Shown: positions 1 through 64,000 of the stretch, piece after piece
Layout of the letters: the number at the start of each line of letters is the position of its first letter
How positions within the stretch are numbered: the first letter of the stretch is position 1
Assembly (NCBI GenBank): GCA_012719175.1
Contig: JAAYAX010000011.1
Coordinates: 124,001 to 188,000, forward strand
DNA length: 64,000 bases
Direction: 5' to 3'
DNA from: Methanomassiliicoccus sp.
GTDB taxonomy: Archaea; Thermoplasmatota; Thermoplasmata; Methanomassiliicoccales; Methanomassiliicoccaceae
Made by a program: the position numbers and the translations under genes
Notes under the pieces: model-generated
Told to the model about the DNA's origin: nothing
The model's database searches: none
Seen by the model: only the letters and a program-made list of their open reading frames with translations

Positions 1-36
1 ATTAGTGGTCCCGGTTATCGCCTCTGGGGCGCAACA

Positions 37-468
37 ATGCAGCTATTGGGTTTTGAGACCAACACCATCGAGGCCAAACGCTTCTCCAAGGCTGGAGAGC
101 ATATGGCGAACATCCGCATAGATCACAACAGCACAGTCACTCAGATCAGCCGTTCCTCCGACAGGACGGCCTCCGTGGAGTTCAGGTTCACCGTCAACTA
201 CGTGGGGATGGGATACATCAAGATAGAGGGGAACGTGCTCTTGGAGGGCGAGGTCGATCCGCTCATAAAGGAATGGAGCGCCACTTCGTCGATGCCCAAT
301 GAGGACGCGAACATCGTTCACAATATCGTGGTCTCCAACTGCATTCCCACCGCGCTTCTCATCGCCCGGGACATAAGGCTCCCTCCCCCATTCCCCTTGC
401 CCCGCATCAACATCGAGAAGAAGGCCGGGCCCGCCCCTCGCACCCAGCCGGGGCCGGAGTTCGCCTGA
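37..468 (+). CDS. Hypothetical protein, beta-rich, proline-rich tail
   Basis: A 143-residue soluble protein that I cannot assign. ATG at 37 is used because it is the only standard start in view, but the frame is open back to base 1, so the gene may begin outside the window; no clear ribosome binding site precedes the ATG. Residues 1-110 look like alternating beta strands (for example SVEFRFTVNYVG and GYIKIEGNVLLEGE), followed by a hydrophobic stretch near SNCIPTALLIA and a tail of about 30 residues rich in proline. The strand pattern recalls archaeal SecB-like proteins, but that is only a weak impression. It has no signal peptide. It converges on the coiled-coil ATPase gene, 76 bases away. 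Confidence 0.6.
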   Translation: MQLLGFETNTIEAKRFSKAGEHMANIRIDHNSTVTQISRSSDRTASVEFRFTVNYVGMGYIKIEGNVLLEGEVDPLIKEWSATSSMPNEDANIVHNIVVSNCIPTALLIARDIRLPPPFPLPRINIEKKAGPAPRTQPGPEFA

Positions 469-544
469 GGGTTGAGCTTAAGGAATGTCGGCATGCACAA
501 TGCATCGACCTGAGCCCGTCCCTCTTTGATCGGAGGGCGCACCC

Positions 545-2368
545 TCACTTGATGTGGTCCAGAGCGAAGGACCCGATGCTTAGGCCATGGCGGGTGGCAG
601 TATAGCGGATATACGACCGTGACTGCACATCCGTTATTCCCTTGATCATGAAGAACAGCTTCAGCTGGTCGACCTTGAAGTCCACCATTCCGTCCATGAT
701 GGAGCCGAGCATCTGTATCTCCTGCTCGCCGTGCATACCTTTCTCGATGGTATACATGGAGACGGCCCGGTCCCTCTTCCTCCGGCCGCAGAAGGGGCTA
801 AGGAAGCGGAACGCGGTGTTGGGATCAGAGTAGGCGATCAACGTGGATATGGTGCGGAAGGCCAGGCGATAGTACTCATGCTTCTCCCGGAACGCCTTGG
901 CCGCTTCGTCCACAGCCTCCATGATCTTGTCGTGGGCGGTGGGCTCGTCGATATATACTGTATATTTGTCGACGGTGGTGTCTCCCATGCTTCGGGAGTA
1001 GGAGTCGACGTACTTGACCAGCCCCAGGGCCTCGTAGTCCTCGTATGACGGGAGGACCAGCTTCATCTCCTCCCTCAGGTCCGAGGTGGTCTTGTCGGTG
1101 GACACCCATATGGCAGGGATGCCCTTCTTCAGTCCCTCGGCGATGAACTGGTTAACCATGGTCTCCTTCCCCACGAAGGGGGGGCCGTGCACCAGCACGT
1201 TCGAACCGAAGGGTATGCCTCCCAGAAGGAGGTCGTCCAGGCGGGGGTTGCCGGTCTTGACCTTTGCAGAATCGGCCTCCAGGGCGATGTCCGCCTCCTT
1301 GTGCTTGAGCTCCTCTTCGATGGCTCCCTGTTCCCTGGTCCTCAGCTCCGCTTCCTTGTTGCGGATGTACTCCTCTTTGGCCTTGAGGTCCCGCTCCTTC
1401 TTGTCGACCTCTGCCTTCAGCTCGTCCAGGCGCTTCTTCAGCTCCGCTTCCTCCAGGCCTCCGGTGATGCGCTTGGCCTCTTCCAGGCGGCGCTTCTCCT
1501 CGGTGACCTTGCGCTCGCGGAAGCTGAGGTCCTCCTCCCTGCGGGCCAGCTCGTTCTCGCGGTAGCTGATGATCTCCTTCAGCCCTTTGAGCTCATCCTC
1601 CCTCTCGTTCAGGAGGTCCCTCAAGCTATTGACGGTATCCTGCATCTCCAGGACCCTTCTCTCCCGGTCCTGGTAGCCCTTGAGCTTCTGCTCCATCTCC
1701 TTGTTGGCCTCTGGCTTGGACATCTTGGAAAGCTTCAGCTCGTCATCTCTCAGCTTGATCTCTATCTCCTTGGCCCTCAGGTCCGCCTCCGTCCGCTCCA
1801 GCTGGGCACGGAGCTCGGCCTCCTTCCTCTGCGCCTCAGCGTCCTTTTCGCTGATCTCGGCCTTGTACCGTTCCAGCATGACCGGGTCGCCCAAACCGTT
1901 GAGGTTGATGGCCCTCTCCCTGGCCTCCAGATCGTTCTCCCTCTCCCGAAGCTGCGCCTCCCTCTCCTGAAGCGACTCCGGGGTCGTGGCCGAGGCACGC
2001 TCCCTGAGCTCACGGTTGACTGTGGTCAAACGCTCGACCTCGGCCCTCAGGCCGGCAACCTCCTGGTCGCTGATCGAACCTCCACCGGAGGATAACGTCT
2101 TCTTAAGGGAGGCGATCTCCATTTCGTACAAGGCTATCTTCTGCTCCAGGGCAGGGTCCTGGTCCAGAACGTTGGTGGTGCCATAGAAAGTAGGCTGCTG
2201 AGAGGGGTCCTCCTCCAACCATGCCATCAAGGTGGACTCTCCCGCCATCCACCTGCGCAGATCGTCAGCTCTGGCTGCGGCGATGTCCCCTGTGCTTGGG
2301 ACGATGGCGGTTGAATCTCCGTCGGCCTCGGAGGCACCCTCCTCTCGGGCCTTTCTTTTACGTGCCAA
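545..2368 (-). CDS. Long coiled-coil protein with C-terminal KaiC/RecA-like ATPase domain
   Basis: This 607-residue protein has three parts. Residues 1-75 are a low-complexity head. Residues about 75-365 are an almost unbroken heptad-type coiled coil rich in Glu, Lys, Arg and Leu. Residues about 370-607 are a RecA-fold domain of the KaiC/RadA-like type, with the line LDDLLLGGIPFGS typical of these ATPases and a Walker A motif GPPFVGKE at about 395-402. The Walker B region is hard to place by eye; the domain ends in a beta-rich segment like that of archaeal KaiC-like proteins. The ATPase probably switches or oligomerises the rod, but the target is unknown. ATG at 2368 is preceded on its strand by an AT-rich spacer. 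Gas-vesicle GvpD, archaellum FlaH and RadA-like proteins are related folds but lack this rod. Confidence 0.75.
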   Translation of the reverse strand: MARKRKAREEGASEADGDSTAIVPSTGDIAAARADDLRRWMAGESTLMAWLEEDPSQQPTFYGTTNVLDQDPALEQKIALYEMEIASLKKTLSSGGGSISDQEVAGLRAEVERLTTVNRELRERASATTPESLQEREAQLRERENDLEARERAINLNGLGDPVMLERYKAEISEKDAEAQRKEAELRAQLERTEADLRAKEIEIKLRDDELKLSKMSKPEANKEMEQKLKGYQDRERRVLEMQDTVNSLRDLLNEREDELKGLKEIISYRENELARREEDLSFRERKVTEEKRRLEEAKRITGGLEEAELKKRLDELKAEVDKKERDLKAKEEYIRNKEAELRTREQGAIEEELKHKEADIALEADSAKVKTGNPRLDDLLLGGIPFGSNVLVHGPPFVGKETMVNQFIAEGLKKGIPAIWVSTDKTTSDLREEMKLVLPSYEDYEALGLVKYVDSYSRSMGDTTVDKYTVYIDEPTAHDKIMEAVDEAAKAFREKHEYYRLAFRTISTLIAYSDPNTAFRFLSPFCGRRKRDRAVSMYTIEKGMHGEQEIQMLGSIMDGMVDFKVDQLKLFFMIKGITDVQSRSYIRYTATRHGLSIGSFALDHIK

Positions 2369-2457
2369 TTGCGCACCTGTGGTTATTGAGTATCTTGGAG
2401 AGCGTTTGAGGGCATATTAACGATTTCCTGCTATTTTATTCTCAATTGATAATACGT

Positions 2458-2476
2458 CCCGCCCCTATGGGGCGGG
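2458..2476. repeat. Perfect 8-bp inverted repeat in a divergent spacer
   Basis: The arms CCCGCCCC (2458-2465) and GGGGCGGG (2469-2476) are perfectly complementary around a TAT loop. The hairpin lies between the divergent ATPase gene (start 2368) and the small gene at 2603. On the plus strand it is followed by TAAAAAA, so it is not a normal terminator on that strand; on the minus strand a T-run comes before it. It could be an operator or a structured leader of the ATPase transcript. Confidence 0.5.
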
Positions 2477-2540
2477 GTAAAAAACGGCCTCAATCTGACC
2501 CTATCCAGCATGCTAATCAGTCCGGATAGCTAGAAACAAA

Positions 2541-2550
2541 AACATATATA
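2541..2550 (+). promoter_or_regulatory. TATA box of the 56-residue gene
   Basis: The sequence AACATATATA sits 53 bases before the ATG at 2603 and is preceded by the A-rich stretch AGAAACAAA, suitable for a BRE. Transcription would start near 2575, giving a leader of about 28 bases. Confidence 0.5.
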
Positions 2551-2602
2551 CCGACATCCTCATTCGATTAGGATAGCGAGAGCGTCGCGTGGAGTTCTAA
2601 GC

Positions 2603-2773
2603 ATGGAGAAGCAGATACATGTCAAGATCGACAAGAAGAGCGACTTGACTCTCCGTGAGGTGCTCAGGAAGATCGAGGAGATCCAGGCCGAGCATCCCGA
2701 ACTAGACGTCTTCTTCGACGGGGACATATATGCGATCTGCAGCCGTCCCCGCAAAGTCCCCGAAAAGGTGTGA
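2603..2773 (+). CDS. Small conserved-looking protein, 56 residues
   Basis: A short gene encoding 56 residues, beginning MEKQIHVKID and ending RKVPEKV. It reads as one helix (about residues 16-30, LREVLRKIEEIQAE) between two strands (QIHVKID and DVFFDGDIYAICS), a beta-alpha-beta-like mini-domain. It has a good TATA box upstream and codon use like its neighbours, which is why I regard it as real. I do not recognise a family. The single cysteine and the FFDGD acidic turn are the only notable residues. The deoxyhypusine synthase-family gene follows 254 bases downstream with its own promoter, so the two are probably separate transcripts. Confidence 0.6.
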   Translation: MEKQIHVKIDKKSDLTLREVLRKIEEIQAEHPELDVFFDGDIYAICSRPRKVPEKV

Positions 2774-2948
2774 TCACTCTAACGGTCTTCGCATCCTCCG
2801 CTCTCGATGCTGCCACATCCCCTTCTAGTAGGTTAAACTTCTGGTGCCTTGCCTGCTTCTTCCTCGTCACCAGCATCGCTGTCCCGCTTCCCAGACCCTG
2901 GCGGCCACGGGTAAAATGAGCTAAGCTTAATAACGCTGATATCATCAC

Positions 2949-2956
2949 CATATATT
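2949..2956 (+). promoter_or_regulatory. TATA box before the deoxyhypusine synthase-family gene
   Basis: CATATATT lies 72 bases upstream of the ATG at 3028. A start site about 25 bases downstream would leave a leader of roughly 50 bases. Confidence 0.4.
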
Positions 2957-3027
2957 GACGGGCGGCCGATGACCTGAGCAGGGCGTACCTGACGGTCTGT
3001 CGATGCTTTCGTCGAAGTGCTGAGTGG

Positions 3028-4068
3028 ATGATCATGAAGAAGAAAGACCTCCTCAAGAAGACCGTCAAGCACGTTGACGCGACCAAGTACGACTCCACGC
3101 CTATCATTGACAGCATGCGCGAGATGTCTTTCACCTCTCGCGACACCGCGCGGGCAGCGGATATCCTGAAGATGATGGTGGAGGACAAGGATTGCACCAC
3201 CTTTCTTACGCTTGCGGGGAGCACTAGCGCCGGCGGTTGCATGAACGTCTACGCGGATATGATCAAGTACAACATGATCGACGCCGTGGTAGCTACCGGG
3301 GCCTCCATAGTCGACATGGACTTCTTCGAGGCCTTGGGCTTCAAACACTATCAGGGAACGCCGTTCATCGATGACCACATGTTGCGAAACAACTACATAG
3401 ACCGCATATACGACACCTACATAGACGAGGAGCAGCTCCAGAAGTGCGATTCCACAATAAAGGCGATCGCTGACAAGTTGGAACCGCGCCCCTACTCCTC
3501 CAGGGAGTTCATCAGGGAGATGGGCAGGTACCTCACCAAGAACGCCAAGAAGAAGAACTCCCTGGTGGAGCTGGCGTTCAAGCACCACGTCCCGGTGTTC
3601 TGCCCCGCGTTCTCGGACTCCAGCGCCGGCTTCGGCCTGGTGATGCATCAGGCCGCCAACCCCAAGGAGCACATATCTATAGACTCCGTGAAGGACTTCT
3701 TTGAGCTGACGCGCATCAAGATGAACGCCAAGACATCAGGGCTGTTCATGATAGGGGGCGGGGTCCCCAAGAACTTCGCACAGGACACCGTGGTGTGCGC
3801 GGAGTGCCTGGGAAAGGACGTCCCCATGCACCAGTATGCTGTGCAGATCACCGTAGCCGATGTCCGTGATGGCGCCTGTTCCAGCTCCACCCTGAAGGAA
3901 GCAAGTTCCTGGGGGAAGGTGGAGACCACCTATGAGCAGATGGTCTACGCCGAGGCCACCACAGTGGTGCCGCTCATATTCAGCTACGTCTACCACAACA
4001 CGGACCTCAAGAAGCGTCGAAAATACGAGTGGGCGAAGATGCTGGACACCAACTCGGACCTTGCGTGA
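3028..4068 (+). CDS. dys: Deoxyhypusine synthase family protein
   Basis: A 346-residue enzyme of the deoxyhypusine synthase family, which uses spermidine and NAD to modify one lysine of translation factor aIF5A. The SSWGK segment places a lysine at residue 297, matching the lysine that forms the enzyme-imine intermediate in true deoxyhypusine synthases. The middle carries family signatures such as VVATGASIVDMD, KHYQGTPFIDD and DRIYDTYIDEEQL. The NAD-binding region reads TSAGGCMN where classical enzymes have TSN...SSG, so it belongs to the divergent DHS-like branch; it could make another spermidine product such as homospermidine. The start may be ATG 3028 or 3034. aIF5A is not in the window. 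A poly-T terminator follows. Confidence 0.85.
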   Translation: MIMKKKDLLKKTVKHVDATKYDSTPIIDSMREMSFTSRDTARAADILKMMVEDKDCTTFLTLAGSTSAGGCMNVYADMIKYNMIDAVVATGASIVDMDFFEALGFKHYQGTPFIDDHMLRNNYIDRIYDTYIDEEQLQKCDSTIKAIADKLEPRPYSSREFIREMGRYLTKNAKKKNSLVELAFKHHVPVFCPAFSDSSAGFGLVMHQAANPKEHISIDSVKDFFELTRIKMNAKTSGLFMIGGGVPKNFAQDTVVCAECLGKDVPMHQYAVQITVADVRDGACSSSTLKEASSWGKVETTYEQMVYAEATTVVPLIFSYVYHNTDLKKRRKYEWAKMLDTNSDLA

Positions 4069-4089
4069 GCAGGTCCCACCCTCTCATCC

Positions 4090-4096
4090 TTTTTTT
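4090..4096 (+). terminator. Poly-T terminator after dys
   Basis: Seven T residues beginning 22 bases after the dys stop codon, the usual archaeal intrinsic terminator form. Confidence 0.6.
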
Positions 4097-4144
4097 CGGG
4101 CGTACCTTTTATGGGGTAGCAGGCAATGGCGCCAAAGGAACACC

Positions 4145-4690
4145 ATGTCACGCCTGGGCCGTCCCACCATCGCCTTGTACAACTCCTACGATCCCCGCAA
4201 CTTCCGTGAGGCCCACCGCCGCGCGCTGGCAAGGGCGGGACCCCTGGCCCTGGCCTTCGACTTCAACCTCGTGACCTTCGGGTTCCCCTTCCCCCAGGAG
4301 CTGGGCACTCCCCAGGAGATCGCGGACTGGGTCGCCACCACCACTTCCATAGGGGAGAACGGACAGTTCCTCAGGGAGCTCACGTCCAAGGGGCGGTTCC
4401 AAACCTTCCCCTACCCCAACCGGGGCTTTCCCCCGCAGCTTGGAGAGGCGGTCCTGACCACGCGCAAGCCCGAGGAGGGTAAGAAGGTGAGCTTGGACGA
4501 AATCATCATCCTTCTGAGACAGGGGCGGAGCGTCATGGTGGTGTTCGGGCTGGGCCCCAAGGGCGCTCCCCGAGAGGTGTTCGATATGGTCCGTAAACAC
4601 TTTGACATCACCCCTGGAGGCTTCTCATTGGAGACCTGCACCGCCATGGGAGCGGTGGTGGGGGCGATCGCCCATCGGCTCGCGGTGTAG
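4145..4690 (+). CDS. DUF531 family protein
   Basis: A 181-residue archaeal protein that I recognise as DUF531. It begins MSRLGRPTIALYNSYDP at ATG 4145; the frame is open further upstream inside dys but that part is not meaningful. Residues 28-45 (LALAFDFNLVTFGFPFP) and 125-145 (GRSVMVVFGLGPKGAP) are the most recognisable parts. The glycine-rich VFGLGPKGAP loop followed by the C-terminal GGFSLETCTAMGAVVGAIAHRL recalls the knotted SAM-binding site of SPOUT RNA methyltransferases, so an RNA methyltransferase role is possible but unproven. It lies alone between the dys terminator and the surface-protein operon. Confidence 0.75.
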   Translation: MSRLGRPTIALYNSYDPRNFREAHRRALARAGPLALAFDFNLVTFGFPFPQELGTPQEIADWVATTTSIGENGQFLRELTSKGRFQTFPYPNRGFPPQLGEAVLTTRKPEEGKKVSLDEIIILLRQGRSVMVVFGLGPKGAPREVFDMVRKHFDITPGGFSLETCTAMGAVVGAIAHRLAV

Positions 4691-4859
4691 GCCATCCCAC
4701 CGCCATCTGGAAGGTGCTAGCCATATCCATCTGGATGTATTATTATAGGCTGATTACCAATAAAGCGAACAAGATACTAACTGTTATATCGTAACCTCGT
4801 CCAACGGGTCTCGGGGACCGAGCAGGTCCATCCTCGGCAACCTGAGGAGAGATGGGTAC

Positions 4860-5444
4860 ATGATCAAGAGAAGAGCAATCATCGCGTTTCTGGCGCTGAC
4901 AATGGTCGCTGTCATGAGCAGCGGGGCATTGTACGCGTATTTCAACGATACCGAGACCAGCAGCGGCAACTCGTTCACTGCCGGTACCATCGATCTGACC
5001 GTGGACGCCCAGAACCCATGGGCTGCTACCGCGTTCACGGCCGAGAACCTGGTGCCCGGTTCCACGGGATTCAAGACCATGCTGCTGACCAACGCTGGCA
5101 ACTCCCCCGGTACCCTGACCGGACGCCTGACGAACATCAACAATGGAGCAGGCTCCACCCCCGAGCCGGAGGCGCTTCTGGGCACCGATGCTGGTGAGCT
5201 TGGGGACAACATGATGATAACCGTGTGGGTGGACAGCAACAGCAACGGTATCGTCGACGGGACGGAGACCACCGCCTACACGGGCACGGTCAACTCCGCC
5301 ACCACCAGCTGGAACCTGGGCTCGCTCGCAGGAGGGGCCACCTCCAAGGTGTCCGTCAAGTATCTGGTCCCGACCTCTGTGGGAAACGTGATCCAGGGCG
5401 ACATCTGCACCTTCAGCATCGAGTTCACCCTGACCCAGACATAG
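4860..5444 (+). CDS. TasA/camelysin-like secreted protein with SipW-type signal peptide
   Basis: A 194-residue exported protein. The N-terminus has two arginines, a hydrophobic core (residues 6-23) and the motif A-YFNDTE-SSGNSFTAGTIDL (26-45), the hallmark of proteins processed by SipW-type signal peptidases; cleavage is expected after Ala26. The mature part is a beta sandwich like TasA or camelysin, with the LVPGSTGF...LTNAGNSPGTL strand pair typical of the family. It contains a calcium-like DSNSNGIVDG loop (residues about 124-133). In Bacillus TasA forms extracellular fibres, so a structural or matrix role is likely. ATG 4860 follows a purine-rich GGAGAG site. It leads a four-gene operon; the next gene is its probable signal peptidase, 31 bases away. 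Confidence 0.85.
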   Translation: MIKRRAIIAFLALTMVAVMSSGALYAYFNDTETSSGNSFTAGTIDLTVDAQNPWAATAFTAENLVPGSTGFKTMLLTNAGNSPGTLTGRLTNINNGAGSTPEPEALLGTDAGELGDNMMITVWVDSNSNGIVDGTETTAYTGTVNSATTSWNLGSLAGGATSKVSVKYLVPTSVGNVIQGDICTFSIEFTLTQT

Positions 5445-5475
5445 GCCTGGACGCATTATTCCATGGAGGGTTGAG

Positions 5476-5979
5476 GTGAGGTTCAGGCCACGTCAAATAG
5501 GGATCGTCGCGATAGCAGCGTTCCTAGCACTGGCGCTGGCGGGTTCCCTGGCCCCGGCCTTAGGATGGAGGATGGACGTGGTGCGGTCCGGAAGCATGTC
5601 CCCCGCCATCAACGTTGGGGATCTAGCAGTGACCTCCCCGGAGCGGCCGGAGGACCTGGCGGTGGGCGATGTAGCCTGCTACCGGACCTTAGATGGCTCA
5701 TTGGTGTGCCACCGCGTCATCGCAATGGACAGTGCCAGCGCCATCATGGTCACCAAGGGCGATGCTAATGAGGATGCGGACCCGTATCCCGTAGCCTATG
5801 GGGATGTGGAGGGTAAGGTAGAGCTCACCGCACCCTACCTGGGTTACGTGGTTAACTTCCTGCAGGGACCGCTCGGGTGGGCGGCCATCGTCCTCTTGGG
5901 GGTGCTCATCATCGTCAACGAGGCCAAGGGAGAGAACGGCAAGAGCGACGCCCAGGGCCCCAAGGAGGGAGGCGAGTGA
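5476..5979 (+). CDS. sipW: SipW-like signal peptidase I (archaeal/ER Ser-His type)
   Basis: A 167-residue membrane serine peptidase that removes signal peptides outside the membrane. The start is GTG 5476, chosen because a strong GGAGGG site lies 5 bases upstream. A membrane helix spans residues 8-28, the catalytic serine is Ser40 in the motif SGSM, and the second catalytic residue is His79 in CHRV; the histidine, in place of the bacterial lysine, marks the ER/archaeal/SipW class. KGDANED (94-100) supplies the conserved aspartates, and a second membrane helix covers 133-149 before a charged tail. The genes on both sides carry matching SipW-type signals, so this is most likely their dedicated processing enzyme rather than the general signal peptidase. 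Confidence 0.88.
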   Translation: MRFRPRQIGIVAIAAFLALALAGSLAPALGWRMDVVRSGSMSPAINVGDLAVTSPERPEDLAVGDVACYRTLDGSLVCHRVIAMDSASAIMVTKGDANEDADPYPVAYGDVEGKVELTAPYLGYVVNFLQGPLGWAAIVLLGVLIIVNEAKGENGKSDAQGPKEGGE

Positions 5980-6506
5980 TCCCCAGAAAGGTATGGGCGA
6001 TCATGCTCGCGGCCGTGACGCTCATCTCCTTAGGTACAGGGGAGATCGCGTGCCACTACGTGGACACCGAGGTCTCATCGGTGATCTACACGTCTGGGGG
6101 GATACCCCTGCTGTGGAAGCAGACCAGCATGGAGGATTACGCCAGCGGCACAGCGACCGGCACCGACGTTACTTCTTATCCAGGTGACATCATGCTCCAG
6201 CCATCGGAGACGGGATCCTTTACATCAGCGGTCTTCGACACGGGTAAGGCGGGAACGATATTCGACCACGCGTTCTGGGACCGTATCCTCCCCGCAGGAA
6301 CCTCGATAATCGTAGAGGTGCGAGCGAATGATACCCTCTCCGGAGGAGTCCCGAACGATGCCTGGGAGGACCTGGGAGATGGCACCCATGCCTCTCTCGA
6401 AGGATTGACCGGACGATATGTGCAGTGGCGCGCCGTTCTGACCAGTGAGGTGCTGGGCGAAACCCCGGTGCTGGAAGAGGTGAGGCTATACTACCGTCTC
6501 GCTTAG
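5976..6506 (+). CDS. Second probable SipW substrate, secreted beta-sandwich protein
   Basis: A 176-residue exported protein with a GTG start at 5976 that overlaps the peptidase stop codon by four bases (GTGA), implying translational coupling. Its hydrophobic stretch (residues 7-20) is followed by CHYVDTE at 26-32; the D30-T31-E32 triplet sits at exactly the same residue numbers as in the TasA-like protein two genes upstream, which argues for the same signal peptidase. The mature part looks like a beta-sandwich of the kind found in surface proteins, ending in GRYVQWRAVL and VLEEVRLYYRLA. I cannot name the family. It could be an anchor, a cap or a minor subunit of the surface structure. Confidence 0.75.
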   Translation: MIPRKVWAIMLAAVTLISLGTGEIACHYVDTEVSSVIYTSGGIPLLWKQTSMEDYASGTATGTDVTSYPGDIMLQPSETGSFTSAVFDTGKAGTIFDHAFWDRILPAGTSIIVEVRANDTLSGGVPNDAWEDLGDGTHASLEGLTGRYVQWRAVLTSEVLGETPVLEEVRLYYRLA

Positions 6507-6553
6507 GGCGAAGGCATAGGCTCACCCGAGCAGCGGCCTGTCTTATCGCTTTA

Positions 6554-8128
6554 ATGTTCCTCGTCTCCTTCCCCCTGCCGGGGGCGGACGCTGCCAGCGG
6601 GGCCGTGGACCTGGTCCTGGGGGGACAGGGGAGCGTGGCCTGGAGCGCCGGCTCCATGATGCCCGGGGACACAGGTACCACCACCATCGAGATCCGCAAC
6701 GCCGGCTCCATCACCGCCAACCTGATGATATGGATAAGCAACGTCCAGGAGACCGATCTGCGGGGCGACGGGGCGGCCCTAAGCAAGTACCTGCAGTTCC
6801 ATTTATCATCCAACGGCCTCCACACCTCCTTGTCCTTACCTTCTCCCCTGAAGGACCTCCCGGACCACCCTGCCGATGAGAACCAGCTCCTGATCGGTCC
6901 GCTGTCCGCGGGGGAGTCGGTGACCGCCATATGGTCCTGGGAGTTCGTGGATACGGGCACTCCGCAGAACGACGCCCAGGGCGATGGCCTCAGCTTCAGC
7001 ATAAATTACCTCCTGGTGGACATACCAGTGGGCGGGAGCTCGTACAACTTCGTGATCGTTGACTTCCTGGGGAAGGAGACCGTGGTCGGCACCGACATCA
7101 ACGGGAACACCCTGGAGACGGTGATCGCCACCGACCGGACAGGCCGCTTTAGCCTCCACCTTCCGGAGGGGACCTCCATCACCACATCCGACAGTATGGT
7201 ACCCACCAGGATCACCCTATCCGTGGCCAACGCCTCGCTGTTGCCCACCGGCCCCCCGGGGGCGGAAACGGTGGCGGCCTACAGCTTCGATGGACGCCTA
7301 GGCAACGGTACAATAGTGAAGGTGAACTTTTCCCCCATGCCGGAGATCGTAGTGGGGCTTAATACCTCAGCGCTGCCCCGGGGCTCCACCATCCTGGGCC
7401 TGTACCAGCTGAACGGAGGTTCCTGGGGTCGATTAACGCCGATATCGGAGACCACCGTGACCTGGGAGGTAAGGAGCTACGTGAGCAACACCGGGGCCCT
7501 GGCAGTGTTCGTGGCCTCGGGCGGCACCGTGGCCCGCCTGGCCGTCCATGACTTCAAGGTCACCATGAACGTCAACGAGATGTGGTGGCCCCTGGTCCTG
7601 ATGACCAGCCGCGGAGGGTCCATCACCGCGACCATGGCGATAGTGAACGAGGGGAACAGCTCTGGAAGCTATGACCTCACTATGATCCTGGACGGGGAGC
7701 AGGTGGCCTCCGAGAAGGTCGCCCTGGAGCCGGGGGAGGCCAAGAACATCACCTTTCGGGCCACCAACCTGGCTGACGGCGCGCACGAGGTGACCGTGGG
7801 CGGTGAGACCCAGAGCTTCGTAACCGGCACCACGGTGGAATGGCCATCCCTCATCGTCCTCGTCACGGCGATCGTCGCGGGGGTGTTCCTGCTGACCAGG
7901 AAGAGGAAGCCCAAGAAGGAGATGCCGGAGATCCTGAAGACCGACTACAAGAAGAGGGTCGTCCGGGAGCTGGGGGAGATGAACCTCTCCTATTCCGAGC
8001 TGTCATCCCTTACCAATATCGAGGACGTGCACCTGCAGAAGGTCCTGGAGGAGCTGCTGGAAGAGGGCAGGTTGGTCCATTTCCGGGAGAAGGGGACGGA
8101 GATGTGGTCCCTTGCCGGTAAGCGTTGA
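6554..8128 (+). CDS. Membrane protein: TasA-like ectodomain, one TM helix, cytoplasmic winged helix
   Basis: From ATG 6554 the protein has 524 residues. The outer part starts with a TasA-like segment (MMPGDTGTTTIEIRNAGS, compare LVPGSTGF...NAGN in the first gene), continues with beta-rich domains, and has a CARDB-like domain at about 340-420. A single membrane helix lies at about 429-448, followed by RKRKPKK as a stop-transfer signal. The last 65 residues (460-524) form a winged helix (YSELSSLTNIEDVHLQKVLEEL, EEGRLVHF). This is the layout of a one-component membrane sensor. The start is uncertain: upstream codons in the same frame (from 6449) encode a better signal peptide, with RRHRLTR before the hydrophobic core, but contain no ATG, GTG or TTG. 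Confidence 0.75.
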   Translation: MFLVSFPLPGADAASGAVDLVLGGQGSVAWSAGSMMPGDTGTTTIEIRNAGSITANLMIWISNVQETDLRGDGAALSKYLQFHLSSNGLHTSLSLPSPLKDLPDHPADENQLLIGPLSAGESVTAIWSWEFVDTGTPQNDAQGDGLSFSINYLLVDIPVGGSSYNFVIVDFLGKETVVGTDINGNTLETVIATDRTGRFSLHLPEGTSITTSDSMVPTRITLSVANASLLPTGPPGAETVAAYSFDGRLGNGTIVKVNFSPMPEIVVGLNTSALPRGSTILGLYQLNGGSWGRLTPISETTVTWEVRSYVSNTGALAVFVASGGTVARLAVHDFKVTMNVNEMWWPLVLMTSRGGSITATMAIVNEGNSSGSYDLTMILDGEQVASEKVALEPGEAKNITFRATNLADGAHEVTVGGETQSFVTGTTVEWPSLIVLVTAIVAGVFLLTRKRKPKKEMPEILKTDYKKRVVRELGEMNLSYSELSSLTNIEDVHLQKVLEELLEEGRLVHFREKGTEMWSLAGKR

Positions 8129-8151
8129 CGCCCGACCGGCCGTGGGGACTC

Positions 8152-9183
8152 TCAGTACTTGTTGTAACGTATGTCGAGCGACGGCACGGTCACTCCCTCC
8201 CCGGAGATGACCGTGCCCACGACGCGTGCGCCATCCCCATAGATGGAGCGGACCTTCTGAGCCTCCTCGGGAGGGCACACCAGAGCGAAGCCCATGCCCA
8301 TGTTGAACGTCTGGTACTGCTCCGCCAGCTCCAGCGAGCCGATGTCCGCCAGCACCTGGAAGATGGGATTCACGGGCATGGGGTCCTCGATCACGATGCC
8401 TATGCCCTTGCGCATACGCAGGAAGTTGCGCAGCCCACCGCCCGTTATGTCGATCATCCCATGCACCGTGCACTTCTCCACGATCTCCAGCACCTTGCGG
8501 ACATAGATCTCCGTGGGGGTCAGCAGCTCCAGGCCGATGCTCTGTCCCAGCTGCGAGAAACTCTGGTCCAGGCCGATGCCGTTGGACTCCAGGACCTTTC
8601 TCGCCAGTGTTAGGCCGTTGGAGTGCACGCCCGATGACGGCAGCCCCACGATAACGTCGCCGGGGGCGACCTTGGAGCCGTCGATGATGCGCTCCTTCCG
8701 CACCATGCCCAGGCAGCAGCCCGAGAGGTCCAGCTCCTTCATTATCTCGGGAAGCACGGCCACCTCCCCTCCCACCAGATCGCAGTTGGCCAGCTCGCAC
8801 CCGCGGTTAAGGCCGATGCCGATCTCGCCCATGAGCTCAGGGTCCGGGTGGTCAATGGCGAGGTAGTCCACGAAGGAGATGGGCTCCGCCCCCACGCAGA
8901 TGGTGTCGTTGACGTTCATGGCCACGCAGTCGATGCCGATGGTATCCCATTTGCCCATGGCCTTGGCCACTAGGAGCTTGGTGCCCACGCCGTCGGTGCA
9001 CAGGGTGAGGGCCACGTCGCCGAAGTCAATGAGCCCGGTGAACTGTCCCGGGAGGTCGATCATCCTGACCGGTCCCGACCGGCGGAAGACCAGCTGCTTG
9101 ACCAGTGCCTCGATGGCCTGCGATTTAGCATCAATGTTCACTCCCGCCTGGGCATATGTGAGGGGCTTCTTGCTGCCGGACAT
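8152..9183 (-). CDS. purM: Phosphoribosylformylglycinamidine cyclo-ligase (AIR synthase)
   Basis: PurM closes the imidazole ring of purines: FGAM plus ATP gives aminoimidazole ribonucleotide. The 343-residue length is normal. Recognisable segments are TLCTDGVGTKLLVAK (the nucleotide-binding loop), DCVAMNVNDTICVGAEP and GLPSSGVHSNGLTLARK, together with the ITGGGLRNFLRM block in the C-terminal half. It belongs to the PurM/SelD/HypE fold, but the full-length match and the GVHSNG motif favour PurM over those relatives. The end is 23 bases from the surface operon, which converges on it. A TATA-like GATAAAAG lies upstream at about 9220, shared in a divergent spacer with rlmE. Confidence 0.93.
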   Translation of the reverse strand: MSGSKKPLTYAQAGVNIDAKSQAIEALVKQLVFRRSGPVRMIDLPGQFTGLIDFGDVALTLCTDGVGTKLLVAKAMGKWDTIGIDCVAMNVNDTICVGAEPISFVDYLAIDHPDPELMGEIGIGLNRGCELANCDLVGGEVAVLPEIMKELDLSGCCLGMVRKERIIDGSKVAPGDVIVGLPSSGVHSNGLTLARKVLESNGIGLDQSFSQLGQSIGLELLTPTEIYVRKVLEIVEKCTVHGMIDITGGGLRNFLRMRKGIGIVIEDPMPVNPIFQVLADIGSLELAEQYQTFNMGMGFALVCPPEEAQKVRSIYGDGARVVGTVISGEGVTVPSLDIRYNKY

Positions 9184-9271
9184 ACTGACCGATACGGTAT
9201 CCTCTCCAGGACTTGAAACCTTTTATCGGCAGGAGGATAATCTTTAAGGACGAGGCGAGAATTGCTCATTC

Positions 9272-9925
9272 ATGAGCAAGCGCTGGCTTAAGGAGAGGAA
9301 GCAGGACTTCTACTACCGCAAGGCCAAGCAGCTGAACTACCGCTCGCGGGCCTCGTTCAAACTTCATCAGATAAACGAGCGCTTCGGCATCTTCCAGGAG
9401 GGCGGATCGGTGGTGGACCTGGGTGCGGCTCCCGGAGGATGGCTGCAGATCGCCAAGGAGCGTGTGGGGCCCAAGGGGAAGGTGGTGGGGGTTGACCTGC
9501 AGCACATCGCACCCTTGGAAGGAGTGAGCACCATTCGCGGGGACATGACCCGGCCGGAGACGGTGGAGGAGCTCAGGTCCCTGCTCGGGGGCAAGGCCGA
9601 TACGGTCATCTCCGATATGTCCCCCAACATCAGCGGCAACTATTCTATCGATCATGCGCGGTCCGTGGACCTGTGCACCCATGCCCTGGAGTTCGCCCTC
9701 CGGACCCTGAGGCCCGGCGGCTCCCTGGTCATGAAGATATTCGAGGGGGACATGATGAACGAGTTCATCTCGGAGGTCAAGAAGAGCTTCTCCTCTGTCC
9801 GCCTGCACTCCCCCAAGGCGTCCCGTTCCAGCAGCTCGGAGATCTATATCGTGGCCAAAGGGTTCAAGGGGTATAGGGAGGCGGCCGCTCCAGATGATGG
9901 CGGACCCGCTGGCCTAGAGGCCTGA
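9272..9925 (+). CDS. rlmE: 23S rRNA (uridine-2'-O-)methyltransferase, RlmE/FtsJ family
   Basis: A 217-residue SAM-dependent RNA 2'-O-methyltransferase. The SAM site is VVDLGAAPGGWLQ (48-59). The catalytic tetrad is visible as Lys30 (RASFKL), Asp115 (VISDMSPN), Lys155 (LVMKIFEG) and Glu190 (SSSEIYI); the spacing of the last three (40 and 35 residues) equals that of E. coli RrmJ. In archaea members of this family may act on rRNA or tRNA, so the exact target is inferred. A TATA-like ATCTTTAAGG at about 9239 is only some 25-30 bases before the ATG, suggesting a nearly leaderless transcript. Confidence 0.92.
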   Translation: MSKRWLKERKQDFYYRKAKQLNYRSRASFKLHQINERFGIFQEGGSVVDLGAAPGGWLQIAKERVGPKGKVVGVDLQHIAPLEGVSTIRGDMTRPETVEELRSLLGGKADTVISDMSPNISGNYSIDHARSVDLCTHALEFALRTLRPGGSLVMKIFEGDMMNEFISEVKKSFSSVRLHSPKASRSSSSEIYIVAKGFKGYREAAAPDDGGPAGLEA

Positions 9926-10127
9926 TCCGCAACTTAATATCAATACTGATTTCTAGATATTTACTAATTATATACTTACCTAGATGATTTCGTATTAGGG
10001 AGCGGAGAACCCCCCCTAATCAGAACCTCAATCGATCATCCATTTTTCCTCCGCCGCTCCCACCTTTTTCTCCTCACTATGTTCGCTCTCCCTATCCTAT
10101 CGGCACGTCTGGAACGTAGGGGTGATT

Positions 10128-10136
10128 CTTTAAATT
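10128..10136 (+). promoter_or_regulatory. TATA box of the 77-residue gene, probably leaderless
   Basis: CTTTAAATT lies about 28 bases before the ATG at 10160, the spacing expected when transcription starts at or next to the start codon. The preceding spacer (9926-10127) is AT-rich in its first half and holds no gene that I can see. Confidence 0.45.
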
Positions 10137-10159
10137 CAACCCCTGCTATTCCTTGAACC

Positions 10160-10393
10160 ATGATTACCTATCTCACGATAACATTCAATACCGAGGGTGC
10201 CCGCCCATCAGAGGTCATGGACGCCCTTCACGGCCTGGGTTTCGAGCCCACCACCGGAAGCTACGATTTCATCTACCGGTGGGGCAACAAGGCGACGGTG
10301 GAGGATGCTATCTATCTCGCTGACAAGGTGCATCAGACCCTCAAGGGGAAGCATGTTCTGTTCAAGCTGCAGACAGTGAGCGACTACCTCTGA
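10160..10393 (+). CDS. Conserved hypothetical small protein
   Basis: A 77-residue soluble protein I cannot name. It reads as a ferredoxin-like alpha-beta unit: strand ITYLTITFNT, helix RPSEVMDALHGLG, strand YDFIYRW, helix VEDAIYLADKVHQTLKG, strand VLFKLQTV. That layout is common in small archaeal ligand-binding or regulatory proteins. The next gene, an FAH-family enzyme, starts six bases after its stop, so the two should be one operon. Confidence 0.75.
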   Translation: MITYLTITFNTEGARPSEVMDALHGLGFEPTTGSYDFIYRWGNKATVEDAIYLADKVHQTLKGKHVLFKLQTVSDYL

Positions 10394-10399
10394 GGAGCC

Positions 10400-11023
10400 A
10401 TGCCGACAGGCAAGATCGTGTGCATAGGTCAGAACTACCGCGCTCACGCAAGGGAGCTCAACTCCCAGGCCCCGGAGGAGCCCATGATCTTTCTAAAGCC
10501 CTCCTCCGCCCTGATAGGGGACGGGGAGGACATCATGGCCGGGGACGTGGGGAGGGTGGACCACGAGGTGGAGCTTGCCCTCATCATCGGCAGTACCGCC
10601 AGGAACGTTACCGACGAGGAGGCGTTGAGCAAGGTCTCACACGTCGCCGTGTTCAACGACGTGACGGCCAGGGACATGCAGAACAAGGCACGCAAGGCCG
10701 GGGACCCCTGGACCTTATCGAAGAGCATGGACACCTTCGCCCCCATGTCGCAGCCCGTCCCCTATTCTTCGGTGGAGGATGTTCATCGGCTGGAGCTCGT
10801 TCTTACAGTCAACGGACAGGTAAGGCAGAAGGGGAACACCGCGGACATGGTGTTTCCTCCCGAGAGCCTGATCTCCTACATCTCGAGGTTCATGACCCTT
10901 GAGGCGGGGGACATCATAGCCACCGGAACACCCGAGGGGGTCAGCGCGCTCCATGACGGCGACCTGGTGGTGGCGTCCATCCCCGGTGTGGGGACGGTCA
11001 GCAACCGGTTCCGGAGAAAGTGA
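10400..11023 (+). CDS. Fumarylacetoacetate hydrolase (FAH) family protein
   Basis: A 207-residue enzyme of the FAH fold, a group of Mg2+-dependent hydrolases, decarboxylases and tautomerases acting on beta-keto acids. The N-terminal IGQNYRAHARE (9-19) and the MIFLKPSSALIGDGE block are typical, the metal ligands lie in DHEVELALIIG and FNDVTARDMQ, and the end of the domain carries GDIIATGTPEGV. Length fits the short archaeal form without the N-terminal SH3-like domain. The substrate cannot be told from sequence; oxaloacetate tautomerase or acylpyruvase are options. The stop codon abuts that of the convergent lhr gene. Confidence 0.88.
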   Translation: MPTGKIVCIGQNYRAHARELNSQAPEEPMIFLKPSSALIGDGEDIMAGDVGRVDHEVELALIIGSTARNVTDEEALSKVSHVAVFNDVTARDMQNKARKAGDPWTLSKSMDTFAPMSQPVPYSSVEDVHRLELVLTVNGQVRQKGNTADMVFPPESLISYISRFMTLEAGDIIATGTPEGVSALHDGDLVVASIPGVGTVSNRFRRK

Positions 11024-13765
11024 TCAGTCCCAGAAGCGCTTGGTCCTGGCGTACGTGAGCTCGGCACTGAGGATGTCCCGCAGAAACTCGTCCTCGTCCT
11101 CATAGAAAGACGACAGGACGCGGGCGGCGGTGTCCGGCCCTATGCCCCTTCCGGCCAGGGTGACCATGGCCCTCTTCCCATGCTCCCTGACCAGGCTGGC
11201 GTTCTTGAACATCCTCTTGATCTCCTTCGTCTCCTCCTCATTGGGCTTGGCCTTCTTGAGAAGGGCGATGTCCTGTTTGTTGTAAGGCAGGAGGGCGGCC
11301 ACCATCTGCCCTCCGCAGCGGGGGCAGAATATCCGGTCAGGCGCATCCTGAGGCTTCATACGCCACTGGGTATGGCAGTTGACGCAGGACATGCTCATGA
11401 CCTCTGCCTCCAGCCTCTTCTTGAGCGCCATGAGGATGGTGTGGTCGGCACGCTGGGGCATTATAAGCTCTCGGGAGTGCTGCAGGCCCGCACGACCCAT
11501 GGTGGTCAGCCCCATGGTGCGGAAGGTTATCTCCCCGCTCTCGATCCGCCGCATGGCCTTGACGGTGCCTTCAACGTCGAAGTCCTCCCACAGCACCTTC
11601 CTCACCGCCTCCTCGAACAGCACCGTGTCCTCGTAGGCCTCGGCCAAGCGGGTGAAGTTCACCTGCCGGTAGTCGGCATCGCGCTCGATGGCGCCGAACT
11701 TCTTGGCCACGAACACGAACCTGAACCTCAGGTAGGAGGAGGACTTCAGGACCAGACGGACCAGGCTCTCCACCCCCTCCGATCTAATGGACCTCAGGGT
11801 CTCGATGATGAGCTTGGGGTCAATGTCCCGGGGAAGCTCGATGACAATGCGGTAGGGGTCGGTGTGCACCCCCACGCTCTCCCCCAGGCGCGCTGTCAGC
11901 AGGACCGAGAGGATCTTAGAGATGGTCTCGTTGACCTGGGTCCCGAAGCACATGTTCAGCACCGCCATGCGCTTCCCCATCTCCAGCGTCACCATCTGGT
12001 CGGAGGGCACCGCCCCGTCCGCGTCCTGCTTGCCCAGGTACACCTTCAGTGCCTCGATGGCATCGGCATCCCCGGTGTAGTCGGCGTAGGAACGCGTGCG
12101 GCGGAGGCGGCCCACCTCCTGGGCCACCTCGAAAGGTACAGGCAGTTCCTCGCCCACCCACGAGGGGATGGAGCCGATGTCGCGAATCTGCTCCACCAAC
12201 AACTCATCCTCCCTGACCTCCACGATCCTCCACGTCTTACCGTGGGTGATGAAGGCCGCGTACGGCTCGGCGAAGGACACCACGAACGACTCGTCCAAGG
12301 TTCCCATGATCCGCCGCGAGGAGATGTCCCGTATGAGGAACGTGCGCTCGTCCGGGATCATGGACAGGTTGTCGTAGAAGTACCGCATCCCCCGGTTGCT
12401 GCGCCGGTACTTCTCCTCGTTATCGAAGAGCAACCCTATCCTGGTCAGCTGCTCCATGACATCATGGAACTCCTCCCGTGGCAGGTTCCGGAAGGGGTAG
12501 GCCCGCTTGATGACCTGGTAGGCCAGCTCCTTCTCCACCTGCCCTACCATGGCCATCGCCACCAGCTGGTTGGCCAGCACGGACAGTGGCCTCTCCCGCA
12601 CCCGGAGGTCCTCCAGCTCCCCGGCCATGGCCCGCCGGGCAATGACCAGGCTCTCGGCGACCTCATCCGGATTGGAGGCCACTATAGCCCCCTCGGAGCG
12701 CTCCCCCACCGAATGTCCCGCCCTCCCCATGCGCTGTATGAGGCGGGAGACCTGGCGCGGGGAATTGTACTGGATAGCGTAGTCGACGGAGCCGATATCG
12801 ATGCCCAGCTCCAGGGAGGAGGTGCAGATGAGGCCCTTGAGACGCTCGTTCTTGAAGTCCTCCTCCATCTCGATGCGCACCTCCTTGGACAGCGATCCGT
12901 GGTGCACCCCCACCTTGAACCCCTCGTCCCAGATGTGGAAGCGGGCGGCGATGGCCTCGGCGGTGTCCCGGGTATTGACGAACATCAGGGTGGAGCGGTG
13001 CTCCTCGATGAGGTCCTTGCACCGCCTCATCCCCGAGATCAGGTGCGGGTCGCTCTGCAGGCGGCCGGCCAGGTCCCGGTCCTCATCGACGACCGGTGGC
13101 GACTGCACGTTCACCTGCAGGTCCTTGGAGATGTGGGCGCGGACGGTCCGCACTTCCCGTCGCTCTCCTCCGAGGTACCTCGCCACCTCCTCCACTGACC
13201 CCACGGTCGCGGATAGGCCGACGCGCTGGAACTCCCCGGATATCTCCACCAATCGCTCCAGGGCGACCGCCAGCTGCGCTCCCCTATCGTTGCTGGCAAG
13301 CTCGTGGATCTCATCGATTACCACATGCTTCACGCGGGACAGATGCTCCCTCAGCCTCTTACCGGTGAACAGCACCTGCACCGTCTCGGGAGTGGTTATG
13401 AGAACGTCCGGAGGGTCCCGGGACTGATGCTGCCGCTCCGTCTGGGAGGTATCCCCGTGCCTCACCGCCACCTTCAGGTCCAGAGCGTCCCCGAACTCCG
13501 TGAGCCTCTTCAGCATATCCCGGTTGAGAGCCCGCAGGGGCGTGATGTAGATGCATCTTATCCCCTTGCCTGGGGTCTTCATCAGCTGATGGAAGATGGG
13601 CAGCATGGCGGCCTCGGTCTTCCCTATGCCGGTATGGGCCACCAGGAGCAGGTTCTCGCCCCGAAGGATATAGGGAATGGCCTCCTTCTGAGGGCCTGTG
13701 GGCTCATGGATGTCCTTGTCCCGGAGGACCTGCTGGATACGTTGATCTAGCTGCTCAAAAACCAT
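11024..13765 (-). CDS. lhr: ATP-dependent helicase, Lhr family
   Basis: A large superfamily 2 helicase of about 913 residues. ATG 13765 (MVFEQLDQR) is preferred to ATG 13789 because helicase homology starts there. Motif I is AHTGIGKTEA, motif II is DEIH, motif VI is QRMGRAGHS; the RecA pair is followed by the winged-helix and Lhr-core regions. A zinc-ribbon-like CVNCHTQW...CPRCGGQ (near residue 810) and a C-terminal helix-hairpin-helix-like AGRGIGPDTAARVLSS complete the archaeal layout. Lhr proteins unwind DNA and RNA:DNA hybrids in repair; the archaeal enzyme's exact task is unsettled. A poly-T terminator of the upstream HdrD-like gene lies before its start. Confidence 0.88.
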   Translation of the reverse strand: MVFEQLDQRIQQVLRDKDIHEPTGPQKEAIPYILRGENLLLVAHTGIGKTEAAMLPIFHQLMKTPGKGIRCIYITPLRALNRDMLKRLTEFGDALDLKVAVRHGDTSQTERQHQSRDPPDVLITTPETVQVLFTGKRLREHLSRVKHVVIDEIHELASNDRGAQLAVALERLVEISGEFQRVGLSATVGSVEEVARYLGGERREVRTVRAHISKDLQVNVQSPPVVDEDRDLAGRLQSDPHLISGMRRCKDLIEEHRSTLMFVNTRDTAEAIAARFHIWDEGFKVGVHHGSLSKEVRIEMEEDFKNERLKGLICTSSLELGIDIGSVDYAIQYNSPRQVSRLIQRMGRAGHSVGERSEGAIVASNPDEVAESLVIARRAMAGELEDLRVRERPLSVLANQLVAMAMVGQVEKELAYQVIKRAYPFRNLPREEFHDVMEQLTRIGLLFDNEEKYRRSNRGMRYFYDNLSMIPDERTFLIRDISSRRIMGTLDESFVVSFAEPYAAFITHGKTWRIVEVREDELLVEQIRDIGSIPSWVGEELPVPFEVAQEVGRLRRTRSYADYTGDADAIEALKVYLGKQDADGAVPSDQMVTLEMGKRMAVLNMCFGTQVNETISKILSVLLTARLGESVGVHTDPYRIVIELPRDIDPKLIIETLRSIRSEGVESLVRLVLKSSSYLRFRFVFVAKKFGAIERDADYRQVNFTRLAEAYEDTVLFEEAVRKVLWEDFDVEGTVKAMRRIESGEITFRTMGLTTMGRAGLQHSRELIMPQRADHTILMALKKRLEAEVMSMSCVNCHTQWRMKPQDAPDRIFCPRCGGQMVAALLPYNKQDIALLKKAKPNEEETKEIKRMFKNASLVREHGKRAMVTLAGRGIGPDTAARVLSSFYEDEDEFLRDILSAELTYARTKRFWD

Positions 13766-13865
13766 GGCCAGGCGACAATTCGAGGGCACTTCGGTATTTC
13801 AACCTATCGCCTGGTTGTTCGAACGCGATATCTGTCGACAGCAGCGCGTACAGTGTAGCATAAGG

Positions 13866-13872
13866 AAAAAAA
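13866..13872 (-). terminator. Poly-T terminator after the HdrD-like gene
   Basis: Seven T residues on the minus strand, 18 bases after the stop of the HdrD-like gene. Confidence 0.55.
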
Positions 13873-13890
13873 GGTACGTCTGGAAAGGGT

Positions 13891-15180
13891 TTACGCTTTC
13901 TGTGCGGAGGCCTTGGCCTTCTCTGCTGCAGCCGCAGGCTTGGCAGCGCCCTCGGCCTTCGCCGGCCTTGCCGCCACCTTGCCTTCTGCCTTGGCGCCCT
14001 CGGCAGCGGCCGGAGCGGCATTGGGATCGGTGGCATCTAGCAGCAGCTCAGATATGTCCAGCACCTTGATGTCCGCGCCGATCTGCTTGGCCCCTGCCTG
14101 AAGGTTGAGGACACAGAACGGGCAAGTCGTTACCAGGATATCCGCACCGGTGGCGATGGCCTCCTTCACCCTCTCCGCGGCTATGTTGACGGCGAGCTGG
14201 TTGTACCCGCTCTTGTAGCCGCCTCCCGCGCCGCAGCAGCGCGAGCCCATGCGGTTGCGGGGCATCTCCACCAGCTCCACGCCGGGGATCTTCTTGAGCA
14301 CCTCTCGGGGGTCCTCGAACACTCCTCCGTGCCTACCTAGATGGCAGGGGTCGTGGTAGGTGATCTTGGCCTTGATATCCTTGGTGAACTTGAGCTTCTT
14401 CTCCTTGATCAGCTTGTTCACGAACTGCGAGAAGTGGTACACCGGGAAGGAGGGGTTGGAGAAGTACTTCCCGTAGTCGGTAGAGGAGGTCTTGAAGCAG
14501 CCGGCGCAGGTGGTGACCATGGCCTGGGCCCCCCTCTTCTCGACGGCCCGGATGTTGTGCTGTGCGAACTCGGTGGTGAGACCGGTCTGCCCGGTCCTGA
14601 GCATGGGGGAGGTGCAGCAGTACTCCTCTCCTCCCAGAATGTCCAGCTTAACGCCGGCGCGGTGCAGAACGGTGGCCCCGGCCTTGGCGATCCTCTGCAT
14701 CCTGTACGATCCGGTGCAGCCCGCGTAGAAGATGATGTCGGGATGTTCGGTGTGGGGTATCTCTGACGGCCACCAGTCGCCGCGCTTCTCCCTCGGCTCG
14801 TTGTAGGGGTTGCTGAAGTCCTTGATGCTCTGGGCGAGCTTGGAATGCGCCGGCAAGGGACCCTTCCCCTGGTCCACGACCCACTCCCTGACCTTCTCCC
14901 AGAACTCCGCGAACTCGATGTTGACGTGGCATACGGTCTCGCACTGGGCGCACCCGGTGCAGCTGAACAGGGCGTCCACGAACTCCTGGTCGACCTTAAC
15001 CTTGCGTCCCAACAATGTGTCCATCGGGGAGCGCTTCATCAATTGTGTAAGGTAGAATACCTTGCCCCGGGGAGTAACGGACTCCCACGGCGTCTGCTCG
15101 TAAGTGGGGCAGACCCGTACGCAATAACCGCATTGCAGACAAGCAAGAAGTTCCCTATTGATATCCGGCATCTTTACCAT
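13891..15180 (-). CDS. HdrD-like iron-sulfur protein (two 4Fe-4S clusters, two CCG domains)
   Basis: A 429-residue soluble electron-transfer protein. Residues 14-24 (CLQCGYCVRVC) and 74-84 (CTGCAQCETVC) bind two [4Fe-4S] clusters. Two CCG domains follow: the first reads YAGCTGSY, EEYCCTSP and TTCAGC, the second DPCHLGRHG, SRCCGAGGG and TTCPFC. These motifs hold the active-site cluster in HdrD/HdrB, which reduce CoM-S-S-CoB, and in GlcF-like proteins. No HdrE cytochrome is adjacent. The last 50 residues are an odd Ala/Lys/Glu/Pro-rich tail (AAPAAAEGAKAEG) not expected for the family. It could be a heterodisulfide reductase subunit or the redox partner of the neighbouring Ehr-type complex. ATG 15171 is an alternative start. 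Confidence 0.85.
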   Translation of the reverse strand: MVKMPDINRELLACLQCGYCVRVCPTYEQTPWESVTPRGKVFYLTQLMKRSPMDTLLGRKVKVDQEFVDALFSCTGCAQCETVCHVNIEFAEFWEKVREWVVDQGKGPLPAHSKLAQSIKDFSNPYNEPREKRGDWWPSEIPHTEHPDIIFYAGCTGSYRMQRIAKAGATVLHRAGVKLDILGGEEYCCTSPMLRTGQTGLTTEFAQHNIRAVEKRGAQAMVTTCAGCFKTSSTDYGKYFSNPSFPVYHFSQFVNKLIKEKKLKFTKDIKAKITYHDPCHLGRHGGVFEDPREVLKKIPGVELVEMPRNRMGSRCCGAGGGYKSGYNQLAVNIAAERVKEAIATGADILVTTCPFCVLNLQAGAKQIGADIKVLDISELLLDATDPNAAPAAAEGAKAEGKVAARPAKAEGAAKPAAAAEKAKASAQKA

Positions 15181-15342
15181 GGGTGTACCTCTAAGAATTA
15201 GAGCCTGTTATCACCTGTTAATAGCGATACGGAACCACAGTATGGAAGAAAACGTCTTTAAACTATCGACGGAACAGAAACGGACATTGGAGGATGTCCA
15301 GATCCATCCAGGCACCCCCTACGGGGCATCGCCGCAGGACTT

Positions 15343-15888
15343 TCATCCATCCAGGATGGGTTCGTAGCCATACCAGCTTCCGCCCCTTTTCAGGTACTCC
15401 AGGTTGTCCTCGAGGGTCTTCTGATGCCCTCTCTCCCACTCCACGAGGCGCTGCATCAGCGCCTTCAGCTCCGGGTCCCGGGTCAAGGAAGCGACCTCGC
15501 CGTACATGCGCACGGAGGCCTTCTCCACCTCAATACCCATCTCCACCGCCCTTATCTCATCCTGGGAGGAGAAGCATGCTCCTGGGGGGACATCGGGGAA
15601 GGGACGTTGGGGAACGATATTGGCGTACTCCGGGTCCGGAGCGATGGTGTCTACGTTCTTTCCCGGGAAGATCCTGTCGACCTGCCTTATCAGCCAGGTA
15701 CGGTGGTCCTTCTCATCCTTGGCCAGGCTACGGAGGATCAGCTTTCCCTCCTTGTCCTTGACGCACTCGCTCATCCGCAGGTAGAAGTCCCTCCCGTAGG
15801 TCTCCACCTTTATGGCCGCCGCGAGCAGGCCCAGCTGTTTGTTGAGGATCTGCTGCTCCATCTTCCAATCGCTTCTCTCAGAACCCAT
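15343..15888 (-). CDS. Ferritin-like/rubrerythrin-type diiron protein
   Basis: A four-helix-bundle protein of about 181 residues (ATG 15888; ATG 15897, three residues earlier, is equally possible). The diiron ligands fit KVETYGRDFY, AKDEKDHRTWL, EVEKASVRMYGE and EWERGHQKTLEDN, that is the E...ExxH pattern twice. There is no C-terminal rubredoxin domain (no CxxC pairs), unlike full rubrerythrin. Such proteins remove peroxide or sense oxygen in anaerobes. It stands between the HdrD-like gene, read in the same direction, and the divergent Ehr operon; the oxygen-sensitive partners on both sides make a protective role plausible. Confidence 0.85.
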   Translation of the reverse strand: MGSERSDWKMEQQILNKQLGLLAAAIKVETYGRDFYLRMSECVKDKEGKLILRSLAKDEKDHRTWLIRQVDRIFPGKNVDTIAPDPEYANIVPQRPFPDVPPGACFSSQDEIRAVEMGIEVEKASVRMYGEVASLTRDPELKALMQRLVEWERGHQKTLEDNLEYLKRGGSWYGYEPILDG

Positions 15889-15920
15889 ATCCCTCACTCA
15901 GTAAGAGATTGATGCCATCG

Positions 15921-15929
15921 CTATAAAAA
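15921..15929 (-). promoter_or_regulatory. TATA box of the ferritin-like gene
   Basis: On the minus strand TTTTTATAG lies 24-32 bases before the first possible start codon at 15897, the spacing of a leaderless archaeal transcript. This favours ATG 15897 or 15888 equally. Confidence 0.5.
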
Positions 15930-16025
15930 CATCTTACCATTATTGCCTCAAAAGGTCAGCATAAAGGCTTGCTCAAGGCACGTCCAGAGGACCTCCGGTA
16001 CCTGCGAACTATGGTAGCTGACGAG

Positions 16026-16036
16026 GAAATATTTAT
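16026..16036 (+). promoter_or_regulatory. TATA box of the Ehr operon
   Basis: AAATATTTATG lies about 100 bases before the first Ehr gene at 16130. The predicted start near 16057 leaves a leader of roughly 70 bases, unusual next to the many leaderless genes here; the leader contains a short reading frame. Confidence 0.45.
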
Positions 16037-16067
16037 GAATGACCAGTGGTTTGCCCGCCAAGAGGGC

Positions 16068-16133
16068 ATGGCCAGAACGTTAGAGGTTGAACATCGAAAA
16101 GGAGCGCCGCCCCTCAAGCTGGTCCTTCGATGA
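16068..16133 (+). CDS. Candidate leader peptide, 21 residues
   Basis: ATG 16068 opens a 21-codon frame (MARTLEVEHRK...LKLVLR) whose stop TGA overlaps the ATG of the first Ehr gene by the sequence ATGA. It begins about ten bases after the predicted transcription start, so ribosomes could load on it and re-initiate on the large gene. The peptide resembles nothing known and may be chance; I include it because the overlap would set translation of the operon. Confidence 0.25.
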   Translation: MARTLEVEHRKGAPPLKLVLR

Positions 16134-18196
16134 ACGGTCAAGAGCTTTTCGGTTTGTTCATCCTTACCTCGCTCCTAGGAGCGCTGGCATCGCTTTCGAT
16201 GGGAAGATGGTCCAAGGCCTGTCGGGTGGTGTCCTTCTCTTTTTCCACCTTATCCTCCATGTTGGGACTGGCCCTGGCCCTGGAGGTGCTGCTGGGGAGC
16301 GGGACCGTCGTCCTCACCCTCCCCACGGCCGTGGCCGGCTTCGGCACCTTCTCCTTTGTCATCGATCAGTTATCAGCATTCTTCCTGCTGGCCATCTCTA
16401 TCCTGGGAGCATGCGTATCCATCTACTCACTGGGCTACACCAAGGAGTACGAGGGCAAGTACAGCCTGGGGACCATGGGGCTGCTGTTCAACACCTTCCT
16501 GCTGAGCCTGGTCCTGGTAGTATCGGCGGACAACGCCATCCTTTTCCTGATAATGTGGGAGACCATGTCGGTCTCCTCTTACCTGCTGGTCATGTACGAG
16601 AACAGGAAACAGGACAGCGTGTCCTCGGGTTTGCTGTACGTGGTCATGACCCACCTGGGCACCGCCCTCATCACCGTGGCGTTCATCATAATGTGGCTTA
16701 ACACTCCCGGCGACCACTCCTTCGACTTCTCGGCGTTCCGGGAGCTCGGCGCTCTGGGCGCGATGCCGGAGCTGGCGAGGAACGTCGCGTTCATCCTATT
16801 GCTCATCGGCTTCGGCACCAAGGCCGGCCTGGTGCCCCTGCACGTGTGGCTGCCCCAGGCCCATCCTGCCGCTCCCTCCAACATCTCGGCCATGATGTCC
16901 GGCATCATGGTGAAGACCGCTGTCTACATGCTCATCCGTTGCTACTTCGACTTCCTCGGCACCTGGGACACGTGGTGGGGCCTCCTGGTGCTTCTCATCG
17001 CCTGCATATCAGCGCTGGTGGGTGTGCTGTACGCCTTGATGGAGGAGGACCTGAAGCGGGCCCTGGCCTACTCCACGGTGGAGAACATCGGCATAATCTT
17101 CATCGCCCTGGGGGCGGCCATGGTCTTCGAGTCCTACCATCTGGTCGATCCTGTGGCCAACGCCCATCTGGGCGACCTGGCGGCGCTGGCCCTGATCGCT
17201 GCATTGTTCCACACCCTTTCCCATTCTCTCTTCAAGGGCCTGCTGTTCATGGGGGCGGGGGCAGTCCTCCATGCCACGCACACCAAGAACCTGGAGGAAC
17301 TGGGAGGCCTGGCCAAGAGGATGAGGTGGACGGGGGTGCTGTTCTTCATCGGGGTGCTGTCGATCTCCGCCATCCCTCCCTTCAACGGTTTCGTCGGGGA
17401 ATGGCTGATGTTCCAGTCCCTGCTGCTGACGCAGAACATCACCGATCCCATGGTAAACCTACTTCTCCCCGTGGCCGTGGCCGTCCTGGCCCTCACGGGG
17501 GCACTGGCAGCCGCCTGCTTCGTGCGCATCTTCGGAGCTACGTTCCTGGCCAGGCCGAGGAGCAGGCACGCCGCGGAGGCCCAGGAGGTCCCCCGGAGCA
17601 TGCTCGTGGGCATGGGGATCGCCGCCGGGCTGTGCGTGCTCACCGGCGTTCTCTCGATATTGATAGTTCCCGAGATCGACAAGGTGACCTCCTCCCTCCT
17701 CGGTGTGAGCATCGCCGGGAAGCTGGTCAACGGCCTCATCCTCAGCCCGCCAGCAGGGGAGTTCTCCAGCATGAGCCCCCTGGCCATCGGCGTTCTGCTA
17801 ATGATCGCCATACCCGCATCCCTGGCCATCTCCCGTTTTCTAGGCGGCAGGCACAAGGTCGTGACCGGGGACACCTGGGACTGCGGCACCCCCCTAACGT
17901 CGCGCACCGAGTACAGCGCGTCCGGGTTCTCCGAGCCGATCAACCGCATCTTCAAGTCCGTGTACCGGCCGCACATCGAGGTGAGGACGGAGTACACCAC
18001 ATCCTCGCTCATCAAGAGACGGATCTCCTTCTCCCGTAGCATCGAACCGGTGTTCGAAAGATATCTCTACGCTCCCACGATCGGCCTGGTATTGGCGTTG
18101 GCCAGACGCCTGGGGTTCATCCAGAGGGGAAGCATACAGGCCTACCTGGCGTACATCTTCGTCGTCCTCCTGGTACTGCTGGTGGTGTTCCGATGA
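16130..18196 (+). CDS. Ehr/Hyf-like complex, NuoL/HyfB-type antiporter-like subunit
   Basis: A 688-residue polytopic membrane protein, the large antiporter-like subunit of a complex I/group 4 hydrogenase-type complex. The conserved core reads TKAGLVPLHVWLPQAHP and continues to SGIMVKTAVYMLIR, carrying the buried lysine line used for ion transfer; a second conserved line is EDLKRALAYSTVENIG. The C-terminal third has the GDTWDCGTP segment typical of HyfB/HycC. It would move protons or sodium ions across the membrane. The start ATG overlaps a short leader frame, and the stop overlaps the next gene by four bases (ATGA). The gene order that follows is that of hyf: B, C, E, F, G, H, I, with no hyfD. 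Confidence 0.9.
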   Translation: MNGQELFGLFILTSLLGALASLSMGRWSKACRVVSFSFSTLSSMLGLALALEVLLGSGTVVLTLPTAVAGFGTFSFVIDQLSAFFLLAISILGACVSIYSLGYTKEYEGKYSLGTMGLLFNTFLLSLVLVVSADNAILFLIMWETMSVSSYLLVMYENRKQDSVSSGLLYVVMTHLGTALITVAFIIMWLNTPGDHSFDFSAFRELGALGAMPELARNVAFILLLIGFGTKAGLVPLHVWLPQAHPAAPSNISAMMSGIMVKTAVYMLIRCYFDFLGTWDTWWGLLVLLIACISALVGVLYALMEEDLKRALAYSTVENIGIIFIALGAAMVFESYHLVDPVANAHLGDLAALALIAALFHTLSHSLFKGLLFMGAGAVLHATHTKNLEELGGLAKRMRWTGVLFFIGVLSISAIPPFNGFVGEWLMFQSLLLTQNITDPMVNLLLPVAVAVLALTGALAAACFVRIFGATFLARPRSRHAAEAQEVPRSMLVGMGIAAGLCVLTGVLSILIVPEIDKVTSSLLGVSIAGKLVNGLILSPPAGEFSSMSPLAIGVLLMIAIPASLAISRFLGGRHKVVTGDTWDCGTPLTSRTEYSASGFSEPINRIFKSVYRPHIEVRTEYTTSSLIKRRISFSRSIEPVFERYLYAPTIGLVLALARRLGFIQRGSIQAYLAYIFVVLLVLLVVFR

Positions 18197-19128
18197 TCGT
18201 AGAGGTCCTGCAGACCATCCTGCTCGTGGCCATCGCGCCCCTCATCACCGGCATCATCCGCAAGGTCAAAGCCTATCTGCAGAGCAGGACCGGCCCCAGC
18301 ATCCTTCAGCCCTACCGGGACCTGAGGAAGCTGTTCTCCAAGGGTTCAGTGGTATCAAAAGATGCCTCCTGGGTCTTCACCATCACTCCCTACGTCTGCC
18401 TGTCCGCGATCATGGTGGCAGCCCTCCTCGTCCCAGTAATCTATGCCCGGACGTTCGGGTTCGTGGGCGACCTCATAGTGCTCATCTATCTCCTATCGAT
18501 GATGCGGTTCTTCATGGCCCTGGCGGCCCTGGACACCGGCTCCGCCTTCGGGGGCATGGGGTCCAGCAGGGAGATGTACATCTCCTCCATCGTGGAGCCC
18601 ACCATGCTGCTGTCCATCTTCGCCATGGCCCTGGTCGCGGGGACGACCTCCCTGGGCAACATCGCCGACGGCATCGCCACCAACGGCTGGGACCTGGTGG
18701 CCCCCACCCTGCTTTTGGCCGCGGCGGCCTTCTTCATCGCCACCTTGGCAGAGAACGCCAGGGTGCCCTTCGACAACCCCGCGACGCACCTGGAGCTGAC
18801 CATGATCCATGAGGCCATGCTCCTGGAGTACTCGGGAAAGCAGCTGGCGCTGATGGAGATATCCTCAATGACCAAGCTCATCATCTTCCTGGCCATCCTT
18901 TCCAACGTATTCTTCCCCTGGGGTATTGCCACCGACCTCACGGTCCTGTCCCTGACCGGTGGCCTGCTGGCCTTCCTGGTGAAGGTCCTGGTGCTGGCAG
19001 TGACGATCGCGGTCATCGAGTCCGCGACGGCCAAGATGAGGCTGTTCCGCCTGCCCAACATCCTGACCGTGGCCTTCATCCTCTCCCTTCTCGCTGTCAT
19101 GTCCTTCTACATACTGGGGGCGACCTGA
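18193..19128 (+). CDS. Ehr/Hyf-like complex, NuoH/HyfC-type subunit
   Basis: A 311-residue membrane protein of the NuoH/HyfC/EchB family, which links the membrane arm to the soluble electron-transfer arm. The family segment RTGPSILQPYRDLRKLF (residues 33-49) is intact, as are the acidic loop ENARVPFDNPATHLELTM (residues about 195-212) and the helix run with EYSGKQLALME. About eight membrane helices are evident. The gene overlaps its upstream neighbour by four bases, and the next gene starts directly after its stop codon, so the operon is translated as a unit. Confidence 0.9.
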   Translation: MIVEVLQTILLVAIAPLITGIIRKVKAYLQSRTGPSILQPYRDLRKLFSKGSVVSKDASWVFTITPYVCLSAIMVAALLVPVIYARTFGFVGDLIVLIYLLSMMRFFMALAALDTGSAFGGMGSSREMYISSIVEPTMLLSIFAMALVAGTTSLGNIADGIATNGWDLVAPTLLLAAAAFFIATLAENARVPFDNPATHLELTMIHEAMLLEYSGKQLALMEISSMTKLIIFLAILSNVFFPWGIATDLTVLSLTGGLLAFLVKVLVLAVTIAVIESATAKMRLFRLPNILTVAFILSLLAVMSFYILGAT

Positions 19129-19794
19129 ATGGCTTTCTCCACCACCACCATCATCGACGGCCTGGCCGCGGCCATCCTGCTCACCACCTTCATAGCCATC
19201 GCCAGCAACCGTATGTTCTCCCTGGTCCGCCTGTTCGCCCTGCAGTCAGTGGCCCTGGGGCTGCTGGCGATGTCCGTGGCCTCCATCACCGGCGCGGGGC
19301 ACATCTACGCCGTGGCGGTCCTGACCATCGGCATAAAGGGAGTGGTCATACCCTGGATGCTGCTGTACGTTATGGACAAGATAAGGACCACCAAGGAGGT
19401 CGAGCCCCTGGTCAGCATACCCCTGTCCCTACTGCTGTGCGGGGTCCTGACCGCAGTGGCGTTCTACATAACGGAGCCCATAATCTTCACCAGCGGGACC
19501 ATCACCACCATCACCAAGAACTGTCTGGCCATCTCCCTGGCGGTGGTTCTCATCGGCTTCTATACCATGATCGCGCGCAAGAAGGCGGTCACCCAGATCA
19601 TGGGGCTGCTGACCATGGAGAACGGCCTGTTCCTCGCGGCCATCTCCGTCACCTACGGAATGCCCATGATCGTGGAGCTGGGCATCTTCTTCGACATTCT
19701 GGTCGCGGTCCTCATCATGGGCATGTTCGCCTTCCGCATAAACAAGACCTTTGACAGCGTGGACACCACCATCCTGAGGAGGCTGCACGATTGA
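19129..19794 (+). CDS. Ehr/Hyf-like complex, HyfE-type (NuoK-like) subunit
   Basis: A 221-residue membrane protein with about six or seven helices, of the HyfE/NuoK-related type found in Hyf-like and Ehr complexes. It starts immediately after the NuoH-type gene. The GIKGVVIPWMLLYVM line (residues about 66-80) and EKxVEP-like TKEVEPLVSIP are typical of HyfE. Conserved acidic residues within membrane helices (EVEP region, VELGIFFDILV) may take part in ion transfer. Its presence, absent from ech operons, is one reason to call the complex Hyf-like. The stop overlaps the next start by four bases. Confidence 0.85.
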   Translation: MAFSTTTIIDGLAAAILLTTFIAIASNRMFSLVRLFALQSVALGLLAMSVASITGAGHIYAVAVLTIGIKGVVIPWMLLYVMDKIRTTKEVEPLVSIPLSLLLCGVLTAVAFYITEPIIFTSGTITTITKNCLAISLAVVLIGFYTMIARKKAVTQIMGLLTMENGLFLAAISVTYGMPMIVELGIFFDILVAVLIMGMFAFRINKTFDSVDTTILRRLHD

Positions 19795-21263
19795 TCGAGT
19801 ATATCCTCCTCATACCCCTGATCATCGCCGCCTTATGCTACCCTCTGCGCAGGAGGGCCTTGGTGGAGGCGGTGGCGGTGGCAGGCTCGGCGGTGACCCT
19901 GATAGCATCTCTGTCGATCTCCTACGAGGTGTTCACAACCGGGACCCTGGACGAGGGCCTGCTGTACATGGACGCCCTGTCCGCCTACGTTCTGCTCCTG
20001 GTCTCCCTGGTCGGACTCCTGGCCTGCTTTTACTCCATATCCTACCTCCGCCGGGAGCTGGAGGAGGGGGAGATCACCGAGCTGAAGCTCAGGAACTACT
20101 ACATCTTCTTCCAGCTCTTCGTCTTCACGATGCTCCTGGTCACCGTCTCCAACAACCTGGGCATCATGTGGATCGCCATAGAGGGCACCACCCTGGCGTC
20201 CGCCTACCTGGTAGGTCTTTACGACCGTGACACCTCCATCGAGGCCGCCTGGAAGTACCTCGTCATCTGCTCCGTGGGCATAACCCTGGCCCTTCTGGGG
20301 ACCATCATCGTCTACGCCTCCTCCATACAGGTCCTGGGCGAGGAGTCCAACGCCCTCAACTGGTCCACCCTGCAGGCCAACGCCTCCGCCCTGGACCCAG
20401 GGCTCCTGAAGATATCATTCATATTCATTCTCGTGGGGTACGGCACCAAAGTGGGGCTGTCACCCATGCACACGTGGCTGCCCGACGCCCATTCTCAGGC
20501 CCCCACCCCTGTCTCGGCCCTGTTGTCCGGGGTCCTGCTGAACTGCGCCATGTACGGCATCCTCCGCTTCCACATGATAGTCTCCGGCTCCTCGCTCGGT
20601 GCCGGTTTCTCAGGCGGACTTCTGCTCTTGTTCGGCATAATATCCGTGGCCACCGCGGGGGCCTTCATCATAATGGCCAAGGACTACAAGCGGATGCTCG
20701 CATACTCCTCCATAGAGCACATGGGCATCATTGCCATCGGCTTCGGCTTCGGGGGCTTCTGGGGCATCTTCGGGGCGCTCTTCCACATGCTGAACCACGC
20801 CCTCGCCAAGACCCTCCTGTTCTTCGGTGCGGGTAAGGTCCTGCAGCGCTTCCACACCAAGGACATCGACAAGGTGCACGGCCTCATCAAGGTCCTGCCG
20901 GTAACTGGTGCGCTGTTGCTAGGCGGAGGGCTGGCCATCACCGGGTGCCCGCCCTTCTCGCTGTTCCTGAGCGAGTTCATGATAATGGTCGGGGGGCTCA
21001 GCTCGCAGAACTATCTGGGCACCATACTATACATCGTGCTGCTGATCATCGTGTTCGCGGCCTTCCTAAAGCACATCGGGGGCATGGTCTTCGGGGAACC
21101 ACTGCTGGAGGAGAGGCCCTCCAAGGAGAGGCGGGGCACCGATGTGGTGATGATGGCGGTCCTCCTGATCGCCATCCTGGCGTTGGGCCTGTACGTCCCC
21201 GAGTTCTTGAACGAGGTTCTGGACCAGGTATACCGCCTGTTCGTGCCAGGGGGCGGAGCATGA
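19791..21263 (+). CDS. Ehr/Hyf-like complex, HyfF/NuoN-type antiporter-like subunit
   Basis: A 490-residue antiporter-like membrane protein of the HyfF/NuoM/NuoN group, the second ion-translocating subunit of this complex. The core line is TKVGLSPMHTWLPDAHS, followed by APTPVSALLSGVLLNCA and KRMLAYSSIEHMGI. About fourteen helices are visible. The first residues start at ATA/TTG-free sequence; the start used is TTG 19791 (TTGATCGAGTAT), overlapping the previous stop TGA. Together with the NuoL-type subunit this gives two antiporter-like subunits, where E. coli Hyf has three. Confidence 0.88.
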   Translation: MIEYILLIPLIIAALCYPLRRRALVEAVAVAGSAVTLIASLSISYEVFTTGTLDEGLLYMDALSAYVLLLVSLVGLLACFYSISYLRRELEEGEITELKLRNYYIFFQLFVFTMLLVTVSNNLGIMWIAIEGTTLASAYLVGLYDRDTSIEAAWKYLVICSVGITLALLGTIIVYASSIQVLGEESNALNWSTLQANASALDPGLLKISFIFILVGYGTKVGLSPMHTWLPDAHSQAPTPVSALLSGVLLNCAMYGILRFHMIVSGSSLGAGFSGGLLLLFGIISVATAGAFIIMAKDYKRMLAYSSIEHMGIIAIGFGFGGFWGIFGALFHMLNHALAKTLLFFGAGKVLQRFHTKDIDKVHGLIKVLPVTGALLLGGGLAITGCPPFSLFLSEFMIMVGGLSSQNYLGTILYIVLLIIVFAAFLKHIGGMVFGEPLLEERPSKERRGTDVVMMAVLLIAILALGLYVPEFLNEVLDQVYRLFVPGGGA

Positions 21264-22846
21264 CCGTGGAGAAACTGCGCCGGATCGTGGAAGAGCTGCC
21301 TCCGGAGCTGTACTCCAAGGTGCGTGCTGCGAAGGTACGCGGCAACGACCTGCGTCTGCTGACCGGGATAGACGACCTCGCTTCCCTGGCCAAGCACATC
21401 CACGGAGCACACCAGGCCTCTCTGGTCACCATGCACGCCACCGATGACCGGGCGGCGGAGGACTGCTTCAAGCTCTACGTGGTGCTGTCTCCCCGAGGGA
21501 TCGACGCCTACGTCACCATCATCGCCCCCCTCGAGCCCCGCTCCCAGAGGTTCGTGTCCCTCACCCCTCAGATCAATGAGGCGGATTGGTACGAGAGGGA
21601 GGTCCAGGACATGTTCGGCCTGGAGGCCGTCGGCCATCCCGACCCCCGACCACTGGTCCTTTACGATGATTGGCCCCAGGGCGAGCACCCTTTGCGGAAG
21701 GACTTTCCGCTGGACCGCCGGCCACCGCGGGTCAGGAGCGCGTACCATTTCACCAAGGTCGAGGGCGAGGGCGTGTACGAGATACCCGTGGGCCCGGTGC
21801 ATGCGGGGGTCATCGAACCGGGCCATTTCCGCTTCTCCGTAGCCGGGGAGCCCATCATCAACCTGGAGGTACGGCTGGGGTACGTCCATAAGGGGATAGA
21901 GAAGATATCGGAGAGCACACCCTATTGGAGGGGGACCCACCTCGCCGAGCGCATATCCGGGGACAACTCCGTCGCCCACTCCACCGCCTACTGCCAGACC
22001 GTCGAGGCCCTTGCCTCGGCGGAGGTACCGGAGCGCGCGGAGTACATCCGCACAGTGATGCTGGAGCTGGAGCGAATATACAACCTCATCGGGGACATAT
22101 CCGGCATTGCCCTGGACACGGCCTTCAGTGTAGGCGCCGCCAACGGCTACCTGCTGAGGGAGAAGGCCCTCAACCTCAACGAGTGCCTGACCGGCTCCCG
22201 GCTGCTGCGCTCGGTGAACGTCATCGGCGGGGTGAGGAAGGACCTCTCCGCCAACGATAGGGAGAAGACCCTCTCTGCCCTCGTGCGGCTGAAGCTGGAG
22301 TTCGAGGACCTGGTGGACCTGATGATCACGTCCACCTCGCTTCTGGACAGGGTGGAGACCACGGGTAGGCTGTCCATGGAGATGGCCGTGAGGCTCAACG
22401 TGGTCGGCCCAGTGGCGAGGGCTAGCGGTGTCGACCGTGACGTCCGCAGGGACCATCCCTACGCCGCGTACGACAGGCTGAACTTCCTGGTGCCCCGGGG
22501 AACGGCCGGCGATGTCAACGCCCGGACCAGACTGAAGATGGACGAGGTGAGGGAGTCGTTCTCGCTCATCGACCAGGCCCTGGACGGCATGCCCGCCGGC
22601 CCCATCCGTACAGTGGTGGACAACATCCCCGCGGGGGAGATAGCCATGTCCCTGGTGGAGTCCCCCCGGGGGGAGCTGGTCCACTGGATCCTGGCCGGGA
22701 AGGAGAAACCTTACCGGCACAAGATACGGGACGCGTCCTTCTGCAACTGGCTGGCGATGGAGGAGGCGGTCCTGGGCAACATCGTCCCCGACTTCCCGTT
22801 GATCAACAAGAGCTTCAACCTTTCATATTCGGGGAACGACCTGTGA
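21260..22846 (+). CDS. Ehr complex large subunit, NuoC-NuoD fusion lacking the [NiFe] cysteines
   Basis: A 528-residue fusion. Residues about 50-155 are a NuoC/HyfG-N domain (YEREVQDMFG at 111-120, HPLRKDFPL at 143-151). Residues 160-528 are the NuoD/hydrogenase large-subunit domain. Where a [NiFe] hydrogenase has ExRxCGICxxxH, this protein has ERISGDNSVAH (230-240) with no cysteine, and the C-terminus (SFNLSYSGNDL) lacks the DPCxxCxxR motif altogether. All four nickel ligands are therefore missing, while the fold-specific SVNVIGGVRKDLS and VGPVARASGVDRDVR lines remain. This defines an Ehr-type complex, a hydrogenase relative that cannot handle H2. The acceptor, perhaps a quinone-like, disulfide or flavin carrier, is unknown. 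Start ATG 21260 overlaps the previous stop (ATGA). Confidence 0.9.
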   Translation: MTVEKLRRIVEELPPELYSKVRAAKVRGNDLRLLTGIDDLASLAKHIHGAHQASLVTMHATDDRAAEDCFKLYVVLSPRGIDAYVTIIAPLEPRSQRFVSLTPQINEADWYEREVQDMFGLEAVGHPDPRPLVLYDDWPQGEHPLRKDFPLDRRPPRVRSAYHFTKVEGEGVYEIPVGPVHAGVIEPGHFRFSVAGEPIINLEVRLGYVHKGIEKISESTPYWRGTHLAERISGDNSVAHSTAYCQTVEALASAEVPERAEYIRTVMLELERIYNLIGDISGIALDTAFSVGAANGYLLREKALNLNECLTGSRLLRSVNVIGGVRKDLSANDREKTLSALVRLKLEFEDLVDLMITSTSLLDRVETTGRLSMEMAVRLNVVGPVARASGVDRDVRRDHPYAAYDRLNFLVPRGTAGDVNARTRLKMDEVRESFSLIDQALDGMPAGPIRTVVDNIPAGEIAMSLVESPRGELVHWILAGKEKPYRHKIRDASFCNWLAMEEAVLGNIVPDFPLINKSFNLSYSGNDL

Positions 22847-22855
22847 GGTGCCAAG

Positions 22856-23179
22856 ATGTTCAAGTTCCTTAAGCTGGGAGTGCTAAAGAGGGGGGTTCAG
22901 ACCAAGCCTTACCCGCAGGAGCCTGTGGTGCCCTACGATGCCTTCATGGGTCTGCCGGAAGTAGACGGGGCGGCGTGCGACCGCTGCTCGCATTGCGTGT
23001 CCGTCTGCCCGGTGCAGGCCATCTCCCTGACCGAGGAGGGCGTGGAGATATCCACGGCCCGGTGCATCTTCTGCGGTGACTGCGCGGAGGCATGCCCCAA
23101 GGCCATCAAGATGAGCCGGGAGTTCGAGCTGGCCGCGACGTCGAAGGAGGACCTTAGGGTGGTGTACCGCCATGGATGA
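22856..23179 (+). CDS. Ehr complex, NuoI/HyfH-type 2[4Fe-4S] ferredoxin subunit
   Basis: A 107-residue iron-sulfur protein with two complete [4Fe-4S] motifs: Cys41, 44, 47, 51 (CDRCSHCVSVCP) and Cys70, 73, 76, 80 (CIFCGDCAEACP). It passes electrons between ferredoxin, or another donor, and the proximal cluster of the small subunit. It is short, like EchF and HyfH. It sits nine bases after the large-subunit gene and overlaps the small-subunit gene by eight bases. Confidence 0.92.
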   Translation: MFKFLKLGVLKRGVQTKPYPQEPVVPYDAFMGLPEVDGAACDRCSHCVSVCPVQAISLTEEGVEISTARCIFCGDCAEACPKAIKMSREFELAATSKEDLRVVYRHG

Positions 23180-23639
23180 GGAGACCGAGAGGCTGGGGGA
23201 AGAGCTCAGGAACAAGGTGAGGGAGGTCTTCGGCCGCTCCCTGGCCATTAGAGAGGTGGACGCGGGCTCGTGCAACGGCTGTGAGGTGGAGGTCAACTCC
23301 CTAACGAACGCCATCCACGACATCGAGCGGTTCGGTCTGCACATCGTGGCCTCCCCACGCCATGCGGACATGCTGCTGGTGACCGGTCCGGTGACCCGCA
23401 ATATGGAGCTTCCGCTGCGGCAGACCTACAACGCCACTCCCAGTCCCAAGATGGTGGTGGCCATGGGCTCTTGTGCCATATCCGGGGGCATATACCGCGG
23501 ATCCTATGCGGTCCTGGACGGTGTCGATAAGGTGCTCCCCGTGGATGTTTACATCCCTGGCTGCCCTCCCCGCCCCCAGGCCATCATACAGGGGATAATG
23601 GTGGCCTTAGGCAAGATGGAGGAGAGGAAGGGTCTTTAA
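23172..23639 (+). CDS. Ehr complex small subunit, NuoB/HyfI-type
   Basis: A 155-residue protein of the NuoB/HyfI/EchC family carrying the proximal [4Fe-4S] cluster. The four ligands are present: Cys34 and Cys37 (GSCNGCEVEV), Cys101 (GSCAISGG) and Cys131 (GCPPRP). So the electron path into the large subunit is intact although the large subunit has lost its nickel site. ATG 23172 lies inside the end of the NuoI-type gene. It is the last gene of the operon; a 200-base spacer with a small inverted repeat (GATCA-G-TGATC, 23704-23714) follows. Confidence 0.92.
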   Translation: MDEETERLGEELRNKVREVFGRSLAIREVDAGSCNGCEVEVNSLTNAIHDIERFGLHIVASPRHADMLLVTGPVTRNMELPLRQTYNATPSPKMVVAMGSCAISGGIYRGSYAVLDGVDKVLPVDVYIPGCPPRPQAIIQGIMVALGKMEERKGL

Positions 23640-23841
23640 GCCTGACTTGGCGGAGGCATATGGGCCCTGATCAGCTGTCTCTTTGAACCATCGCGGTTTC
23701 CGGGATCAGTGATCGCTCCCATATCAAATGCGATGGACGATCATAGATCATATGTACGGAGGGTAGTTACAGCCCGGCCGCTATTCGGCCTAACGATTCT
23801 CTCCTGGAAACGCTCTTTATGGGAAAATGCCGAGCGTCTCA

Positions 23842-24273
23842 TCATTTCACTACTATCACCGAGCAGGGACTGTTGCGGACCACATGCTCGGACACGCTGC
23901 CTATGAGCACCCGGTCCAGACGTGACTTCTCTGAGGTCCCCACTATCAACAATCCTGCGTTCAAGCGCTCGATAGTGAACACGATGGTCTCGTTGGGGGA
24001 GCCGCCCTCAAGCAGCGCCGTCACATCCACCCCATGGTCCGTAGCCTGGTCCACGATGGCGTTGAGCTTCTTCTTCGCCTCTCGTATCTGGGACTTCTTC
24101 TCGTCGTCCGAGAGCTTATCGCTGATGACCATGAGCACCACCAGCTTGGAGCCCAGCTGCTTGGATAGCTCTATAGCTACCCACATGGCCTTCTCTGAGC
24201 TCGGCTTCCCATCAGTGGCCAGTACAACGTTCTTCCCCTGCAGGGTGTAAAAAGGAGGGACGTCGGGTTCCAT
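23842..24273 (-). CDS. Universal stress protein (UspA family)
   Basis: A 143-residue UspA-fold protein (ATG 24273; ATG 24282 is possible). The first strand reads NVVLATDGKPSSEKA and the ATP-binding C-terminal part is GTSEKSRLDRVLIGSVSE, matching the G-2x-G-9x-G(S/T)-type motif of ATP-binding members. It is closely similar to the next Usp gene, from which it is 48 bases away, so the two come from a local duplication. The pair is transcribed away from the ech operon and stands between the Ehr and Ech clusters. Usp proteins often report energy state, which would fit, but the role is inferred. Confidence 0.9.
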   Translation of the reverse strand: MEPDVPPFYTLQGKNVVLATDGKPSSEKAMWVAIELSKQLGSKLVVLMVISDKLSDDEKKSQIREAKKKLNAIVDQATDHGVDVTALLEGGSPNETIVFTIERLNAGLLIVGTSEKSRLDRVLIGSVSEHVVRNSPCSVIVVK

Positions 24274-24321
24274 GGTGCACAATAATGAGGAGATAGGACA
24301 TAAGCCCTTGCTGGCACCCTC

Positions 24322-24744
24322 TTACTTGACCACGATCACGGTACAGCCGGAATTACGCACCACGTACTCGGACACCGAGCCGATGAGCACCCGGTCCAGG
24401 GCGGTCTTGCCCGATGTGCCCACGATGATGGCCCCGGCCTTGATCCTCTCAGCTGTGGCCAGTATCGTTTGGTAGGGTGATCCTCCTTCAAGCAAGGTGG
24501 TCACTTCCAACCCCCGGTCTAACGCCAGGTTCTTTATGTCGACGAGCTTGGCCATCCCCTCTTTGATAAGCTCCGTCTTCTCCGACTCGTTCTTGGGACT
24601 GACCACGTACACCACGAACAGCTTCGACGATGTGAGGGCGGCCATCTCGATGGCGTAGTTGATGGCCTTCATCGAGTGTGGCTTTCCGTCCGTCGCCAGC
24701 AACAGGTTCCTTCCCTGTATCTGACCTTCCGAGGTCTCCTCCAT
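24322..24744 (-). CDS. Universal stress protein (UspA family)
   Basis: A 140-residue UspA protein starting at ATG 24744 (MEETSEGQIQGRN); the frame extends upstream but that part does not match the family. The strand NLLLATDGKPHSMKA and the ATP-loop region GTSGKTALDRVLIGSVSEYVV are intact, with the last residues TVIVVK as usual. It shares most of its C-terminal third with the neighbouring Usp. Its start is 123 bases from echA, which points the other way, so the two promoters share one spacer containing the inverted repeat at 24835-24846. Confidence 0.9.
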   Translation of the reverse strand: MEETSEGQIQGRNLLLATDGKPHSMKAINYAIEMAALTSSKLFVVYVVSPKNESEKTELIKEGMAKLVDIKNLALDRGLEVTTLLEGGSPYQTILATAERIKAGAIIVGTSGKTALDRVLIGSVSEYVVRNSGCTVIVVK

Positions 24745-24834
24745 GATCGGTGGAAGGTGGAACTGCGAAATAAAAGGTTGTTCCAGCGGATCAGACCAAA
24801 GATTCAGCGTCCTCCAGACCACTGATGGTGCGAA

Positions 24835-24846
24835 GTTAGAACTAAC
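24835..24846. promoter_or_regulatory. Inverted repeat in the usp-ech divergent spacer
   Basis: GTTAG-AA-CTAAC, two 5-base arms, ends 21 bases before the echA start codon. A repressor bound here would cover the echA promoter region. No TATA box stands out on either side; CGATAATAGG at about 24854 is a weak candidate. Confidence 0.3.
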
Positions 24847-24867
24847 CCTAGGCCGATAATAGGCCGC

Positions 24868-26745
24868 ATGGAACCGGTGGAGCTGTTGGCGGTTGTTCTG
24901 ATCATCGTTCCGATCCTCGGCGCGATGGCCAGTTTGCTCACAAGGGGTAACATGGGGCTCAAGGTAACAGTGGCCCTGACCACCGGCGTGATCTCCGTAT
25001 CATCACTGGCCCTGTTCCTGCTCATCTCTCCAGGTACTTTCCAGTCGGAGATCGAGGCCTCCTCCCTCTTTCCCATGGGCCCGGCCATGATCGCCATCGA
25101 TCTCCTGCTGGCAGCTCTATTCGTGTACATAGGGTGGCGCATCCGGAGCTATCTGGTCATGGGCATCGCCACCGCCAACCTCGTACTGGCCATCCTGTTG
25201 GACGTACTGACAGGCTTTCAGGAGGTCAACCCTGCCCTGGTGATCGACCATCTGGCGGTCATCATGGTCCTTATCACCAGCCTGATAGGCTCCATCATCG
25301 CCATCTATTCCCTGAGGTACATGGAAAATGACCTCCACCGGCCCCGTTTCTTCGCGGCGGTGCTGCTGTTCCTGGGTTCCATGAACGGGGCCGTTCTGTC
25401 CAACGACCTGCTGTGGCTCTTCGTGTTCTGGGACCTCACCACCCTATGCTCCTTCCTGCTCATCGGCCATACCGGGACGGACGAGGCCAAGAGGGCGGCC
25501 CGCTGGGCCTTGACGGTCACTCTAGGGGGAGGGCTGGCGTTCATATTCGGTACAGTGCTGGCATTCCATTACAACGGCTCCCTCGCCCTGACCGCCTTCC
25601 CCATATCAGGGGCCAACGATCTGGCGCTCCTCCCTATGGCCCTGCTGTCGGTGGCCGCCTTCACGAAGTCCGCCCAGGTCCCGTTCCAGTCTTGGTTGCT
25701 GGACGCCATGGTGGCCCCCACCCCGGTCTCCGCCCTGCTGCATTCGGCCACGATGGTCAACCTCGGCGTGTACCTCCTCATAAGGATGTCCCCCAACCTG
25801 GCGGGATCGCCCTCTCTCAGCGCCGTCATCGCCCTGGTGGGAGGAGTGACATTCCTAGCCTCATGCATTCTGGCCATCACCCAGAGCAATGCCAAGAAGG
25901 TGCTGGCATGGTCTACCATCGGCAACCTCGGCCTCATCACCATGTGCGTCGGCATCTCCACGCCACTGGCGGTCACTGCCGCTGTCGTTCTCCTCCTGTA
26001 TCACGCCATCTCCAAGGCCTTGATGTTCCTGTCAGTGGGGGTGGTCAAAGAAAGGTTACAAAGCGAGGACATAGAGGACATGCAGGGCCTACGCACCTCC
26101 ATGCCCTTCGCCAGCACGGCGCTGTCCATCGGCATCCTGACCATCGTCCTTCCTCCCTTCGGCATGTTCGCCTCCAAGTGGTTGATAAGCGAGGCGGCGG
26201 TGACCTTCCCCTTCCTCATGTTCTTCCTGGGGGTGGGCTTCGCGGGCATGGTGGTCTTCTACTTCAAGTGGATGGGGACCATCCTCTCCGTCGGTCCCGG
26301 GGTCCGCTCCACCCCCTTGAAGGGCGATCCCCTGGCCCGCAACTACTTCTGGACCCTGGGAACCCTTATGGTCGGTGCCGTGGCCCTGTCCGCCCTGATA
26401 GGCCCAGTGCTCCGCAGCCTGGTGCTGCCCTTCGTCGAACGGCACTTCCCGCTCCCCGTGGGTACTGATGACCTCACCCTTTTCACCTCCTCGGGGGAGT
26501 TCCCGGTGTTCCTGTTCCTCCTCTTCGTGGCCATCATCGTCTTGGGCCTGGGTATTATAGTGCGTCCGGAGGAGGAAGAGGTGAGCACGCCCTATGCGTG
26601 CGGGGAGACCTTTGAGTTCGAGTACCGCGGCAACTACTACCTGGGGGAAGAACACGTGAGGCAGGGGATCGCGCTCACCGAGGCCGTGGGAGCCGTCCTG
26701 GTGGGAGCCGTCCTGCTACTGCCTCTCCTTCTGGAGGTGCTGTGA
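24868..26745 (+). CDS. echA: Energy-converting hydrogenase Ech, antiporter-like subunit
   Basis: A 625-residue membrane protein of the NuoL/EchA family, the ion-translocating subunit of the Ech [NiFe] hydrogenase. The core segment reads TKSAQVPFQSWLLDAM, then APTPVSALLHSATMVNLGVYLLIR, and KKVLAWSTIGNLGL. About sixteen helices are visible, with a C-terminal segment STPYACGETFEFEYRGNYY like that of EchA. It starts the six-gene operon echABCDEF in the same order as in Methanosarcina. The stop overlaps echB by four bases. Confidence 0.92.
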   Translation: MEPVELLAVVLIIVPILGAMASLLTRGNMGLKVTVALTTGVISVSSLALFLLISPGTFQSEIEASSLFPMGPAMIAIDLLLAALFVYIGWRIRSYLVMGIATANLVLAILLDVLTGFQEVNPALVIDHLAVIMVLITSLIGSIIAIYSLRYMENDLHRPRFFAAVLLFLGSMNGAVLSNDLLWLFVFWDLTTLCSFLLIGHTGTDEAKRAARWALTVTLGGGLAFIFGTVLAFHYNGSLALTAFPISGANDLALLPMALLSVAAFTKSAQVPFQSWLLDAMVAPTPVSALLHSATMVNLGVYLLIRMSPNLAGSPSLSAVIALVGGVTFLASCILAITQSNAKKVLAWSTIGNLGLITMCVGISTPLAVTAAVVLLLYHAISKALMFLSVGVVKERLQSEDIEDMQGLRTSMPFASTALSIGILTIVLPPFGMFASKWLISEAAVTFPFLMFFLGVGFAGMVVFYFKWMGTILSVGPGVRSTPLKGDPLARNYFWTLGTLMVGAVALSALIGPVLRSLVLPFVERHFPLPVGTDDLTLFTSSGEFPVFLFLLFVAIIVLGLGIIVRPEEEEVSTPYACGETFEFEYRGNYYLGEEHVRQGIALTEAVGAVLVGAVLLLPLLLEVL

Positions 26746-27608
26746 TGGAGCCCGTGACCCTGCTTGTGCAGATAGCGATCATCGTCCTCGCCCCCATTGC
26801 GGTGGGTCTGCTGAGGGGTGTGGACAGGAAGCTCACGGCACGGATGCAGAACCGCCGCGGTCCCCCCGTGGTGCAGCCGTTCTACGATATGGTCAAGCTG
26901 CTGTCCAAGAAACCTATCCTCATCAACAACCTCCAGGTGACCTTCGCCGCCACCTCCCTGCTGTTCCAGGTCGCTGCCCTGGCCCTGTTCGTGGCAGGAG
27001 GGGACCTGATTATCGCCTTCTTCGTCTCCGGGGCGGGGGCGATATTCCTGGTGCTGGGGGCGTTCAGCGTGCGCTCTCCCTACTCATATCTTGGGGGTCA
27101 AAGAGAGCTTCTTGCCATCCTCGCCTACGAGCCGGTTCTGTTCCTGGCCATCTTGTCCCTGGGCATGCGCGGCTCCTTCCTGGTTAGCGACATCCAGGGC
27201 GGCCTGCTGGTGGACCTCCCCCTGGTGCTGCTGGCCCTGATCCCGGTGATGGTGATACTGCTGGAGAAGTCGCCATACGACGTCCCTGCCGCGCACCAGG
27301 AGCTTATATCCGGGCCATACGTCGAGTATTCTGGACCCTACCTTGCCATCATGGAAGGGGCCCGCTGGTTCCAGTTGGCCTTTGTTCTGGGGGTGATAAC
27401 CCTGTTCGTTTGGCACGATAATACAGCGGTCTCGTTGTTAGGGAAGGCGGCCATCGTCCTCCTCGTGCTCCTCGTCACCATCGTCATAGATAACATCACG
27501 GCCCGCCTGACCCGGGAGCGGATGGTCATGTTCATGCTGACCGTGGGGATCGCCCTGGTGGCCGTCAATATGATATACCTTACCATTTTCCCGGAGGGGC
27601 TGATCTGA
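26742..27608 (+). CDS. echB: Ech hydrogenase membrane subunit, NuoH type
   Basis: A 288-residue membrane protein of the NuoH/EchB family. The family line RRGPPVVQPFYDMVKLL (residues 38-54) is intact, and the acidic loop EKSPYDVPAAHQELISGPYVEYSG (in two parts, about 173-197) supplies the conserved carboxylates at the junction with the soluble arm. About eight helices are visible. ATG 26742 overlaps the echA stop (ATGA); the last base of its stop codon is the first of the echC start codon. Confidence 0.92.
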   Translation: MMEPVTLLVQIAIIVLAPIAVGLLRGVDRKLTARMQNRRGPPVVQPFYDMVKLLSKKPILINNLQVTFAATSLLFQVAALALFVAGGDLIIAFFVSGAGAIFLVLGAFSVRSPYSYLGGQRELLAILAYEPVLFLAILSLGMRGSFLVSDIQGGLLVDLPLVLLALIPVMVILLEKSPYDVPAAHQELISGPYVEYSGPYLAIMEGARWFQLAFVLGVITLFVWHDNTAVSLLGKAAIVLLVLLVTIVIDNITARLTRERMVMFMLTVGIALVAVNMIYLTIFPEGLI

Positions 27609-28045
27609 TGGGGCTCGTACAAGGATCGAGGAAGAGGTCACCGTGGATCCTGCATTTCGACACTGGTTCCTGCAACGGCTGCGACCTGGAGGTGTGGGCG
27701 CTGCTCACACCGCGCTACGATGTGGAGAGGTTCGGCGCGGTCAACAAGGCCAACCCCAAGCACGCCGACATCCTGCTGATCACCGGACCAGTCACCAAGA
27801 GATGCGAGGACCGGTTGCGCAACCTCTACGAGCAGACCTCGGGCCCCAAGCTGGTGGTGGCATGCGGAGATTGCGCCTCCACCGGGGCGCCCTTCCATAA
27901 TTGCTATAATGTGTGCGGGGGAGTGGACAAGGTGATCCCCGTGGACGTCTACGTGCCGGGGTGTGCAGCCCGACCGGAGGCCCTCATTGACGGCCTAGTG
28001 CTAGCCCTTTCTCTATGGGAAAAGAGGATGGAGGATGAAGGATGA
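27608..28045 (+). CDS. echC: Ech hydrogenase small subunit (proximal 4Fe-4S)
   Basis: A 145-residue small subunit. The cluster ligands are Cys22 and Cys25 (GSCNGCDLEV), Cys89 (GDCASTG) and Cys119 (PGCAARP). It is shorter than the small subunits of other [NiFe] hydrogenases, as is normal for group 4 enzymes, where only the proximal cluster remains. It receives electrons from EchF and delivers them to the [NiFe] site in EchE. Start ATG 27608 overlaps the echB stop by one base; the stop overlaps echD by four. Confidence 0.94.
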   Translation: MGLVQGSRKRSPWILHFDTGSCNGCDLEVWALLTPRYDVERFGAVNKANPKHADILLITGPVTKRCEDRLRNLYEQTSGPKLVVACGDCASTGAPFHNCYNVCGGVDKVIPVDVYVPGCAARPEALIDGLVLALSLWEKRMEDEG

Positions 28046-28422
28046 CAACGGAGGAACCGCAGTTCGACCGCAGTGACGTCATCGACGTTCGGAGGCGTTT
28101 CAAGGGCTTCCTGGATGCCGGGAGCAGGTTCATAGCCCTGGTGGTCCGGGATAGTGAGGACGGCAATTTTGAGCTCATTTACGTTTTCGATCAGGACGAG
28201 AAGATGACCGACTTCCGGTTCGCCATCCCAGTAGACCAGGAGGTGGACTCGGTCGCTGACATCTACCCCGGGGCGATGACCGCGGAGAGGGAGGCGGTGG
28301 ACCTGTTCGGGGTGAGGTTCAAAGGCGTTCGCCCCGGCCTTTTCCTCGTTGAAGGGAAGAGCCCCCCCGAACCGCTTAGGAAGCGTCAGGCCGACGTAAA
28401 GGGGGGTGACGTACCTGGCTAG
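28042..28422 (+). CDS. echD: Ech hydrogenase subunit D, NuoC type
   Basis: A 126-residue soluble subunit of the NuoC/EchD family that packs against the large subunit. The recognisable part is SVADIYPGAMTAEREAVDLFGVRF (in two stretches, about 72-95), the short equivalent of the NuoC ExxDMFG region. Its counterpart in the Ehr operon is fused to the large subunit, a clear difference between the two clusters. The end overlaps the echE start by 17 bases. Confidence 0.88.
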   Translation: MTTEEPQFDRSDVIDVRRRFKGFLDAGSRFIALVVRDSEDGNFELIYVFDQDEKMTDFRFAIPVDQEVDSVADIYPGAMTAEREAVDLFGVRFKGVRPGLFLVEGKSPPEPLRKRQADVKGGDVPG

Positions 28423-29491
28423 AGCTACTGTGATCCCCTTCGGCCCACAGCACGCCGCGTTCCTGGAGCCCGTGAACGTGAAGCTGGTGCTGGAGGAGGA
28501 GAAGGTGGTGGGCGCGGAGCTGAACCAGGGATACAACCATCGGGGCATGGAGCACGCCCTGTCCCTGGACTACAAGAAGTCCCAGTACCTGTGCGAGAGG
28601 GTCTGCGGCATCTGCTCATATCATCACTCTTCCTGCTATTGCCAGGGGATGGAGGCCATCTACGGCGTGGAGGCCCCCCTGCGCGCCCAGCTCATCCGCA
28701 CCATCATGATGGAGTGTCAGCGTCTGACATCTCATCTTCTGGCCCTAGGCCATATAGCCGAGGCCGTTGGATATGAGAACCTGTTCATGCAGTGTTTCCG
28801 GGAGAGGGAGTTCGTCATGATGCTCGTCAACCGCCTCTCCGGAAACCGGGTGCATTACAGCATGAACGTCATCGGCGGGGTCAAGAGGGACGTGGGCCCG
28901 GAGCAGGTCAAGGACGTGGAGGCTACCATGAAGGAGGTCCGTCCGCGACTGGAGGAGCTGCAGAGGGTGTTCCGCCGGGACAGCACCCTAGGGAAGAGGA
29001 CCCATGGGGTGGGCAGCTTCCCGAAGCCGGCGGCAGAGAGCTGGGCAACGGTGGGGCCCGTCTCCCGGGCCTCCGGGATCCCTCGGGACATCAGACAGGA
29101 CGGCTTCGCCGCCTATTCCGAGGTCAAGTTCGCTCCCATAGTGCGGGAGGAGGGGGACATCTACGCGCGCATGATGGTGCGAATGGACGAATGCCTGCAA
29201 TCTGTAGACATCATCGAGGAGTGCCTCCCCCTCCTGCCAGACGGCCCCGCGGCGGTGCAGGTCAAGGGCCACCCCACCGGGGAGACGTTCTCTAGGGTGG
29301 AAGCTCCCAGAGGAGAGCTCATGTACTACATCCGTGCCAAGGGAGCGCTGGCTCTGGACCGTATCAAACTGCGCACCCCGGCCCTCATGAACGTGCCGGC
29401 CCTGCTGGCGATGCTTCCGGGATGCCAGCTGGCGGACGTACCGGGGATAGTGGTCTCTGTGGACCCCTGCATATGCTGCACGGACCGGTGA
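28406..29491 (+). CDS. echE: Ech hydrogenase catalytic [NiFe] large subunit
   Basis: A 361-residue [NiFe] large subunit, group 4. The N-terminal nickel motif is CERVCGICSYHH (63-74), with Cys67 and Cys70 as ligands, and the C-terminal motif is DPCICCTDR (353-361), with Cys355 and Cys358. All four nickel ligands are present, unlike in the Ehr large subunit of the same window. The protein ends directly at the arginine of the second motif, so no C-terminal peptide has to be cut off during maturation, as is known for Ech-type enzymes. It catalyses reversible H2 formation with ferredoxin. The start is GTG 28406, inside echD. Confidence 0.94.
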   Translation: MTYLARATVIPFGPQHAAFLEPVNVKLVLEEEKVVGAELNQGYNHRGMEHALSLDYKKSQYLCERVCGICSYHHSSCYCQGMEAIYGVEAPLRAQLIRTIMMECQRLTSHLLALGHIAEAVGYENLFMQCFREREFVMMLVNRLSGNRVHYSMNVIGGVKRDVGPEQVKDVEATMKEVRPRLEELQRVFRRDSTLGKRTHGVGSFPKPAAESWATVGPVSRASGIPRDIRQDGFAAYSEVKFAPIVREEGDIYARMMVRMDECLQSVDIIEECLPLLPDGPAAVQVKGHPTGETFSRVEAPRGELMYYIRAKGALALDRIKLRTPALMNVPALLAMLPGCQLADVPGIVVSVDPCICCTDR

Positions 29492-29495
29492 TCAC

Positions 29496-29888
29496 ATGTC
29501 CATGCTGACCTCCTCCCTCAAGAACCTGTTCCGGCGGCCGTTCACCACCCGCTATCCTCATGCTCCCGCGGATATCCCCCCTGGTAACAGGGGGAGGGTG
29601 ATGTGGGACATGGAGAAATGTATCTTCTGCCGCAGGTGCGAGCGCTCCTGCCCCACCAACGCCATCACCACCAACAAGGAGGCCAAGACCCAGAGGGTGG
29701 TGCGGAACCGATGTATCGCCTGTAATGTCTGCGTGGAGGTTTGTCCCACCCAGACCCTATCCATGGTGGCCGAGTACTCCAAGCCCGACGTAGCTCCCGT
29801 TGCCCACGTTTTCTCCGTCGACCTCCCGCGCCATGAGTATCGTGTCGAGCACCTTCCAAAGCATGGCGGGAAGAAGGACGCAGAATGA
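29496..29888 (+). CDS. echF: Ech hydrogenase 2[4Fe-4S] ferredoxin subunit
   Basis: A 130-residue iron-sulfur protein with two full motifs, Cys42, 45, 48, 52 (CIFCRRCERSCP) and Cys73, 76, 79, 83 (CIACNVCVEVCP). It is the entry point for electrons from soluble ferredoxin. The N-terminal 35 residues (TSSLKNLFRRPFTTRYP) are the short NuoI-like anchor that binds the complex. It starts four bases after echE and closes the operon. No hydrogenase maturation genes (hypA-F) follow. Confidence 0.93.
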   Translation: MSMLTSSLKNLFRRPFTTRYPHAPADIPPGNRGRVMWDMEKCIFCRRCERSCPTNAITTNKEAKTQRVVRNRCIACNVCVEVCPTQTLSMVAEYSKPDVAPVAHVFSVDLPRHEYRVEHLPKHGGKKDAE

Positions 29889-29917
29889 TCACTCCCGAGG
29901 AGTTGAGATAAGAACGA

Positions 29918-29927
29918 AAATATAATA
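29918..29927 (+). promoter_or_regulatory. TATA box downstream of ech
   Basis: AAATATAATA lies 48-57 bases before the ATG at 29975, giving a leader of about 25-30 bases and separating the next gene from the ech operon. Confidence 0.45.
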
Positions 29928-29974
29928 ATATGTTTAATCTCTCTACCTGGAGAGGTCCAGTTTTGGCCAGAGGC

Positions 29975-30355
29975 ATGAAGACGTTCACACTGAAGGTACC
30001 TAACAAGGAACTTTACAGGATAGTCAAGAGGCTGGACGACAAGGTGGGACCGCATTTTCCCACCAGCGGTGTAGCCTTGGTCAAGTACTCGCCCGATGAG
30101 CTGTGCGAGGATGTCGAGGATGTGCGCCTGGTCACCATGGGTACCAGGGACCGCGTCCGGACCACTCATAACTTCAGCCCCCGGGCGGACGGCCGTACGG
30201 ATGTCATGATCGAGCTGGAAGTGTCCCTGCTGAAGGGAGGCAACATGTCCGTCGATATCAACTTGGCCTTGTGGACCATAACCTACATGGCCATAGAGTC
30301 CGCCTATCTCGAGGGCAAGGGGGAAGGGCACGTTGCAGCTACATCGGCCTCCTGA
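29975..30355 (+). CDS. Hypothetical protein
   Basis: A 126-residue soluble protein that I do not recognise. ATG 29975 (MKTFTLKVPNKELY) is preferred over ATG 29930 because the latter lies at the TATA box. It looks like a small alpha-beta domain: helix ELYRIVKRLDDKVG, strand VALVKYS, strand VRLVTMGT, strand DVMIELEVSLL, and a hydrophobic stretch DINLALWTITYMAIES. It has its own promoter, so it is probably not part of ech, although it follows 86 bases after it. Confidence 0.65.
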   Translation: MKTFTLKVPNKELYRIVKRLDDKVGPHFPTSGVALVKYSPDELCEDVEDVRLVTMGTRDRVRTTHNFSPRADGRTDVMIELEVSLLKGGNMSVDINLALWTITYMAIESAYLEGKGEGHVAATSAS

Positions 30356-30374
30356 GATCTGTCGCTGAGAAAGA

Positions 30375-30617
30375 TCACTGTGATCCGTCGGCCTCAGTGG
30401 CCGCATATCTCCAGAGAAGGCCAAGCCCCCCTGCCACAAAAGCGATCGACAGGCCCAGGGAGATCCCGATATCATCATCCATGAGCTTCAACGCCGCGGC
30501 GGGGCCCCCGGACGAGACACCATCTCCCACTAGGAGGGCGGCCAGCACCATGGCCGAAGCTGTGGTAGCGATGAGAATACCTATGCATATGCTGTTGAAT
30601 CTCAGGGGGGTCAACAT
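30375..30617 (-). CDS. Small membrane protein, two helices
   Basis: An 80-residue protein with two membrane helices (residues 11-30, CIGILIATTASAMVLAALLV, and 50-68, ISLGLSIAFVAGGLGLLW) joined by an acidic loop with LMDDD. A TATA-like GAAATATTTG about 25-30 bases upstream of the ATG suggests a leaderless transcript. No family recognised. Confidence 0.6.
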   Translation of the reverse strand: MLTPLRFNSICIGILIATTASAMVLAALLVGDGVSSGGPAAALKLMDDDIGISLGLSIAFVAGGLGLLWRYAATEADGSQ

Positions 30618-30719
30618 TCAATGGACGTGCCCCAAATATTTCAATGTGGCCTCTTGGCTCTCAAGGTCAGTAACTACCTAGGCCTTGATCGACCTCCCCC
30701 ACCGGTGCGCTGGCTTAGG

Positions 30720-31064
30720 CTAGGACCTTTGGGTCCTGCTCCAAACGCTATAACCGCCGTCAAGCACCAGTATTTCACGATACCCGCGGGAGGACAGTAG
30801 GTCGGCCGACCTGCGCGCCCGGTTGATGGTCCGGCAGTAAACGATCACCGTCCGCTCCTTGTCCAGCTCTCCGCTCCAAGCTTCCAGCTGGGACAGGGGC
30901 CGGGACATTGCCAGCGGTATGTGCCCGGCATCATACTCTCCTTTCTCCCTCACATCCAGGAGGTAACAGCTCTCCTCCCTGATCTTTTGCTCATAATCCT
31001 TCAATCGGTCCATTGGGAGGAGAGTGAATCTGCTCATGCCCCATACCTTACGCGGACGTGACAT
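30720..31064 (-). CDS. Rhodanese-like protein
   Basis: A 114-residue single-domain rhodanese. The sulfur-carrying cysteine is in the active loop YCRTINRARRS (residues about 78-88), preceded by the family lines YLLDVREKGEYDAGHIP and followed by LDGGYSVW. Such proteins move sulfane sulfur, for example to thiolation or Fe-S assembly enzymes. ATG 31064 is supported by a strong GGGGGA site six bases upstream, which overlaps the stop codon of the ATPase gene before it; the two are clearly one operon. The loop is larger than the classic CRxGx[RT] form, so substrate is uncertain. Confidence 0.88.
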   Translation of the reverse strand: MSRPRKVWGMSRFTLLPMDRLKDYEQKIREESCYLLDVREKGEYDAGHIPLAMSRPLSQLEAWSGELDKERTVIVYCRTINRARRSADLLSSRGYREILVLDGGYSVWSRTQRS

Positions 31065-31075
31065 AATACTTCCCC

Positions 31076-31966
31076 CTAACCTCGTATCTCCAACTCCCTG
31101 TCCACACGGCCGGTGGACCGCAGAGCATGGATGTCTCTTGCATCGGAGAGGAGGAAGATCAACTGGCGGGAAGGGAACAGGTCCAGTATATGGCGGTACT
31201 GCTCCATGAGATCATGGCTCTCTCCAAGCGGGTCGGCCATGATGACCGGGCAGACTGGCGCGTTCTCGCGGGCGAACGCCAGGGCATGGCTCAGAAGGGC
31301 CAGCCGGGCCTGGGACTGGGACGGGGGGCCGCTGAGAGTAAGCTCCAAACGCCCTTCAGGACCGTAATCCAAGGCATCAACGCCTCCTTCCGGGCACAAC
31401 CTGTGGAACAGACCGGTGGTCTCCTTGGCGCACCTCAGGGAGAGGTCGCTGGTGCACCAGTTATCGCTGCACTGCACGGCCCGCTCAGGACCGCTGCGGC
31501 GGCCGTGAATGATCTGCATCAGGTCCGAACCGTCTATTAGGTTGGCATGAACGCATGCTTCCGGGAACAGCCTCTCCTGGTGCTCAATGAACTCCTCTGT
31601 GTCATCCCCCTCGGCGACGATGCTGGTATCGACAGACCTTCTCAACCTCCACCCCCATCCCTGCTGCGCCGTCCTCCCCTCCTCCTTGGAGAACAGGGCG
31701 TAGCGCTCCAGCGACTCTCCGTTCACGAACGTCAACGACACCATGACCTGGGCCATCCCTGAGCCCAACACATCCACGTTCGGGACCTGACCAGGATCAG
31801 ATACCAGCTCGTTGCCCAGAAGGCACCAGGATATTGCCTCCAGGAGTGTGGACCTTCCCATCCCGGAAGGGATGGCGATGAGATTCACGCCGGGGTCCAG
31901 GGGGAGCTCGATCTCACCATGGAAGCGGCGATAGTTCACAAGGAGTATGGAGGTAAGCTTGGCCAT
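31076..31966 (-). CDS. Degenerate ABC/SMC-type ATPase-like protein
   Basis: A 296-residue protein of the RecF/Rad50/SMC head fold. It begins ILLVNYRRFHGEIELPLDPGVN, the usual first strands of these proteins. The Walker A site reads IPSGMGRST (residues about 33-41), with arginine in place of the lysine that binds phosphate. The signature region is LTLSGPPSQSQARLALLS instead of LSGGE, and the Walker B region is VIMADPLGESHD, where the usual DE pair is absent. It has no coiled-coil arm. It may bind nucleotide weakly or act as a structural ATPase relative. It shares an operon with the rhodanese; the pairing is unfamiliar to me. Confidence 0.7.
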   Translation of the reverse strand: MAKLTSILLVNYRRFHGEIELPLDPGVNLIAIPSGMGRSTLLEAISWCLLGNELVSDPGQVPNVDVLGSGMAQVMVSLTFVNGESLERYALFSKEEGRTAQQGWGWRLRRSVDTSIVAEGDDTEEFIEHQERLFPEACVHANLIDGSDLMQIIHGRRSGPERAVQCSDNWCTSDLSLRCAKETTGLFHRLCPEGGVDALDYGPEGRLELTLSGPPSQSQARLALLSHALAFARENAPVCPVIMADPLGESHDLMEQYRHILDLFPSRQLIFLLSDARDIHALRSTGRVDRELEIRG

Positions 31967-32053
31967 GTTCTCTGCTATGTGCGGAAACGATTAATAAGTT
32001 AAGATTGGCCTGGTAAGTCGTCAGGAACGGTCGAGCACATCATCATTAGATCC

Positions 32054-32491
32054 CTACTGTCTCTTCCTGACCCTGTCCGGGGAGTAGGGCAGCATGATGC
32101 CAAGCTTGCCTTCGATGTCCTCGATGCGCCCGCACAGGTCGTCAACCTCCATGTCCCTCTTGTTCCTCTCGATGTTGGTCTTGAGCTCGTAGTACTTGAA
32201 CGTCCCAATGGTGATAGGTATGGACTGGGCCAAGGACGCGGCGGTTATGACAAGATAATCGTTGTCAAGGTTGAGGGCCACAAGGCCGATGAACGCCATG
32301 GGGACGATGAGGGCCAGATACCACCAAGAAAGGCCTGCTTCCTGCCCCATCTCCCTCCCCTCGACGGCGCGGGTTATGACCATGAAGGCCACGAGAATGA
32401 AGATGGGGATTATGATGAAGAACACCGCCAGCTGTAATATCATGTCCCCAGTGAGGCTGAACTCTGTCAATGACCTGCCCTCCCGCCACAT
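32054..32491 (-). CDS. Membrane protein with two or three helices and coiled-coil tail
   Basis: A 145-residue protein. Hydrophobic segments cover residues 17-40 (MILQLAVFFIIIPIFILVAF), 56-72 (LALIVPMAFIGLVALNL) and possibly 79-94. After these a charged helix (YELKTNIERNKRDMEVDDL, 100-118) forms a likely coiled coil, ending in DRVRKRQ. I do not recognise the family. It stands alone on the minus strand before a long gene-free stretch. Confidence 0.65.
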   Translation of the reverse strand: MWREGRSLTEFSLTGDMILQLAVFFIIIPIFILVAFMVITRAVEGREMGQEAGLSWWYLALIVPMAFIGLVALNLDNDYLVITAASLAQSIPITIGTFKYYELKTNIERNKRDMEVDDLCGRIEDIEGKLGIMLPYSPDRVRKRQ

Positions 32492-33095
32492 GAATCACAG
32501 GACCTACCATGATAAAAAGTAATGGTGACAGGCATTAGCATTCCTTCCACCGGATCTTTACGGTCGCTTTGCGTGTCGTGGAGAATAGGAGCGTCCCTGA
32601 ACGGCCATTTTCATCGTACCATCGTGGCATGTGTGCGCCTAGGACCTTCGCTTGTTCTCGCTGCATGCTGTTTTTTTATTTATCATTTATCATATTCACG
32701 ATATCGCTCCGCTGACGCTTAAATTGATGATATGCCTGGACATTAGCAGGGAATACCATGGGGATGGGAATGAGGGCGTTGTGATGAGGAACCTATATGG
32801 GTGAGGCATCTTCAACCTCAAATGAATAATCATCCATCATCTATCGGAAGAAGCCCCTTGGACCTCTGCCCACGTTGTCCGTCCTCTTATGCTCGGAGAC
32901 CCCCATCATAGGCCGTACCTTGAACCTTACTTCCTACATGTTCGATGACCTGTATTGGGTCCATAATAGTGTCCCTATCTTCGGGATACTTCATATTTCT
33001 CCATAGCGTTGTTAAAACTCTGGAACATATGAGTTATTATCACATAAATTATTATAATCATTTAATATTAATATCAAGAAGGACCTTACTTTACC
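32492..33095. other. Gene-free stretch, AT-rich at its right end
   Basis: I see no convincing gene here. A frame at 32522-32722 has no RBS and unnatural composition. The last 70 bases (33030-33085) are strongly AT-rich and probably hold the promoter of the gene at 33096. No tRNA, repeat array or clear inverted repeat is visible. Confidence 0.5.
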
Positions 33096-33401
33096 GTGCT
33101 CGTACGGATCTATTCCTCATCCTCCGACAGTCATGCCAAGGACCTGCACCAAAGGTTCCGGTCCAACGGCCCTTGTCCATATGGACATAGTGAGTTCATC
33201 ATAGGCAAGGTCAAGGATGTGGAGGAGAGAACAGGCGGTTTCGTGTTCTTGGTGGAGATCACCAATCCCGCGGCGGTCGAGTACCTTAGAGCTCATAACA
33301 TAAACGAGAACAAGAGAGGCCTAAGCTTCTATCTGAAGCTCATCAAGGGGAGGGGGCCGAGGCGTGGGGCGGGCCGTCTACCATACCAACGTGTTCCTTG
33401 A
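33096..33401 (+). CDS. Hypothetical protein flanked by AT-rich blocks
   Basis: A 101-residue protein, start GTG 33096 (GTGCTCGTACGG). It has a CPYGH motif near residue 27, a strand-rich middle (EFIIGKVKDVEERTGGFVFLVEIT), a helix PAAVEYLRAHNINE and a basic end (GRGPRRGAGR). No family recognised, and no strong ribosome binding site precedes the start. AT-rich blocks on both sides (33030-33085 and 33474-33525) set it apart from the GC-rich neighbours. Confidence 0.5.
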   Translation: MLVRIYSSSSDSHAKDLHQRFRSNGPCPYGHSEFIIGKVKDVEERTGGFVFLVEITNPAAVEYLRAHNINENKRGLSFYLKLIKGRGPRRGAGRLPYQRVP

Positions 33402-33760
33402 GATGACCTAGGGTCTCCCCTTTCCCCTTACAGACCTGGTCAAGCCATAGAGGCCTTCTCAGGTCGTATCATGCTATGATAACTAAATGATTAATTATAT
33501 AGATAAATATAATATTATTATCATACTCCGTCCTAGAGCGCACCAACCATCTCCTCGCAGAATCACTCTTGATGGGCATTGTATCGTGGGGCGCCTAGGG
33601 CGGTTTTAAAACATCCTCCAATCGATCACCTTCTGATCTATGCGCATGGACACCCGGGGGCCGTGCCCACCTCTGAAAAATCATGATGTCCTATGAACGA
33701 AAAACGTTTATTTATATAACTCAAAGTACTGGCGTCACCAAGGAATGGAGATATTCTATC
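33402..33760. other. Gene-free stretch with AT-rich block and promoter
   Basis: Bases 33474-33525 are almost pure A and T. The rest is GC-rich and shows no gene. The right end carries the promoter of the NYN gene. No RNA gene could be recognised. Confidence 0.45.
33711..33718 (+). promoter_or_regulatory. TATA box of the NYN-LOTUS gene
   Basis: TTTATATA preceded by the A-rich GAAAAACG. The start site would fall near 33740, about 20 bases before ATG 33761, with GGAG at about 33747 as a binding site. Confidence 0.55.
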
Positions 33761-35221
33761 ATGGACGAGAAGCGCATCGAGGACAGGCAACTGGCCTTCC
33801 TGGTAGATGGAGATAATGCCTCTGCAACATTGATAGAGGAGATGTTGGCAGAGGCCTCCAAGTATGGGTCGATCATCATCCGGAGGGTCTACGGCAACTG
33901 GACCGTGGGAGGGCAGGTCAACACGTGGAAGACCAAGCTCAAGGAATACGCGCTTACACCCTATCAGCAGTTTCCCAACATCTCCAACCGGCATGTCACG
34001 AAGAACGCCACTGACATCGCCCTCATCATCGATGCCATGGACATCCTCCATGACGGCATCGTGAAGGGCTTCGTCATCGTGTCCAGCGATTCGGACTATA
34101 CTTCTCTGGCCATTAAGATACGGGAGCACGGCCTGTTCGTCATCGGGATGGGAAAGAAGGAAACACACGATTCCTTCCGCCGAGCCTGCGACGTGTTCGT
34201 ATCCACCGAGAACCTGGGGAAGGAGCCCGAAGAGGAGGAGGACAAGGAGGCGCCACAGGCCCCCAGGAGCCATGCCAAGCCGAGAAGGGTCCCCAGGGAT
34301 GCCATCGACATCCTCAACCGGGCCTTCGAATATGCGGTCAACGATGATGGGAGAGCGCTGAACGGGGACATCGGTGCGGCCTTGCGCCGCCTGGACCCCG
34401 CGTTCGATACCAGGACCTATGGGAAGCAGTCCCTACTGAACCTCATAAATGAACTGGACGATCTGTATGAGGTGGAGAGGTCGGATAGAGGGGCCATATA
34501 TGTGCGCCGCAAGGGAGAGCCCCTCCCCCCTGCACTGGAGGAGAAGCCTCTCAATCAAGTAAAAGGATTGGAGGACCGCTCTGGGCAGAACGGTCGTTCT
34601 GCGATCGATGCCCTCCCCCTGCTTCTAGAGGCTTACAACATCGTGGAGAAGAACGGTGACGGCACGGTAGAGACCTTCCGCCTGTTCAAGGCCGCCAAGA
34701 AGCTGGACCCCGGCTTCGATAGTTTGAACTATGGGAAGGAGAAGATCTCCCATCTTCTGGAAGCCCTTCCTGGACACTTCGAGCTACTCGGCCGGCGTGG
34801 AAAGAGCATGCTGGCCCGAAGGGTGGACAAGAAGGCGGAAGAGGAGATCGTGGAGAGCGAGGAGATGCCGGCACCTGAACCGGAACAACCCACTATCGTC
34901 CAAGAGGAGGTGCCGGAGGCGGCCCCCCTTATCGAGCCCCAGTCACCACCGAAGAGCCAGATAGACCTGCTTAAAGTGGTCACCTCGGCCTTCGAGAACA
35001 CGGTCAAGGATGATGGCCGGTCGTACTTGCCCCAGATGAGCAAGGAGGTCAAGCGGTTAGACCCCACTGTGGACTTCAAGAGCCATGGGAAGGCGGGCCT
35101 TCGCGAGTACCTTGAGGAGTTCAGCGATGTGTTCACCCTTCACAAGGAGGGCCGTAACATCTACGTGAGCAAGCGTAAGGGAAAGAGGCCCTCTCAGCAC
35201 ATCAGCGAACTAGTGAGGTAA
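33761..35221 (+). CDS. NYN-domain putative ribonuclease with three LOTUS/OST-HTH domains
   Basis: A 486-residue protein. Residues 10-150 are a NYN (PIN-like) nuclease domain, with acidic residues Asp16 and Asp18 (LVDGDNA), Asp85 (NATDIALI) and Asp110/Asp112 (VSSDSDYTS). Three LOTUS/OST-HTH winged-helix domains follow at 180-250, 280-353 and 400-471, each with the pattern LD...D...YGK or HGK...L and a final IYVRR- or IYVSK-like strand; acidic linkers separate them. NYN-LOTUS proteins such as MARF1 and Limkain b1 in animals cleave RNA, and LOTUS domains bind RNA (G-rich or G4) or partner helicases. Bacterial and archaeal members usually have one LOTUS domain, so three is unusual. ATG 33761 is preferred to the longer frame at 33683, which spans the TATA box. 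Confidence 0.88.
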   Translation: MDEKRIEDRQLAFLVDGDNASATLIEEMLAEASKYGSIIIRRVYGNWTVGGQVNTWKTKLKEYALTPYQQFPNISNRHVTKNATDIALIIDAMDILHDGIVKGFVIVSSDSDYTSLAIKIREHGLFVIGMGKKETHDSFRRACDVFVSTENLGKEPEEEEDKEAPQAPRSHAKPRRVPRDAIDILNRAFEYAVNDDGRALNGDIGAALRRLDPAFDTRTYGKQSLLNLINELDDLYEVERSDRGAIYVRRKGEPLPPALEEKPLNQVKGLEDRSGQNGRSAIDALPLLLEAYNIVEKNGDGTVETFRLFKAAKKLDPGFDSLNYGKEKISHLLEALPGHFELLGRRGKSMLARRVDKKAEEEIVESEEMPAPEPEQPTIVQEEVPEAAPLIEPQSPPKSQIDLLKVVTSAFENTVKDDGRSYLPQMSKEVKRLDPTVDFKSHGKAGLREYLEEFSDVFTLHKEGRNIYVSKRKGKRPSQHISELVR

Positions 35222-35235
35222 GATACCTTAGAGGG

Positions 35236-35256
35236 CGGACGGGAGGGCCCCGTCCG
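35236..35256 (+). terminator. Hairpin after the NYN-LOTUS gene
   Basis: Arms CGGACGGG (35236-35243) and CCCGTCCG (35249-35256) are perfectly complementary with a five-base loop, 15 bases after the stop codon; a T/A-rich tract with TTTCTTCTT follows. Confidence 0.45.
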
Positions 35257-35314
35257 TTCCATATAATTTCTTCTTAATACTAAGCCCCCTCACGAGCTGT
35301 CCTTTAACGGAAAC

Positions 35315-35755
35315 TCACCTGGAGATGAGGCTTATGGCCCAGGTGACGCCCCCGATGATCAGCAGCGAGGCTAACACGGCGCCGAAGTTCTGATAGAGGC
35401 TGAAGTCGTTGGCAAAGAAGAACAACCAGATCACCATGAAGGTGAGCCAGGAGATCACCGCGATCCCATTGAGGGCCACCTTCCATTTGGACATGCGGAT
35501 TATTGGAGGATAACCGGGGGCCTGCTGGACCATGGGCGGTCTCTTCATGACCCAGGTGACCCAGGTCAGTGTTAGTAATGCTGTCAACAGGAGCAGGGAG
35601 ACCAGAAACACCGCCAAATTCTGGGCCAGTCCCATCCCCGAGGTCAGGAAGAACAACCAGATGACTATGAAGATCAGCCATCCAAAGATCGAAACGATGG
35701 TGAGGGTCACCCTCCACATCAGTTCCTTCTGAAAACCGGCCTGCTGTCCCATCAT
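35315..35755 (-). CDS. Four-helix membrane protein made of a duplicated two-helix unit
   Basis: A 146-residue membrane protein. The start ATG 35755 is preferred because GAGGTGAGG lies just upstream; the longer frame would need GTG 35767 inside that site. The two halves are copies: one contains GWLIFIVIWLFFLTSG with LAQNLAVFLVSLLL, the other SWLTFMVIWLFFFAND with LYQNFGAVLASLLI. Each half has two helices, and the midpoint is a proline-rich cytoplasmic loop (PPMVQQAPGYPP). The duplication suggests a pseudo-symmetric channel or transporter-like protein, but no function is known to me. Confidence 0.75.
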   Translation of the reverse strand: MMGQQAGFQKELMWRVTLTIVSIFGWLIFIVIWLFFLTSGMGLAQNLAVFLVSLLLLTALLTLTWVTWVMKRPPMVQQAPGYPPIIRMSKWKVALNGIAVISWLTFMVIWLFFFANDFSLYQNFGAVLASLLIIGGVTWAISLISR

Positions 35756-35836
35756 ACTGTTCCTCACCTCTAACTTTTCCTTGAGATTTGATTCTTTGTC
35801 TAGTGTAGAGGCCTAGGCTACAAGTCTACGGGGCGA

Positions 35837-36841
35837 TCATTTCCGACTCTCCTTGAGGGCCTTGAACCTTCTGACCTCTATGTTGTGCTCCCGTATCATC
35901 CCCTGAGCCTTGTAGAGCGAGAGGAGCTTACGGTGGGCCGTGAGGTCCACAGGCTCCAGTTCCACCAAGGTCTCCATCTCCCCGATGGAAGCCATAAGGA
36001 GGCCCTTGCCCTCATATAGCTCCGCCTTCCGCATCAACGCCATAGGGGTCCTAGGCCTGAGCGCCAACGCTCTCTCGAAGAGCTCCAGCGATTCCTCGGT
36101 AAGACCTGAGGCGGCGCTATCCTCCGCCCTCTTGAGATATGACTGGTGGCACTCCTCGGCATCAGGGACGTGGAGGTCCCCTTCCTCCAGGGAGGCTAGG
36201 AGATGCTCCGTCTCCATCATGCTTGCCCCTATGCTGCTGGACAACCGTTGCATTATAGAGGCGTATTCTGCATAGTCGTCCTCTGTCCCCAGCTCCCCCC
36301 GATGCCTCAGGCAGCGCATGCCTATCATGCTGACCAGAGGCCAGGTGAGGGGATCCTGGATGTGCCATAACGTAGCCAAGAGCTCCGTCCATCGATGCCC
36401 TTGGGCCTGGGAACGGTGGAGATGTCCCCTCGAGACCTCCCTTTCCATTAGCTCCTCCAGGTCCATGAGGGCCCCCTTGGCCTCCCCTGGGGAATCAGGA
36501 AGGCTGGCAGCCCGTCGCAGGGCAGGTTCCAGGACCTCCAAGGGTACGCTCATGGCCAGGTCCTGAAGGGTTGCCGATACGCTCCTCTCGGGGAAGATAA
36601 ATGTGCTCGCCTGTGATGCTTCGTCCATTCGGTACTTGAGAGTCCCCAGGTTCCACCTTCCCTCTACGAACTCAGATACGGTATTCAGCAGGGTGGTGAC
36701 GGCCAGGTCCCTGGCCTCATCACCGTCAGCATGGTCCCAGCGCATAGAGCTGTCGCGGTACTGGTAGTAGGCACAGCGCCACCATGTCACCACATCGTCC
36801 TGCTCTTCCATGGACTTCCCTAACGCAATGGCCGAGGTCAC
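35837..36841 (-). CDS. Helical TPR-like protein
   Basis: A 334-residue all-helical protein. The C-terminal third has clear tetratricopeptide-type repeats (for example ESLELFERALALRPRTPMALMRKAELYEGKG and the following unit up to LVELEPVD). The N-terminal part is helical without recognisable motifs. GTG 36841 overlaps the previous stop codon (GTGA), so the gene is translated with the upstream one. TPR proteins are usually scaffolds; no enzyme motif is present. Confidence 0.7.
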   Translation of the reverse strand: MTSAIALGKSMEEQDDVVTWWRCAYYQYRDSSMRWDHADGDEARDLAVTTLLNTVSEFVEGRWNLGTLKYRMDEASQASTFIFPERSVSATLQDLAMSVPLEVLEPALRRAASLPDSPGEAKGALMDLEELMEREVSRGHLHRSQAQGHRWTELLATLWHIQDPLTWPLVSMIGMRCLRHRGELGTEDDYAEYASIMQRLSSSIGASMMETEHLLASLEEGDLHVPDAEECHQSYLKRAEDSAASGLTEESLELFERALALRPRTPMALMRKAELYEGKGLLMASIGEMETLVELEPVDLTAHRKLLSLYKAQGMIREHNIEVRRFKALKESRK

Positions 36842-37236
36842 ATCAGCTTCTTGAAGTTACCCATTTCATCGTACAGGTAACCGGAGAACCGGAACTCACC
36901 GATTGCCCCGCTCCTCCGAATGCGCCCCTTCAGGTCGGTGAGGACGGTGGCGGCGATATCGCGGGCGTAGCTGCTCGCGGGAAGGGCGACGGTCACATCC
37001 CCGAACTCATTCGCCACGAACACATAGTCCTCCATATTGCATTGCAGAGCTGCGGTCTCCGCTGTTTCTATGAACTCGAAGGCCACCACCTTGCCTTGCC
37101 TCTCGGTCTTCACCACTGCCCGAGGGGAGTGTTCGTCCACCACATGCAATGCCCTGACGGTCGGGTCCTGCTTCTCCAGCTGGGCAGCCCTTCTACTGGC
37201 TAACATCTCCAGGAACGCCTTGGTCTCCTGCTTCAC
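36838..37236 (-). CDS. Hypothetical protein
   Basis: A 132-residue soluble protein of unknown family, first gene of a two-gene operon with the TPR-like protein (four-base overlap). It begins with a helix (ETKAFLEMLASRRAAQLEK) followed by strands (RALHVVDE, AVVKTERQGKVVAFEFIET, DYVFVANEFGDVTVALP) and a further helix. No membrane segment or metal motif. The cysteine near AALQCNMED is single. Confidence 0.65.
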   Translation of the reverse strand: MKQETKAFLEMLASRRAAQLEKQDPTVRALHVVDEHSPRAVVKTERQGKVVAFEFIETAETAALQCNMEDYVFVANEFGDVTVALPASSYARDIAATVLTDLKGRIRRSGAIGEFRFSGYLYDEMGNFKKLM

Positions 37237-37298
37237 GGTACTCTATCCGAGCATGATGCCTAAAATATTTCCGAACTAGCGCTTACTTCGAACCTTCC

Positions 37299-38123
37299 CT
37301 ATGGGATCTCCTCAGGGTTCCAAGTGGTATGCAGCCCTTCGTTGAAGGAATCCATGACGGCCTCATCTACCAAGGAGATGGTGAAGTCCAGAGCTCCGGC
37401 GTTCTCGACCAGGCGCTCCCGGTGTACTGATTTGGGTATGACCACCATCCCCTTTTGGAGAACCCAGCGGATCATCATCTGTGCGGGGGAACGCCCGTAC
37501 TTCTTAGCCAGCTCCAACAGGCGGGGATCTTTCAGCCTGCTGCCGCGGGTCAGGGGGCTGTGCGCTTCCAGGACCACCCCCTTATTTCGGCAGTAGGAAA
37601 GCAGCTCCTTCTGATACAGGAAGGGGGAGAACTCCACCTGGTCGACCGCCGGAACGACATAAGAGCGGCCGATCGTCTCCTCGAGATGCTTGATGGTATA
37701 GTTGCTGACCCCGATCGCCCGGGCCATCCCTTCTTCCAGGAGGCGTTCCAGCGCTTTCCACGTCTCCTCCCTCTCGCCGCGAGGCCAGTGGACAAGGTAC
37801 AGGTCCACATGGTCCAGGCCGAGCAGCTTCAGGCTCCTGTCAAAGGCGGCCAGCGCTTCCTTCCTCCCATGGTCGGTGTTCCATAGCTTGGTGGTGATGA
37901 AGAGATCCTCCCGCGGCAACCCGCTCTCGCGTATAGCCCTACCCACACCTTCCTCGTTTGCGTAGTATGAGGCGGTATCGATATGGCGATACCCGATGTC
38001 CAGGGCCTGACGGACGACACTGTACGCCTGATCGTTGGGGACCTTGAAGGTCCCCAGGCCGAGGACCGGAATCCTGACGCCGTTGTTGAGGGTGATGGTG
38101 CTGGCTAGCGTTAGATCTGACAT
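37299..38123 (-). CDS. Aldo/keto reductase
   Basis: A 274-residue NADPH-dependent oxidoreductase of the TIM-barrel AKR family, reducing aldehydes or ketones. The catalytic tetrad is Asp49 (RHIDTAS), Tyr54 (SYYANE), Lys79 (TTKLW) and His112 (LVHWP). The family lines GVSNY, QVEFSPF and VVIPKS (cofactor binding) are all present. ATG 38123 is chosen over 38165 because the family starts with MSDLTLASTITLNNGVRIP. It is similar to AKR5-type 2,5-diketogluconate or methylglyoxal reductases, but the substrate cannot be told. A poly-T tract just upstream separates it from the previous gene. Confidence 0.92.
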   Translation of the reverse strand: MSDLTLASTITLNNGVRIPVLGLGTFKVPNDQAYSVVRQALDIGYRHIDTASYYANEEGVGRAIRESGLPREDLFITTKLWNTDHGRKEALAAFDRSLKLLGLDHVDLYLVHWPRGEREETWKALERLLEEGMARAIGVSNYTIKHLEETIGRSYVVPAVDQVEFSPFLYQKELLSYCRNKGVVLEAHSPLTRGSRLKDPRLLELAKKYGRSPAQMMIRWVLQKGMVVIPKSVHRERLVENAGALDFTISLVDEAVMDSFNEGLHTTWNPEEIP

Positions 38124-38163
38124 GCGGGAGAACGATGGGAGGTACAAGGATAAAGAACGTGGC

Positions 38164-38170
38164 AAAAAAA
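38164..38170 (-). terminator. Poly-T terminator after the surface protein gene
   Basis: Seven T residues on the minus strand, preceded by a C/T-rich tract, 27 bases after the stop codon at 38197. Confidence 0.6.
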
Positions 38171-38196
38171 GGAGGAGGAAAGGGATTGGAAGAGGT

Positions 38197-39156
38197 TTAC
38201 CCGCCTAGGGGAATGGTGGATATCTGGCCGCTGATTTGGTCCCGGTACTGGAGGGTGAAATCATCGTGTACCCCGGAGATGTAGAACTTGGCCAGGAACT
38301 GGGCTTCCTGCCCCACCGCGAGCTCCTGGGACTTAAACTCCATCGCCGTGGTGTTGGCAGCTACCTCCTCCGCTCCATTGTTCAGGACAAGGTAGGCTGC
38401 GTTGACCGTGTACCTCACGTTCCAGTTGTTGGTGGCCTTCACCAGGACAGCATAGAAGGAACCGTTGACATCACTATCTCTGGCCCCAACGCCTGCCTGG
38501 AAGGACAGCGAGCCGGTGATGGGCACGTTCAACGGATAGATGGTCACGGGCGAAGATATGGCCTTGCCGGTGTCAAGATCATAGGCTTGGAACACGAACG
38601 TATAGTTCAGGGTGTCCGTGAACTGCACCGTGAAGGTCCTAAGGCCGTCCGCAGAGCCGTTGCTCTTATAGCTGCCCACGTCACCGCTCAAGCAGTAATA
38701 GAGCGAGTAGAGGCCGTCCCTGTAGTTCCTTGTGAAGTTGACATCCTTGTTGTTGGAGGTCTTGACCACAATGTCATTTAGGGCTATCTCCTGTTGTTTC
38801 TGAGCGAACATCTTGAACAGTACATTGCCGACATACCCGTTGTTGGGTGCGCTGCTAATGTTGAACTGGTAGGCCCTGTTCCAGCTGTAGTTGTAGTTGC
38901 TCTCTCCCTTCCCAGGATAATCGACGTTCAGGGTGACCTTCTTGTCAGCGTCCGAAACACTGTCCGTCCAGAAATTGACGGTCAGGGTCTTGTTGACAGA
39001 ATCAACGGCGTCGCTGGCCGTGTCCCCCCCATCATTGTCATTGTCATCAGTGTCACCGTTGCTCGGGAACAAGCTGTTCAGGTTCAGGGCCACGAAGACC
39101 CCAGCGATGACCACTATTGCCGCCACAGCAATCGCGATGATCATGTTCTTCTTCAT
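38197..39156 (-). CDS. Membrane-anchored extracellular protein
   Basis: A 319-residue protein with an N-terminal anchor or signal (residues 5-25, MIIAIAVAAIVVIAGVFVALN), a linker of about 25 residues dominated by Asp, Asn and Gly (DTDDNDNDGGD), and a beta-rich extracellular domain with several NxS/T sites, for example NKTLTVNF, NFTRN and NTTAME. The strands near the end (TTAMEFKSQELAVGQEAQF, with NGAEEVAANT) resemble DUF4352-type or TasA-like sandwich domains. It is probably attached to the cell surface. A TATA-like sequence on this strand is at 39207-39215. Confidence 0.65.
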   Translation of the reverse strand: MKKNMIIAIAVAAIVVIAGVFVALNLNSLFPSNGDTDDNDNDGGDTASDAVDSVNKTLTVNFWTDSVSDADKKVTLNVDYPGKGESNYNYSWNRAYQFNISSAPNNGYVGNVLFKMFAQKQQEIALNDIVVKTSNNKDVNFTRNYRDGLYSLYYCLSGDVGSYKSNGSADGLRTFTVQFTDTLNYTFVFQAYDLDTGKAISSPVTIYPLNVPITGSLSFQAGVGARDSDVNGSFYAVLVKATNNWNVRYTVNAAYLVLNNGAEEVAANTTAMEFKSQELAVGQEAQFLAKFYISGVHDDFTLQYRDQISGQISTIPLGG

Positions 39157-39206
39157 GTTCTCACAGGTCCGTTGTAATCGGTTTGACCTTTATTTAGAAT
39201 AGGACA

Positions 39207-39215
39207 TATAAATAT
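39207..39215 (-). promoter_or_regulatory. TATA box of the surface protein gene
   Basis: On the minus strand ATATTTATA, about 50 bases before the ATG at 39156, in an AT-rich spacer. Confidence 0.4.
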
Positions 39216-39407
39216 TTAGGTCCCATCCACCTACGATTTGTAATATCCAGAAAGATATTTTATCTTACGCATGTCAGAATTCCCCAGTCATAATCAGGCG
39301 AACATGTTAGGCGGCGGCACTTTTTAGCATCAAGCCCCAGAACGTTAGAGTATTTTTCCAGTAATTAAGGAGACATTAAGTTATACTCGATACCCTTAGA
39401 CTGACAC

Positions 39408-40073
39408 GTGGTCCTTCCTTCCTTTGACAGCGTTATGGCCTTCATAGGTTATGCCCTGCTGGCCATTGTCTCTTTCATCCTCATATTGGGGATGGTGATG
39501 TTGGCGGTCGCCCTCATCTCCATGCGACGAGGACGTTTCTACCTTCCATGGCTGCTTCGGCCCGGCCTCATAATGCTGGAGGGTCTGGCGAAGACCATAT
39601 GGAAGATCGGTAAGGTGGACGACAGGGAGATAAGCGCCTTCTCTATACGCATGCGCAATCAGCTCAACCGGGAACGTTTCAGCAGGGTGCCCATGAAGGA
39701 TAGGGCGGTGTTCCTGCCACAATGCCTGCGGTCCTCCGAGTGCCCCTCGCACCTCACCACCGAGGGTCTGGTGTGCAAGCGATGCATGCGGTGTGACATC
39801 GGCAGGTCCATAGATGAATTGGAGGCCCAGGGCTGCAAGGTGTTCATCGTGCCCGGCTCAACCTTTCTTACGAGGATGGTCAAGAAGTACCGGCCTCAGG
39901 CCATCATCGGAGTAGGTTGTCTGATGGAGGTCAAGGAGGGGTTGGACATGCTGGAGCGGAAGAACCTCCTGGGGATGGGGGTCGTTACTACCAAGGACGG
40001 CTGTGTGGAGACGACCCTGGATTGGAGCGCCCTGATGGAGGCCGTTACCTTACAACCTTCGACCGATCACTAA
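39408..40073 (+). CDS. DUF116 family membrane protein
   Basis: A 221-residue protein of the DUF116 family. Two membrane helices occupy about residues 10-36, followed by basic residues and a cysteine-rich domain: LPQCLRSSECPSHL, CKRCMRCDIG (residues about 104-131), and GVGCLMEVKEGL. The cysteines probably bind a metal or Fe-S cluster. In other organisms DUF116 proteins occur beside lipoate, methionyl-tRNA or redox genes, but the function is unknown. The start is GTG 39408 or ATG 39435 (MAFIGY); neither has a strong binding site. Confidence 0.82.
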   Translation: MVLPSFDSVMAFIGYALLAIVSFILILGMVMLAVALISMRRGRFYLPWLLRPGLIMLEGLAKTIWKIGKVDDREISAFSIRMRNQLNRERFSRVPMKDRAVFLPQCLRSSECPSHLTTEGLVCKRCMRCDIGRSIDELEAQGCKVFIVPGSTFLTRMVKKYRPQAIIGVGCLMEVKEGLDMLERKNLLGMGVVTTKDGCVETTLDWSALMEAVTLQPSTDH

Positions 40074-40143
40074 TTTTGGCCATATTTGCTCCGGGTGAGC
40101 GTGAGGGCGAATCGTTGAAGTATCTGGGCTCCAATCAAAGTTC

Positions 40144-40647
40144 ATGCGGACGGAGGAGAAGACGTTCAGGGACACCCTCGTCGGCGATGTATACGAGCTC
40201 ATCGTCAAGAGGCCGACAACGGTCGCCAGGGATGCTAAGATATCCAAGATAATCGAAGGCATGCTGGAAAATACCGTCTCTCGGAAGGTCTACGTAATCG
40301 ATGAGGAAGGAATGCTCCTGGGCATGGTCAACACCGATACCATCCTCCGCCTTATCGGTTACCGTACCGGTGTCAGAGATAAGGGGGCCCTCTCCTTCTA
40401 CCGCTTCCTCAGGGATACGCTCAAGCAGGATATCGCTGACCTCGTGACCCCCACACGCTCAGTGACCAAGGACGATCGGCTGGTGGACGCGCTGGAGATC
40501 ATGATAAAGGACCATGTCAATGACCTCCCCGTGGTAGATGCCGAAGGGCGACTGATAGGGGAGCTGGTGAGCTTAGAGCTCTTCTTGAAGGGCAGAGAAC
40601 TGTTCAATAGTGAGGCCGACAAGGGCGGGTCCCCGGGATCACCATGA
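40144..40647 (+). CDS. CBS-domain pair protein
   Basis: A 167-residue protein of two tandem CBS motifs (about 15-75 and 95-155). Typical lines are RPTTVARDAKISKIIEGML, KVYVIDEEGMLLGMVN and SVTKDDRLVDALEIMI, VNDLPVVDAEGRLIGEL. CBS pairs bind AMP, ATP or SAM and report energy status. The gene overlaps the MscS gene by four bases (ATGA), so the two should work together; a CBS protein that sets channel gating is a reasonable inference. Confidence 0.9.
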   Translation: MRTEEKTFRDTLVGDVYELIVKRPTTVARDAKISKIIEGMLENTVSRKVYVIDEEGMLLGMVNTDTILRLIGYRTGVRDKGALSFYRFLRDTLKQDIADLVTPTRSVTKDDRLVDALEIMIKDHVNDLPVVDAEGRLIGELVSLELFLKGRELFNSEADKGGSPGSP

Positions 40648-41525
40648 GTTGGTTGGACACACCGATCTTCGGCACATTCACCGCTGAGATACTGATAGTC
40701 TTCCTGCTGGTCGTCCTCATAGGTGCGCTCATCGGAAGGATCTCGAATTACCTGATCCGCCGGACGCTCGACGAGAGGGTTGGGCGCAGGATGTCCAAAC
40801 TCATCGCCCGCCTGGTGATGTACTCCATCCTGATCGCAGCCATCAGCATAGCGTTCAGCCAGGTCCTTAAGCAAGAGCTGACCGGTCTCATCATCTCGCT
40901 AGGCTTCGTTGGAGTAGCCCTCGCCTTCGCATCCCAGCAGATAATAAGCAATATTCTCTCAGGCATAATCATCTCGTTTACCCGGCCGATCCAGCTGGAG
41001 GACTGGGTGGAAGTAGGGCAGGCCCCCACGACCGGAGTTTGCCGGGTAAAGGACATCAACCTATTGAACACCGTTCTAAGGGATGTTGAAGGGCGGATCA
41101 TAATGATCCCCAACTCCCTCATCCTCAACGGAAAGGTGGTGAACTATACCCAGGCCGGCTTCGTGGCCACTCAGATCAATCTCTGGGTGGACCCCAATAG
41201 CGACATGGACCTGATCAGAAGCATCATCTATGATGAGGCCGATCGCGATGAGCGCATCCTCCCGGGAATAGAAAGCAGGGAACAAAGGGGCATCATGCTC
41301 AAGCTTTTCCGCAGTCCCGGTTTCAGGAACCTTCTGGACCACAATGAGGATCTCAGTAAGCTCGATCCTCAGGTCAACATCCTGGACCTTCACGGCAGCA
41401 AGATGCGCCTTAACATCCGCATCTGGATCAGGGAGATAAATAACCGCGATGATATTGTGTCCAAGTACATCTCGGCAGTTAAGGACAGGTTCAAGGAAGC
41501 TGGAATCGAGCTGATGGACCCTTGA
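40644..41525 (+). CDS. Small-conductance mechanosensitive channel, MscS family
   Basis: A 293-residue MscS-type channel. Three membrane helices are visible (about 10-32, 53-77 and 82-110), the third being the pore-lining GLIISLGFVGVALAFASQQ with its glycine/alanine pattern, followed by NILSGIIISFTRPIQ and the beta domain (LEDWVEVGQAPTTGVCRVKDINLLNT). The C-terminal alpha-beta domain is present. It opens under membrane tension to release solutes. It is translationally coupled to the CBS protein. Confidence 0.92.
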   Translation: MSWLDTPIFGTFTAEILIVFLLVVLIGALIGRISNYLIRRTLDERVGRRMSKLIARLVMYSILIAAISIAFSQVLKQELTGLIISLGFVGVALAFASQQIISNILSGIIISFTRPIQLEDWVEVGQAPTTGVCRVKDINLLNTVLRDVEGRIIMIPNSLILNGKVVNYTQAGFVATQINLWVDPNSDMDLIRSIIYDEADRDERILPGIESREQRGIMLKLFRSPGFRNLLDHNEDLSKLDPQVNILDLHGSKMRLNIRIWIREINNRDDIVSKYISAVKDRFKEAGIELMDP

Positions 41526-41540
41526 AGGGCACTTTGGGCC

Positions 41541-42116
41541 CTACAGTCTCCTCTGAGCAAGGGCGTCAAGCAAGGCCCTGGTCTGCTCCACCGGCCAGGG
41601 GGTCAGAGGTTTCAGGGACTGAGGGTCGAGCTCATAAAGGTTGTCGAACTGGTGACGCTTGGTGCCGATGCGGGCGGGGACCTGAACCTCCAGCCCCTTG
41701 ATGTGCAACATGGACGTGGCCTTGTAACCCTTCATCTGCCCCCATTCCAGGGACTCCCTGGGCTTGTAGCTCTTGTTGAGCACCCCTTTTTCCTGGAGGA
41801 AGATAAGGCGGTGATCGGTGGCAAGTAGGAGCCCTCCTATCGAATTGGAGGTGGCGTCCTCATCTGATGAGTACCCCTGGTCCAGGGCTGCTCTCCATAC
41901 CTGGAACACGCGCTCCCCCGGTCTCAGGCCCGCCGCCGGAAGTACCAGCGGGGAGAGGGCTGCGATAGGTTGGAAAGTAGGGGCGAAGGATGGAGACACC
42001 GCGGGTGTCGATGACGGGACCGCACCGTCCTGAACGAAGTGGTCCTTTGATGCTCCGCAGTTGGGACAGAAGTTCACATTACCGGGTACCCAGGTCTTGC
42101 ATGTCTGGCAGATCAT
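41541..42116 (-). CDS. Zinc-ribbon protein with PH-like C-terminal domain
   Basis: A 191-residue protein that starts MICQTCKTWVPGNVNFCPNCG at ATG 42116; the longer frame to 42185 lies in the divergent spacer. The CxxC...CxxC ribbon (residues 3-6 and 17-20) is followed by a Pro/Ser-rich linker and a domain with lines such as HRLIFLQEKGVLN and GQMKGYKATSMLHIKGLEV, resembling a PH-like or GRAM-type fold of bacterial membrane or signalling proteins. Function unknown. Confidence 0.65.
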   Translation of the reverse strand: MICQTCKTWVPGNVNFCPNCGASKDHFVQDGAVPSSTPAVSPSFAPTFQPIAALSPLVLPAAGLRPGERVFQVWRAALDQGYSSDEDATSNSIGGLLLATDHRLIFLQEKGVLNKSYKPRESLEWGQMKGYKATSMLHIKGLEVQVPARIGTKRHQFDNLYELDPQSLKPLTPWPVEQTRALLDALAQRRL

Positions 42117-42277
42117 AGCGATCGCTCCATCAAATCCTGACCATGTATTATCCTTACCGCACTGAAAACTCCATTCCAATAACACGAGGGGGTGTTGGGA
42201 GGTCTCATGACCATAAAACCGTAAAGATGGTCAGGGGGGAACTCGCTCTTACCGGGGCCGTTGGTATCTCCGAAAAT

Positions 42278-42640
42278 ATGGAGTTATACGAGTCATTAAG
42301 TCGGATGACCGTTTTTTATCACAGGATGGGTGACGTAGGAACACAGCACATACTGGACATAGACCATGTCTTCTCCATCCTCACTTACCTGGAGTCCCGA
42401 AGAGGGGAGAAGGTGATCGCCTGCGAGCTAAGGGCCATAATGCCCAACTACGGCCGTATGATGACGATCGTGAGGCAGCTGGAGGAGAAGGAGCTCATCA
42501 TAATAAATGTGGAGACGAAGCCTCGTAAGTCCTACTTGCTGTCACTGACCCCCCGGGGCAGGACCGTGGCCAAGAAGCTGGAGGCGTTGGATGAGCTCAT
42601 ACTTTCCCCTACGGACGACGGTGAAGTGAGCGGTAAGTAG
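42278..42640 (+). CDS. Winged-helix transcriptional regulator
   Basis: About 120 residues with a winged helix: HVFSILTYLESRRGEKVIACELRAIMPNYGRMM (in two pieces), recognition helix MMTIVRQLEEKELI and wing IIINVETKPRKSYLLSLTPRGR, ending in VAKKLEALDEL. The LTPRGR segment is typical of MarR/PadR-type archaeal regulators. The start is uncertain: ATG 42278, 42305 or 42326 all fit; the longer frame from 42143 overlaps the divergent zinc-ribbon gene. The spacer shared with that gene suggests self-regulation or regulation of the neighbour. Confidence 0.75.
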   Translation: MELYESLSRMTVFYHRMGDVGTQHILDIDHVFSILTYLESRRGEKVIACELRAIMPNYGRMMTIVRQLEEKELIIINVETKPRKSYLLSLTPRGRTVAKKLEALDELILSPTDDGEVSGK

Positions 42641-42714
42641 AACGCATTTAAAAATTGGGGGAAGGCTCGGCGGACCCATCAATGAAAGGAGATGGGATGT
42701 GCCGGAGGTGACGT

Positions 42715-44472
42715 TCACCTCTTCCTTCTAAACAGCCACACCGTGCCTCCGACGAACGCGATGACGACGGCTCCCAAGATGCCTAGAAGGATCGGGTCCT
42801 CGGTCACTGCCCCTAGAACGTCAGTGGAAAGGCTTCCCACCGTGAAGTTGACAGTGCCCTCTATGCTGCGGCCAGATATGTCCGTGGCTCTGACGGTCAC
42901 ATTATGCGATCCCTGCTCCAGTCCGGTAAGCGTGACAGACGTCGCATTAAGTGCCAGGTCTAGGAAGCCCTGTCCGTCCAGGGAATACTTGAGGCTGCTG
43001 ATGGCGATGGGGTCGGCCACGGCGAAATTGATGGTGGCGTGATTTCCAGCATAGGCCTTGCTCTGGTCCTGGAACACTATCTGGGGCGAGCCGTTGGTGA
43101 CCGCGACGGTCGAGCTCTTCGTGGCCTCCCTATTGCCGGCCTTGTCCATCGAGTAGTACTCGACGGTGTGCGAGCCTGATGCCGATAGCCCCACAAGACC
43201 GGTGTAAGCTTTCCATGACCCGCCGTCTATGCGGTACATGGTCGAGTTGACCCCGGAAGCTGGATCGGTGGAAGTGAGGCCGAGGGCGACCGCCCCACTG
43301 TATGAGGTACCCACCTTATCGCCGATGAAGGATACGGTGGTGATCGGCGCTCCGGTATCCACCATTGTCGTGGCATCGGCAGCATTGCGCTTGGTCTCCA
43401 GCCTACCTTCATAATCCTTCCCCTGAGTGAAGAACTCATAACTCCCATCAGAGGGGGCTGTGAACGAGATGGCGTTGGAAACGAAGGCTCCGGACGGCTT
43501 CAAATCGTTGGTGTACTTAGTCCACTCCCCGGTCCCGTTGATGCGGTAGTAGAGGTAGACCCATTCCATGGTCATCCCCAGGGGATCGTTGTCCTCCACC
43601 TGTACAGTGAACTCGCGATCGGTCTGATAGGCCGCCATGCTGCCGGCGGACGTGACCAGGGGCACCGACTCCACGGGATCGCTGCCAACGCAGCTGATGT
43701 TGTCCAGATATACGCCTTCCTTCATACCCCCGTCCTTGACGCTGATGCCGTAGGCGTTGAAGGCATTGTTGGCGTCCCCTCCGGTGGGAGCGATGGTGCC
43801 GGAAACGAACTCGAAGCCCAGCCATGTGGCTGCGTTGGGTACGTTCACAGTCACCTTGGTCCACGTCTTGGCGGTAGCCTGGGCATAGCTGTCGGTCCAG
43901 GCGACATGCTTGCTCATGGTGGCGTTGGACCCTGTGTAGTATATCACATTGAGGAAGTCGTACCCCACCGACTCGCCCGTTCCTGGCTGCACAGCATCGG
44001 AGCGCCCGGTGTCTGAGTAGAACCAGAAAGTCAGGGTGACGGTGCTATAGTAGGCGAGACCCATCGAGGACACGTACTTGCGCATGATGGCATCCATGTT
44101 GGTATCGTAACGCAGCACCAGGCTCGCAGGGTTGGAGGTATTGCTCCCCAGTATGTTCCCGTTCAACGGCTGATCCCCGTTCCCGTCGGTATAATGGGTA
44201 TTGTAACCGCTTTTAGCACAGTATGCAGCGTGTGTGCCAGCATAGCTCTCATGCGTGGTGCGGCACCAGGTGTCCAAGCTGGCAGCGGTGTTGGCATCGA
44301 ACTTCGACCACTGGACGTCCCACCCCTCGAAGGAAGGCTCCTCCACATACTCGGTGAAGAACGTGGTGGTCTCGGGCATGTCCGATGCCGCCGTCGGGGT
44401 CGGCAATAAGGTGAGAATGATCGAAGCGCACATTAGCACAGCTATAGCTGTCGTGATCCTGCCTGCGTTCAC
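42715..44472 (-). CDS. Large secreted surface protein with C-terminal membrane anchor
   Basis: A 585-residue surface protein: signal peptide (residues 1-29, cleavage near TAA-SDMPE), a lectin-like or jelly-roll domain at about 35-250 with TLTFWFYSDTGRSD, GYDFLNVIY and EGVYLDNISCVG, two or three Ig-like domains at about 260-550 (the second ends in HTVEYYSMDKAGN, typical of bacterial surface beta domains), and an anchor helix at 560-580 followed by RRKR. Many NxS/T sites. It probably binds a polymer or other cells. The region upstream is AT-rich with an inverted ATAAA-TTTAT that may be its promoter. Confidence 0.75.
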   Translation of the reverse strand: MNAGRITTAIAVLMCASIILTLLPTPTAASDMPETTTFFTEYVEEPSFEGWDVQWSKFDANTAASLDTWCRTTHESYAGTHAAYCAKSGYNTHYTDGNGDQPLNGNILGSNTSNPASLVLRYDTNMDAIMRKYVSSMGLAYYSTVTLTFWFYSDTGRSDAVQPGTGESVGYDFLNVIYYTGSNATMSKHVAWTDSYAQATAKTWTKVTVNVPNAATWLGFEFVSGTIAPTGGDANNAFNAYGISVKDGGMKEGVYLDNISCVGSDPVESVPLVTSAGSMAAYQTDREFTVQVEDNDPLGMTMEWVYLYYRINGTGEWTKYTNDLKPSGAFVSNAISFTAPSDGSYEFFTQGKDYEGRLETKRNAADATTMVDTGAPITTVSFIGDKVGTSYSGAVALGLTSTDPASGVNSTMYRIDGGSWKAYTGLVGLSASGSHTVEYYSMDKAGNREATKSSTVAVTNGSPQIVFQDQSKAYAGNHATINFAVADPIAISSLKYSLDGQGFLDLALNATSVTLTGLEQGSHNVTVRATDISGRSIEGTVNFTVGSLSTDVLGAVTEDPILLGILGAVVIAFVGGTVWLFRRKR

Positions 44473-44731
44473 AGAGGTCGATTTCTAATCGGTGCTATAA
44501 ATACTTTATAGAGAAATTACATATAAATATTAAAATACTAGATTCTCTATACCGCCGCCCCTTTAGGACCTGAGCACAAGAGTGTCAGCTATCGTCCAGG
44601 TAGGGTTCTTTACGACATCCAGGACCGCCGTCCATTTTTCTAACTGGCATGTCGGCCAGTGAGAACCGGCACTAATATGTTGTAAATATGAAGCGGCCTT
44701 CGACCGAGGGCGATCATCAGTGATCAAGTCC

Positions 44732-45214
44732 CTACTTTTCGCGGAGGAGCTGCTCCACGAAAGACCCCACCTTGGCCTGCCAGCCATCCTCAAGAGGTCC
44801 CTTGAGTTCCTTCACGAACACTCTCACGTCCGCCTCCTTCACCAAGCCCTTAGAGCTCAGGATCTCTGTCAGCACAGGAATGCTAGTGTACCATCTCTCC
44901 TGCTCCTGGGGTGATGGCAGCTCCCCCGTCTTCTTGTTCGGCTGCGGTGCACCATGGGTCGCGAACAGTGCGTATCTGGTGCCTTCGGGTAGACTCACTT
45001 TCTTGATGAAGCGACGCATGCTCCCCAACGGTTTCCCTACCCTGGCAGGGGTACCGAATATGTACAGGTCCGCAGGGGGCAGCTCTTTTGGACGTACTTC
45101 CTGGTAACTATGTACGAAGGCCTGATGCCCCTTAGAGGCCATCGACCTCTGGATCTCCTCCGCCACCATCTTGCCGTTGCCGTACTTGGATGCATGTACT
45201 ATCTCTACTCTCAC
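44732..45214 (-). CDS. Flavodoxin domain protein
   Basis: A 160-residue flavodoxin-like protein. The phosphate-binding loop is VHASKYGNGKMVAEEI (residues 6-21, the T/S-x-x-x-x-N/G-T-like P-loop with a Lys), with FGTPARVGKPLGSMRRFI (53-70) and ATHGAPQPNK (86-95) as the flavin-contact loops. It is of the FldA/protoporphyrinogen-oxidase HemG-like kind rather than a classical long flavodoxin. It would carry FMN and transfer electrons. It lies alone on the minus strand. Confidence 0.82.
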   Translation of the reverse strand: MRVEIVHASKYGNGKMVAEEIQRSMASKGHQAFVHSYQEVRPKELPPADLYIFGTPARVGKPLGSMRRFIKKVSLPEGTRYALFATHGAPQPNKKTGELPSPQEQERWYTSIPVLTEILSSKGLVKEADVRVFVKELKGPLEDGWQAKVGSFVEQLLREK

Positions 45215-45487
45215 TCGCTCACCGCCTGAAAATTCAATATGAGGCTGATCCGATAAGAATTTTATTATATGAGAAATTTTGATTAGACGGCCTCTGCTCC
45301 TTCCACGAACCGTCGACGTTTTTTCTCGTCATCTCGTCGAATGGCGGTGGAGGCCCCCGGTTATATTGGCCCAGTTCTCAGTTCCCGCTTAAGAGCAGTC
45401 GGTCGACAGTAACGATGCTCGTCATCACTATCACATTTCTCGCTCCTAGTTCCACCGGGGAGAGTAAATTGTACTTCCTCCCTTTTC

Positions 45488-46798
45488 ATGTACATCATGC
45501 CTTGTGAGATCATCTCCCCCTGGATCAAGGAGATGGAAGACCGCCCAATGGGCGAGCCACTAGTCGATGATGAGAGAACGGACATCGTCATCGTTGGCGC
45601 GGGGATCGCCGGGACCTCCACTGCCTACTATTTGCTGCAGGAGAGCGACCTCCGCGTTTCTCTCTTGGAAAGGACCAAGGTCGGTTATGGCGCGTCAGGC
45701 CGGAACGGTGGTCAAGGGATCGCGTCCGTGGAACGTAGCTTCAAGGACCTTATGGGTACACATCCAGGCGCAGAGATCGCCTCCATGCTCAACGACATCG
45801 ACCAGGGACACCGGATGGTGGATGAGATCTGCAGGCACATAGGTCTTGAAGACGGTCTCTTCAAGACCACCATCTGGACCGGCCTCTCCTCTCTGCTGGA
45901 GATACAGCGTCAGTTGGAGGAGATGAGGCTGCGGGCCCAGTACGGCGCTCCCATCCATCCTTTGATGATAGATAAGGAGACAATCCCCCTGGTCGAGATC
46001 GATCCGGGGCTGGCTGATATGGTCTCGACCACGACCACCTCCAAGTTAAAGGAGGTCCTCTGCACCAGGGACCGGTACATCGCTGCTTACCCTGCACCAG
46101 CGTCCCTGGCCAACAGCGGGCGGATCAGCCAGACAATCGCCCGGCATCTTCTAGATAATTATCCTGATAGGTTCGTCCTGCACGAAGAAAGCCCTGTCAC
46201 CAGCATCTCCTTCACGGACGCGGTGAAGGCTCGTTCACAGGAGGGTAGCGTAACGGCCGACGCCGCCGTGATATGCACCAACGGTTATCCTCCCCCGGAG
46301 ATCGAATCATATGAAGTGCCCTTGATCTCCAGGTCCTTGCGAAGGTATGTGGCCTCCATGGTCGCTCACACCTCCGAGGAGAATAATGCTCCAGGAGCTT
46401 TCACGTACTTCCATGAGGAGGGGGACCCTGAGCAGGAACCGTACTTCTACCTCACCCGGCGGTCCTTCCTTCTGAACGGAAAGGACCTGGTGACCGTGGG
46501 CGGGCCCCAGCAGCCCATATCGGAGGAGCTGGACCACGGGGCGGAGTACCCCTCTGGCATCTACGCCAGGATCGACGGTTTCCTCTCTCGTTCCTATCCC
46601 CGCAAGCTCCGGGAGGAGGAGATGATGTGCTGGAACGGCCCCATGGGCTACACTCAGGACGGCATGAGGCTGGTCGGTCAGGACCCCCAGGTGCCTGGAT
46701 TGTGGTACAACACCGCATGCAACGGAATAGGGTTCCTCCCATCCATAGTCGGCGGATGGAGGGTCGCAGCAGAGCTGAAGGAAGCACTATCCAGATAG
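45488..46798 (+). CDS. FAD-dependent oxidoreductase (DadA/DAO type)
   Basis: A 436-residue flavoprotein of the glycine/D-amino-acid oxidase group. The FAD dinucleotide site is DIVIVGAGIAGTSTAYYL (residues about 33-50), followed by GASGRNGGQGIASVE, the typical second motif, and at the C-terminus GYTQDGMRLVGQDPQVPGLW with NTACNGIGFLPS. The N-terminal 30 residues are extra (MYIMPCEIISPWIKEME) and may be a wrong start; internal methionines at 16 and 21 are alternatives. The substrate is unknown; family members oxidise amino acids or N-methyl glycine derivatives. It stands alone. Confidence 0.88.
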   Translation: MYIMPCEIISPWIKEMEDRPMGEPLVDDERTDIVIVGAGIAGTSTAYYLLQESDLRVSLLERTKVGYGASGRNGGQGIASVERSFKDLMGTHPGAEIASMLNDIDQGHRMVDEICRHIGLEDGLFKTTIWTGLSSLLEIQRQLEEMRLRAQYGAPIHPLMIDKETIPLVEIDPGLADMVSTTTTSKLKEVLCTRDRYIAAYPAPASLANSGRISQTIARHLLDNYPDRFVLHEESPVTSISFTDAVKARSQEGSVTADAAVICTNGYPPPEIESYEVPLISRSLRRYVASMVAHTSEENNAPGAFTYFHEEGDPEQEPYFYLTRRSFLLNGKDLVTVGGPQQPISEELDHGAEYPSGIYARIDGFLSRSYPRKLREEEMMCWNGPMGYTQDGMRLVGQDPQVPGLWYNTACNGIGFLPSIVGGWRVAAELKEALSR

Positions 46799-46848
46799 GC
46801 GCCCGTGCAAACATGGGGTATGGAAAGGAGCCTATTGCAACTAAGCAA

Positions 46849-47910
46849 CTAGATCCATACAGGTTCCCAGGTCCGGGTTGCAAAGGACGGTCCGATATCG
46901 GAGACGGTGTTACCCGACACCGATGTCGAACTTTTTCCTACGAAGACCGGCTGGCTCCAGGCCTTAAGCCCATCAGCGGAGACCTCCGCCCGGACATAGC
47001 CCTCGTTTCCCTTCACGGTATAGTTGGCATAACCGCCGTTCACGGTCTCCAGCAGCCTTCCGTCACGACCGTAGAAGCTGATGCAATGGGCGTCGGGACT
47101 GCTGACGGTGAAGGTCGTCCCGTTGAACCTCAGTTCATCGAACATAGGCCCCTGGGTAGAGTAGAACGACCCTCGCTTTATTGCGTTTATCACGTTGGCG
47201 GTGGTCAGCTTTCCGCTCAGCCTCACCTCTATCCACCCCTTGTCGTACGTCGCCGATGTATGGGCATCATCGCCGGCCGTTCCCCAGACCACCCTGCCTG
47301 TACTCAGGATGTCGTCCCAGAGGGATACCGCATCACCGCTCAGGAAACCATCACTGTAGCCGTTGTAGATTTCGATCGCCGTGTAGTTCCGTAGCTCCTT
47401 CAGGTCGTTCAGGTCGTAGGAGAACATGAACATGGTCGGATGGTTAAGCACCACGATGCCGCTCTGGGAGGTGATGCTGTCGATCCTCTTCTGCTGCGGC
47501 AGGTCCTCCGAGGGAGCCGAGGAGATGTTAATCCCGTTCATGTGCGGATTATATTGAAGCCCTGACTCGGTGGAGCCCTTGCCATACTCCTGCCCCAGCA
47601 CCAGGACGCTGCCACCCTTGATCTTCGTCACTGTGTGATGATCGCTGATGGCGATGAACTTGTATCCAAAGCTGGCATATCTGGCGACGACGTCCGAGGG
47701 AGCGAGCTCGCCGTCCGATCGCGTGGAATGGCTGTGCAGCTGTCCCTTGTACCAGGTACCTCCGCTGGCATATGGATTATACTCCGCGAAGTCGACATTG
47801 TCGCTGGGCGAGGGGAACAGCGTGCTGCTGAGAGCTGACCACACAGGCACTATGGCGACGGCCATCACCACGATGGCAACGATGATAAGAACGATCGAGC
47901 GTGCCTTCAT
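46849..47910 (-). CDS. Membrane-anchored PHP-family phosphoesterase
   Basis: A 353-residue protein with one N-terminal helix (residues 5-27) and a PHP (polymerase and histidinol phosphatase) domain. Metal ligands are visible in LHSHSTRSDG (HxH), AISDHHTV, LGQEYG, VVLNHP and GDDAHTS. The C-terminal part (about 260-353) is a beta domain with SFYGRDGRLLETVNGG. The PHP domain hydrolyses phosphoesters in the cytoplasm of most organisms; here the helix suggests it faces outwards. The gene is close to the FAD oxidoreductase, which converges on it (50 bases). Confidence 0.85.
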   Translation of the reverse strand: MKARSIVLIIVAIVVMAVAIVPVWSALSSTLFPSPSDNVDFAEYNPYASGGTWYKGQLHSHSTRSDGELAPSDVVARYASFGYKFIAISDHHTVTKIKGGSVLVLGQEYGKGSTESGLQYNPHMNGINISSAPSEDLPQQKRIDSITSQSGIVVLNHPTMFMFSYDLNDLKELRNYTAIEIYNGYSDGFLSGDAVSLWDDILSTGRVVWGTAGDDAHTSATYDKGWIEVRLSGKLTTANVINAIKRGSFYSTQGPMFDELRFNGTTFTVSSPDAHCISFYGRDGRLLETVNGGYANYTVKGNEGYVRAEVSADGLKAWSQPVFVGKSSTSVSGNTVSDIGPSFATRTWEPVWI

Positions 47911-48071
47911 CTGCCTCTGCTCCTAGGCAGGTCGACATTAATAATCTTGTCCCGCGAAGGGCCTAAGACCACCGGCCGCTCGGACGAGGAGTACAATACA
48001 GGCGCCAGAGGCAGAACCTGAATAGCATGGGCGCTACGTTGAGATGTCATCGGCATAGGGTCACATAGCGA

Positions 48072-48728
48072 TCAGTAACCGGCAAGGATGCCATCGATCA
48101 GACGAACCTCGGCCTTGCGAAGGTGCTCTGTCACCGTGGACGTGGAGAGCCCCAGGGCCTTGGCGACGTCCTCCGCTCCCGCCTCCCGGGGGTAACGGTA
48201 GTACCCCATCTTCTTGGCCGTGACCAGGATCGACCTTTGCTTTTCGGTCAGAAGGGATAAATGGTCACCATCGGTGAACGACGTGTTATGAATGCTGATC
48301 TTGGCGTTCAATCCGAACTCCTTCAACAGTTCTAGGGCTTTCCTGATCGGCTCATCCTCGCCTATGAAGCTGTATACTATCTTATCGCGAGATATTTTCA
48401 TCGGGTGGGTCCAGGTCAGGTCTAGGTCGGCATCCTTCCGGATATCATCGAACCCTTCCGGCATCCTGACCTTCATCAGGCAAGTTACCTCGTTGCCCTT
48501 CTGCTCCATGACCTCCACGATCTTAATGTCGAACAGGTCCGTGGACTTTATGTCCTCCACCGTGGACCCGGGGGCCAGTCTTATCTTCAACACCACGATC
48601 TTCAAGCCCTGCTGGAGATCCAATCGGAGCAGCTCGACCATCTCCATCTCCTCCATATGCTCCATCAGGGGCCGCATGATCTCCCCGAGCCTCTGATCGG
48701 GAACCATCTCGATCGTGATCTTGCGCAT
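48072..48728 (-). CDS. Bat-like HTH regulator
   Basis: A 218-residue archaeal regulator of the bacterio-opsin activator type. The C-terminal HTH_10 domain is LTEKQRSILVTAKKMGYYRYPREAGAEDVAKALGLS (in two stretches, about 160-196), followed by STSTVTEHLRKAEVRLI. The N-terminal 150 residues are a beta-rich sensor part with no named motif. ATG 48728 is preceded by an AT-rich spacer; the divergent ABC transporter gene starts 94 bases away, so the regulator may control it. Confidence 0.88.
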   Translation of the reverse strand: MRKITIEMVPDQRLGEIMRPLMEHMEEMEMVELLRLDLQQGLKIVVLKIRLAPGSTVEDIKSTDLFDIKIVEVMEQKGNEVTCLMKVRMPEGFDDIRKDADLDLTWTHPMKISRDKIVYSFIGEDEPIRKALELLKEFGLNAKISIHNTSFTDGDHLSLLTEKQRSILVTAKKMGYYRYPREAGAEDVAKALGLSTSTVTEHLRKAEVRLIDGILAGY

Positions 48729-48822
48729 GATATCACATCTATGTCATACGTATTTAAAATGCCGTGAATCAACGGCACAACATCCTTTCGTCCCCACGTC
48801 CTTATTGTAACCAGGGAGAAAC

Positions 48823-49497
48823 ATGAGCTTCCTTAATGTGATGGCGCTTTCCAAGGCCTTCCGCAGCGGGGACGAGGAGACATTGGTCCTGTCGGACCTG
48901 GCATTGTCGGTGGAGAGGGGCGAGATGGTGATGATCATGGGCCCATCGGGTTCGGGGAAGACCACCTTGCTCAATGCCATCGGTGGCATCGAACGGCCGG
49001 ATGCGGGGAGCATCATAGTGGACGGGCGGGAAATCACATTATTGGACCGCAACGGACTCAATGATTACCGCCGCACCGATGTCGGCTTCGTCTTTCAGTT
49101 CTATAATCTCATACCCACCCTCACCGCGCTGGAGAACGTAATGCTGGCTATCGAGGGAAGGGGGTTCACTAGGGTGGATGCCAGGGAACGGTCCATAAAG
49201 GAGCTGGAGGCTGTGGGTATGGTGGAAAAGCTCGACAGCTTTCCCCAGCAGCTCTCTGCTGGACAGCAGCAGAGGGTGGCCATCGCCCGTGCCCTGGTCA
49301 AGAGGCCCAAACTGGTCCTCGCCGATGAACCGACTGGGAACCTGGATGAAGGTAGCGAAGGTGTCGTGCTCGACGTTCTCACGCGAGCAAGCAAGGAGCT
49401 GGGGACGTCCTTCGTGGTGGTCTCACACAACTTCCGCCTCCGGGAACGCATGGACCGATGCTATGAGCTGAGGCGCGGTCGGCTGATCGAGGCATGA
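48823..49497 (+). CDS. ABC transporter ATPase (LolD/MacB type)
   Basis: A 224-residue ATP-binding protein. Walker A is GPSGSGKT (40-47), the signature is LSAGQQQRV (LSGGQ-like with one change), Walker B is LVLADEPTGNLD, and the switch histidine is in VVSHN. It resembles the ATPases of the MacB/LolCDE/FtsX exporters, and the next gene (9 bases on) encodes an FtsX-type permease. It probably drives mechanical pulling rather than classical import. Confidence 0.93.
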   Translation: MSFLNVMALSKAFRSGDEETLVLSDLALSVERGEMVMIMGPSGSGKTTLLNAIGGIERPDAGSIIVDGREITLLDRNGLNDYRRTDVGFVFQFYNLIPTLTALENVMLAIEGRGFTRVDARERSIKELEAVGMVEKLDSFPQQLSAGQQQRVAIARALVKRPKLVLADEPTGNLDEGSEGVVLDVLTRASKELGTSFVVVSHNFRLRERMDRCYELRRGRLIEA

Positions 49498-49506
49498 GGA
49501 GGCCCT

Positions 49507-51789
49507 ATGTCCCTCACCTTCAAGATGATGCTGCGGAGGCTGCGAGGAAGGAAGCTCAGCCTGACACTATCCTCGTTCATCGTCGCCTGGGCACTGGCCA
49601 TGATGGCGGCGGGGCTGTATAGCTCAGAGGCTATAGAGACCAGCGCCTCCTCCTACCTGGACGACAGCCGCATGCCAGACCTACTGGTATCTCTGTACGA
49701 GGGGCGGACTCCAGAGGAGATCAACAGCGCGCTCGCATCCCTTCCCGTGCAGGCCTATGATCTCAGGCTGAAGGAGACGGGGCAGGTCCTGGTGAACGGA
49801 AGCTGGTCCCAGGCCACCATAATCGGCATCTCTGATCCCTCCCGGACGGACATCAGTCGCCTCACTTTACTGGAAGGTCGGTTGTTCTCCACCCCCTCAG
49901 AAGGCGTCGTTATCGCGGGGGGCAAGGACATCGGGGGAACGGCCCAGCTGCTCGTGAACGGCACATCCCTGAGCGTAGACATAACGGGCGTGGTGCGCTC
50001 TCCGGAATACCTTTTCAACGAGCTACAGGCCGGAGCCATCATCTCCGGGTCAGGCGGGGCAACGATCATTTACATCCCCCTGCCCACGCTGATGTCGGCA
50101 TCTGGTAACAACATAAACGACATCGCGCTGATGGTGGACGGTGGCACCAGGGAAGAGATCGCCGCTTCTCTCGTATCCCTGCCCGTCTCTTCCATGACCT
50201 TCAAAGAGGACCACCCCACTGTCGTGTTCATCGACATGGGAGCGAGCAAGATGGCGGTCATGCTGCCATCAATTAGCCTGGTGTTCGTGCTCATAGGCGG
50301 CGTTTCCATATTCATCACCATGTATCGCATGGTGGTGAGCGATTCCAGGAACATAGGGGTCCTGATGTCCCTGGGAATGGAAAGGTGGCGCATCGCGGTA
50401 ACCTACCTCGGGATGGGCATGGTCACGCTGCTGGTGGGTGGATTGCTGGGTGTCCTGCTGGGTTACGGGTTCACGGTGGCTATGACATCGCTGGCTTTGC
50501 AGATGATGGGCGATATTCCCGTAGTGCTTCCGCTCAGCCCTATCCCCTTCCTCATAGGTTTCGTCATCACCGCACTGGTGGTCCTGACCGCAAGCCTGGT
50601 CCCGGTGCTTTTTGTGCTGCGACAGGACATCCGGACGGCCCTGAGCTACGTACCTCGATCGCATATCTGGGCGTGGAAGGGTCGGGGCAGGTCCCTGTCG
50701 ACAACCCTGGGGATGCGTAACCTTCTCCGCGAGCCCAAACGTGCGGTCGCTATCATGATCGCGGTCGGCCTCACCGTGGGCGCTGCCGGCTCATGGTTGG
50801 TCCTTCTCGATTCCTCCACGTCGTACATTGACGGACAATCCTCCTCTTATCTCTGGGACGTCTCTATATCCTTCACGTCCCCCAGGGATCAGAGCGAGGC
50901 GATGGAACGGTTCGGGGACGAAATGGTAGCGAGGATCATGCCCTACACCATCCTTAGCGGCCTCGCCTCTCACGATGGGCGGTCCACAGGGATAGTGATG
51001 ACATCATCCCCTGATATGGGCGGCATAAGGGCCTGGGAACTGCGCTCTGGGTCCCTGGACTTCAGCGGTGCGGTCATCGCCAAAAAGCTGGCCGACGAGC
51101 TGGGGGGCGGAACAGGAAGCGTGCTCAGCCTTGCGTTCGGCGGGAAGAACATAGACCTTATGGTGACAGGCATCGTGGATGACCTGCAGACCGACGCAGT
51201 GTACACCAGCAACGAGATGGCGCTATCCATCATCGGGGAGGACGTGTGTCAAGGCATTTATGTTTCCCTAAACTCAGGCCAGGAGGCGTCCAGCTACATC
51301 TCTACCGTATCCAGCGATCCCTGGGTAGCAGGAGTTCAACCACGGGAGGACGTCGTGGGCTCGGTACACGACCTGCTGGCCAGCGCGCTCTCCCTCTTTT
51401 ACGGCTTCTTCGTGCTCAACCTCCTGATCGCGCTAGCGGTGGCGACATCAGCCGTCGTGGTCTCGGCATCCGAGAGGGACCTGGAGTTCACAGCAGTGTC
51501 CTCCCTTGGCCTTCCACGCTCCTTCACAATAAAATCCCTGCTGGTGGAGGCTGCCCTCCTAGGCATGGTGTCGTCCCTGCTGGCGGTCCCTTTCGCCCTA
51601 CTCATGGCCCAGGTGTTCGCGGGTCTGATGGAGGAGGCCGTGTTCTACATCCCCGTGGGGATGACCATCGCTGCTGCCCTGACCGTCCTCATTGTGGGTT
51701 GGGCGTTCACAACGCCCTCGGCCGTCTGGCCCATCCGTTGGAGCAAGAGGCTGGACATAGCTCGGACGCTCAGGGAGAGGCTCCAGTAG
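49507..51789 (+). CDS. FtsX-type ABC permease
   Basis: A 760-residue membrane protein with two FtsX-type domains: one at about 250-400 (SLVFVLIGGVSIFITMYRMVV, with a following run of helices) and one near the C-terminus (LFYGFFVLNLLIALAVATSAVVV). Between and before them are large extracellular domains (periplasmic core type, for example SYLDDSRMPDLLVSLYEG). It works with the ATPase gene just upstream in export or in lipoprotein/toxin efflux of the MacB kind. The divergent Bat-like gene may control it. Confidence 0.9.
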   Translation: MSLTFKMMLRRLRGRKLSLTLSSFIVAWALAMMAAGLYSSEAIETSASSYLDDSRMPDLLVSLYEGRTPEEINSALASLPVQAYDLRLKETGQVLVNGSWSQATIIGISDPSRTDISRLTLLEGRLFSTPSEGVVIAGGKDIGGTAQLLVNGTSLSVDITGVVRSPEYLFNELQAGAIISGSGGATIIYIPLPTLMSASGNNINDIALMVDGGTREEIAASLVSLPVSSMTFKEDHPTVVFIDMGASKMAVMLPSISLVFVLIGGVSIFITMYRMVVSDSRNIGVLMSLGMERWRIAVTYLGMGMVTLLVGGLLGVLLGYGFTVAMTSLALQMMGDIPVVLPLSPIPFLIGFVITALVVLTASLVPVLFVLRQDIRTALSYVPRSHIWAWKGRGRSLSTTLGMRNLLREPKRAVAIMIAVGLTVGAAGSWLVLLDSSTSYIDGQSSSYLWDVSISFTSPRDQSEAMERFGDEMVARIMPYTILSGLASHDGRSTGIVMTSSPDMGGIRAWELRSGSLDFSGAVIAKKLADELGGGTGSVLSLAFGGKNIDLMVTGIVDDLQTDAVYTSNEMALSIIGEDVCQGIYVSLNSGQEASSYISTVSSDPWVAGVQPREDVVGSVHDLLASALSLFYGFFVLNLLIALAVATSAVVVSASERDLEFTAVSSLGLPRSFTIKSLLVEAALLGMVSSLLAVPFALLMAQVFAGLMEEAVFYIPVGMTIAAALTVLIVGWAFTTPSAVWPIRWSKRLDIARTLRERLQ

Positions 51790-51898
51790 GTCCGTCGATG
51801 GTGAGAATGGGAGGGAGAGCACCACTTCGACAGCCTTTCCCCCGGTCCGGCAAGCTGGTCTCCCTCGGTGCGATGCGGTGCAGAGGCCAGCAGGGCGA

Positions 51899-52852
51899 TC
51901 AACTGTAAGAAAGCAATATTGCCAGATATATGACGTATAGGACCACCAGGAACACGCCCTCCCGCCTACCGATGCCCTCGCGACGGTACACGATCCCTGC
52001 CAGTAAGGTGCCGAAGAGGAGTAGGGGAACTATACCCAGCAAGATCTGGGTTTCTGTCAACGTTAGGGGCCTGATCATGGCACCAACACCAAGGACCAAC
52101 AAGGAATTGAACACCAGCGTTCCCAGGGCGTTGCCGACGGCAATGTCCGCCCTCTTCTTGTAAGCAGCGACCAAGCTGGTGGCAAACTCAGGGGTCGTGG
52201 TGCCCAAGGTAACGATAGTGAGCCCAATGAGGAACTCGCTCATCCCCAGGCTCGTGGCCACCTCCGTGGCTGACCGGACAGCCGCATCGGTGGCAACGAT
52301 CAATATGACCGCGCCTACCAGCACGAAGGACAGGCTTTTCAGCGGGGGCTCCACATCCGGTCTCGCAGCCTCGAACTCCTCCACCACCACCCGGGAGGGC
52401 CGGCAGCAGTAGAGCGACCGCACCAGCAGGGCTACGTAGAGGACAAATAGAGCGACCATGACGATACCCTCCACAGCTCCGAGGGTGCCATCATAAGCGA
52501 ACAGCAACAGCACGAGCAGCGACGCCAGCATGAATATGGCCTCTCTCCTTATCTCCTCGAACCTGACGATGATAGGGGTCAGGATGGCACAAGCACCTAT
52601 GATGTAAGTGGCATTGGATATGTTGGCCCCTATGACATTGCCCACAGAGAGCGAACCCACACCCTCCAGCCCTGACAGCACCCCCAGGACCAGCTCTGGT
52701 AGGGATGTGCCAAATGAGACGATGGTCAGTCCGATTACCAGTGGAGGAACGCCGAAGTGGGCAGCCAGTTCCGACGCGCCCTCGACAAGCCACCGAGCGC
52801 CGAAGTAAATGGCAACGACCCCGATCAACAAAACCAGCAGGGGGACTATCAT
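51899..52852 (-). CDS. CaCA-family calcium/sodium antiporter (YrbG type)
   Basis: A 317-residue membrane protein with ten helices and two alpha repeats: SFGTSLPELVLGVLSG in the first half and TLGTTTPEFATSLVAA in the second. The GTSxPE and GTxTPE motifs bind the cation. It exchanges Ca2+ for Na+ or H+. The last residues (LYVIYLAILLSYS) complete a tenth helix. It converges on the FtsX gene. Confidence 0.93.
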   Translation of the reverse strand: MIVPLLVLLIGVVAIYFGARWLVEGASELAAHFGVPPLVIGLTIVSFGTSLPELVLGVLSGLEGVGSLSVGNVIGANISNATYIIGACAILTPIIVRFEEIRREAIFMLASLLVLLLFAYDGTLGAVEGIVMVALFVLYVALLVRSLYCCRPSRVVVEEFEAARPDVEPPLKSLSFVLVGAVILIVATDAAVRSATEVATSLGMSEFLIGLTIVTLGTTTPEFATSLVAAYKKRADIAVGNALGTLVFNSLLVLGVGAMIRPLTLTETQILLGIVPLLLFGTLLAGIVYRREGIGRREGVFLVVLYVIYLAILLSYS

Positions 52853-52932
52853 CTAATGTAACTAACACCAGCATAAATTAAAACATCGGGTTATCAAGGT
52901 CGGATCGACGTCGGTACCTGGCATAAGAGGAG

Positions 52933-53029
52933 TGGGCCCGGTCGGATTTGAACCGACGACCATCGGGTATCTCAGGTCCCATAGGGACTCCTATGAGCCT
53001 GACGCTCCACCGGACTAAGCTACGGGCCC
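52933..53029 (-). tRNA. tRNA with CAU anticodon, 23-base intron
   Basis: The minus strand encodes a 97-base precursor: acceptor GGGCCCG/CGGGCCC, D-arm GCTT/GAGC, anticodon CAU, T-arm GTCGG/CCGAC and discriminator A. A 23-base intron (52969-52991) after base 37 is excised: the exon CTCA pairs with TGAG at the intron's 3' end, and 3-base bulges (TAG, ATA) flank this 4-bp helix, each cut after its second base, exactly the archaeal BHB form. The mature loop is CTCATAA. The GGGCCCG acceptor is that of archaeal tRNA-Ile, so this may be tRNA-Ile2 (agmatidine-modified C34) rather than elongator Met. The mature anticodon stem TCAGG/CCCGA has an A-C mismatch. Confidence 0.85.
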
Positions 53030-53156
53030 TATGAACGAGGTAAATTGGACCTTGAGATATATACTTTATTGAACCACGGATGAGGCTTCCAGCAATGGCC
53101 GCACCACAATCACCGCTATATAGTGGCCGTTCCTAGTAAGAAATGGCAAGGTCATC

Positions 53157-53636
53157 ATGACAGAAGAGAAAGCTACCTTTGGGGCTGGTTGTTTCTGGGG
53201 CGTTCAGGCGGCGTTCGACAATATCGAGGGGGTCACCTCCACCACCGTGGGCTACACGGGAGGGACCCTGGAAAATCCTACCTACCGTGATGTGTGCGGT
53301 CATCGGACCGGTCACGCCGAGGCGGTGGAGATCAGCTTCGATCCGCGCATCGTGAAGTACGACGAACTGCTGGAGGTCTTCTGGAGGATACACGATCCCA
53401 CCACCCTGAACCGCCAGGGTCCGGATGTCGGTGACCAGTACCGCTCATCGATATTCTACCACACGCCGGAGCAACGGGAGAAGGCCGAGCGTTCCAAGTC
53501 CGAGCAGCAGGCCAGTGGCCGCTACAGGAACCCCATTGTCACCGAGATCGTCCCAGCTGGTAAGTTCTGGCGAGCTGAAGAGTACCATCAGAAGTACCTG
53601 GTCAAACACGGTCGTGCGGCATGTCACACGAGGTAG
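53157..53636 (+). CDS. msrA: Peptide methionine sulfoxide reductase A
   Basis: A 159-residue enzyme reducing methionine-S-sulfoxide in proteins. The catalytic GCFWG motif is at residues 11-15, with Cys12 as the nucleophile, and the family lines [16 protein letters not shown] and [19 protein letters not shown] are present. The C-terminus HGRAACHTR carries a possible resolving cysteine. ATG 53157 is preceded by AAGGTCATC, a weak site. It defends against oxidative damage in an anaerobe; a ferritin-like protein and thioredoxin elsewhere in the window fit the same need. Confidence 0.95.
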
Positions 53637-53704
53637 TCAGGAAATGCCTTCGACGTTGATCCTACCGTCTTCGGATCACGCCGCGCGTGACAGGGGGATT
53701 CTAA

Positions 53705-54325
53705 ATGGTAGATAGCGTGATCGATGCAAGAGACCTTGAGGCATTGTGCGAACTGGCCAGGTCCAGGGGGGCAAGTGGCGTCAGTACCATGGATGCGCGC
53801 GGAGTCGTCCTGGACCCCCGGGTGCGCCTGAAGTGCACCGTCCCTATGTGCGAACACTATGGCCATAACCTCATGTGCCCGCCCAACTTCATGCCCTTAC
53901 AAGAGTTCGGAAAGGTGCTGGAGAGGTACTCCCGGGCCATATTGGTACAGTACCCCATCCCCGTGCGCTCCTTCACCATCGATGACAGCGCCCGGGGCAT
54001 GGAGCAGGCGTACGCGGACAAGGAATACTATCAGCAGCTGCTCTGTTCGGAGATAGCGTTCATCGATCTCATGGGGCTGCTGGAGAAGGAAGCCATGAGG
54101 GCAGGGCACCGCTTCGCCGCGGCCTTCTCCGGCGGGGCCTGCCGCCTGTGCGACGAGTGCGTTGGCCAAGGTTCGGGAAAGAGCTGCCGGCACCCCTTCC
54201 GCTCCCGGCCGGCGACGGAGGCCATGGGCATAGATGTGTTCGAGACCGCCAGGAACGCGGGTCTGCCTTTCGACCTTCCGCCCAAGGACCGCCCGGTGTG
54301 GAACGGTCTGCTCCTGGTCGATTGA
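53705..54325 (+). CDS. DUF2284 family metal-binding protein
   Basis: A 206-residue protein with the DUF2284 layout: CTVPMCEHYGHNLMCPPNFMP (residues about 43-62, in two parts), a central helical part and CRLCDECVGQGSGKSCRHP (residues about 146-163). The seven or so cysteines probably bind an Fe-S cluster or zinc. The function is unknown. It starts 68 bases after msrA and is followed 11 bases later by a small membrane protein. Confidence 0.85.
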   Translation: MVDSVIDARDLEALCELARSRGASGVSTMDARGVVLDPRVRLKCTVPMCEHYGHNLMCPPNFMPLQEFGKVLERYSRAILVQYPIPVRSFTIDDSARGMEQAYADKEYYQQLLCSEIAFIDLMGLLEKEAMRAGHRFAAAFSGGACRLCDECVGQGSGKSCRHPFRSRPATEAMGIDVFETARNAGLPFDLPPKDRPVWNGLLLVD

Positions 54326-54336
54326 AAGGGTGAGGC

Positions 54337-54849
54337 ATGGACGACATCCTTTTCGAGGAGGTCCAGCGCTTCCGGCAACCCTGGATCCTGGCCCTGCTGC
54401 TGGGGATGTTGGCGATCTTCGCCTGGGGCTTCGTCCAGCAGATCGTCCTTGGGGTTCCGTGGGGTAACAACCCGGCGTCCGACGCGCTCATGTGGGTCCT
54501 CCTACTGTTTATCAGCGCGCTGGTCGTATTCATCCTCACCATCCGCCTGGAGGTGACGGTGTCCGTCGCCGGACTTAGCGTAAGGTTCTTTCCCGTCCAT
54601 CTGAGATCCCGTCATTTCGGTCGGAGCGAGATCGTGGAGCACCGCGCAATGGCTTACCATCCGCTTCGAGACTTCGGAGGTTGGGGCATAAGGTATGGAC
54701 GGACTGGCTGGGCGTACATCGTCCGGGGCACGGAGGGTGTACTGGTGCGGACCTTCGACGGTAGGCAGCTGCTCATCGGCTCCCTGAGGGCGGTGGAGCT
54801 TGACGCCGCGATCGGCGTGATGTGCAAAAGGCGAAGCGATTTAAGGTAG
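54337..54849 (+). CDS. Membrane protein with PH-like domain
   Basis: A 170-residue protein: two helices (about 16-37, ILALLLGMLAIFAWGFV, and 49-70, LMWVLLLFISALVVFILTI), then a beta-rich domain (LEVTVSVAGLSVRFFPVHLR, GWGIRYGRTGWAYIVRGTEGVLVRTFDG in parts) like the DUF6141/bacterial PH-like membrane proteins. The role is unknown. It lies close after the DUF2284 gene and may be cotranscribed with it. Confidence 0.72.
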   Translation: MDDILFEEVQRFRQPWILALLLGMLAIFAWGFVQQIVLGVPWGNNPASDALMWVLLLFISALVVFILTIRLEVTVSVAGLSVRFFPVHLRSRHFGRSEIVEHRAMAYHPLRDFGGWGIRYGRTGWAYIVRGTEGVLVRTFDGRQLLIGSLRAVELDAAIGVMCKRRSDLR

Positions 54850-54859
54850 AAGAGTGAGG

Positions 54860-54954
54860 CGCCGTCGAACGGGCTCGAACCGTTGACCTTGTGATGACCG
54901 TTCCCCTGTTCAGGGATTAACAGTCACACGCTCTACCAGCTGAGCTACGACGGC
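54860..54954 (-). tRNA. tRNA-Asn (GUU), 22-base intron
   Basis: Minus-strand tRNA with acceptor GCCGTCG/CGACGGC, D-stem GCTC/GAGC, anticodon stem TGTGA/TCACA, anticodon GTT, T-arm AACGG/CCGTT, and discriminator G. The 22-base intron (54896-54917) lies after base 37; exon CTGT pairs with intron ACGG (one G-U), with bulges TAA and TCA cut after the second base as in a BHB. The intron forms a CCCTG/CAGGG hairpin. Mature length is 73 bases. Confidence 0.93.
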
Positions 54955-54998
54955 GTGTAGGCAAGGGAAGTACCAACTGATATTAATGAATTTCGCTC

Positions 54999-55307
54999 CT
55001 ATACCAACTGCGTCTTAAGCTCCTGGACGGTCTCTTCCATCATGGCCAGCAGGTCCTTGAGGTGCTCCATGAAAGGCCTCAGCTTCTCGGTGGTGACCGC
55101 TCCCTCCGGGGAAGGCTTGATCAGCCCCTCCTGCTCCAGAATCCTCATCGAGTAACGGACCTTGTGTTGAGGGAAATCAAGGAGCTCCGACAGGCGGATG
55201 ATGCCTATGGGCTCGTTCTCCATGATCGCCTTTAGCATCTGGACATGCCGTTTAAGAAGATCTATCTCGCTCTCGATCTTGCTCGTCAGAACACTTCCGC
55301 CCTTCAT
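54999..55307 (-). CDS. Winged-helix regulator with coiled-coil ends
   Basis: A 102-residue protein: a helix (IESEIDLLKRHVQMLKAIME), a winged helix (GIIRLSELLDFPQHKVRYSMRILEQEGLI, with PSPEGAVTT as wing) and a C-terminal coiled coil (LRPFMEHLKDLLAMMEETVQEL). This is a common archaeal regulator layout, similar to small MarR-like or ArsR-like proteins. It probably dimerises through both coils. Start ATG 55307; ATG/GTG alternatives further in would remove the first helix. Confidence 0.8.
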   Translation of the reverse strand: MKGGSVLTSKIESEIDLLKRHVQMLKAIMENEPIGIIRLSELLDFPQHKVRYSMRILEQEGLIKPSPEGAVTTEKLRPFMEHLKDLLAMMEETVQELKTQLV

Positions 55308-55470
55308 TTATTACCCCTTCCCTCAGTGTGTGCCATGATAACACTGGAACATATAATAGGGTTTTCCGAACAGGTGGGCTTGTGCTGTGTTCATTGTTTC
55401 TTCGCGGAATCAGAACCAGTTTTCAGCGCCCTTGAAATAATACCTCCCAGCTCCTCGTTCGGTGAGTGAA

Positions 55471-55689
55471 ATGGCGGACGCTGAGATCGTCAAATGCAAG
55501 GCCTGCGGGAGGAAGATGTCCAAGCAGCGCTCCACGGACCCAGGAGCGCCCAAGCCCGGTTATGAATGCGCCCAGTGCCATGAGTGGGTGTGCGGTGACT
55601 GCACCGATTGGAACGCTTCGGACAACACCAAGAAGGTATGTTCTCGGTGCTCGGGGAGGACCGCCCCCCGCAAGTGCGGATGCGACTGA
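55471..55689 (+). CDS. Small cysteine-rich zinc-binding protein
   Basis: A 72-residue protein with about nine cysteines: CKACGRK, ECAQCHEWVCGDC, VCSRC and KCGCD. This could bind two zinc ions in tandem ribbons or a treble-clef/RING-like arrangement. It is preceded by GGTGAG. GTG 55462, three codons earlier, is an alternative start. Function unknown; it could be an RNA- or protein-binding adaptor. Confidence 0.72.
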   Translation: MADAEIVKCKACGRKMSKQRSTDPGAPKPGYECAQCHEWVCGDCTDWNASDNTKKVCSRCSGRTAPRKCGCD

Positions 55690-55848
55690 TCGTGATACCT
55701 CCACACACATAGTGCCCCATCACCGCTGAACGCCCACAGAAAGGCATACTCGGGACCGGCCGGAACATCGTCATATTCGCCAAGCATACCAGAGCCATAG
55801 CCCTGCCCCTGATAGTGGGATTTTATTAAGCTCACAGGCCCACGTACA

Positions 55849-56592
55849 TCATCTCCCGGAGGCCCCCCCGCCCCCGGAACGGCCTCCGCCAAACCCTCCC
55901 CTGCCCCCGCTCATGATGGCGATCAGGAACAGCAGTGGTCGAAGGGCCCATCCCTTGGTGACCACCGCCAGGAATATGTACGCTACCCCCACCAGGGCCC
56001 AATCGCCCCAGGTCAGGGGTATCCAGGAGATCGGATAGGTCCTGTCAGTCCCGCGATCCCCGGAGTACTCGGTTTCCATAATCATGCCCATGGCGAAGGT
56101 GAGCTCGAAGAGGCCGTCGCCGTAGCCTCCCGCGGTCATATTGGGTAAAAGGTACTCCTGGGCCAGCCGATTTACTCGCACATCGGTCAGGATGCCCTCC
56201 AACCCATAGCCGACCTCTATCCTCCAGGAACCGTCATCGGTCGCTACCACCACGAGGACTCCATTGTCCCTTCCCTCCTTGCCTATGCCATTGTACTGGA
56301 AGGTGCGCAGGGCATAGTAGTTTATGTCGTAGGGCTGGGTACTGTTCACGACCACTACTGCTATCTCGCAGGAGGAGTTCAGGTTGACCTCATAGCAGAT
56401 CTCGTCGATATAGTACAGGTCGCTCTCCGTGAGCACCCCCGCAAGGTCGGTAGTGTAGTACTTCAGCTCCGGTATCCCCTCGTCCCTTCCTGTGTCCGAT
56501 GGGCGGAGCACCATGTAGGTGGCCGCTATGGTGCCTCCGATGACGATCGCTAGGACAGCAAGTCCCACCACCACCCGGACGGACGATCGCAA
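55849..56592 (-). CDS. TPM-domain protein (YgcG family)
   Basis: A 247-residue protein with an N-terminal helix, a TPM phosphatase-like domain (about 45-180) with VLTESDLYYIDEICYEVN, NGVLVVVATDDGSWRIEVGYGLEG (in two parts) and an NMTAGGYGDGLFE stretch, another membrane helix and a Gly-rich end (GGRGGFGGGRSGG). TPM proteins are found next to LemA in bacteria and archaea. Their role is envelope-related but unclear. The gene starts seven bases after lemA ends, in one operon. Confidence 0.88.
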   Translation of the reverse strand: MRSSVRVVVGLAVLAIVIGGTIAATYMVLRPSDTGRDEGIPELKYYTTDLAGVLTESDLYYIDEICYEVNLNSSCEIAVVVVNSTQPYDINYYALRTFQYNGIGKEGRDNGVLVVVATDDGSWRIEVGYGLEGILTDVRVNRLAQEYLLPNMTAGGYGDGLFELTFAMGMIMETEYSGDRGTDRTYPISWIPLTWGDWALVGVAYIFLAVVTKGWALRPLLFLIAIMSGGRGGFGGGRSGGGGASGR

Positions 56593-56598
56593 ACCCTC

Positions 56599-57147
56599 TC
56601 ACTGCCCCTGCTGGAAGTAGGAGGCCTGCTCGAAACCGAAGGTACCGGCTAACATATTGTTGGGGAAGCTGAGGATGGCGGTGTTGTACTCGTTCACCGC
56701 ATCATTATAGAATATCCTGGCTGCGGCAATACGGTTCTGCGTCCCCTCCAGAGACACAATTATATCTCGGATGGTATCGGTCGACTGGATGGCAGGGTAC
56801 GATTCCACCACGGACATGAAGGCCCCCATCTGGACCATGAACTCGGTACTGAAGTTGACCTGCTCGTTCACCGAACGGTCGGCCATGGTGTTCAGCCACT
56901 GAGTACGGAGGGAGGTGATGTTCTCCAGCAGCCCCTGCTCGAAATACATGGACACGTTCTCCTGTTGTAGGAGCTGCGGAACCAGTTCGACCTGGCGCTG
57001 GATCTCGACCTCGATATTGCTCCACTTGTTGTTTACGTTCTGATCTTTAGAGATCAGGGAGTTGTAGGAGAGCACTACCGTGAGCACCAGGACGACGATC
57101 ACCGCTAGGGCGACCACTCCGACCAGAAGGCCCTTTCTTTCAACCAT
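56599..57147 (-). CDS. lemA: LemA family protein
   Basis: A 182-residue protein with an N-terminal membrane helix (about 8-29) and the LemA helical domain: YNSLISKDQNVNNKWSNIEVEIQRQVELVPQLL in parts, and the end LAAARIFYNDAVNEYNTAILSFP-like line with NMLAGTFGFEQA. LemA proteins are anchored in the membrane and face the cytoplasm or outside depending on the organism; function is uncertain. It forms a pair with the TPM protein, as in many genomes. Confidence 0.93.
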   Translation of the reverse strand: MVERKGLLVGVVALAVIVVLVLTVVLSYNSLISKDQNVNNKWSNIEVEIQRQVELVPQLLQQENVSMYFEQGLLENITSLRTQWLNTMADRSVNEQVNFSTEFMVQMGAFMSVVESYPAIQSTDTIRDIIVSLEGTQNRIAAARIFYNDAVNEYNTAILSFPNNMLAGTFGFEQASYFQQGQ

Positions 57148-57231
57148 GGGCCGAACCAGACCCTGCCGGTTAATGAACCTTAAGTTGTAGAAATGAATAA
57201 TTGGTAAAAATGAAAGGGTTTGGATGGTCCA

Positions 57232-57786
57232 TTATTGATTGAACCAAGCCTTCGTAGACGCCATCATCAGGTACACCAGGATGAGGATCGGAATCACTAA
57301 GGAGATGATTCCGCTAGCACCCGAGGTGAATAATGAGAATACGCCGCTGATGATCTGCAGTACTGCGAATATCACTCCCAATATCCACGCCCACTTCTTG
57401 CCCTTCAGGAAACCCCAGGCGAGGATAAATGCGACAATAGCGAAGATGAGCATGACCGCGCCGATGGCCACGAAGACCCAGGGGCTAAGGTCCAGGAACC
57501 ACTGGGGAACATCTGTCCCCAACTGAGAGATTAGGTCCTGACTATTGATCACCGCGCCTATGGCGAACATTCCCAAGGCCCCGAAGAGAAGAAGGATCCC
57601 TCCCAACACTTCGAGGATCGCGAGAATGGTCACTCCAATGGGCCTTTGCCTTTGCTGGGGCATGGGATAATAAGGTCCAGGCTGCTGCTGGTATGGCTGC
57701 TGAGGATACGGTTGCTGTTGATATTGCTGGTCATATTGCGGGGGTTGATAGGGTTGCGGCTGTCCCGGTTGTTGATCTGACGCCAT
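57232..57786 (-). CDS. Four-helix membrane protein with Gln/Pro/Tyr-rich N-terminal tail
   Basis: A 184-residue protein. The first 50 residues are a low-complexity tail of Gln, Pro and Tyr (for example QPYQPPQYDQQYQQQPYP). The rest has four membrane helices beginning IGVTILAILEVLGGILLLFG. It is a paralogue of the next gene on the same strand, which lacks the tail. The repeated tail resembles those of bacterial DUF-type membrane proteins and may bind partners. Function unknown. Confidence 0.72.
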   Translation of the reverse strand: MASDQQPGQPQPYQPPQYDQQYQQQPYPQQPYQQQPGPYYPMPQQRQRPIGVTILAILEVLGGILLLFGALGMFAIGAVINSQDLISQLGTDVPQWFLDLSPWVFVAIGAVMLIFAIVAFILAWGFLKGKKWAWILGVIFAVLQIISGVFSLFTSGASGIISLVIPILILVYLMMASTKAWFNQ

Positions 57787-57824
57787 AAGGAATGAATGAG
57801 CGGTCCTAATAATAATTAATTTCT

Positions 57825-57831
57825 AAAAAAA
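57825..57831 (-). terminator. Poly-T terminator between two paralogues
   Basis: Seven T residues on the minus strand, 19 bases after the stop codon of the 57850-58251 gene. Confidence 0.5.
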
Positions 57832-57849
57832 TGGATATAGAAGGTGTTT

Positions 57850-58251
57850 CTACCGTCCGAAGAAGGCCTTTACCTCTGGCCTCATCAGATAGTAGACGAT
57901 GATGGCGTTGATGAGCAGGCTCACGATGCCGGTGAATCCACCGCCTATAAGGCCCAGTATCCCGAAGATCACACCCAGTATGCCGAAGATGAGTGCGAGC
58001 AACCATGCCCATTTCTTCCCGGTCCACAAGCCCCAGGCGATTATGAGCTGGAATAGGCCGATCAAGATCGTGAATCCGCCAAAGACTATCCCTAGAGGTG
58101 CAAGGATCCCTGTCGACGTGACCCCGATCGCGGCTACCCCACCTATAAGGGTCATGATCCCGCCCAGAGCGTTCAATATCGCCAATATCGTGACTCCGAG
58201 CGGCCTGGTCTTTCCCGGAGCAGTCCCAAATGCCTGATTGGCAACTGTCAT
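57850..58251 (-). CDS. Four-helix membrane protein, paralogue of 57232-57786
   Basis: A 133-residue membrane protein with four helices. The first unit, LGVTILAILNALGGIMTLIGG, matches IGVTILAILEVLGGILLLFG of its neighbour, and the centre reads WGLWTGKKWAWLLAL, like WGFLKGKKWAWILGV there. The pair arose by duplication; this copy has a short N-terminus (MTVANQAFGTAPGKTRP). It may be a small transport or stress-response membrane protein. A terminator separates the two. Confidence 0.75.
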   Translation of the reverse strand: MTVANQAFGTAPGKTRPLGVTILAILNALGGIMTLIGGVAAIGVTSTGILAPLGIVFGGFTILIGLFQLIIAWGLWTGKKWAWLLALIFGILGVIFGILGLIGGGFTGIVSLLINAIIVYYLMRPEVKAFFGR

Positions 58252-58356
58252 CCAGTTCCAATTATAATTTCGATTGATAAAACTATCTGGCTGAGTTCAG
58301 ATTCTGGTGATAACCGGGTCATAGTGATTATATAACCAACGAGGAATGGAACGTGC

Positions 58357-59076
58357 ATGCCCGCCATCCTCGTGCAGGACCTGAGAAAGAAGTATGCGGC
58401 CGTCAACGCTTTGGACGGGGTCAATTTCACCGTCCCCAAAGGCACGTTCTTCGGATGTTTCGGTCCCAACGGAGCCGGCAAGTCTACCCTTCTGAAGGTC
58501 CTCACCGGGCAGATACCACAGACCAGTGGCAGCGCCCAGGTACTGGGCCTTGAGGTCCGGGACCATGGCGTTAGGGTGCGAGAGATGATAGGCATAGTTC
58601 CAGAGGTGGAATCACCACCCAGCTACCTTACCGCCTACGAGTTCCTGTACTTCGTGGCTCAGGTCCGGAAGATCGACGATATCGAGAAAAGAATCGACAG
58701 GTGGCTGAGCTTCTTCGATCTGGAGGAGACGAAGGGGACGCTGTGCAAGGACCTCTCCAAGGGTATGCGCCAGAAGGTCATGCTATCGGCGGCGTTCATC
58801 CACGAGCCCGAACTATTGTTCCTCGACGAGCCTTTCGTGAACCTTGATCCCATATACCAGCACAAGCTCAAGGAATACCTGCTGGAGCTGAGGGGGCAGG
58901 GGCGTACCATCTTCCTTTGCTCCCATATCCTGGAGATGGCTCAGAAGCTATGCCAGGAGATGGTGATACTCAACCGCGGAAAGGTCGTGGCCAGCGGTCG
59001 CGTGGAGGACCTGACGGTGAACGAGGACCTGGAATCGCTGTTCCTGCGCATGGTGAGCGAGGATGCATCTACTTAA
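58357..59076 (+). CDS. ABC transporter ATPase
   Basis: A 239-residue ATPase of the ABC-2/drug-export type. Walker A is GPNGAGKS (36-43), the signature is LSKGMRQKV, Walker B is LLFLDEPFVNLDP, and the switch His is in CSHILEMAQ. The start ATG 58357 follows GGAACG. The gene overlaps the permease start by 14 bases. Confidence 0.93.
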   Translation: MPAILVQDLRKKYAAVNALDGVNFTVPKGTFFGCFGPNGAGKSTLLKVLTGQIPQTSGSAQVLGLEVRDHGVRVREMIGIVPEVESPPSYLTAYEFLYFVAQVRKIDDIEKRIDRWLSFFDLEETKGTLCKDLSKGMRQKVMLSAAFIHEPELLFLDEPFVNLDPIYQHKLKEYLLELRGQGRTIFLCSHILEMAQKLCQEMVILNRGKVVASGRVEDLTVNEDLESLFLRMVSEDAST

Positions 59077-60529
59077 GCTGATGCTGCGGGAGGAGTACCG
59101 CCTTCATGTTTCCTACTCCTCGGCCCGCATGTTCGTGGCCATACCCGTGTTCGTCTTCGCCATAGCGCTGGTGATGTCCCTTACCTTGACCAACATCCAG
59201 AGCACCATCGGGCTGAAGGACCTCATCACGAATCTCAATGCCGGCGTCTTCCTTTACGGCATCAGCGTGGGGACCATCGGGTTCATGGGCCGGACCTACG
59301 TTGAACGGCGGCAGGGCAAGAACAACTATATCGTGGCCATGCCCGCCCTCCTCCCCATGTCCTACTCCTCGACCTTCCTGGGCATGTTCCTCAGGGATGT
59401 CCTCTTCTACCTCGCGCTCATGTTGGGGCCGGCCTTCCTGGGCCTTATCACCGCGGCCGCGATCGTCCCCTACTCCATGATATCTGTGGCCTCCGTGTGC
59501 ACCACCATGGTCCTCTCCTTCATGTTCGGCATCTCCCTCAGCTTCGCCATCTCCGTCATAGGCTCCCGGGACCGCATCGCCTTCGCGGTGCTGGTGATCG
59601 CCTTCCTGGCCCTGCTCATCGGGTTCGGTGGGCTCCACCTCTACGGGATGGAGGCCATCCTGCCGTCCATCGGGTTCCAGATGTCGCTTCCACCGTTCGG
59701 ATACGACCTGGGTACGGCCTTCTCCTTCCTCGTACTGACCATATGCGCCTTCGTGGGCTTCACGGCCTTGGCGGTGCTGTGCGTTGCCGAGTCCTATGAG
59801 GGGGAGGCGAAGAAGAAGGTGGCACAGAGCGTCATCCTTCCGTCCTATAACAAGCGTTTCGCCTTCGCCCGCTCCTACCAGCCTATCCTGGCCAAGGAGT
59901 TCGTGGACCTGAAGAGGAGCGGCACCTTAGGCAAGATGGTGTTCACCTTCATCGCTCCCCTGGCCTTCCTCAGCTTCACCACCTGGTACGTGAACAACGG
60001 TCTCAACGTCCCTGTGGGCTTCAACCTCGTGTTCTACGCCGCCATGGTGGGGTTCTTCGGGGTGATGCTCTACTCCTGGCTGACCAACATGGACGTCGTC
60101 GACTACTACGAGACCATGCCGGTCAGCGTGCCCAAGGTCATCCGCGCGAAGCTGATGATGTACCTGTTCCTCACCACCGGGATATCCACCGCTTTCGTCC
60201 TCATGATAGCATTCCTCAACGACGAGACCAGGCTACTGTGGCTAGCCCTACCCGTGCTGTACGTCACATCGGCCTATATGGTGGTGTCCATTTCCCACCT
60301 CACCGGGTTGCACCCTAACTCCTTCCTGTTCAATCCCGACGTACTGCTCAAGTTCTCTCTCATCTCGTTACTTCCTGACATCTGCCTCACCATCCTCTCG
60401 TTCTCCGTGGACCGGGACCCGGTGGTGTCCATCGCGGCCATCATAATGGTTTTGGGCTTCCTGCTCTTGGTGACCTTCCTGTTGCTCAAGAGGTTGGACA
60501 GGAAGTGGTCTAACACAGGATTTAATTGA
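59063..60529 (+). CDS. ABC-2-type permease
   Basis: A 488-residue membrane protein with about ten to twelve helices, permease partner of the ATPase just before. It starts at ATG/GTG within the end of the ATPase gene (MHLLKLMLREEYRLHVSY). Recognisable parts are AIVPYSMISVASVCTTMVLSFMFG and the last helices before LLKRLDRKW. It probably exports a lipid, peptide or drug. The substrate is unknown. Confidence 0.85.
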   Translation: MHLLKLMLREEYRLHVSYSSARMFVAIPVFVFAIALVMSLTLTNIQSTIGLKDLITNLNAGVFLYGISVGTIGFMGRTYVERRQGKNNYIVAMPALLPMSYSSTFLGMFLRDVLFYLALMLGPAFLGLITAAAIVPYSMISVASVCTTMVLSFMFGISLSFAISVIGSRDRIAFAVLVIAFLALLIGFGGLHLYGMEAILPSIGFQMSLPPFGYDLGTAFSFLVLTICAFVGFTALAVLCVAESYEGEAKKKVAQSVILPSYNKRFAFARSYQPILAKEFVDLKRSGTLGKMVFTFIAPLAFLSFTTWYVNNGLNVPVGFNLVFYAAMVGFFGVMLYSWLTNMDVVDYYETMPVSVPKVIRAKLMMYLFLTTGISTAFVLMIAFLNDETRLLWLALPVLYVTSAYMVVSISHLTGLHPNSFLFNPDVLLKFSLISLLPDICLTILSFSVDRDPVVSIAAIIMVLGFLLLVTFLLLKRLDRKWSNTGFN

Positions 60530-60551
60530 GCGGAGGTCGTCATAGGCTGAA

Positions 60552-61106
60552 ATGGACATCGGATTCGTCGCCAGAAAAGCAGTGCACATATCCGCCCCCT
60601 TGTTCCTGGTTTACTACTTCCTTCCCACACCTCTGTGGCCTGGCGGGATATCGCGCGAGTCCGGCCTGCTGCTCGCCCTGGCCCTGGCGATGGCCTTCGA
60701 GCTATCCCGCCTAGTGCTGGGGTTCCGGGTCCTGGGCATGCGGGAGTACGAGGCGGATCAGATGTCGGCGGGGGCGTGGGCGGCCATCGCCCTGACCTTC
60801 GCCTTTATCTTCTTCCCACTGGAGATGGCCGCGCCGGTCATCATAGGAATGGCTCTGGTCGACCCCGTGATAAGTGTTGTCAGAAATACCAGATGGTATC
60901 CCTGGCTGCCCTACCTGATCCACGCAGCCATCATGATAACGGTGCTATCGCTCCTCCTTCAGCTGGATCTGAGGATCGTGCTAGTGTCGCTGGCAACGTC
61001 GGCCGTGGCCATCGCCGCCGAGGGCATCAAAACAAGGTATGTGGACGACGACTTCCTGATGATCGCGCTGCCGCTGATCGGCATGGCGGTCCTTCTCAGT
61101 GTCTAA
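60552..61106 (+). CDS. SEC59/DGK1-type polyprenol kinase-like membrane protein
   Basis: A 184-residue membrane protein with about six helices. It begins ARKAVHISAPLFLVYY, the RKxxH line of dolichol kinases and phytol kinases, and ends AEGIKTRYVDDDFLMIALPLIG, the conserved acidic end of the same family. It probably phosphorylates a polyprenol or another isoprenoid alcohol using CTP. The whole protein is shorter than eukaryotic SEC59 but normal for archaea. It begins 22 bases after the ABC permease. Confidence 0.82.
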   Translation: MDIGFVARKAVHISAPLFLVYYFLPTPLWPGGISRESGLLLALALAMAFELSRLVLGFRVLGMREYEADQMSAGAWAAIALTFAFIFFPLEMAAPVIIGMALVDPVISVVRNTRWYPWLPYLIHAAIMITVLSLLLQLDLRIVLVSLATSAVAIAAEGIKTRYVDDDFLMIALPLIGMAVLLSV

Positions 61107-61285
61107 TCCTTCTTTTGCTTGCGCCATACGACAGTGCCGAAGAAGCCCTTCTTGGGGTAACGGTCGTAGTGCTTGATGAAAGGCTGGTAGGGTCCCTCGC
61201 ACTCCTTGAGGGCCTGCTCCTCACTATCAAAGACCTTGCCGTTCCAAGCGCATTGATACTTAACATCACTGGGCTTTTTAGCCAT
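61103..61285 (-). CDS. Small protein, 60 residues
   Basis: A 60-residue protein starting MAKKPSDVKYQCAWNGKVFD at ATG 61285, with a two-cysteine head (QCAWNG, KECEGP) and a basic aromatic tail (FFGTVVWRKQKK). It overlaps the end of the converging polyprenol-kinase-like gene by four bases. The YQCAWNGKVFDSEEQA pattern recalls small zinc or ribosome-associated proteins, but I cannot name it. Its start is 120 bases from the ArsR-like regulator gene, which runs the other way. Confidence 0.65.
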   Translation of the reverse strand: MAKKPSDVKYQCAWNGKVFDSEEQALKECEGPYQPFIKHYDRYPKKGFFGTVVWRKQKKD

Positions 61286-61341
61286 CGGGACGTGTAAATC
61301 AACCGCGGTAGATAACCTTTGAGGTCGTACCTTTCCCCCCG

Positions 61342-61355
61342 GGGGCATATGCCCC
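61342..61355. promoter_or_regulatory. 14-base perfect palindrome, candidate operator
   Basis: GGGGCATATGCCCC is a perfect palindrome 19 bases before the TATA box of the ArsR-like regulator gene and 56 bases before the small gene that points left. A site of this symmetry is what a dimeric winged-helix regulator would bind. Confidence 0.45.
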
Positions 61356-61374
61356 TAGAATGTGGCGGTAGTCC

Positions 61375-61382
61375 TTTATATT
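61375..61382 (+). promoter_or_regulatory. TATA box of the ArsR-like gene
   Basis: TTTATATT lies 24-31 bases before ATG 61406, the spacing of a leaderless transcript. Confidence 0.55.
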
Positions 61383-61405
61383 CATACAAACTAATCAGGT
61401 CGTCT

Positions 61406-61903
61406 ATGAACAGAATCAAGGTTATCAACGAGCCATCGGAACTTGTACCGATGCTGCGGGCTGTTGATACCCAGATAAAGAGAGAGGTCCTCAAGGAAGT
61501 TACTTTGGAGTGGAGGACCACCAAGGAGATCGAGGCCAAGTTCGGGGAAGAAGGGTCGAACGCTTTGAAGTTCTTTGAAAAGATGAAGCTCGTGGAGACC
61601 CGCTGGCAATCTACGAGCGGGTCCTTCCCGGAAAAGGCCTACCATACCTATTACACCTCTTTTCATATTAACGCCTCCTGGCCTGTTTATGAGATCTCTG
61701 ACGTCCTTGCTGCCGCCATGATGCCGGAGGACGAGTTCGAGAAGCTGGAGAAGCAGATATTCAAAGAGGTCGGGCCCGAGGGGCGCTTCGCCGGGGATAT
61801 CGCCGAGAAGCTGGGCATAACATCCACTATGCTTCGCAGCCTGGTCAAACGCTCTGTGCGCCTGGACTACCGCGGGCACCGCATTGAACGCCTCAAGGAG
61901 TAA
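61406..61903 (+). CDS. ArsR-like winged-helix regulator with two HTH units
   Basis: A 165-residue regulator. The N-terminal part (about 18-60) is an ArsR-like winged helix (IKREVLKEVTLEWRTTKEIEAKF in parts), and the C-terminal part (about 128-165) holds a second helix-turn-helix (GRFAGDIAEKLGITSTMLRSLVKRS). The middle has aromatic residues (YHTYYTSFHINASW) that could bind a ligand. ATG 61406 is supported by the TATA box; the frame extends upstream across it. The Trm56 gene follows 8 bases later. Regulation of itself and of the following genes by the upstream palindrome is inferred. Confidence 0.82.
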   Translation: MNRIKVINEPSELVPMLRAVDTQIKREVLKEVTLEWRTTKEIEAKFGEEGSNALKFFEKMKLVETRWQSTSGSFPEKAYHTYYTSFHINASWPVYEISDVLAAAMMPEDEFEKLEKQIFKEVGPEGRFAGDIAEKLGITSTMLRSLVKRSVRLDYRGHRIERLKE

Positions 61904-61911
61904 AGGTTCCG

Positions 61912-62436
61912 ATGACCGAGATCTATATCCTTAGGCTCGGCCATCGCCCGGAGAGGGACAAGCGGGTCACCACCCACGTGGCCCTGACCGCGCGCGCCTT
62001 CGGTGCCCAAGGGATCTATGTCTCCACCCGCGACGAGGAACTGGAGCGGAGCGTGAGATCGGTGGTCAAGCGTTTCGGAGGGGACTTCTGCATCACCACC
62101 GGGGTTAAGTGGAAGGAGCTGCTGCGCAACTTCGAGGGTACAATGGTCCACCTCACCATGTACGGCACTCACATCGACGACGCCCTCCCCCATATACGCA
62201 ACGCGATGACCGAGAGATTGCTCATCGTGGTGGGAGCGGAGAAGGTACCCCCGGAGGTATATCAGGCCGCCACCTTCAACGTCGGCATGGGAAACCAGCC
62301 GCACTCCGAGGTCGCCGCCCTGGCAGTTTTCCTGGACCGCCTCAAGCAAGGGGAGGGGCTCAGGGCCGATTTCCAGGGGCACATGAAGGTGATCCCCTGC
62401 GCACGGGGGAAGAAGGTTGTCACCGATACCGAATGA
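61912..62436 (+). CDS. trm56: tRNA (cytidine(56)-2'-O)-methyltransferase
   Basis: A 174-residue SPOUT-fold enzyme, unique to archaea, that methylates the ribose of C56 in the T-loop of tRNAs. The N-terminal line YILRLGHRPERDKRVTTHVAL is diagnostic, as are TVHLTMYG-like MVHLTMYGTHIDD and the knot region VVGAEKVPPEVYQ with NVGMGNQPHSEVAALAVFL. It has no PIN-like extension and is of normal length. It is the second gene of the operon and overlaps the HD gene by 20 bases. Confidence 0.95.
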   Translation: MTEIYILRLGHRPERDKRVTTHVALTARAFGAQGIYVSTRDEELERSVRSVVKRFGGDFCITTGVKWKELLRNFEGTMVHLTMYGTHIDDALPHIRNAMTERLLIVVGAEKVPPEVYQAATFNVGMGNQPHSEVAALAVFLDRLKQGEGLRADFQGHMKVIPCARGKKVVTDTE

Positions 62437-63016
62437 GCAACAGTGCCTCGATCTTCTCAGGGCCCAGGGGACGACCGACAGGGTGATGAAGCACGTGTGC
62501 ACGGTCACCCGGTTGGCCGTGGCCATAGCCCGGAGCTGCAGAGCCGATATGGACCTGGTCCGGGCGGGGGCGTTGCTACACGATATCGGAAGGTCGAGGA
62601 CGCACGGCATCCAGCACGGTGTGGTGGGGGAAGATATCGCCCGTTCCTTGTCGCTTCCGGAACCTCTTGTCCTGATCATCCGCAAGCACGTGGGCGCCGG
62701 GATCCTGCCGGGGGAGGCCGTAGCGCTGGGGCTGCCGGACCGGGACTACATGCCTTCGACGTTGGAGGAGAAGATCGTGTGCCACGCCGACAACCTGGTG
62801 GGGGATGATCGCTACTTATCCTCCCAAGAATCGTACCAGGACTTCCTACGCAAGGGGTTGGACGATGCCGGGAGGAGGATGTTGGACATGCATCGGGAGC
62901 TCTCCGAGGTGTGTGGCGGGGACATAAACAAGATCGTTCTGGAGCTTACGTCCACAGCAGAACATGGCCCGTGCTCGAAATATCTGGAGATGAGGATACA
63001 GAAATGGTCCGAGTGA
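62417..63016 (+). CDS. HD-domain protein (TIGR00295 type)
   Basis: A 199-residue metal-dependent phosphohydrolase-like protein. The HD ligands are visible: His in KHVCTV, HD in LLHDIGR, His in IQHGVVG, and Asp in CHADNLV. The start is TTG 62417 within the end of trm56; GGGGGAAGAAGG upstream is a good binding site. The next methionine (MKHVCTV) would cut the first metal-ligand helix. The family is often beside Trm56 in archaea and may act on nucleotides. Confidence 0.88.
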   Translation: MSPIPNEQQCLDLLRAQGTTDRVMKHVCTVTRLAVAIARSCRADMDLVRAGALLHDIGRSRTHGIQHGVVGEDIARSLSLPEPLVLIIRKHVGAGILPGEAVALGLPDRDYMPSTLEEKIVCHADNLVGDDRYLSSQESYQDFLRKGLDDAGRRMLDMHRELSEVCGGDINKIVLELTSTAEHGPCSKYLEMRIQKWSE

Positions 63017-63127
63017 ACCGCTAACCGTTCCAAATATATTCAAGGTCGGGACATATCAACGGCAACCCTCGGTCCCGGTAACGAGAAAAACGCTCTCCCT
63101 TTGGGGAAGCCCGTCCGAAGGAGAAGC

Positions 63128-63391
63128 TCAGATCTTGGCGGCCGGCTTCTTCGTGGTGACCCTCTTGGGGAAGTACTTCAACAAGATGATGTCGCCTACC
63201 GACTGGATCCATCGGAAGGGAACGTTCACGGCCCTTGACTCTTCGACCAACAAGGGGTTTGTCTCGCTGACGAACAAACCATCCACACGCTTGTTCTCGA
63301 GATCTATAACGAGGTTGTTGACGTTTCCCAAGAATATCCCGTTCGACGTGTAGACCTGCAATCCGATCAGTTCAGACGCTTCCTCTAGCAT
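63128..63391 (-). CDS. PRC-barrel domain protein
   Basis: An 87-residue single PRC-barrel, an all-beta fold. Typical lines are LIGLQVYTSNGIFLGNVNNLVID and VPFRWIQSVGDIILLK. Archaeal PRC-barrel proteins include cell-division factors (CdpB type) and RNA-processing proteins (RimM-like domains). This one is a free single domain. Start ATG 63391; the basic tail (KRVTTKKPAAK) may bind nucleic acid or membrane. Confidence 0.88.
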   Translation of the reverse strand: MLEEASELIGLQVYTSNGIFLGNVNNLVIDLENKRVDGLFVSETNPLLVEESRAVNVPFRWIQSVGDIILLKYFPKRVTTKKPAAKI

Positions 63392-63566
63392 GAGTCATCC
63401 CATCGTGGTATCCTCTTCCTCATTTTAATAGCTTATGTACCCATAACGCTGCTGGAAGAGTAAGACCCTCCGTTTTTTTGATAACCTGACCTTGTTTTGG
63501 AAATGTATTTATGACAGAAATCGTAATACGGTTTTTCATATTATTTGCATAACCGATGGTGGACAC

Positions 63567-63962
63567 ATGGATGATCTTGATGAGATAAGGGAGAGGAAGA
63601 GGCAGGAACTGATGAGAGAGGCAGAGGCTGTCGAGGATTGGCCCTCGCAGCCCATGGATGTCAGTGACGCCTCCTTCAACGACTTCATAAAAAGATACAG
63701 AGTGGTGCTCGTGGACTGCTGGGCCCCGTGGTGCGGACCGTGCCGCATGGTGGCGCCGATTATCGACGCCCTGGCCCATGAACTGAAAGGGAAGATAGCA
63801 TTCGGCAAGCTCAACACCGACCTGAACCCCCGGACCTCCATGCGGTTCCAGATCGAGGCCATACCCACGATGCTTGTGTTCAAGGACGAGGAGATGGTGG
63901 ACAGGATAGTGGGGGCCAAGCCCAAGGACGACCTCGCCAGACGCCTTAAGGCGTTCCTCTGA
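63567..63962 (+). CDS. trxA: Thioredoxin with N-terminal helix extension
   Basis: A 131-residue thioredoxin. The redox-active site is WCGPC (residues 55-59) in VVLVDCWAPWCGPC, the cis-proline is in IEAIPTMLVFK, and the end KDDLARRLKAFL is complete. The first 30 residues (MDDLDEIRERKRQELMREAEAVED) form an extra charged helix not found in ordinary thioredoxins. ATG 63567 follows GGTGG. It could reduce MsrA and other disulfides. The gene has a poly-T stretch (63473-63479) upstream. Confidence 0.94.
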   Translation: MDDLDEIRERKRQELMREAEAVEDWPSQPMDVSDASFNDFIKRYRVVLVDCWAPWCGPCRMVAPIIDALAHELKGKIAFGKLNTDLNPRTSMRFQIEAIPTMLVFKDEEMVDRIVGAKPKDDLARRLKAFL

Positions 63963-64000
63963 GGAAACCCCTTCAATTTCTACATATCGGTCTGCGGAGG

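Follow-up and report, generated by a model that had tools for sequence, protein, structure and literature searches.

The window, i.e., the complete stretch of 64,000 nt that was analyzed, stems from Methanomassiliicoccus sp. and contains a unit of four open reading frames on the plus strand, g1-g2-g3-g4. It had been predicted from the DNA that they encode a TasA/camelysin-like protein, a SipW-like signal peptidase, a second secreted protein, and a single-pass membrane protein, and all four open reading frames were confirmed at the positions given originally. The assignment of the cluster as an archaeal SipW-TasA operon is supported by the analyses described below. The source genome is a 2.4 Mb assembly, and its close relatives are Methanomassiliicoccus MAGs. 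The locus has the following features:

4750..4859, plus strand: upstream region of the operon (alignment of upstream regions)
4860..5444, plus strand: g1, TasA/camelysin-like secreted protein, predicted shaft subunit (family models, TasA profile matches)
5476..5979, plus strand: g2, dedicated archaeal/SipW-type signal peptidase I (TIGR02228)
5976..6506, plus strand: g3, predicted donor-only secreted partner (GTG start; donor profile)
6554..8128, plus strand: g4, membrane-anchored TasA-like protein, candidate acceptor-only base (ATG frame)
6596..7021, plus strand: camelysin-like domain of g4 without donor strand (residues 31-172 of P0004; profile comparison)
7022..7540, plus strand: middle beta-rich domain of g4 (residues 173-345), low confidence, no family match
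7610..7825, plus strand: CARDB domain of g4 (residues 369-440), stalk by the membrane (PF07705)
7841..7894, plus strand: single membrane helix of g4 (about residues 446-463 of P0004; hydropathy)
7937..8125, plus strand: winged-helix-like cytoplasmic tail of g4 (residues 478-540; homology to HTH proteins)

The g1 protein consists of a SipW-type signal, a donor-strand segment (AYFNDTETSSGNSFTAG), and a camelysin domain. It scores above the curated cut-offs of TIGR04088 for SipW-dependent signals (28.3 versus 19 bits) and of PF12389 for camelysin (41.6 versus 22.5 bits). A g1 profile matched the TasA fibre structures 8aur (E 2.3e-5) and 5of1 (E 4.9e-5) in the PDB, and AbpX was matched weakly (E 0.12). 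By all available sequence tests g1 thus belongs to the TasA/ABP family. Its dN/dS values are 0.10-0.14. The donor strand of TasA comprises residues 28-38 and enters the next subunit (PMC9674648; PMC10151520).

The g2 protein exceeds the cut-off of TIGR02228, the model for archaeal signal peptidase I (88.7 versus 51.85 bits), and stays below that of the Bacillus SipW equivalog NF046067 (77.4 versus 190 bits). It is distinct from a weakly scoring, housekeeping-like paralogue located elsewhere in the genome. A TIGR02228 peptidase above the cut-off was found in all seven genomes of family f1 that contain g4, and additionally in two genomes with other camelysin-like matches, G002 and G005, while the six genomes of this family that do not contain such a peptidase do not contain g1-like genes either. 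The longer, weakly scoring paralogue is present in 15 of 15 genomes of the family and presumably represents the housekeeping enzyme.

The GTG start codon of g3 at position 5976 overlaps the stop of g2, and the open frame upstream of it, to 5877, falls within g2. The protein is composed of a SipW-like signal, a donor segment (HYVDTEVSS), and a C-terminal beta domain, and it does not contain a camelysin domain. The motif D30-T31-E32, which had been noticed in g1 and, at an identical position, in g3, is part of the donor segment, and this agreement exceeds chance in a shuffle test: the profile of the g1 N-terminus reached 6.7 bits on g3 of the window, compared to 6.0 bits for the best of 200 shuffles. 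With the donor profile, seven of nine g3 proteins surpassed at least 199 of 200 shuffles; in g3 of G355 and G288 the D-x-E motif is present and the score is not above the shuffles. Positions 1-51 are the only part of the g1 profile that matches g3 proteins (best in G007, E 8.2e-5), and the TIGR04088 model gave no match to g3. In other genera the g3 relatives carry a Kelch propeller between the donor segment and the C-terminal beta domain, which is absent from g3 of the window clade. It has been proposed that TapA supplies the first donor strand to TasA (PMC9674648; PMC10151520). The features of a TapA-like nucleator, namely a SipW-like signal and a donor segment in a protein without a camelysin domain of its own, are present in g3.

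The name of PF12389, metallo-endopeptidase, might suggest another role for these proteins: g1 could be a secreted soluble or protease-like camelysin, and the cluster a surface protease/adhesin module, for which the Kelch-bearing relatives of g3 offer a hint of ligand or glycan binding. However, the g1 profile matches TasA fibre structures, the SipW-type signal is combined with a conserved donor segment, and a possible cation site of TasA is at most a remnant of camelysin ancestry (PMC9674648), so that we regard a protease or adhesin module as very improbable.

The start of g4 is uncertain. The frame is open upstream to 6449, and translation from the ATG at 6554 yields a truncated signal peptide. 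In the closest relatives g4 begins about 50 nt further upstream, at an ATGA that overlaps the stop of g3; the window does not contain this ATGA, which leaves the start in doubt, and the true start is probably located upstream of 6554. The CARDB domain scores above the cut-off of PF07705 (27.9 versus 22.7 bits), and the membrane helix is directly followed by the positively charged stretch TRKRKPKK, so that the part after the helix is predicted to be cytoplasmic according to the positive-inside rule. An AlphaFold model of g4 had a mean pLDDT of 38, which is too weak to decide on folds. It was also considered whether CARDB domain, membrane helix, and winged helix form a generic module, and this was rejected because the C-termini of the CARDB membrane proteins inspected in the class are different: they are either short tails, for the most part acidic, or further membrane domains.

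The similarity of the outer part of g4 to TasA proteins, which had been predicted from short motifs, turned out to be real and became stronger in profile searches instead of vanishing. Residues 31-172 of g4 aligned with g1 with hhalign (99.0%, E 2.7e-18). A profile made from g1 proteins only matched g4 in all 11 genomes that contain it (E 1.0e-11 in the source genome), and reciprocally the g4 profile matched g1 (E 5.1e-6 in the source genome). The two proteins have the ends of the domain in common, with PGD/PGS...N.G near the start and GN.IQGD..SF.I versus QNDAQGD.LSF.I near the end. On g4, PF12389 did not reach its cut-off of 22.5 bits in the protein scan (18.8 bits) and scored 22.8 bits in a genome search that included the neighbours; for the L048 homologue it scored 22.9 bits. 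A profile of the g4 outer domain matched TasA in the PDB with an E-value of 0.2. The direct homology between g4 and TasA therefore appears marginal, and g1 serves as the bridge between them.

The alignment of the g1 profile to g4 begins at position 38-44 of 194 in ten genomes, that is, past the signal and the donor segment, and at position 56 in the incomplete genome G412. The profile of the donor segment scored at most 1.3 bits on the 11 g4 proteins, and no donor strand was found in any of them. The combination of a SipW-type signal and an N-terminal donor strand that characterizes the TasA/camelysin family is thus missing from g4, and because of the missing donor strand its outer domain is judged to be a derived relative of TasA instead of a typical fibre subunit. 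With dN/dS values of 0.08-0.09, the lowest of all g4 domains and similar to those of g1, the camelysin domain is under purifying selection and is the most conserved part of g4. Its conservation would be equally compatible with lateral contacts.

The cluster recurs as a four-gene unit across the Methanomassiliicoccales. The relatives compared are mostly draft genomes, with few close relatives among them. The g4 outer domain was found in 11 of 120 genomes of the order, ten of which also contain g1, and the only one without g1 is a 64% complete assembly. The order g1-g2-g3-g4 is present in G007, G011, G013, G003, and G355; in G092 the cluster is divided between two contig ends, and in G288 no g2 open reading frame was found between g1 and g3. 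In a sample of 400 genomes of the class, full-length homologues of g4 are restricted to the order, and beyond it the matches of the g4 profile are mostly CARDB domains in otherwise unrelated proteins. Among 390 sampled genomes of the phylum, matches to the outer domain alone were only marginal outside of the order. One of these, in G612, is a camelysin-like protein of 208 amino acids that adjoins a signal peptidase.

The C-terminal winged helix that had been predicted for g4 is likely from homology. In searches of the genomes of the order with a profile of four tails, which matched many genomes, ArsR/V4R-type HTH proteins were among the best non-self matches, with E-values down to 9e-6. The matches of this profile in the PDB were mostly winged-helix chains and were not significant. 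In Pfam, DUF2582 reached 16 bits on the tail of the G007 homologue, below the cut-off, and there was no match for the tail of the window. The structure prediction that had been proposed as a check was too weak to decide on the fold: an AF2 model of the tail (pLDDT 56) has three helices, the wing was not resolved, and a Foldseek search with this model gave no useful match. Based on the HTH matches, the tail of g4 is probably a winged helix. Helices 2-3 have almost the same sequence in three close genomes (dN/dS 0-0.06), and hence they are under constraint.

The original prediction went further and proposed g4 as a one-component sensor: its outer domain would read fibre assembly, and the winged helix would bind DNA and control the operon. 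The matches of the tail to HTH regulators and the near invariance of its helices 2-3 are in agreement with this proposal, and the general idea has a precedent in ArnR and ArnR1 of Sulfolobus acidocaldarius, membrane-bound one-component HTH proteins of another topology that control archaeal surface filaments (PMC6396743). However, ArnR and ArnR1 have an N-terminal HTH domain, two C-terminal membrane helices, and no fibre-like outer domain, and their DNA binding has been demonstrated; membership of g4 in the same functional class is not supported. Several properties of the tail argue against DNA binding. It is acidic, with a pI of 5.65 in the window and of 4.91 in G007, compared to 8-12 for most ArsR-type relatives, and its recognition helix reads IEDVHLQK or LEDDDLLQ in contrast to KAQSTLSVH in the ArsR matches, with E/D at positions at which the ArsR-type relatives have Q/S/T. 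In 4 of 11 family members the cluster is kept and the winged-helix tail is missing or decayed: g4 of G003 and G092 stops just past the membrane helix, and the tails of G011 and G013 are unrelated or decayed. The long tails of G355, G288, and G412 end in a winged-helix-like part of a different kind, and homology of the window-type tail to the C-termini of the long tails in G288 and G355 is only suggestive (hhalign, 42%). Because the tail of the window type also occurs in G007, which belongs to another genus, and is absent in G011 and G013 from the genus of the window, its loss in some lineages appears likely.

The upstream region also does not point to such a sensor. A block that contains a TATA-like TTATAT (about 4782-4788) is nearly identical in G000, G009, and G012 and is a putative promoter. 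In an alignment of the upstream regions of nine genomes the shared block was confined to these three close relatives and no conserved operator was seen; in particular, no operator common to the window clade and G007 or other families was found, and thus the conserved promoter motif that had been proposed as a check did not emerge beyond the three close relatives. Furthermore, about 275 residues separate the outer domain from the membrane, so that direct coupling is not evident. The DNA-contact surface and the operator typical of a one-component regulator were thus not found for g4, and due to the acidic tail, its unusual recognition helix, and the members without a tail, a sensor acting on DNA is possible but not supported, and we consider it unlikely. 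The statement that no one-component arrangement was known for TasA systems agrees with our literature search, in which no membrane-anchored winged-helix sensor was found in these systems.

Alternatively, g4 might be an ordinary tethered surface protein of the same regulon, with a camelysin-like domain that is a structural leftover and a protein-binding winged-helix tail that plays no part in regulation, while the g1 fibres are released. An acidic and evolutionarily dispensable tail would fit such a protein, as would the unrelated short tails of other CARDB membrane proteins from this class. However, a leftover domain is not expected to be the most conserved part of the protein, and 10 of the 11 genomes with g4 also contain g1. 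An ordinary surface protein is therefore, in our estimate, slightly less likely still than the sensor. The anatomy of g4 points first to an anchor or base subunit, because the donor strand present in g1 and in g3 is exactly what it lacks.

Because the donor and acceptor halves are split among g3, g1, and g4, we infer a starter, a shaft, and a membrane base, and the reading that we consider reasonably probable is a fibre assembled by donor-strand exchange, with a start that only donates and a membrane base that only accepts. The signal peptidase g2 would trim g1 and g3, which both bear a SipW-type signal. Chain start would be the sole role of g3, since it has a donor strand and no camelysin domain; it may thus act as a TapA-like nucleator, and its Kelch-bearing relatives are probably distal tips or adhesins. 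With a donor strand and an acceptor domain, g1 would build the shaft. As g4 begins right past the place of the donor strand, it could merely receive a donor strand, and its acceptor domain would take that of the last g1 subunit in a putative groove; the AlphaFold models were poor (mean pLDDT 38 and 56). The CARDB stalk and the membrane helix would hold the fibre on the cell. The winged-helix tail may be an add-on found in some lineages that links the anchor to a cytoplasmic partner, more likely a protein than DNA. That the base subunit is at the same time a one-component receptor, in which filling of the acceptor groove by the last donor strand of the capped fibre is transmitted via the membrane helix to the winged helix and alters transcription of the operon, seems improbable to us.

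The cluster resembles tapA-sipW-tasA of Bacillus subtilis in its dedicated SipW-type peptidase, its TasA-like subunit with an N-terminal donor segment, and a further secreted protein that has this signal and donor segment on a different body. It differs in the Kelch/beta body of g3 in place of that of TapA and in the additional membrane protein g4: TapA does not span the membrane, the literature consulted mentions no membrane base of the acceptor-only kind, and the operon is regulated by the separate SinR. With the archaeal bundling pili (AbpA, AbpX) it would share archaeal TasA-like fibres formed by donor-strand exchange; their hosts Pyrobaculum and Pyrodictium belong to a different phylum. 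The TasA-CalY-CapP system of Bacillus cereus likewise has SipW-processed camelysins and an accessory assembly protein localized to the cell wall, yet CapP is a secreted chaperone-like protein, unlike the camelysin-domain membrane protein g4.

Neither for TasA nor for the archaeal bundling pili does the literature consulted settle the polarity of the fibres or how they are anchored to the cell. The gene anatomy described here appears to give the donor half to a starter, both halves to the shaft, and the acceptor half to a base anchored in the membrane, and this division predicts which end of the fibre would sit at the cell. No dedicated SipW-type fibre system was found for this methanogen order in a literature search, and the literature consulted describes no fibre of these organisms; the cluster would represent such a system, with Kelch-bearing start proteins in some genera. 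It would work like the TasA/ABP systems, with a predicted acceptor-only membrane base added to an otherwise known TasA-type kit.

The Kelch beta-propeller of g3, the second secreted protein of the cluster, is absent in the window (5976-6506) and in its two closest relatives, and it is present in other genera, as was revealed by a comparison of the window gene with the loci L046, L008, L009, L010, and L048. In G007, a genome of another genus, g3 encodes 879 amino acids and contains two propeller-beta units in tandem. In several genomes g3 has a cysteine shortly before the D-x-E motif (residue 26 in the window; contexts IACHYVD, VLCTAVD, IGCSYVD, VHCALVD, and IQCYQAD). The site is not a canonical lipobox, and the TasA/camelysin-like protein g1 has an alanine at this position.

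The relatives start the membrane protein gene g4 with an ATGA that overlaps g3, at a site upstream of the window's 6554. In the window, no in-frame ATG, GTG, or TTG was found upstream of 6554 (region 6488-6560), and translation from the ATG at 6554 leaves the signal peptide truncated. The missing upstream start might reflect a rare start codon, loss of the start, or a sequencing error. At the other end of g4, in the C-terminal tail of G011 (L008 1159-2970), a genome of the window's own genus, a helix-like motif occurs three times, with sequences such as IANPQLLGSISDKLEGR; the motif resembles a decayed winged-helix helix 3 and is possibly a protein-binding repeat.

A gene whose product combines a coiled coil and a KaiC/RecA-like ATPase domain (window 545-2368, minus strand) is syntenic near the g1-g4 cluster in G007 and G011. 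In G013, the profile match of g1 (L051 233-782) is divided between two frames, an apparent frameshift, and the frame of g1 continues into the signal peptidase gene g2. Upstream of g1 in G355, the 230 bases that precede position 5673 of L048 contain the 12-base palindrome ATCACTTGTGAT, whose counterpart in G288 (L047) is imperfect. It is possible that this palindrome represents an operator in the lineage with long g4 tails, to which both genomes belong.

Follow-up and report, generated by a model that had tools for sequence, protein, structure and literature searches.

Many Bacteria and Archaea carry energy-converting hydrogenase-related (Ehr) complexes. The complexes published as Ehr from Nitrospira and candidate-phylum (CPR) lineages lack the [NiFe] cysteines of hydrogenases and have Hyf-like subunits (PMC10284858, PMC7304191). 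For the candidate phyla only the absence of these cysteines has been reported (Jaffe et al., PMC7304191), and a recent paper calls the Ehr of Geobacter non-functional (PMC13194489). Neither a measured activity for any Ehr nor a description of graded cofactor loss in the family was found in the publications consulted. Other close systems are hydrogenase 4/FHL of E. coli (HyfG/HycE, group 4a), the Pyrococcus sulfane sulfur reductase MBS (6u8y), a ligand-poor hydrogenase relative of known chemistry that pumps ions (PMC7684303), and the Fpo-like complex of the Methanomassiliicoccales, for which ferredoxin input and HdrD output have been proposed.

The window, a stretch of 64,000 nucleotides from Methanomassiliicoccus sp., comes from a 2.4 Mb genome of the Methanomassiliicoccales that contains mcrA and thus belongs to a methanogen. 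Among named relatives the closest is a Methanomassiliicoccus MAG, with 94% identity in the large subunit. The genome carries HdrD homologues and four NuoD-type proteins, comprising one Fpo-like protein, two with full Ech motifs, and the large subunit EhrL of the complex considered here. The operon and its neighbours are as follows.

13891..15180, minus strand: HdrD1-like protein with two CCG domains (PF02754 twice) and 4Fe-4S, a candidate electron acceptor
15343..15897, minus strand: rubrerythrin-like protein between hdrD1 and ehr (PF02915, 54 bits), co-conserved
16130..18196, plus strand: hyfB-like antiporter subunit, 688 aa (NF005086, hydrogenase 4 subunit B, above cut-off)
18193..19128, plus strand: hyfC/NuoH-like membrane anchor, 311 aa (PF00146, NADHdh)
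19129..19794, plus strand: hyfE/NuoK-like subunit, 221 aa (NF008556 at 101 bits, below the cut-off of 136)
19791..21263, plus strand: hyfF-like antiporter subunit, 490 aa (hydrogenase 4 subunit F models; PF00361)
21260..22846, plus strand: large subunit EhrL, a NuoC-NuoD fusion without [NiFe] ligands, 528 aa
22856..23179, plus strand: hyfH/NuoI-like subunit with two [4Fe-4S] motifs
23172..23639, plus strand: small subunit EhrS with the proximal-cluster ligands C34, C37, C101 and C131
23842..24282, minus strand: universal stress protein gene uspA, convergent with ehr
24322..24822, minus strand: second usp gene
24868..29888, plus strand: ech1 operon, a true group 4 hydrogenase used as comparator

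The seven ehr genes, all open and on the plus strand, form one operon at 16130-23639 in the order hyfB-C-E-F-G-H-I-like, with neighbouring frames that overlap or almost touch. Pfam finds a Complex1_30kDa and Complex1_49kDa fusion, Oxidored_q6, NADHdh and two Proton_antipo_M proteins, so that antiporter-like membrane subunits lie within the same operon, as expected of Ehr. The gene list and Pfam reveal no input gene for NADH, F420 or formate in the operon, which fits direct input from ferredoxin, and no MrpB/E/F/G-type partner is seen there. The fused large subunit and the hyf gene order had been taken to set the complex apart from the ech of the window; they do so, but a true Hyf hydrogenase has both.

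Three sites of EhrL were located by comparison with HycE.

21815..21817, plus strand: codon of E186, equivalent of the hydrogenase proton gate (HycE E193, MbhL E21)
21947..21979, plus strand: L1 site, residues 230-240, ERISGDNSVAH (HycE alignment)
22805..22843, plus strand: L2 site and protein end, residues 516-528 (HycE alignment)

The original prediction of a Hyf-like complex whose large subunit has lost every [NiFe] ligand is borne out. Its coordinates and frames hold, as does the L1 sequence in the 21260-22846 product, and the C-terminus, PDFPLINKSFNLSYSGNDL, ends in NLSYSGNDL where hydrogenases carry DPCxxCxxR. The four ligands of E. coli HycE are all replaced (C241 by S233, C244 by N236, C531 by S522 and C534 by G525), so that EhrL has none of the four L1 and L2 cysteines of group 4 [NiFe] hydrogenases; the Ech large subunit at 28406-29491 retains CGIC and DPCICC. 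Chance is a poor explanation: among 25 Thermoplasmata orthologues S233, G234, D235, N516, K517, S518, L521, S522, Y523, G525 and D527 are invariant, and the substitutes at three of the four ligand positions are invariant or nearly so. No column of this alignment is an invariant cysteine, hence no alternative set of four conserved Ni-Fe ligands exists. Both terminal-Ni cysteines are serine in 89 of 101 aligned family members. Selenocysteine was also considered, as many Thermoplasmata matches contain an in-frame TGA; in those examined nuoC and nuoD are separate genes and the TGA is the stop codon that divides them.

The proton path of the hydrogenases (PMC9474812 for the path and the role of HycE E193) is largely retained. 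The gate glutamate E186 is present in 99 of the 101 family members, and R387, E429 and R470 of EhrL correspond to R395, E437 and R478 of HycE; deviations are L276 at the pathway histidine H284 and N520 at D529. The quinone positions of complex I are replaced, Nqo4 H38 by I185 (101/101) and Y87 by G234 (100/101), unlike what is expected of a complex I or Fpo site. By sequence the nearest solved structure is HycE (7z0s_E, 309 bits), followed by MbhL (176) and then NuoD. At the sequence level the pocket thus looks like a hydrogenase pocket minus the metal, unlike a quinone site and unlike MBS.

The iron-sulfur subunits had been described as keeping all their cluster cysteines, and they do: four in EhrS (CNGC, GSC and PGC) and eight in the NuoI-type subunit (CxxCxxCxxxCP twice). 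By ligand count the cytoplasmic arm would hold three [4Fe-4S] clusters, with the electron path to the proximal cluster intact. The EhrS motif is the full-length CNGC, the CxxC type of group 4 hydrogenases, and not the tandem CC of NuoB in complex I and Fpo (E. coli NuoB aligns as SC--C). In the membrane arm E144, K231, K309, E318, H361, H365 and K369 of the hyfB-like subunit and E135, E187, E201, E212 and E276 of the hyfC-like subunit are conserved among relatives. The retained clusters and membrane charges are consistent with the predicted ability to carry electrons and move ions.

Compared with E. coli hydrogenase 4/FHL, the complex shares the C/D-fused large subunit, the hyfB-C-E-F-G-H-I order and proton-path residues but lacks the Ni-Fe ligands, HyfA, HyfD, HyfJ and the C-terminal extension, and its large subunit belongs to a separate clade. 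MBS is likewise a hydrogenase relative that lost ligands, but it has two cysteines, an open proximal cluster and no glutamate gate; Ehr is the opposite on all three counts, and neither the shortened proximal motif nor the two retained large-subunit cysteines of MBS occur here. The Fpo-like paralogue (C8, L001) also has a NuoD-type large subunit, FpoD, but sits on another tree branch. This protein (G000:C8:53075-54106) carries one L1 cysteine (DRLCYG) and one L2 cysteine (DVCMGETD). With the Nitrospira and CPR Ehr the complex shares the clade, the absence of [NiFe] cysteines and the Hyf-like subunits; it differs in keeping the NuoI-type subunit and all cluster cysteines and in its linkage to hdrD1, usp and ech1. 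A NuoI-type gene is missing from the N. moscoviensis locus (L064), and the candidate-phylum loci lack the proximal cluster as well.

A genome scan found at least 578 relatives across Bacteria and Archaea. Judged by sequence the complex is an Ehr complex, a new member of an already known family. In a tree of large subunits from which the L1 and L2 columns were excluded, and without Geobacter EhrL among its sequences, the family comes out as a separate clade (100/100) that does not include HycE, Ech or Fpo, with MbhL placed outside in another tree; EhrL of the window shares a 100/100 clade with Nitrospira and CPR members. This supports the Ehr assignment and puts the protein outside the HycE/Ech/MbhL/Fpo group, but the split is blurred. 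Family members from Brocadia, Thermincola, other Bacillota, Chloroflexi, Myxococcales and Terriglobia that carry the full set of four cysteines nest among Ehr (93/94), and the tree therefore draws no clean line between Ehr and hydrogenases. A single Ehr clade appears in 1% of bootstrap trees and is not rejected by the AU test (p = 0.207); the ligands may have been lost once or several times. A half-way form exists in a group of the Desulfosporosinus order (L092:4397-5824 and L192-L197), which reads ERISGIC...ELSYACVDR, with serine at both terminal-Ni positions and both bridging cysteines present, and which sits firmly among cysteine-bearing proteins (100/100 with L075). Two copies of this large subunit occur in one genome (G200). 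A Nitrospirae group reads SGVS, SGAS or SGTS, as though CGVC had been altered at both cysteines. A Chloroflexi member (L046:12006-12428) combines a four-cysteine large subunit with a small subunit that has D, C, E and D, three of them acidic, at the proximal positions.

The loss extends to the iron-sulfur clusters. Of 92 aligned small subunits, 77, including four references, retain the full set of cluster cysteines. In 13 Ehr rows the proximal-cluster cysteines are missing, the four positions reading D/T/S, C/T/E/P, D/G and D/N, and the operons of these 13 yielded no NuoI-type gene, those of L118 and L068 lying on short contigs. The cluster-less rows occupy two separate regions of the tree, an archaeal and Dehalococcoidales clade (L103, L106, L118, L129) and a candidate-phylum clade that includes L108 and L115. 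In three candidate-phylum MAGs of unstated completeness (G280, G281, G282) the ligand-less EhrS is the sole PF01058 protein and a NuoI-like protein was not detected, and in a Patescibacteria sample the cluster motif is absent from every EhrS match with an adjoining hyfB. The complete N. moscoviensis chromosome (L064) is intermediate, with the cluster cysteines kept and no NuoI-type motif in the 21.5 kb locus. The cluster-less members retain almost all charged residues of HyfB, HyfF and HyfC, and the hydrogenase proton-path residues are still present.

In the Methanomassiliicoccales a convergent usp gene adjoins ehr in 15 of 15 loci. This most constant neighbour in the order also follows ehr in the Methanoperedens/Methanosarcinaceae loci L040 and L041. 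The order hdrD1-rbr, ehr, usp, with hdrD1 and rbr divergent, recurs in six loci of two families; ech1 comes next in the window and in L039, and five more genomes of the family to which the window belongs have a second small-subunit match about 4 kb downstream of EhrS. In that family ehr is flanked by hdrD1 on one side and ech1 on the other. For cultured M. luminyensis, Table 6 of PMC4153887 gives hdrD1 as WP_019178460 and echA1 as WP_019178471 and lists no rbr, ehr or usp genes between them; the ten intervening accession numbers equal rbr, seven ehr and two usp genes, and ehr is thus probably present in this organism. The M. intestinalis accessions AGN25510 and AGN25511 (PMC4153887) suggest that hdrD1 and ech1 are adjacent there, as they are in G160, whose matches include no ehr orthologue. 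HdrD1 genes occur in relatives without a detected ehr orthologue (G005, G160, G164), so HdrD1 has another partner and cannot be an obligate partner of Ehr, and in family f2 the two are distant (1.43 Mb versus 0.90 Mb in G029). Across bacterial Ehr loci no redox partner gene recurs; the only recurrent neighbours are two-component regulators, usp and ArsR-like genes, and Pfam scans of neighbours give a sulfate permease, a helicase and a transporter.

The main reading, to which we give a probability of about one half, is that Ehr is an ion pump fed by ferredoxin that does not use H2. Reduced ferredoxin would donate electrons to the two clusters of the NuoI-like subunit, from which they would pass through the proximal cluster of EhrS to an acceptor other than protons. 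Redox and proton changes at the former active-site loop would then power the movement of H+ or Na+ by the HyfC/E/B/F arm, making Ehr an additional ferredoxin-oxidising pump next to the Fpo-like complex and Ech. Replacement of the four ligands, the hydrogenase-type CNGC, the proton-path residues and conserved membrane charges all speak for this reading, as does a host with mcrA, HdrD homologues, four NuoD-type complexes and the hdrD1-rbr/ehr/usp synteny. HdrD1, encoded next door, is the best candidate acceptor in this methanogen, though a doubtful one. Counted against the pump are the missing pathway histidine and the lack of a universal partner gene, and the existence of relatives without electron-carrying clusters means that electron flow may not be the purpose of the ligand-free head.

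That last point is the strength of a serious rival, which has a real if minor chance of being correct: Ehr may have ceased to be a redox enzyme and become a Mrp-like antiporter of cations and protons, in which the one-time hydrogenase head serves as a gate or proton relay, the window complex being a stage whose clusters are of little use. It gives the best account of the redox-free members, with their 13 operons lacking both proximal-cluster cysteines and a NuoI-type gene, the three candidate-phylum genomes, and the persistence of membrane charges and proton-path residues. In addition, four loci (L068, L074, L108 and L272) have ATP-synthase genes upstream of ehr in the same orientation, and L102 and L076 have such genes close by. 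It leaves unexplained why the two iron-sulfur subunits of the window retain all 12 cluster cysteines; the 77 of 92 small subunits with four cysteines mean that electron transfer is still under selection in most lineages, and the operon shows no MrpB/E/F/G-type partner.

The remaining alternatives place other chemistry, or none, in the vacated cavity. Reduction of a hydrophobic carrier (quinone- or methanophenazine-like), as in complex I, would suit the shared fold family and the genes for a lipid-soluble carrier in Methanomassiliicoccales (PMC4153887). It is nevertheless unlikely, because both quinone head-group residues are replaced, EhrS has no CC pair, the family falls outside NuoD and Fpo, and the Fpo-like paralogue of the same genome retains the tyrosine (DRLCYG). 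An MBS-like cleavage of S-S bonds (polysulfide or heterodisulfide) by the proximal cluster has a precedent in MBS and a disulfide reductase gene adjoining ehr; the open-Fe proximal cluster of MBS, however, needs a motif three residues shorter than the full-length one of EhrS, MBS lacks the gate glutamate (MbhL E21) that Ehr possesses, and it retains two of four cysteines against none in the window, which makes this quite improbable. Decay to a non-functional remnant of a hydrogenase, the case made for Geobacter Ehr (PMC13194489), would account for the lost metal site. Against it, the seven genes are open and syntenic, over 500 related loci were found, and across two domains of life the site substitutes and membrane charges vary hardly or not at all. 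This sequence constraint speaks against decay, which we regard as scarcely credible.

A broader reading, held tentatively and at somewhat less than even odds, is that Ehr records a stepwise dismantling of a redox machine, in which the [NiFe] ligands, the NuoI-type subunit and the proximal cluster were given up in that order. At least two lineages of complex I relatives without known redox ligands would then be cation/proton antiporters with a hydrogenase-derived proton gate, and the window complex a middle stage with its clusters still in place. In this sequence of events the half-way form survives, the ion-translocating arm stays intact and some bacterial operons stand beside ATP synthase. 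The same membrane arm with full, partial or no redox cofactors offers material on how complex I couples electron transfer to ion pumping, and the graded loss of redox ligands makes Ehr function testable; the window adds a possible role in methanogen energy metabolism. In candidate-phylum and related loci (L074:2223-6836, L068, L108, L272) the redox-ligand-free ehr directly follows atpG, atpD and atpC. An Altiarchaeales contig (L106:4808-20768) carries two tandem hyfB-C-E-F sets, the first with redox-free EhrL and EhrS.

Follow-up and report, generated by a model that had tools for sequence, protein, structure and literature searches.

A coil-less Rad50-type head protein encoded beside a rhodanese in Methanomassiliicoccaceae, with altered nucleotide-site residues in one lineage

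The 64,000-nucleotide stretch of DNA from the methanogenic archaeon Methanomassiliicoccus sp. analysed here (the window) contains a gene for a 296-residue protein whose predicted structure is an entire ABC head of the type found in the DNA-repair protein Rad50, with its two lobes directly joined. The gene belongs to a set that also encodes a rhodanese and small membrane proteins, and it has lost residues of the nucleotide site in the lineage of the window while the fold appears to be retained. We postulate, with a probability of about 0.45, that the head serves a membrane-linked rhodanese as its scaffold or as a nucleotide switch and that it has become a pseudo-ATPase in the window lineage. 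Positions of the relevant features are collected in Table 1.

Table 1. Features of the ATPase-rhodanese locus (positions within the window)
Feature	Position	Strand	Basis
Coil-less Rad50-type ABC head protein (predicted), 296 aa	31076..31966	(-)	ORF, Pfam, predicted fold
Walker A GMGRST, residues 35-40; Arg38 codon AGG at 31853-31855	31847..31864	(-)	
Asp145 (LIDG); Ser (LISG) in ten Lys-bearing orthologs	31532..31534	(-)	
SGPPSQSQ from residue 212, at the expected place of the ABC signature; aligned to Rad50 FSGGEG	31310..31333	(-)	
Walker B region VIMADP, residues 241-246; LDEP or LDDP in most orthologs	31229..31246	(-)	
11-base spacer with purine-rich stretch, from ATPase stop (TAG 31076-31078) to rhodanese start	31065..31075	(-)	
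Single-domain rhodanese, 114 aa, active-site CRTINR with Cys77	30720..31064	(-)	Pfam
Small membrane protein of 80 aa with a pair of hydrophobic helices; third in the conserved set	30375..30617	(-)	
Membrane protein, 145 aa, upstream of ATPase; only in window and G003 among loci examined	32054..32491	(-)	
NYN + OST-HTH/LOTUS protein, divergent; adjoins ATPase in 13/13 loci	33683..35221	(+)	

The protein matched the AAA_23 family of Pfam above the cut-off (E 2.8e-8). An AlphaFold model built from 11 orthologs was confident (pLDDT 90.0, pTM 0.89) and displayed the ABC head fold of both N- and C-lobes. Its best structural match was the Rad50 head of P. furiosus (Foldseek E 6.3e-16, TMq 0.70), with which it could be aligned over residues 2-296 (VIA Z 23.8, rmsd 3.3, 275 aligned). 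By sequence, the N-lobe alone matched Rad50 in the PDB (3qf7, E 6.7e-9), and residues 4-83 were 43% identical to the Rad50-like protein of the same genome. A long coiled coil with its Zn hook is absent from the 296-residue model, where short helices join the lobes. The match of the full chain to solved Rad50 heads thus suggests that the protein consists of both Rad50-type lobes minus the coiled coil. The initial annotation had proposed a RecF/Rad50/DndD-like head, and profile searches support this, yielding matches to the N-lobes of Rad50, arcadin-4, PbeC, LmuB, PtuA and DndD, all of them far below the curated cut-offs where the library provides one. The resemblance to the Rad50 of archaeal Mre11-Rad50 therefore extends to the whole-chain fold and the N-lobe sequence; unlike Rad50, the window protein lacks the coiled coil, the hook, the signature GG and the switch His. 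A Pfam scan of ten neighbouring proteins revealed no match to the Mre11 family or to DndE.

Both changes to the nucleotide site that had been noticed initially, Lys to Arg in Walker A and the missing DE in Walker B, are present in the window protein. The same Arg and the same MADP sequence occur in a sister genome, G003, whose protein is 86% identical; because this assembly is independent, a sequencing error can be excluded for either change. The motifs were then compared in an alignment of 13 orthologs, one of which (G013) is partial; Walker B was read in 12. The Walker A residue is Lys in 11 of the 13 and Arg in the window and G003 only. Walker B reads LDE in six orthologs, LDD in three, MED in G006 and MAD in the Arg pair. 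In the ortholog tree this pair forms a single clade with support 100/100 (five other inner branches are weak). Hence the "dead" state is derived and specific to one lineage. The view of a catalytically damaged head applies to the window protein and does not describe the family, an intact Lys being found in a 62%-identical homologue (G006) and in ten others; this goes part of the way towards the refutation that the initial annotation had set for itself.

A different set of residues is missing throughout the family. When 12 orthologs were aligned with the Rad50-like protein of the same genome, neither the SGG signature nor the switch His was found in any of the 12: the Rad50-like FSGGEG corresponds to a variable stretch devoid of GG, and LITH to LLS followed by D, E, N or R. 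The letters SGPPSQSQ, singled out initially as the signature, are indeed there, but they are not a conserved signature variant, since this stretch varies among orthologs and none has SGGE/Q. These alignments indicate that signature GG and switch His disappeared early in the family, whereas the residues for phosphate and Mg were lost later, in the window lineage. Cys138 is shared without exception by the ten Lys-bearing orthologs and both members of the Arg pair.

Is the window gene, then, on its way to being lost? The Walker A Lys and Walker B Asp are gone, the ortholog of G005 has an in-frame TAG, and one family member, G007, is without the gene. Nevertheless, the window frame is full-length, and of the 53 columns that do not vary among the ten full-length orthologs with Lys, both sisters have changed at only two (K38R and S145D). 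A third, G17, is altered in G003 alone, so that 51 of the 53 are unchanged in at least one member of the Arg pair. The Walker B Asp is also replaced by Ala in the pair. Between the window and G003, dN/dS (a simple pairwise estimate) was 0.18 in the case of the ATPase, 0.23 in that of the rhodanese and 0.05-0.33 across six neighbouring genes; for the ATPase, values among G001, G002 and G005 were 0.16-0.20. The small number of invariant columns affected and the dN/dS of 0.18 argue that the gene is not decaying. To judge from these comparisons, it is still maintained by purifying selection, and a dead gene awaiting loss is quite unlikely. It is also possible to imagine that the window protein still binds ATP or slowly hydrolyses it, Arg38 and Asp245 acting as substitutes. 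Nucleotide binding survives a K-to-R change in some P-loop proteins (Rad51/RecA), and the Asp of MADP could be the Walker B Asp with the register shifted by one residue, as in the IIADT of a DndD-like protein. However, a Glu is present in neither register, and the signature GG and switch His are missing as well; residual ATP use is in our opinion unlikely.

On the minus strand, the order of transcription is ATPase-like gene, rhodanese, 80-residue two-helix protein. Both the ATPase and the rhodanese frames were found with the 11-base spacing described initially. The ribosome binding site, which had been called strong and overlapping the ATPase stop, is only fair: the stop TAG lies in AGGTTAGGGGGAAG, which is purine-rich but non-canonical. 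The rhodanese matched Pfam Rhodanese well above the cut-off (E 3.5e-19) and its Cys is invariant in 10/10 aligned sequences, suggesting that the enzyme is probably active. This match and the Cys loop make it similar to single-domain rhodaneses of the GlpE/PspE type, from which it differs in scoring below the cut-off of every NCBIfam model matched.

The pair proved to be conserved when its co-occurrence was checked across the family genomes, a check that the initial annotation had proposed: a rhodanese lies downstream in 11 of the 13 genomes that bear the ATPase, a count that includes G013 (ATPase split over two contigs), G011 (N run before the rhodanese) and G009 (genes about 600 bases apart). 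The two genes remain neighbours in three genera, at protein identities as low as about 35-40%. A two-helix protein comes next at 11/13 ATPase loci, G008 and G010 being the two where it was not seen; the copy in G014 is only weakly similar to that of the window (14 of 300 shuffles reach its score) and is 51% identical to that of G013. A four-helix protein is found in 7/13 loci, all outside the genus of the window. The coupling is not obligate, since G005 and G014 have the ATPase with no rhodanese at the locus and G007, which is 99% complete, has a rhodanese relative without a full-length ATPase match. The latter gene lies behind a putative transporter-like gene, near putative hydrogenase-like genes. 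Neither gene was found in G004, whose genome is 67% complete. We found no description of the pair in the literature searched; the parts of the papers available to us mention rhodanese for Halobacteria only (Fusion/fission paper, PMC11237513) or lack the word "rhodanese" (Dnd reappraisal paper, PMC10853773).

Taken together, a minimal Rad50-type head would be co-expressed with the rhodanese and small membrane proteins from what may be a family-specific operon, and would serve as a nucleotide-gated scaffold or switch positioning the rhodanese, perhaps at the membrane. In the window lineage, loss of the nucleotide site (K38R and Walker B Asp to Ala) with retention of the fold would leave a pseudo-ATPase scaffold that presumably does not hydrolyse ATP. 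The predicted fold, orthology, motif states, gene order and purifying selection on which this builds are observations. A scaffold or switch is favoured over a cycling motor because the entire family is devoid of the signature GG and switch His. We consider it nearly as likely that the head and the rhodanese work in separate processes, their unrelated genes having no more in common than a transcript or a stable part of the chromosome. The two genes part in both directions (G005 and G014; G007), and the whole neighbourhood stays linked, including the NYN-LOTUS gene, which makes adjacency alone weak evidence. Against separate processes stand the breadth of that adjacency (11/13 genomes, three genera, to the identity given above) and the overlap of the mechanically called rhodanese and four-helix frames in six genomes (G008, G009, G010, G011, G012 and G013). 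Heads of the Rad50/SMC type that lack a coil, and pseudo-ATPase forms of them that are maintained, make useful test cases, and sister species with Lys or Arg in the same operon provide a natural comparison of the role of a head with and without nucleotide. If the head is tied to the rhodanese, SMC-type heads would extend beyond DNA work.

Two further explanations involve sulfur. The initial annotation had raised DNA sulfur modification. The N-lobe is weakly similar to PbeC and DndD profiles, the best PbeC profile weakly matching 11/11 members; a 645-residue DndD-like protein of another genome can be aligned with an LFP...DG-type stretch located behind the N-lobe; and the sulfur could come from the rhodanese. 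Yet neither DndC nor DndD exceeded the model cut-off in any of the 15 family genomes, and the gene set carries membrane proteins instead. The window protein is about half as long as the DndD/PbeC (CxC-clade) coiled-coil ABC ATPases and has no coiled coil. We rejected the link, and a Dnd-like module deserves hardly any credence. Alternatively, a membrane-linked rhodanese could have recruited the head as a subunit for sulfur relay or regulation that does not hydrolyse ATP and that receives rhodanese sulfur on the invariant Cys138 or on the C-terminal Gly296, the latter by analogy with carriers that are loaded at their terminal Gly. Such a subunit would have no need of nucleotide binding, so that one lineage could lose it yet keep the protein; we regard this as very improbable.

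Wherever the C-terminus can be read (12 orthologs), the protein finishes exactly at E-[IV]-x-Gly-stop. E1-like ThiF genes exist in 15/15 family genomes. A thiocarboxylate at the terminal Gly was nonetheless rejected, except within the sulfur-relay proposal: the Pfam scan of the ten neighbours gave no ThiF match, and in the model the last strand is followed by no more than three residues. The ATPase stop is TAG in 8/12 orthologs and TGA in 4/12. The order decodes TAG as pyrrolysine. Of 62 non-overlapping stop-to-stop ORFs of at least 150 codons in the window (called mechanically, not curated genes), 17 terminate in TAG, which is therefore not a rare stop there. Readthrough of the ATPase TAG was discarded, the stop being in frame with the rhodanese only in G006 (TGA) and G008 (TAG), about as expected by chance. 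In the G005 ortholog (L005 1501-2391(-)), the in-frame TAG is codon 203, a Glu in most orthologs of the same genus, and the rhodanese is missing alongside; this could reflect a pseudogene, an assembly error or pyrrolysine.

Full-length orthologs were detected in 13/15 family genomes and some match in 14/15, that of G007 being a long Rad50-like frame only. No full-length match outside the family was among the matches listed from 400 genomes of the class (8 of the family), in each of which no more than 5 candidates were scored; the non-family matches listed cover the N-lobe only, nearly all in long frames. A contig scan of genomes returned ten family loci and two short P-loop matches in bacteria. 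A viral origin was dismissed, 21 pattern matches in a scan of viral contigs including no relative. The product of the NYN + OST-HTH/LOTUS gene, with identities of about 64-93% within the family, is a putative RNA-processing protein and may be the real conserved neighbour of the ATPase. Between these two genes, the small genes at 32054-32491 and 33096-33401 are confined to the window and G003 among the loci examined, and five other loci (G008, G009, G011, G012 and G013) carry a TM2-like gene in the interval. The gain of the two small genes coincides with the loss of the Walker Lys.
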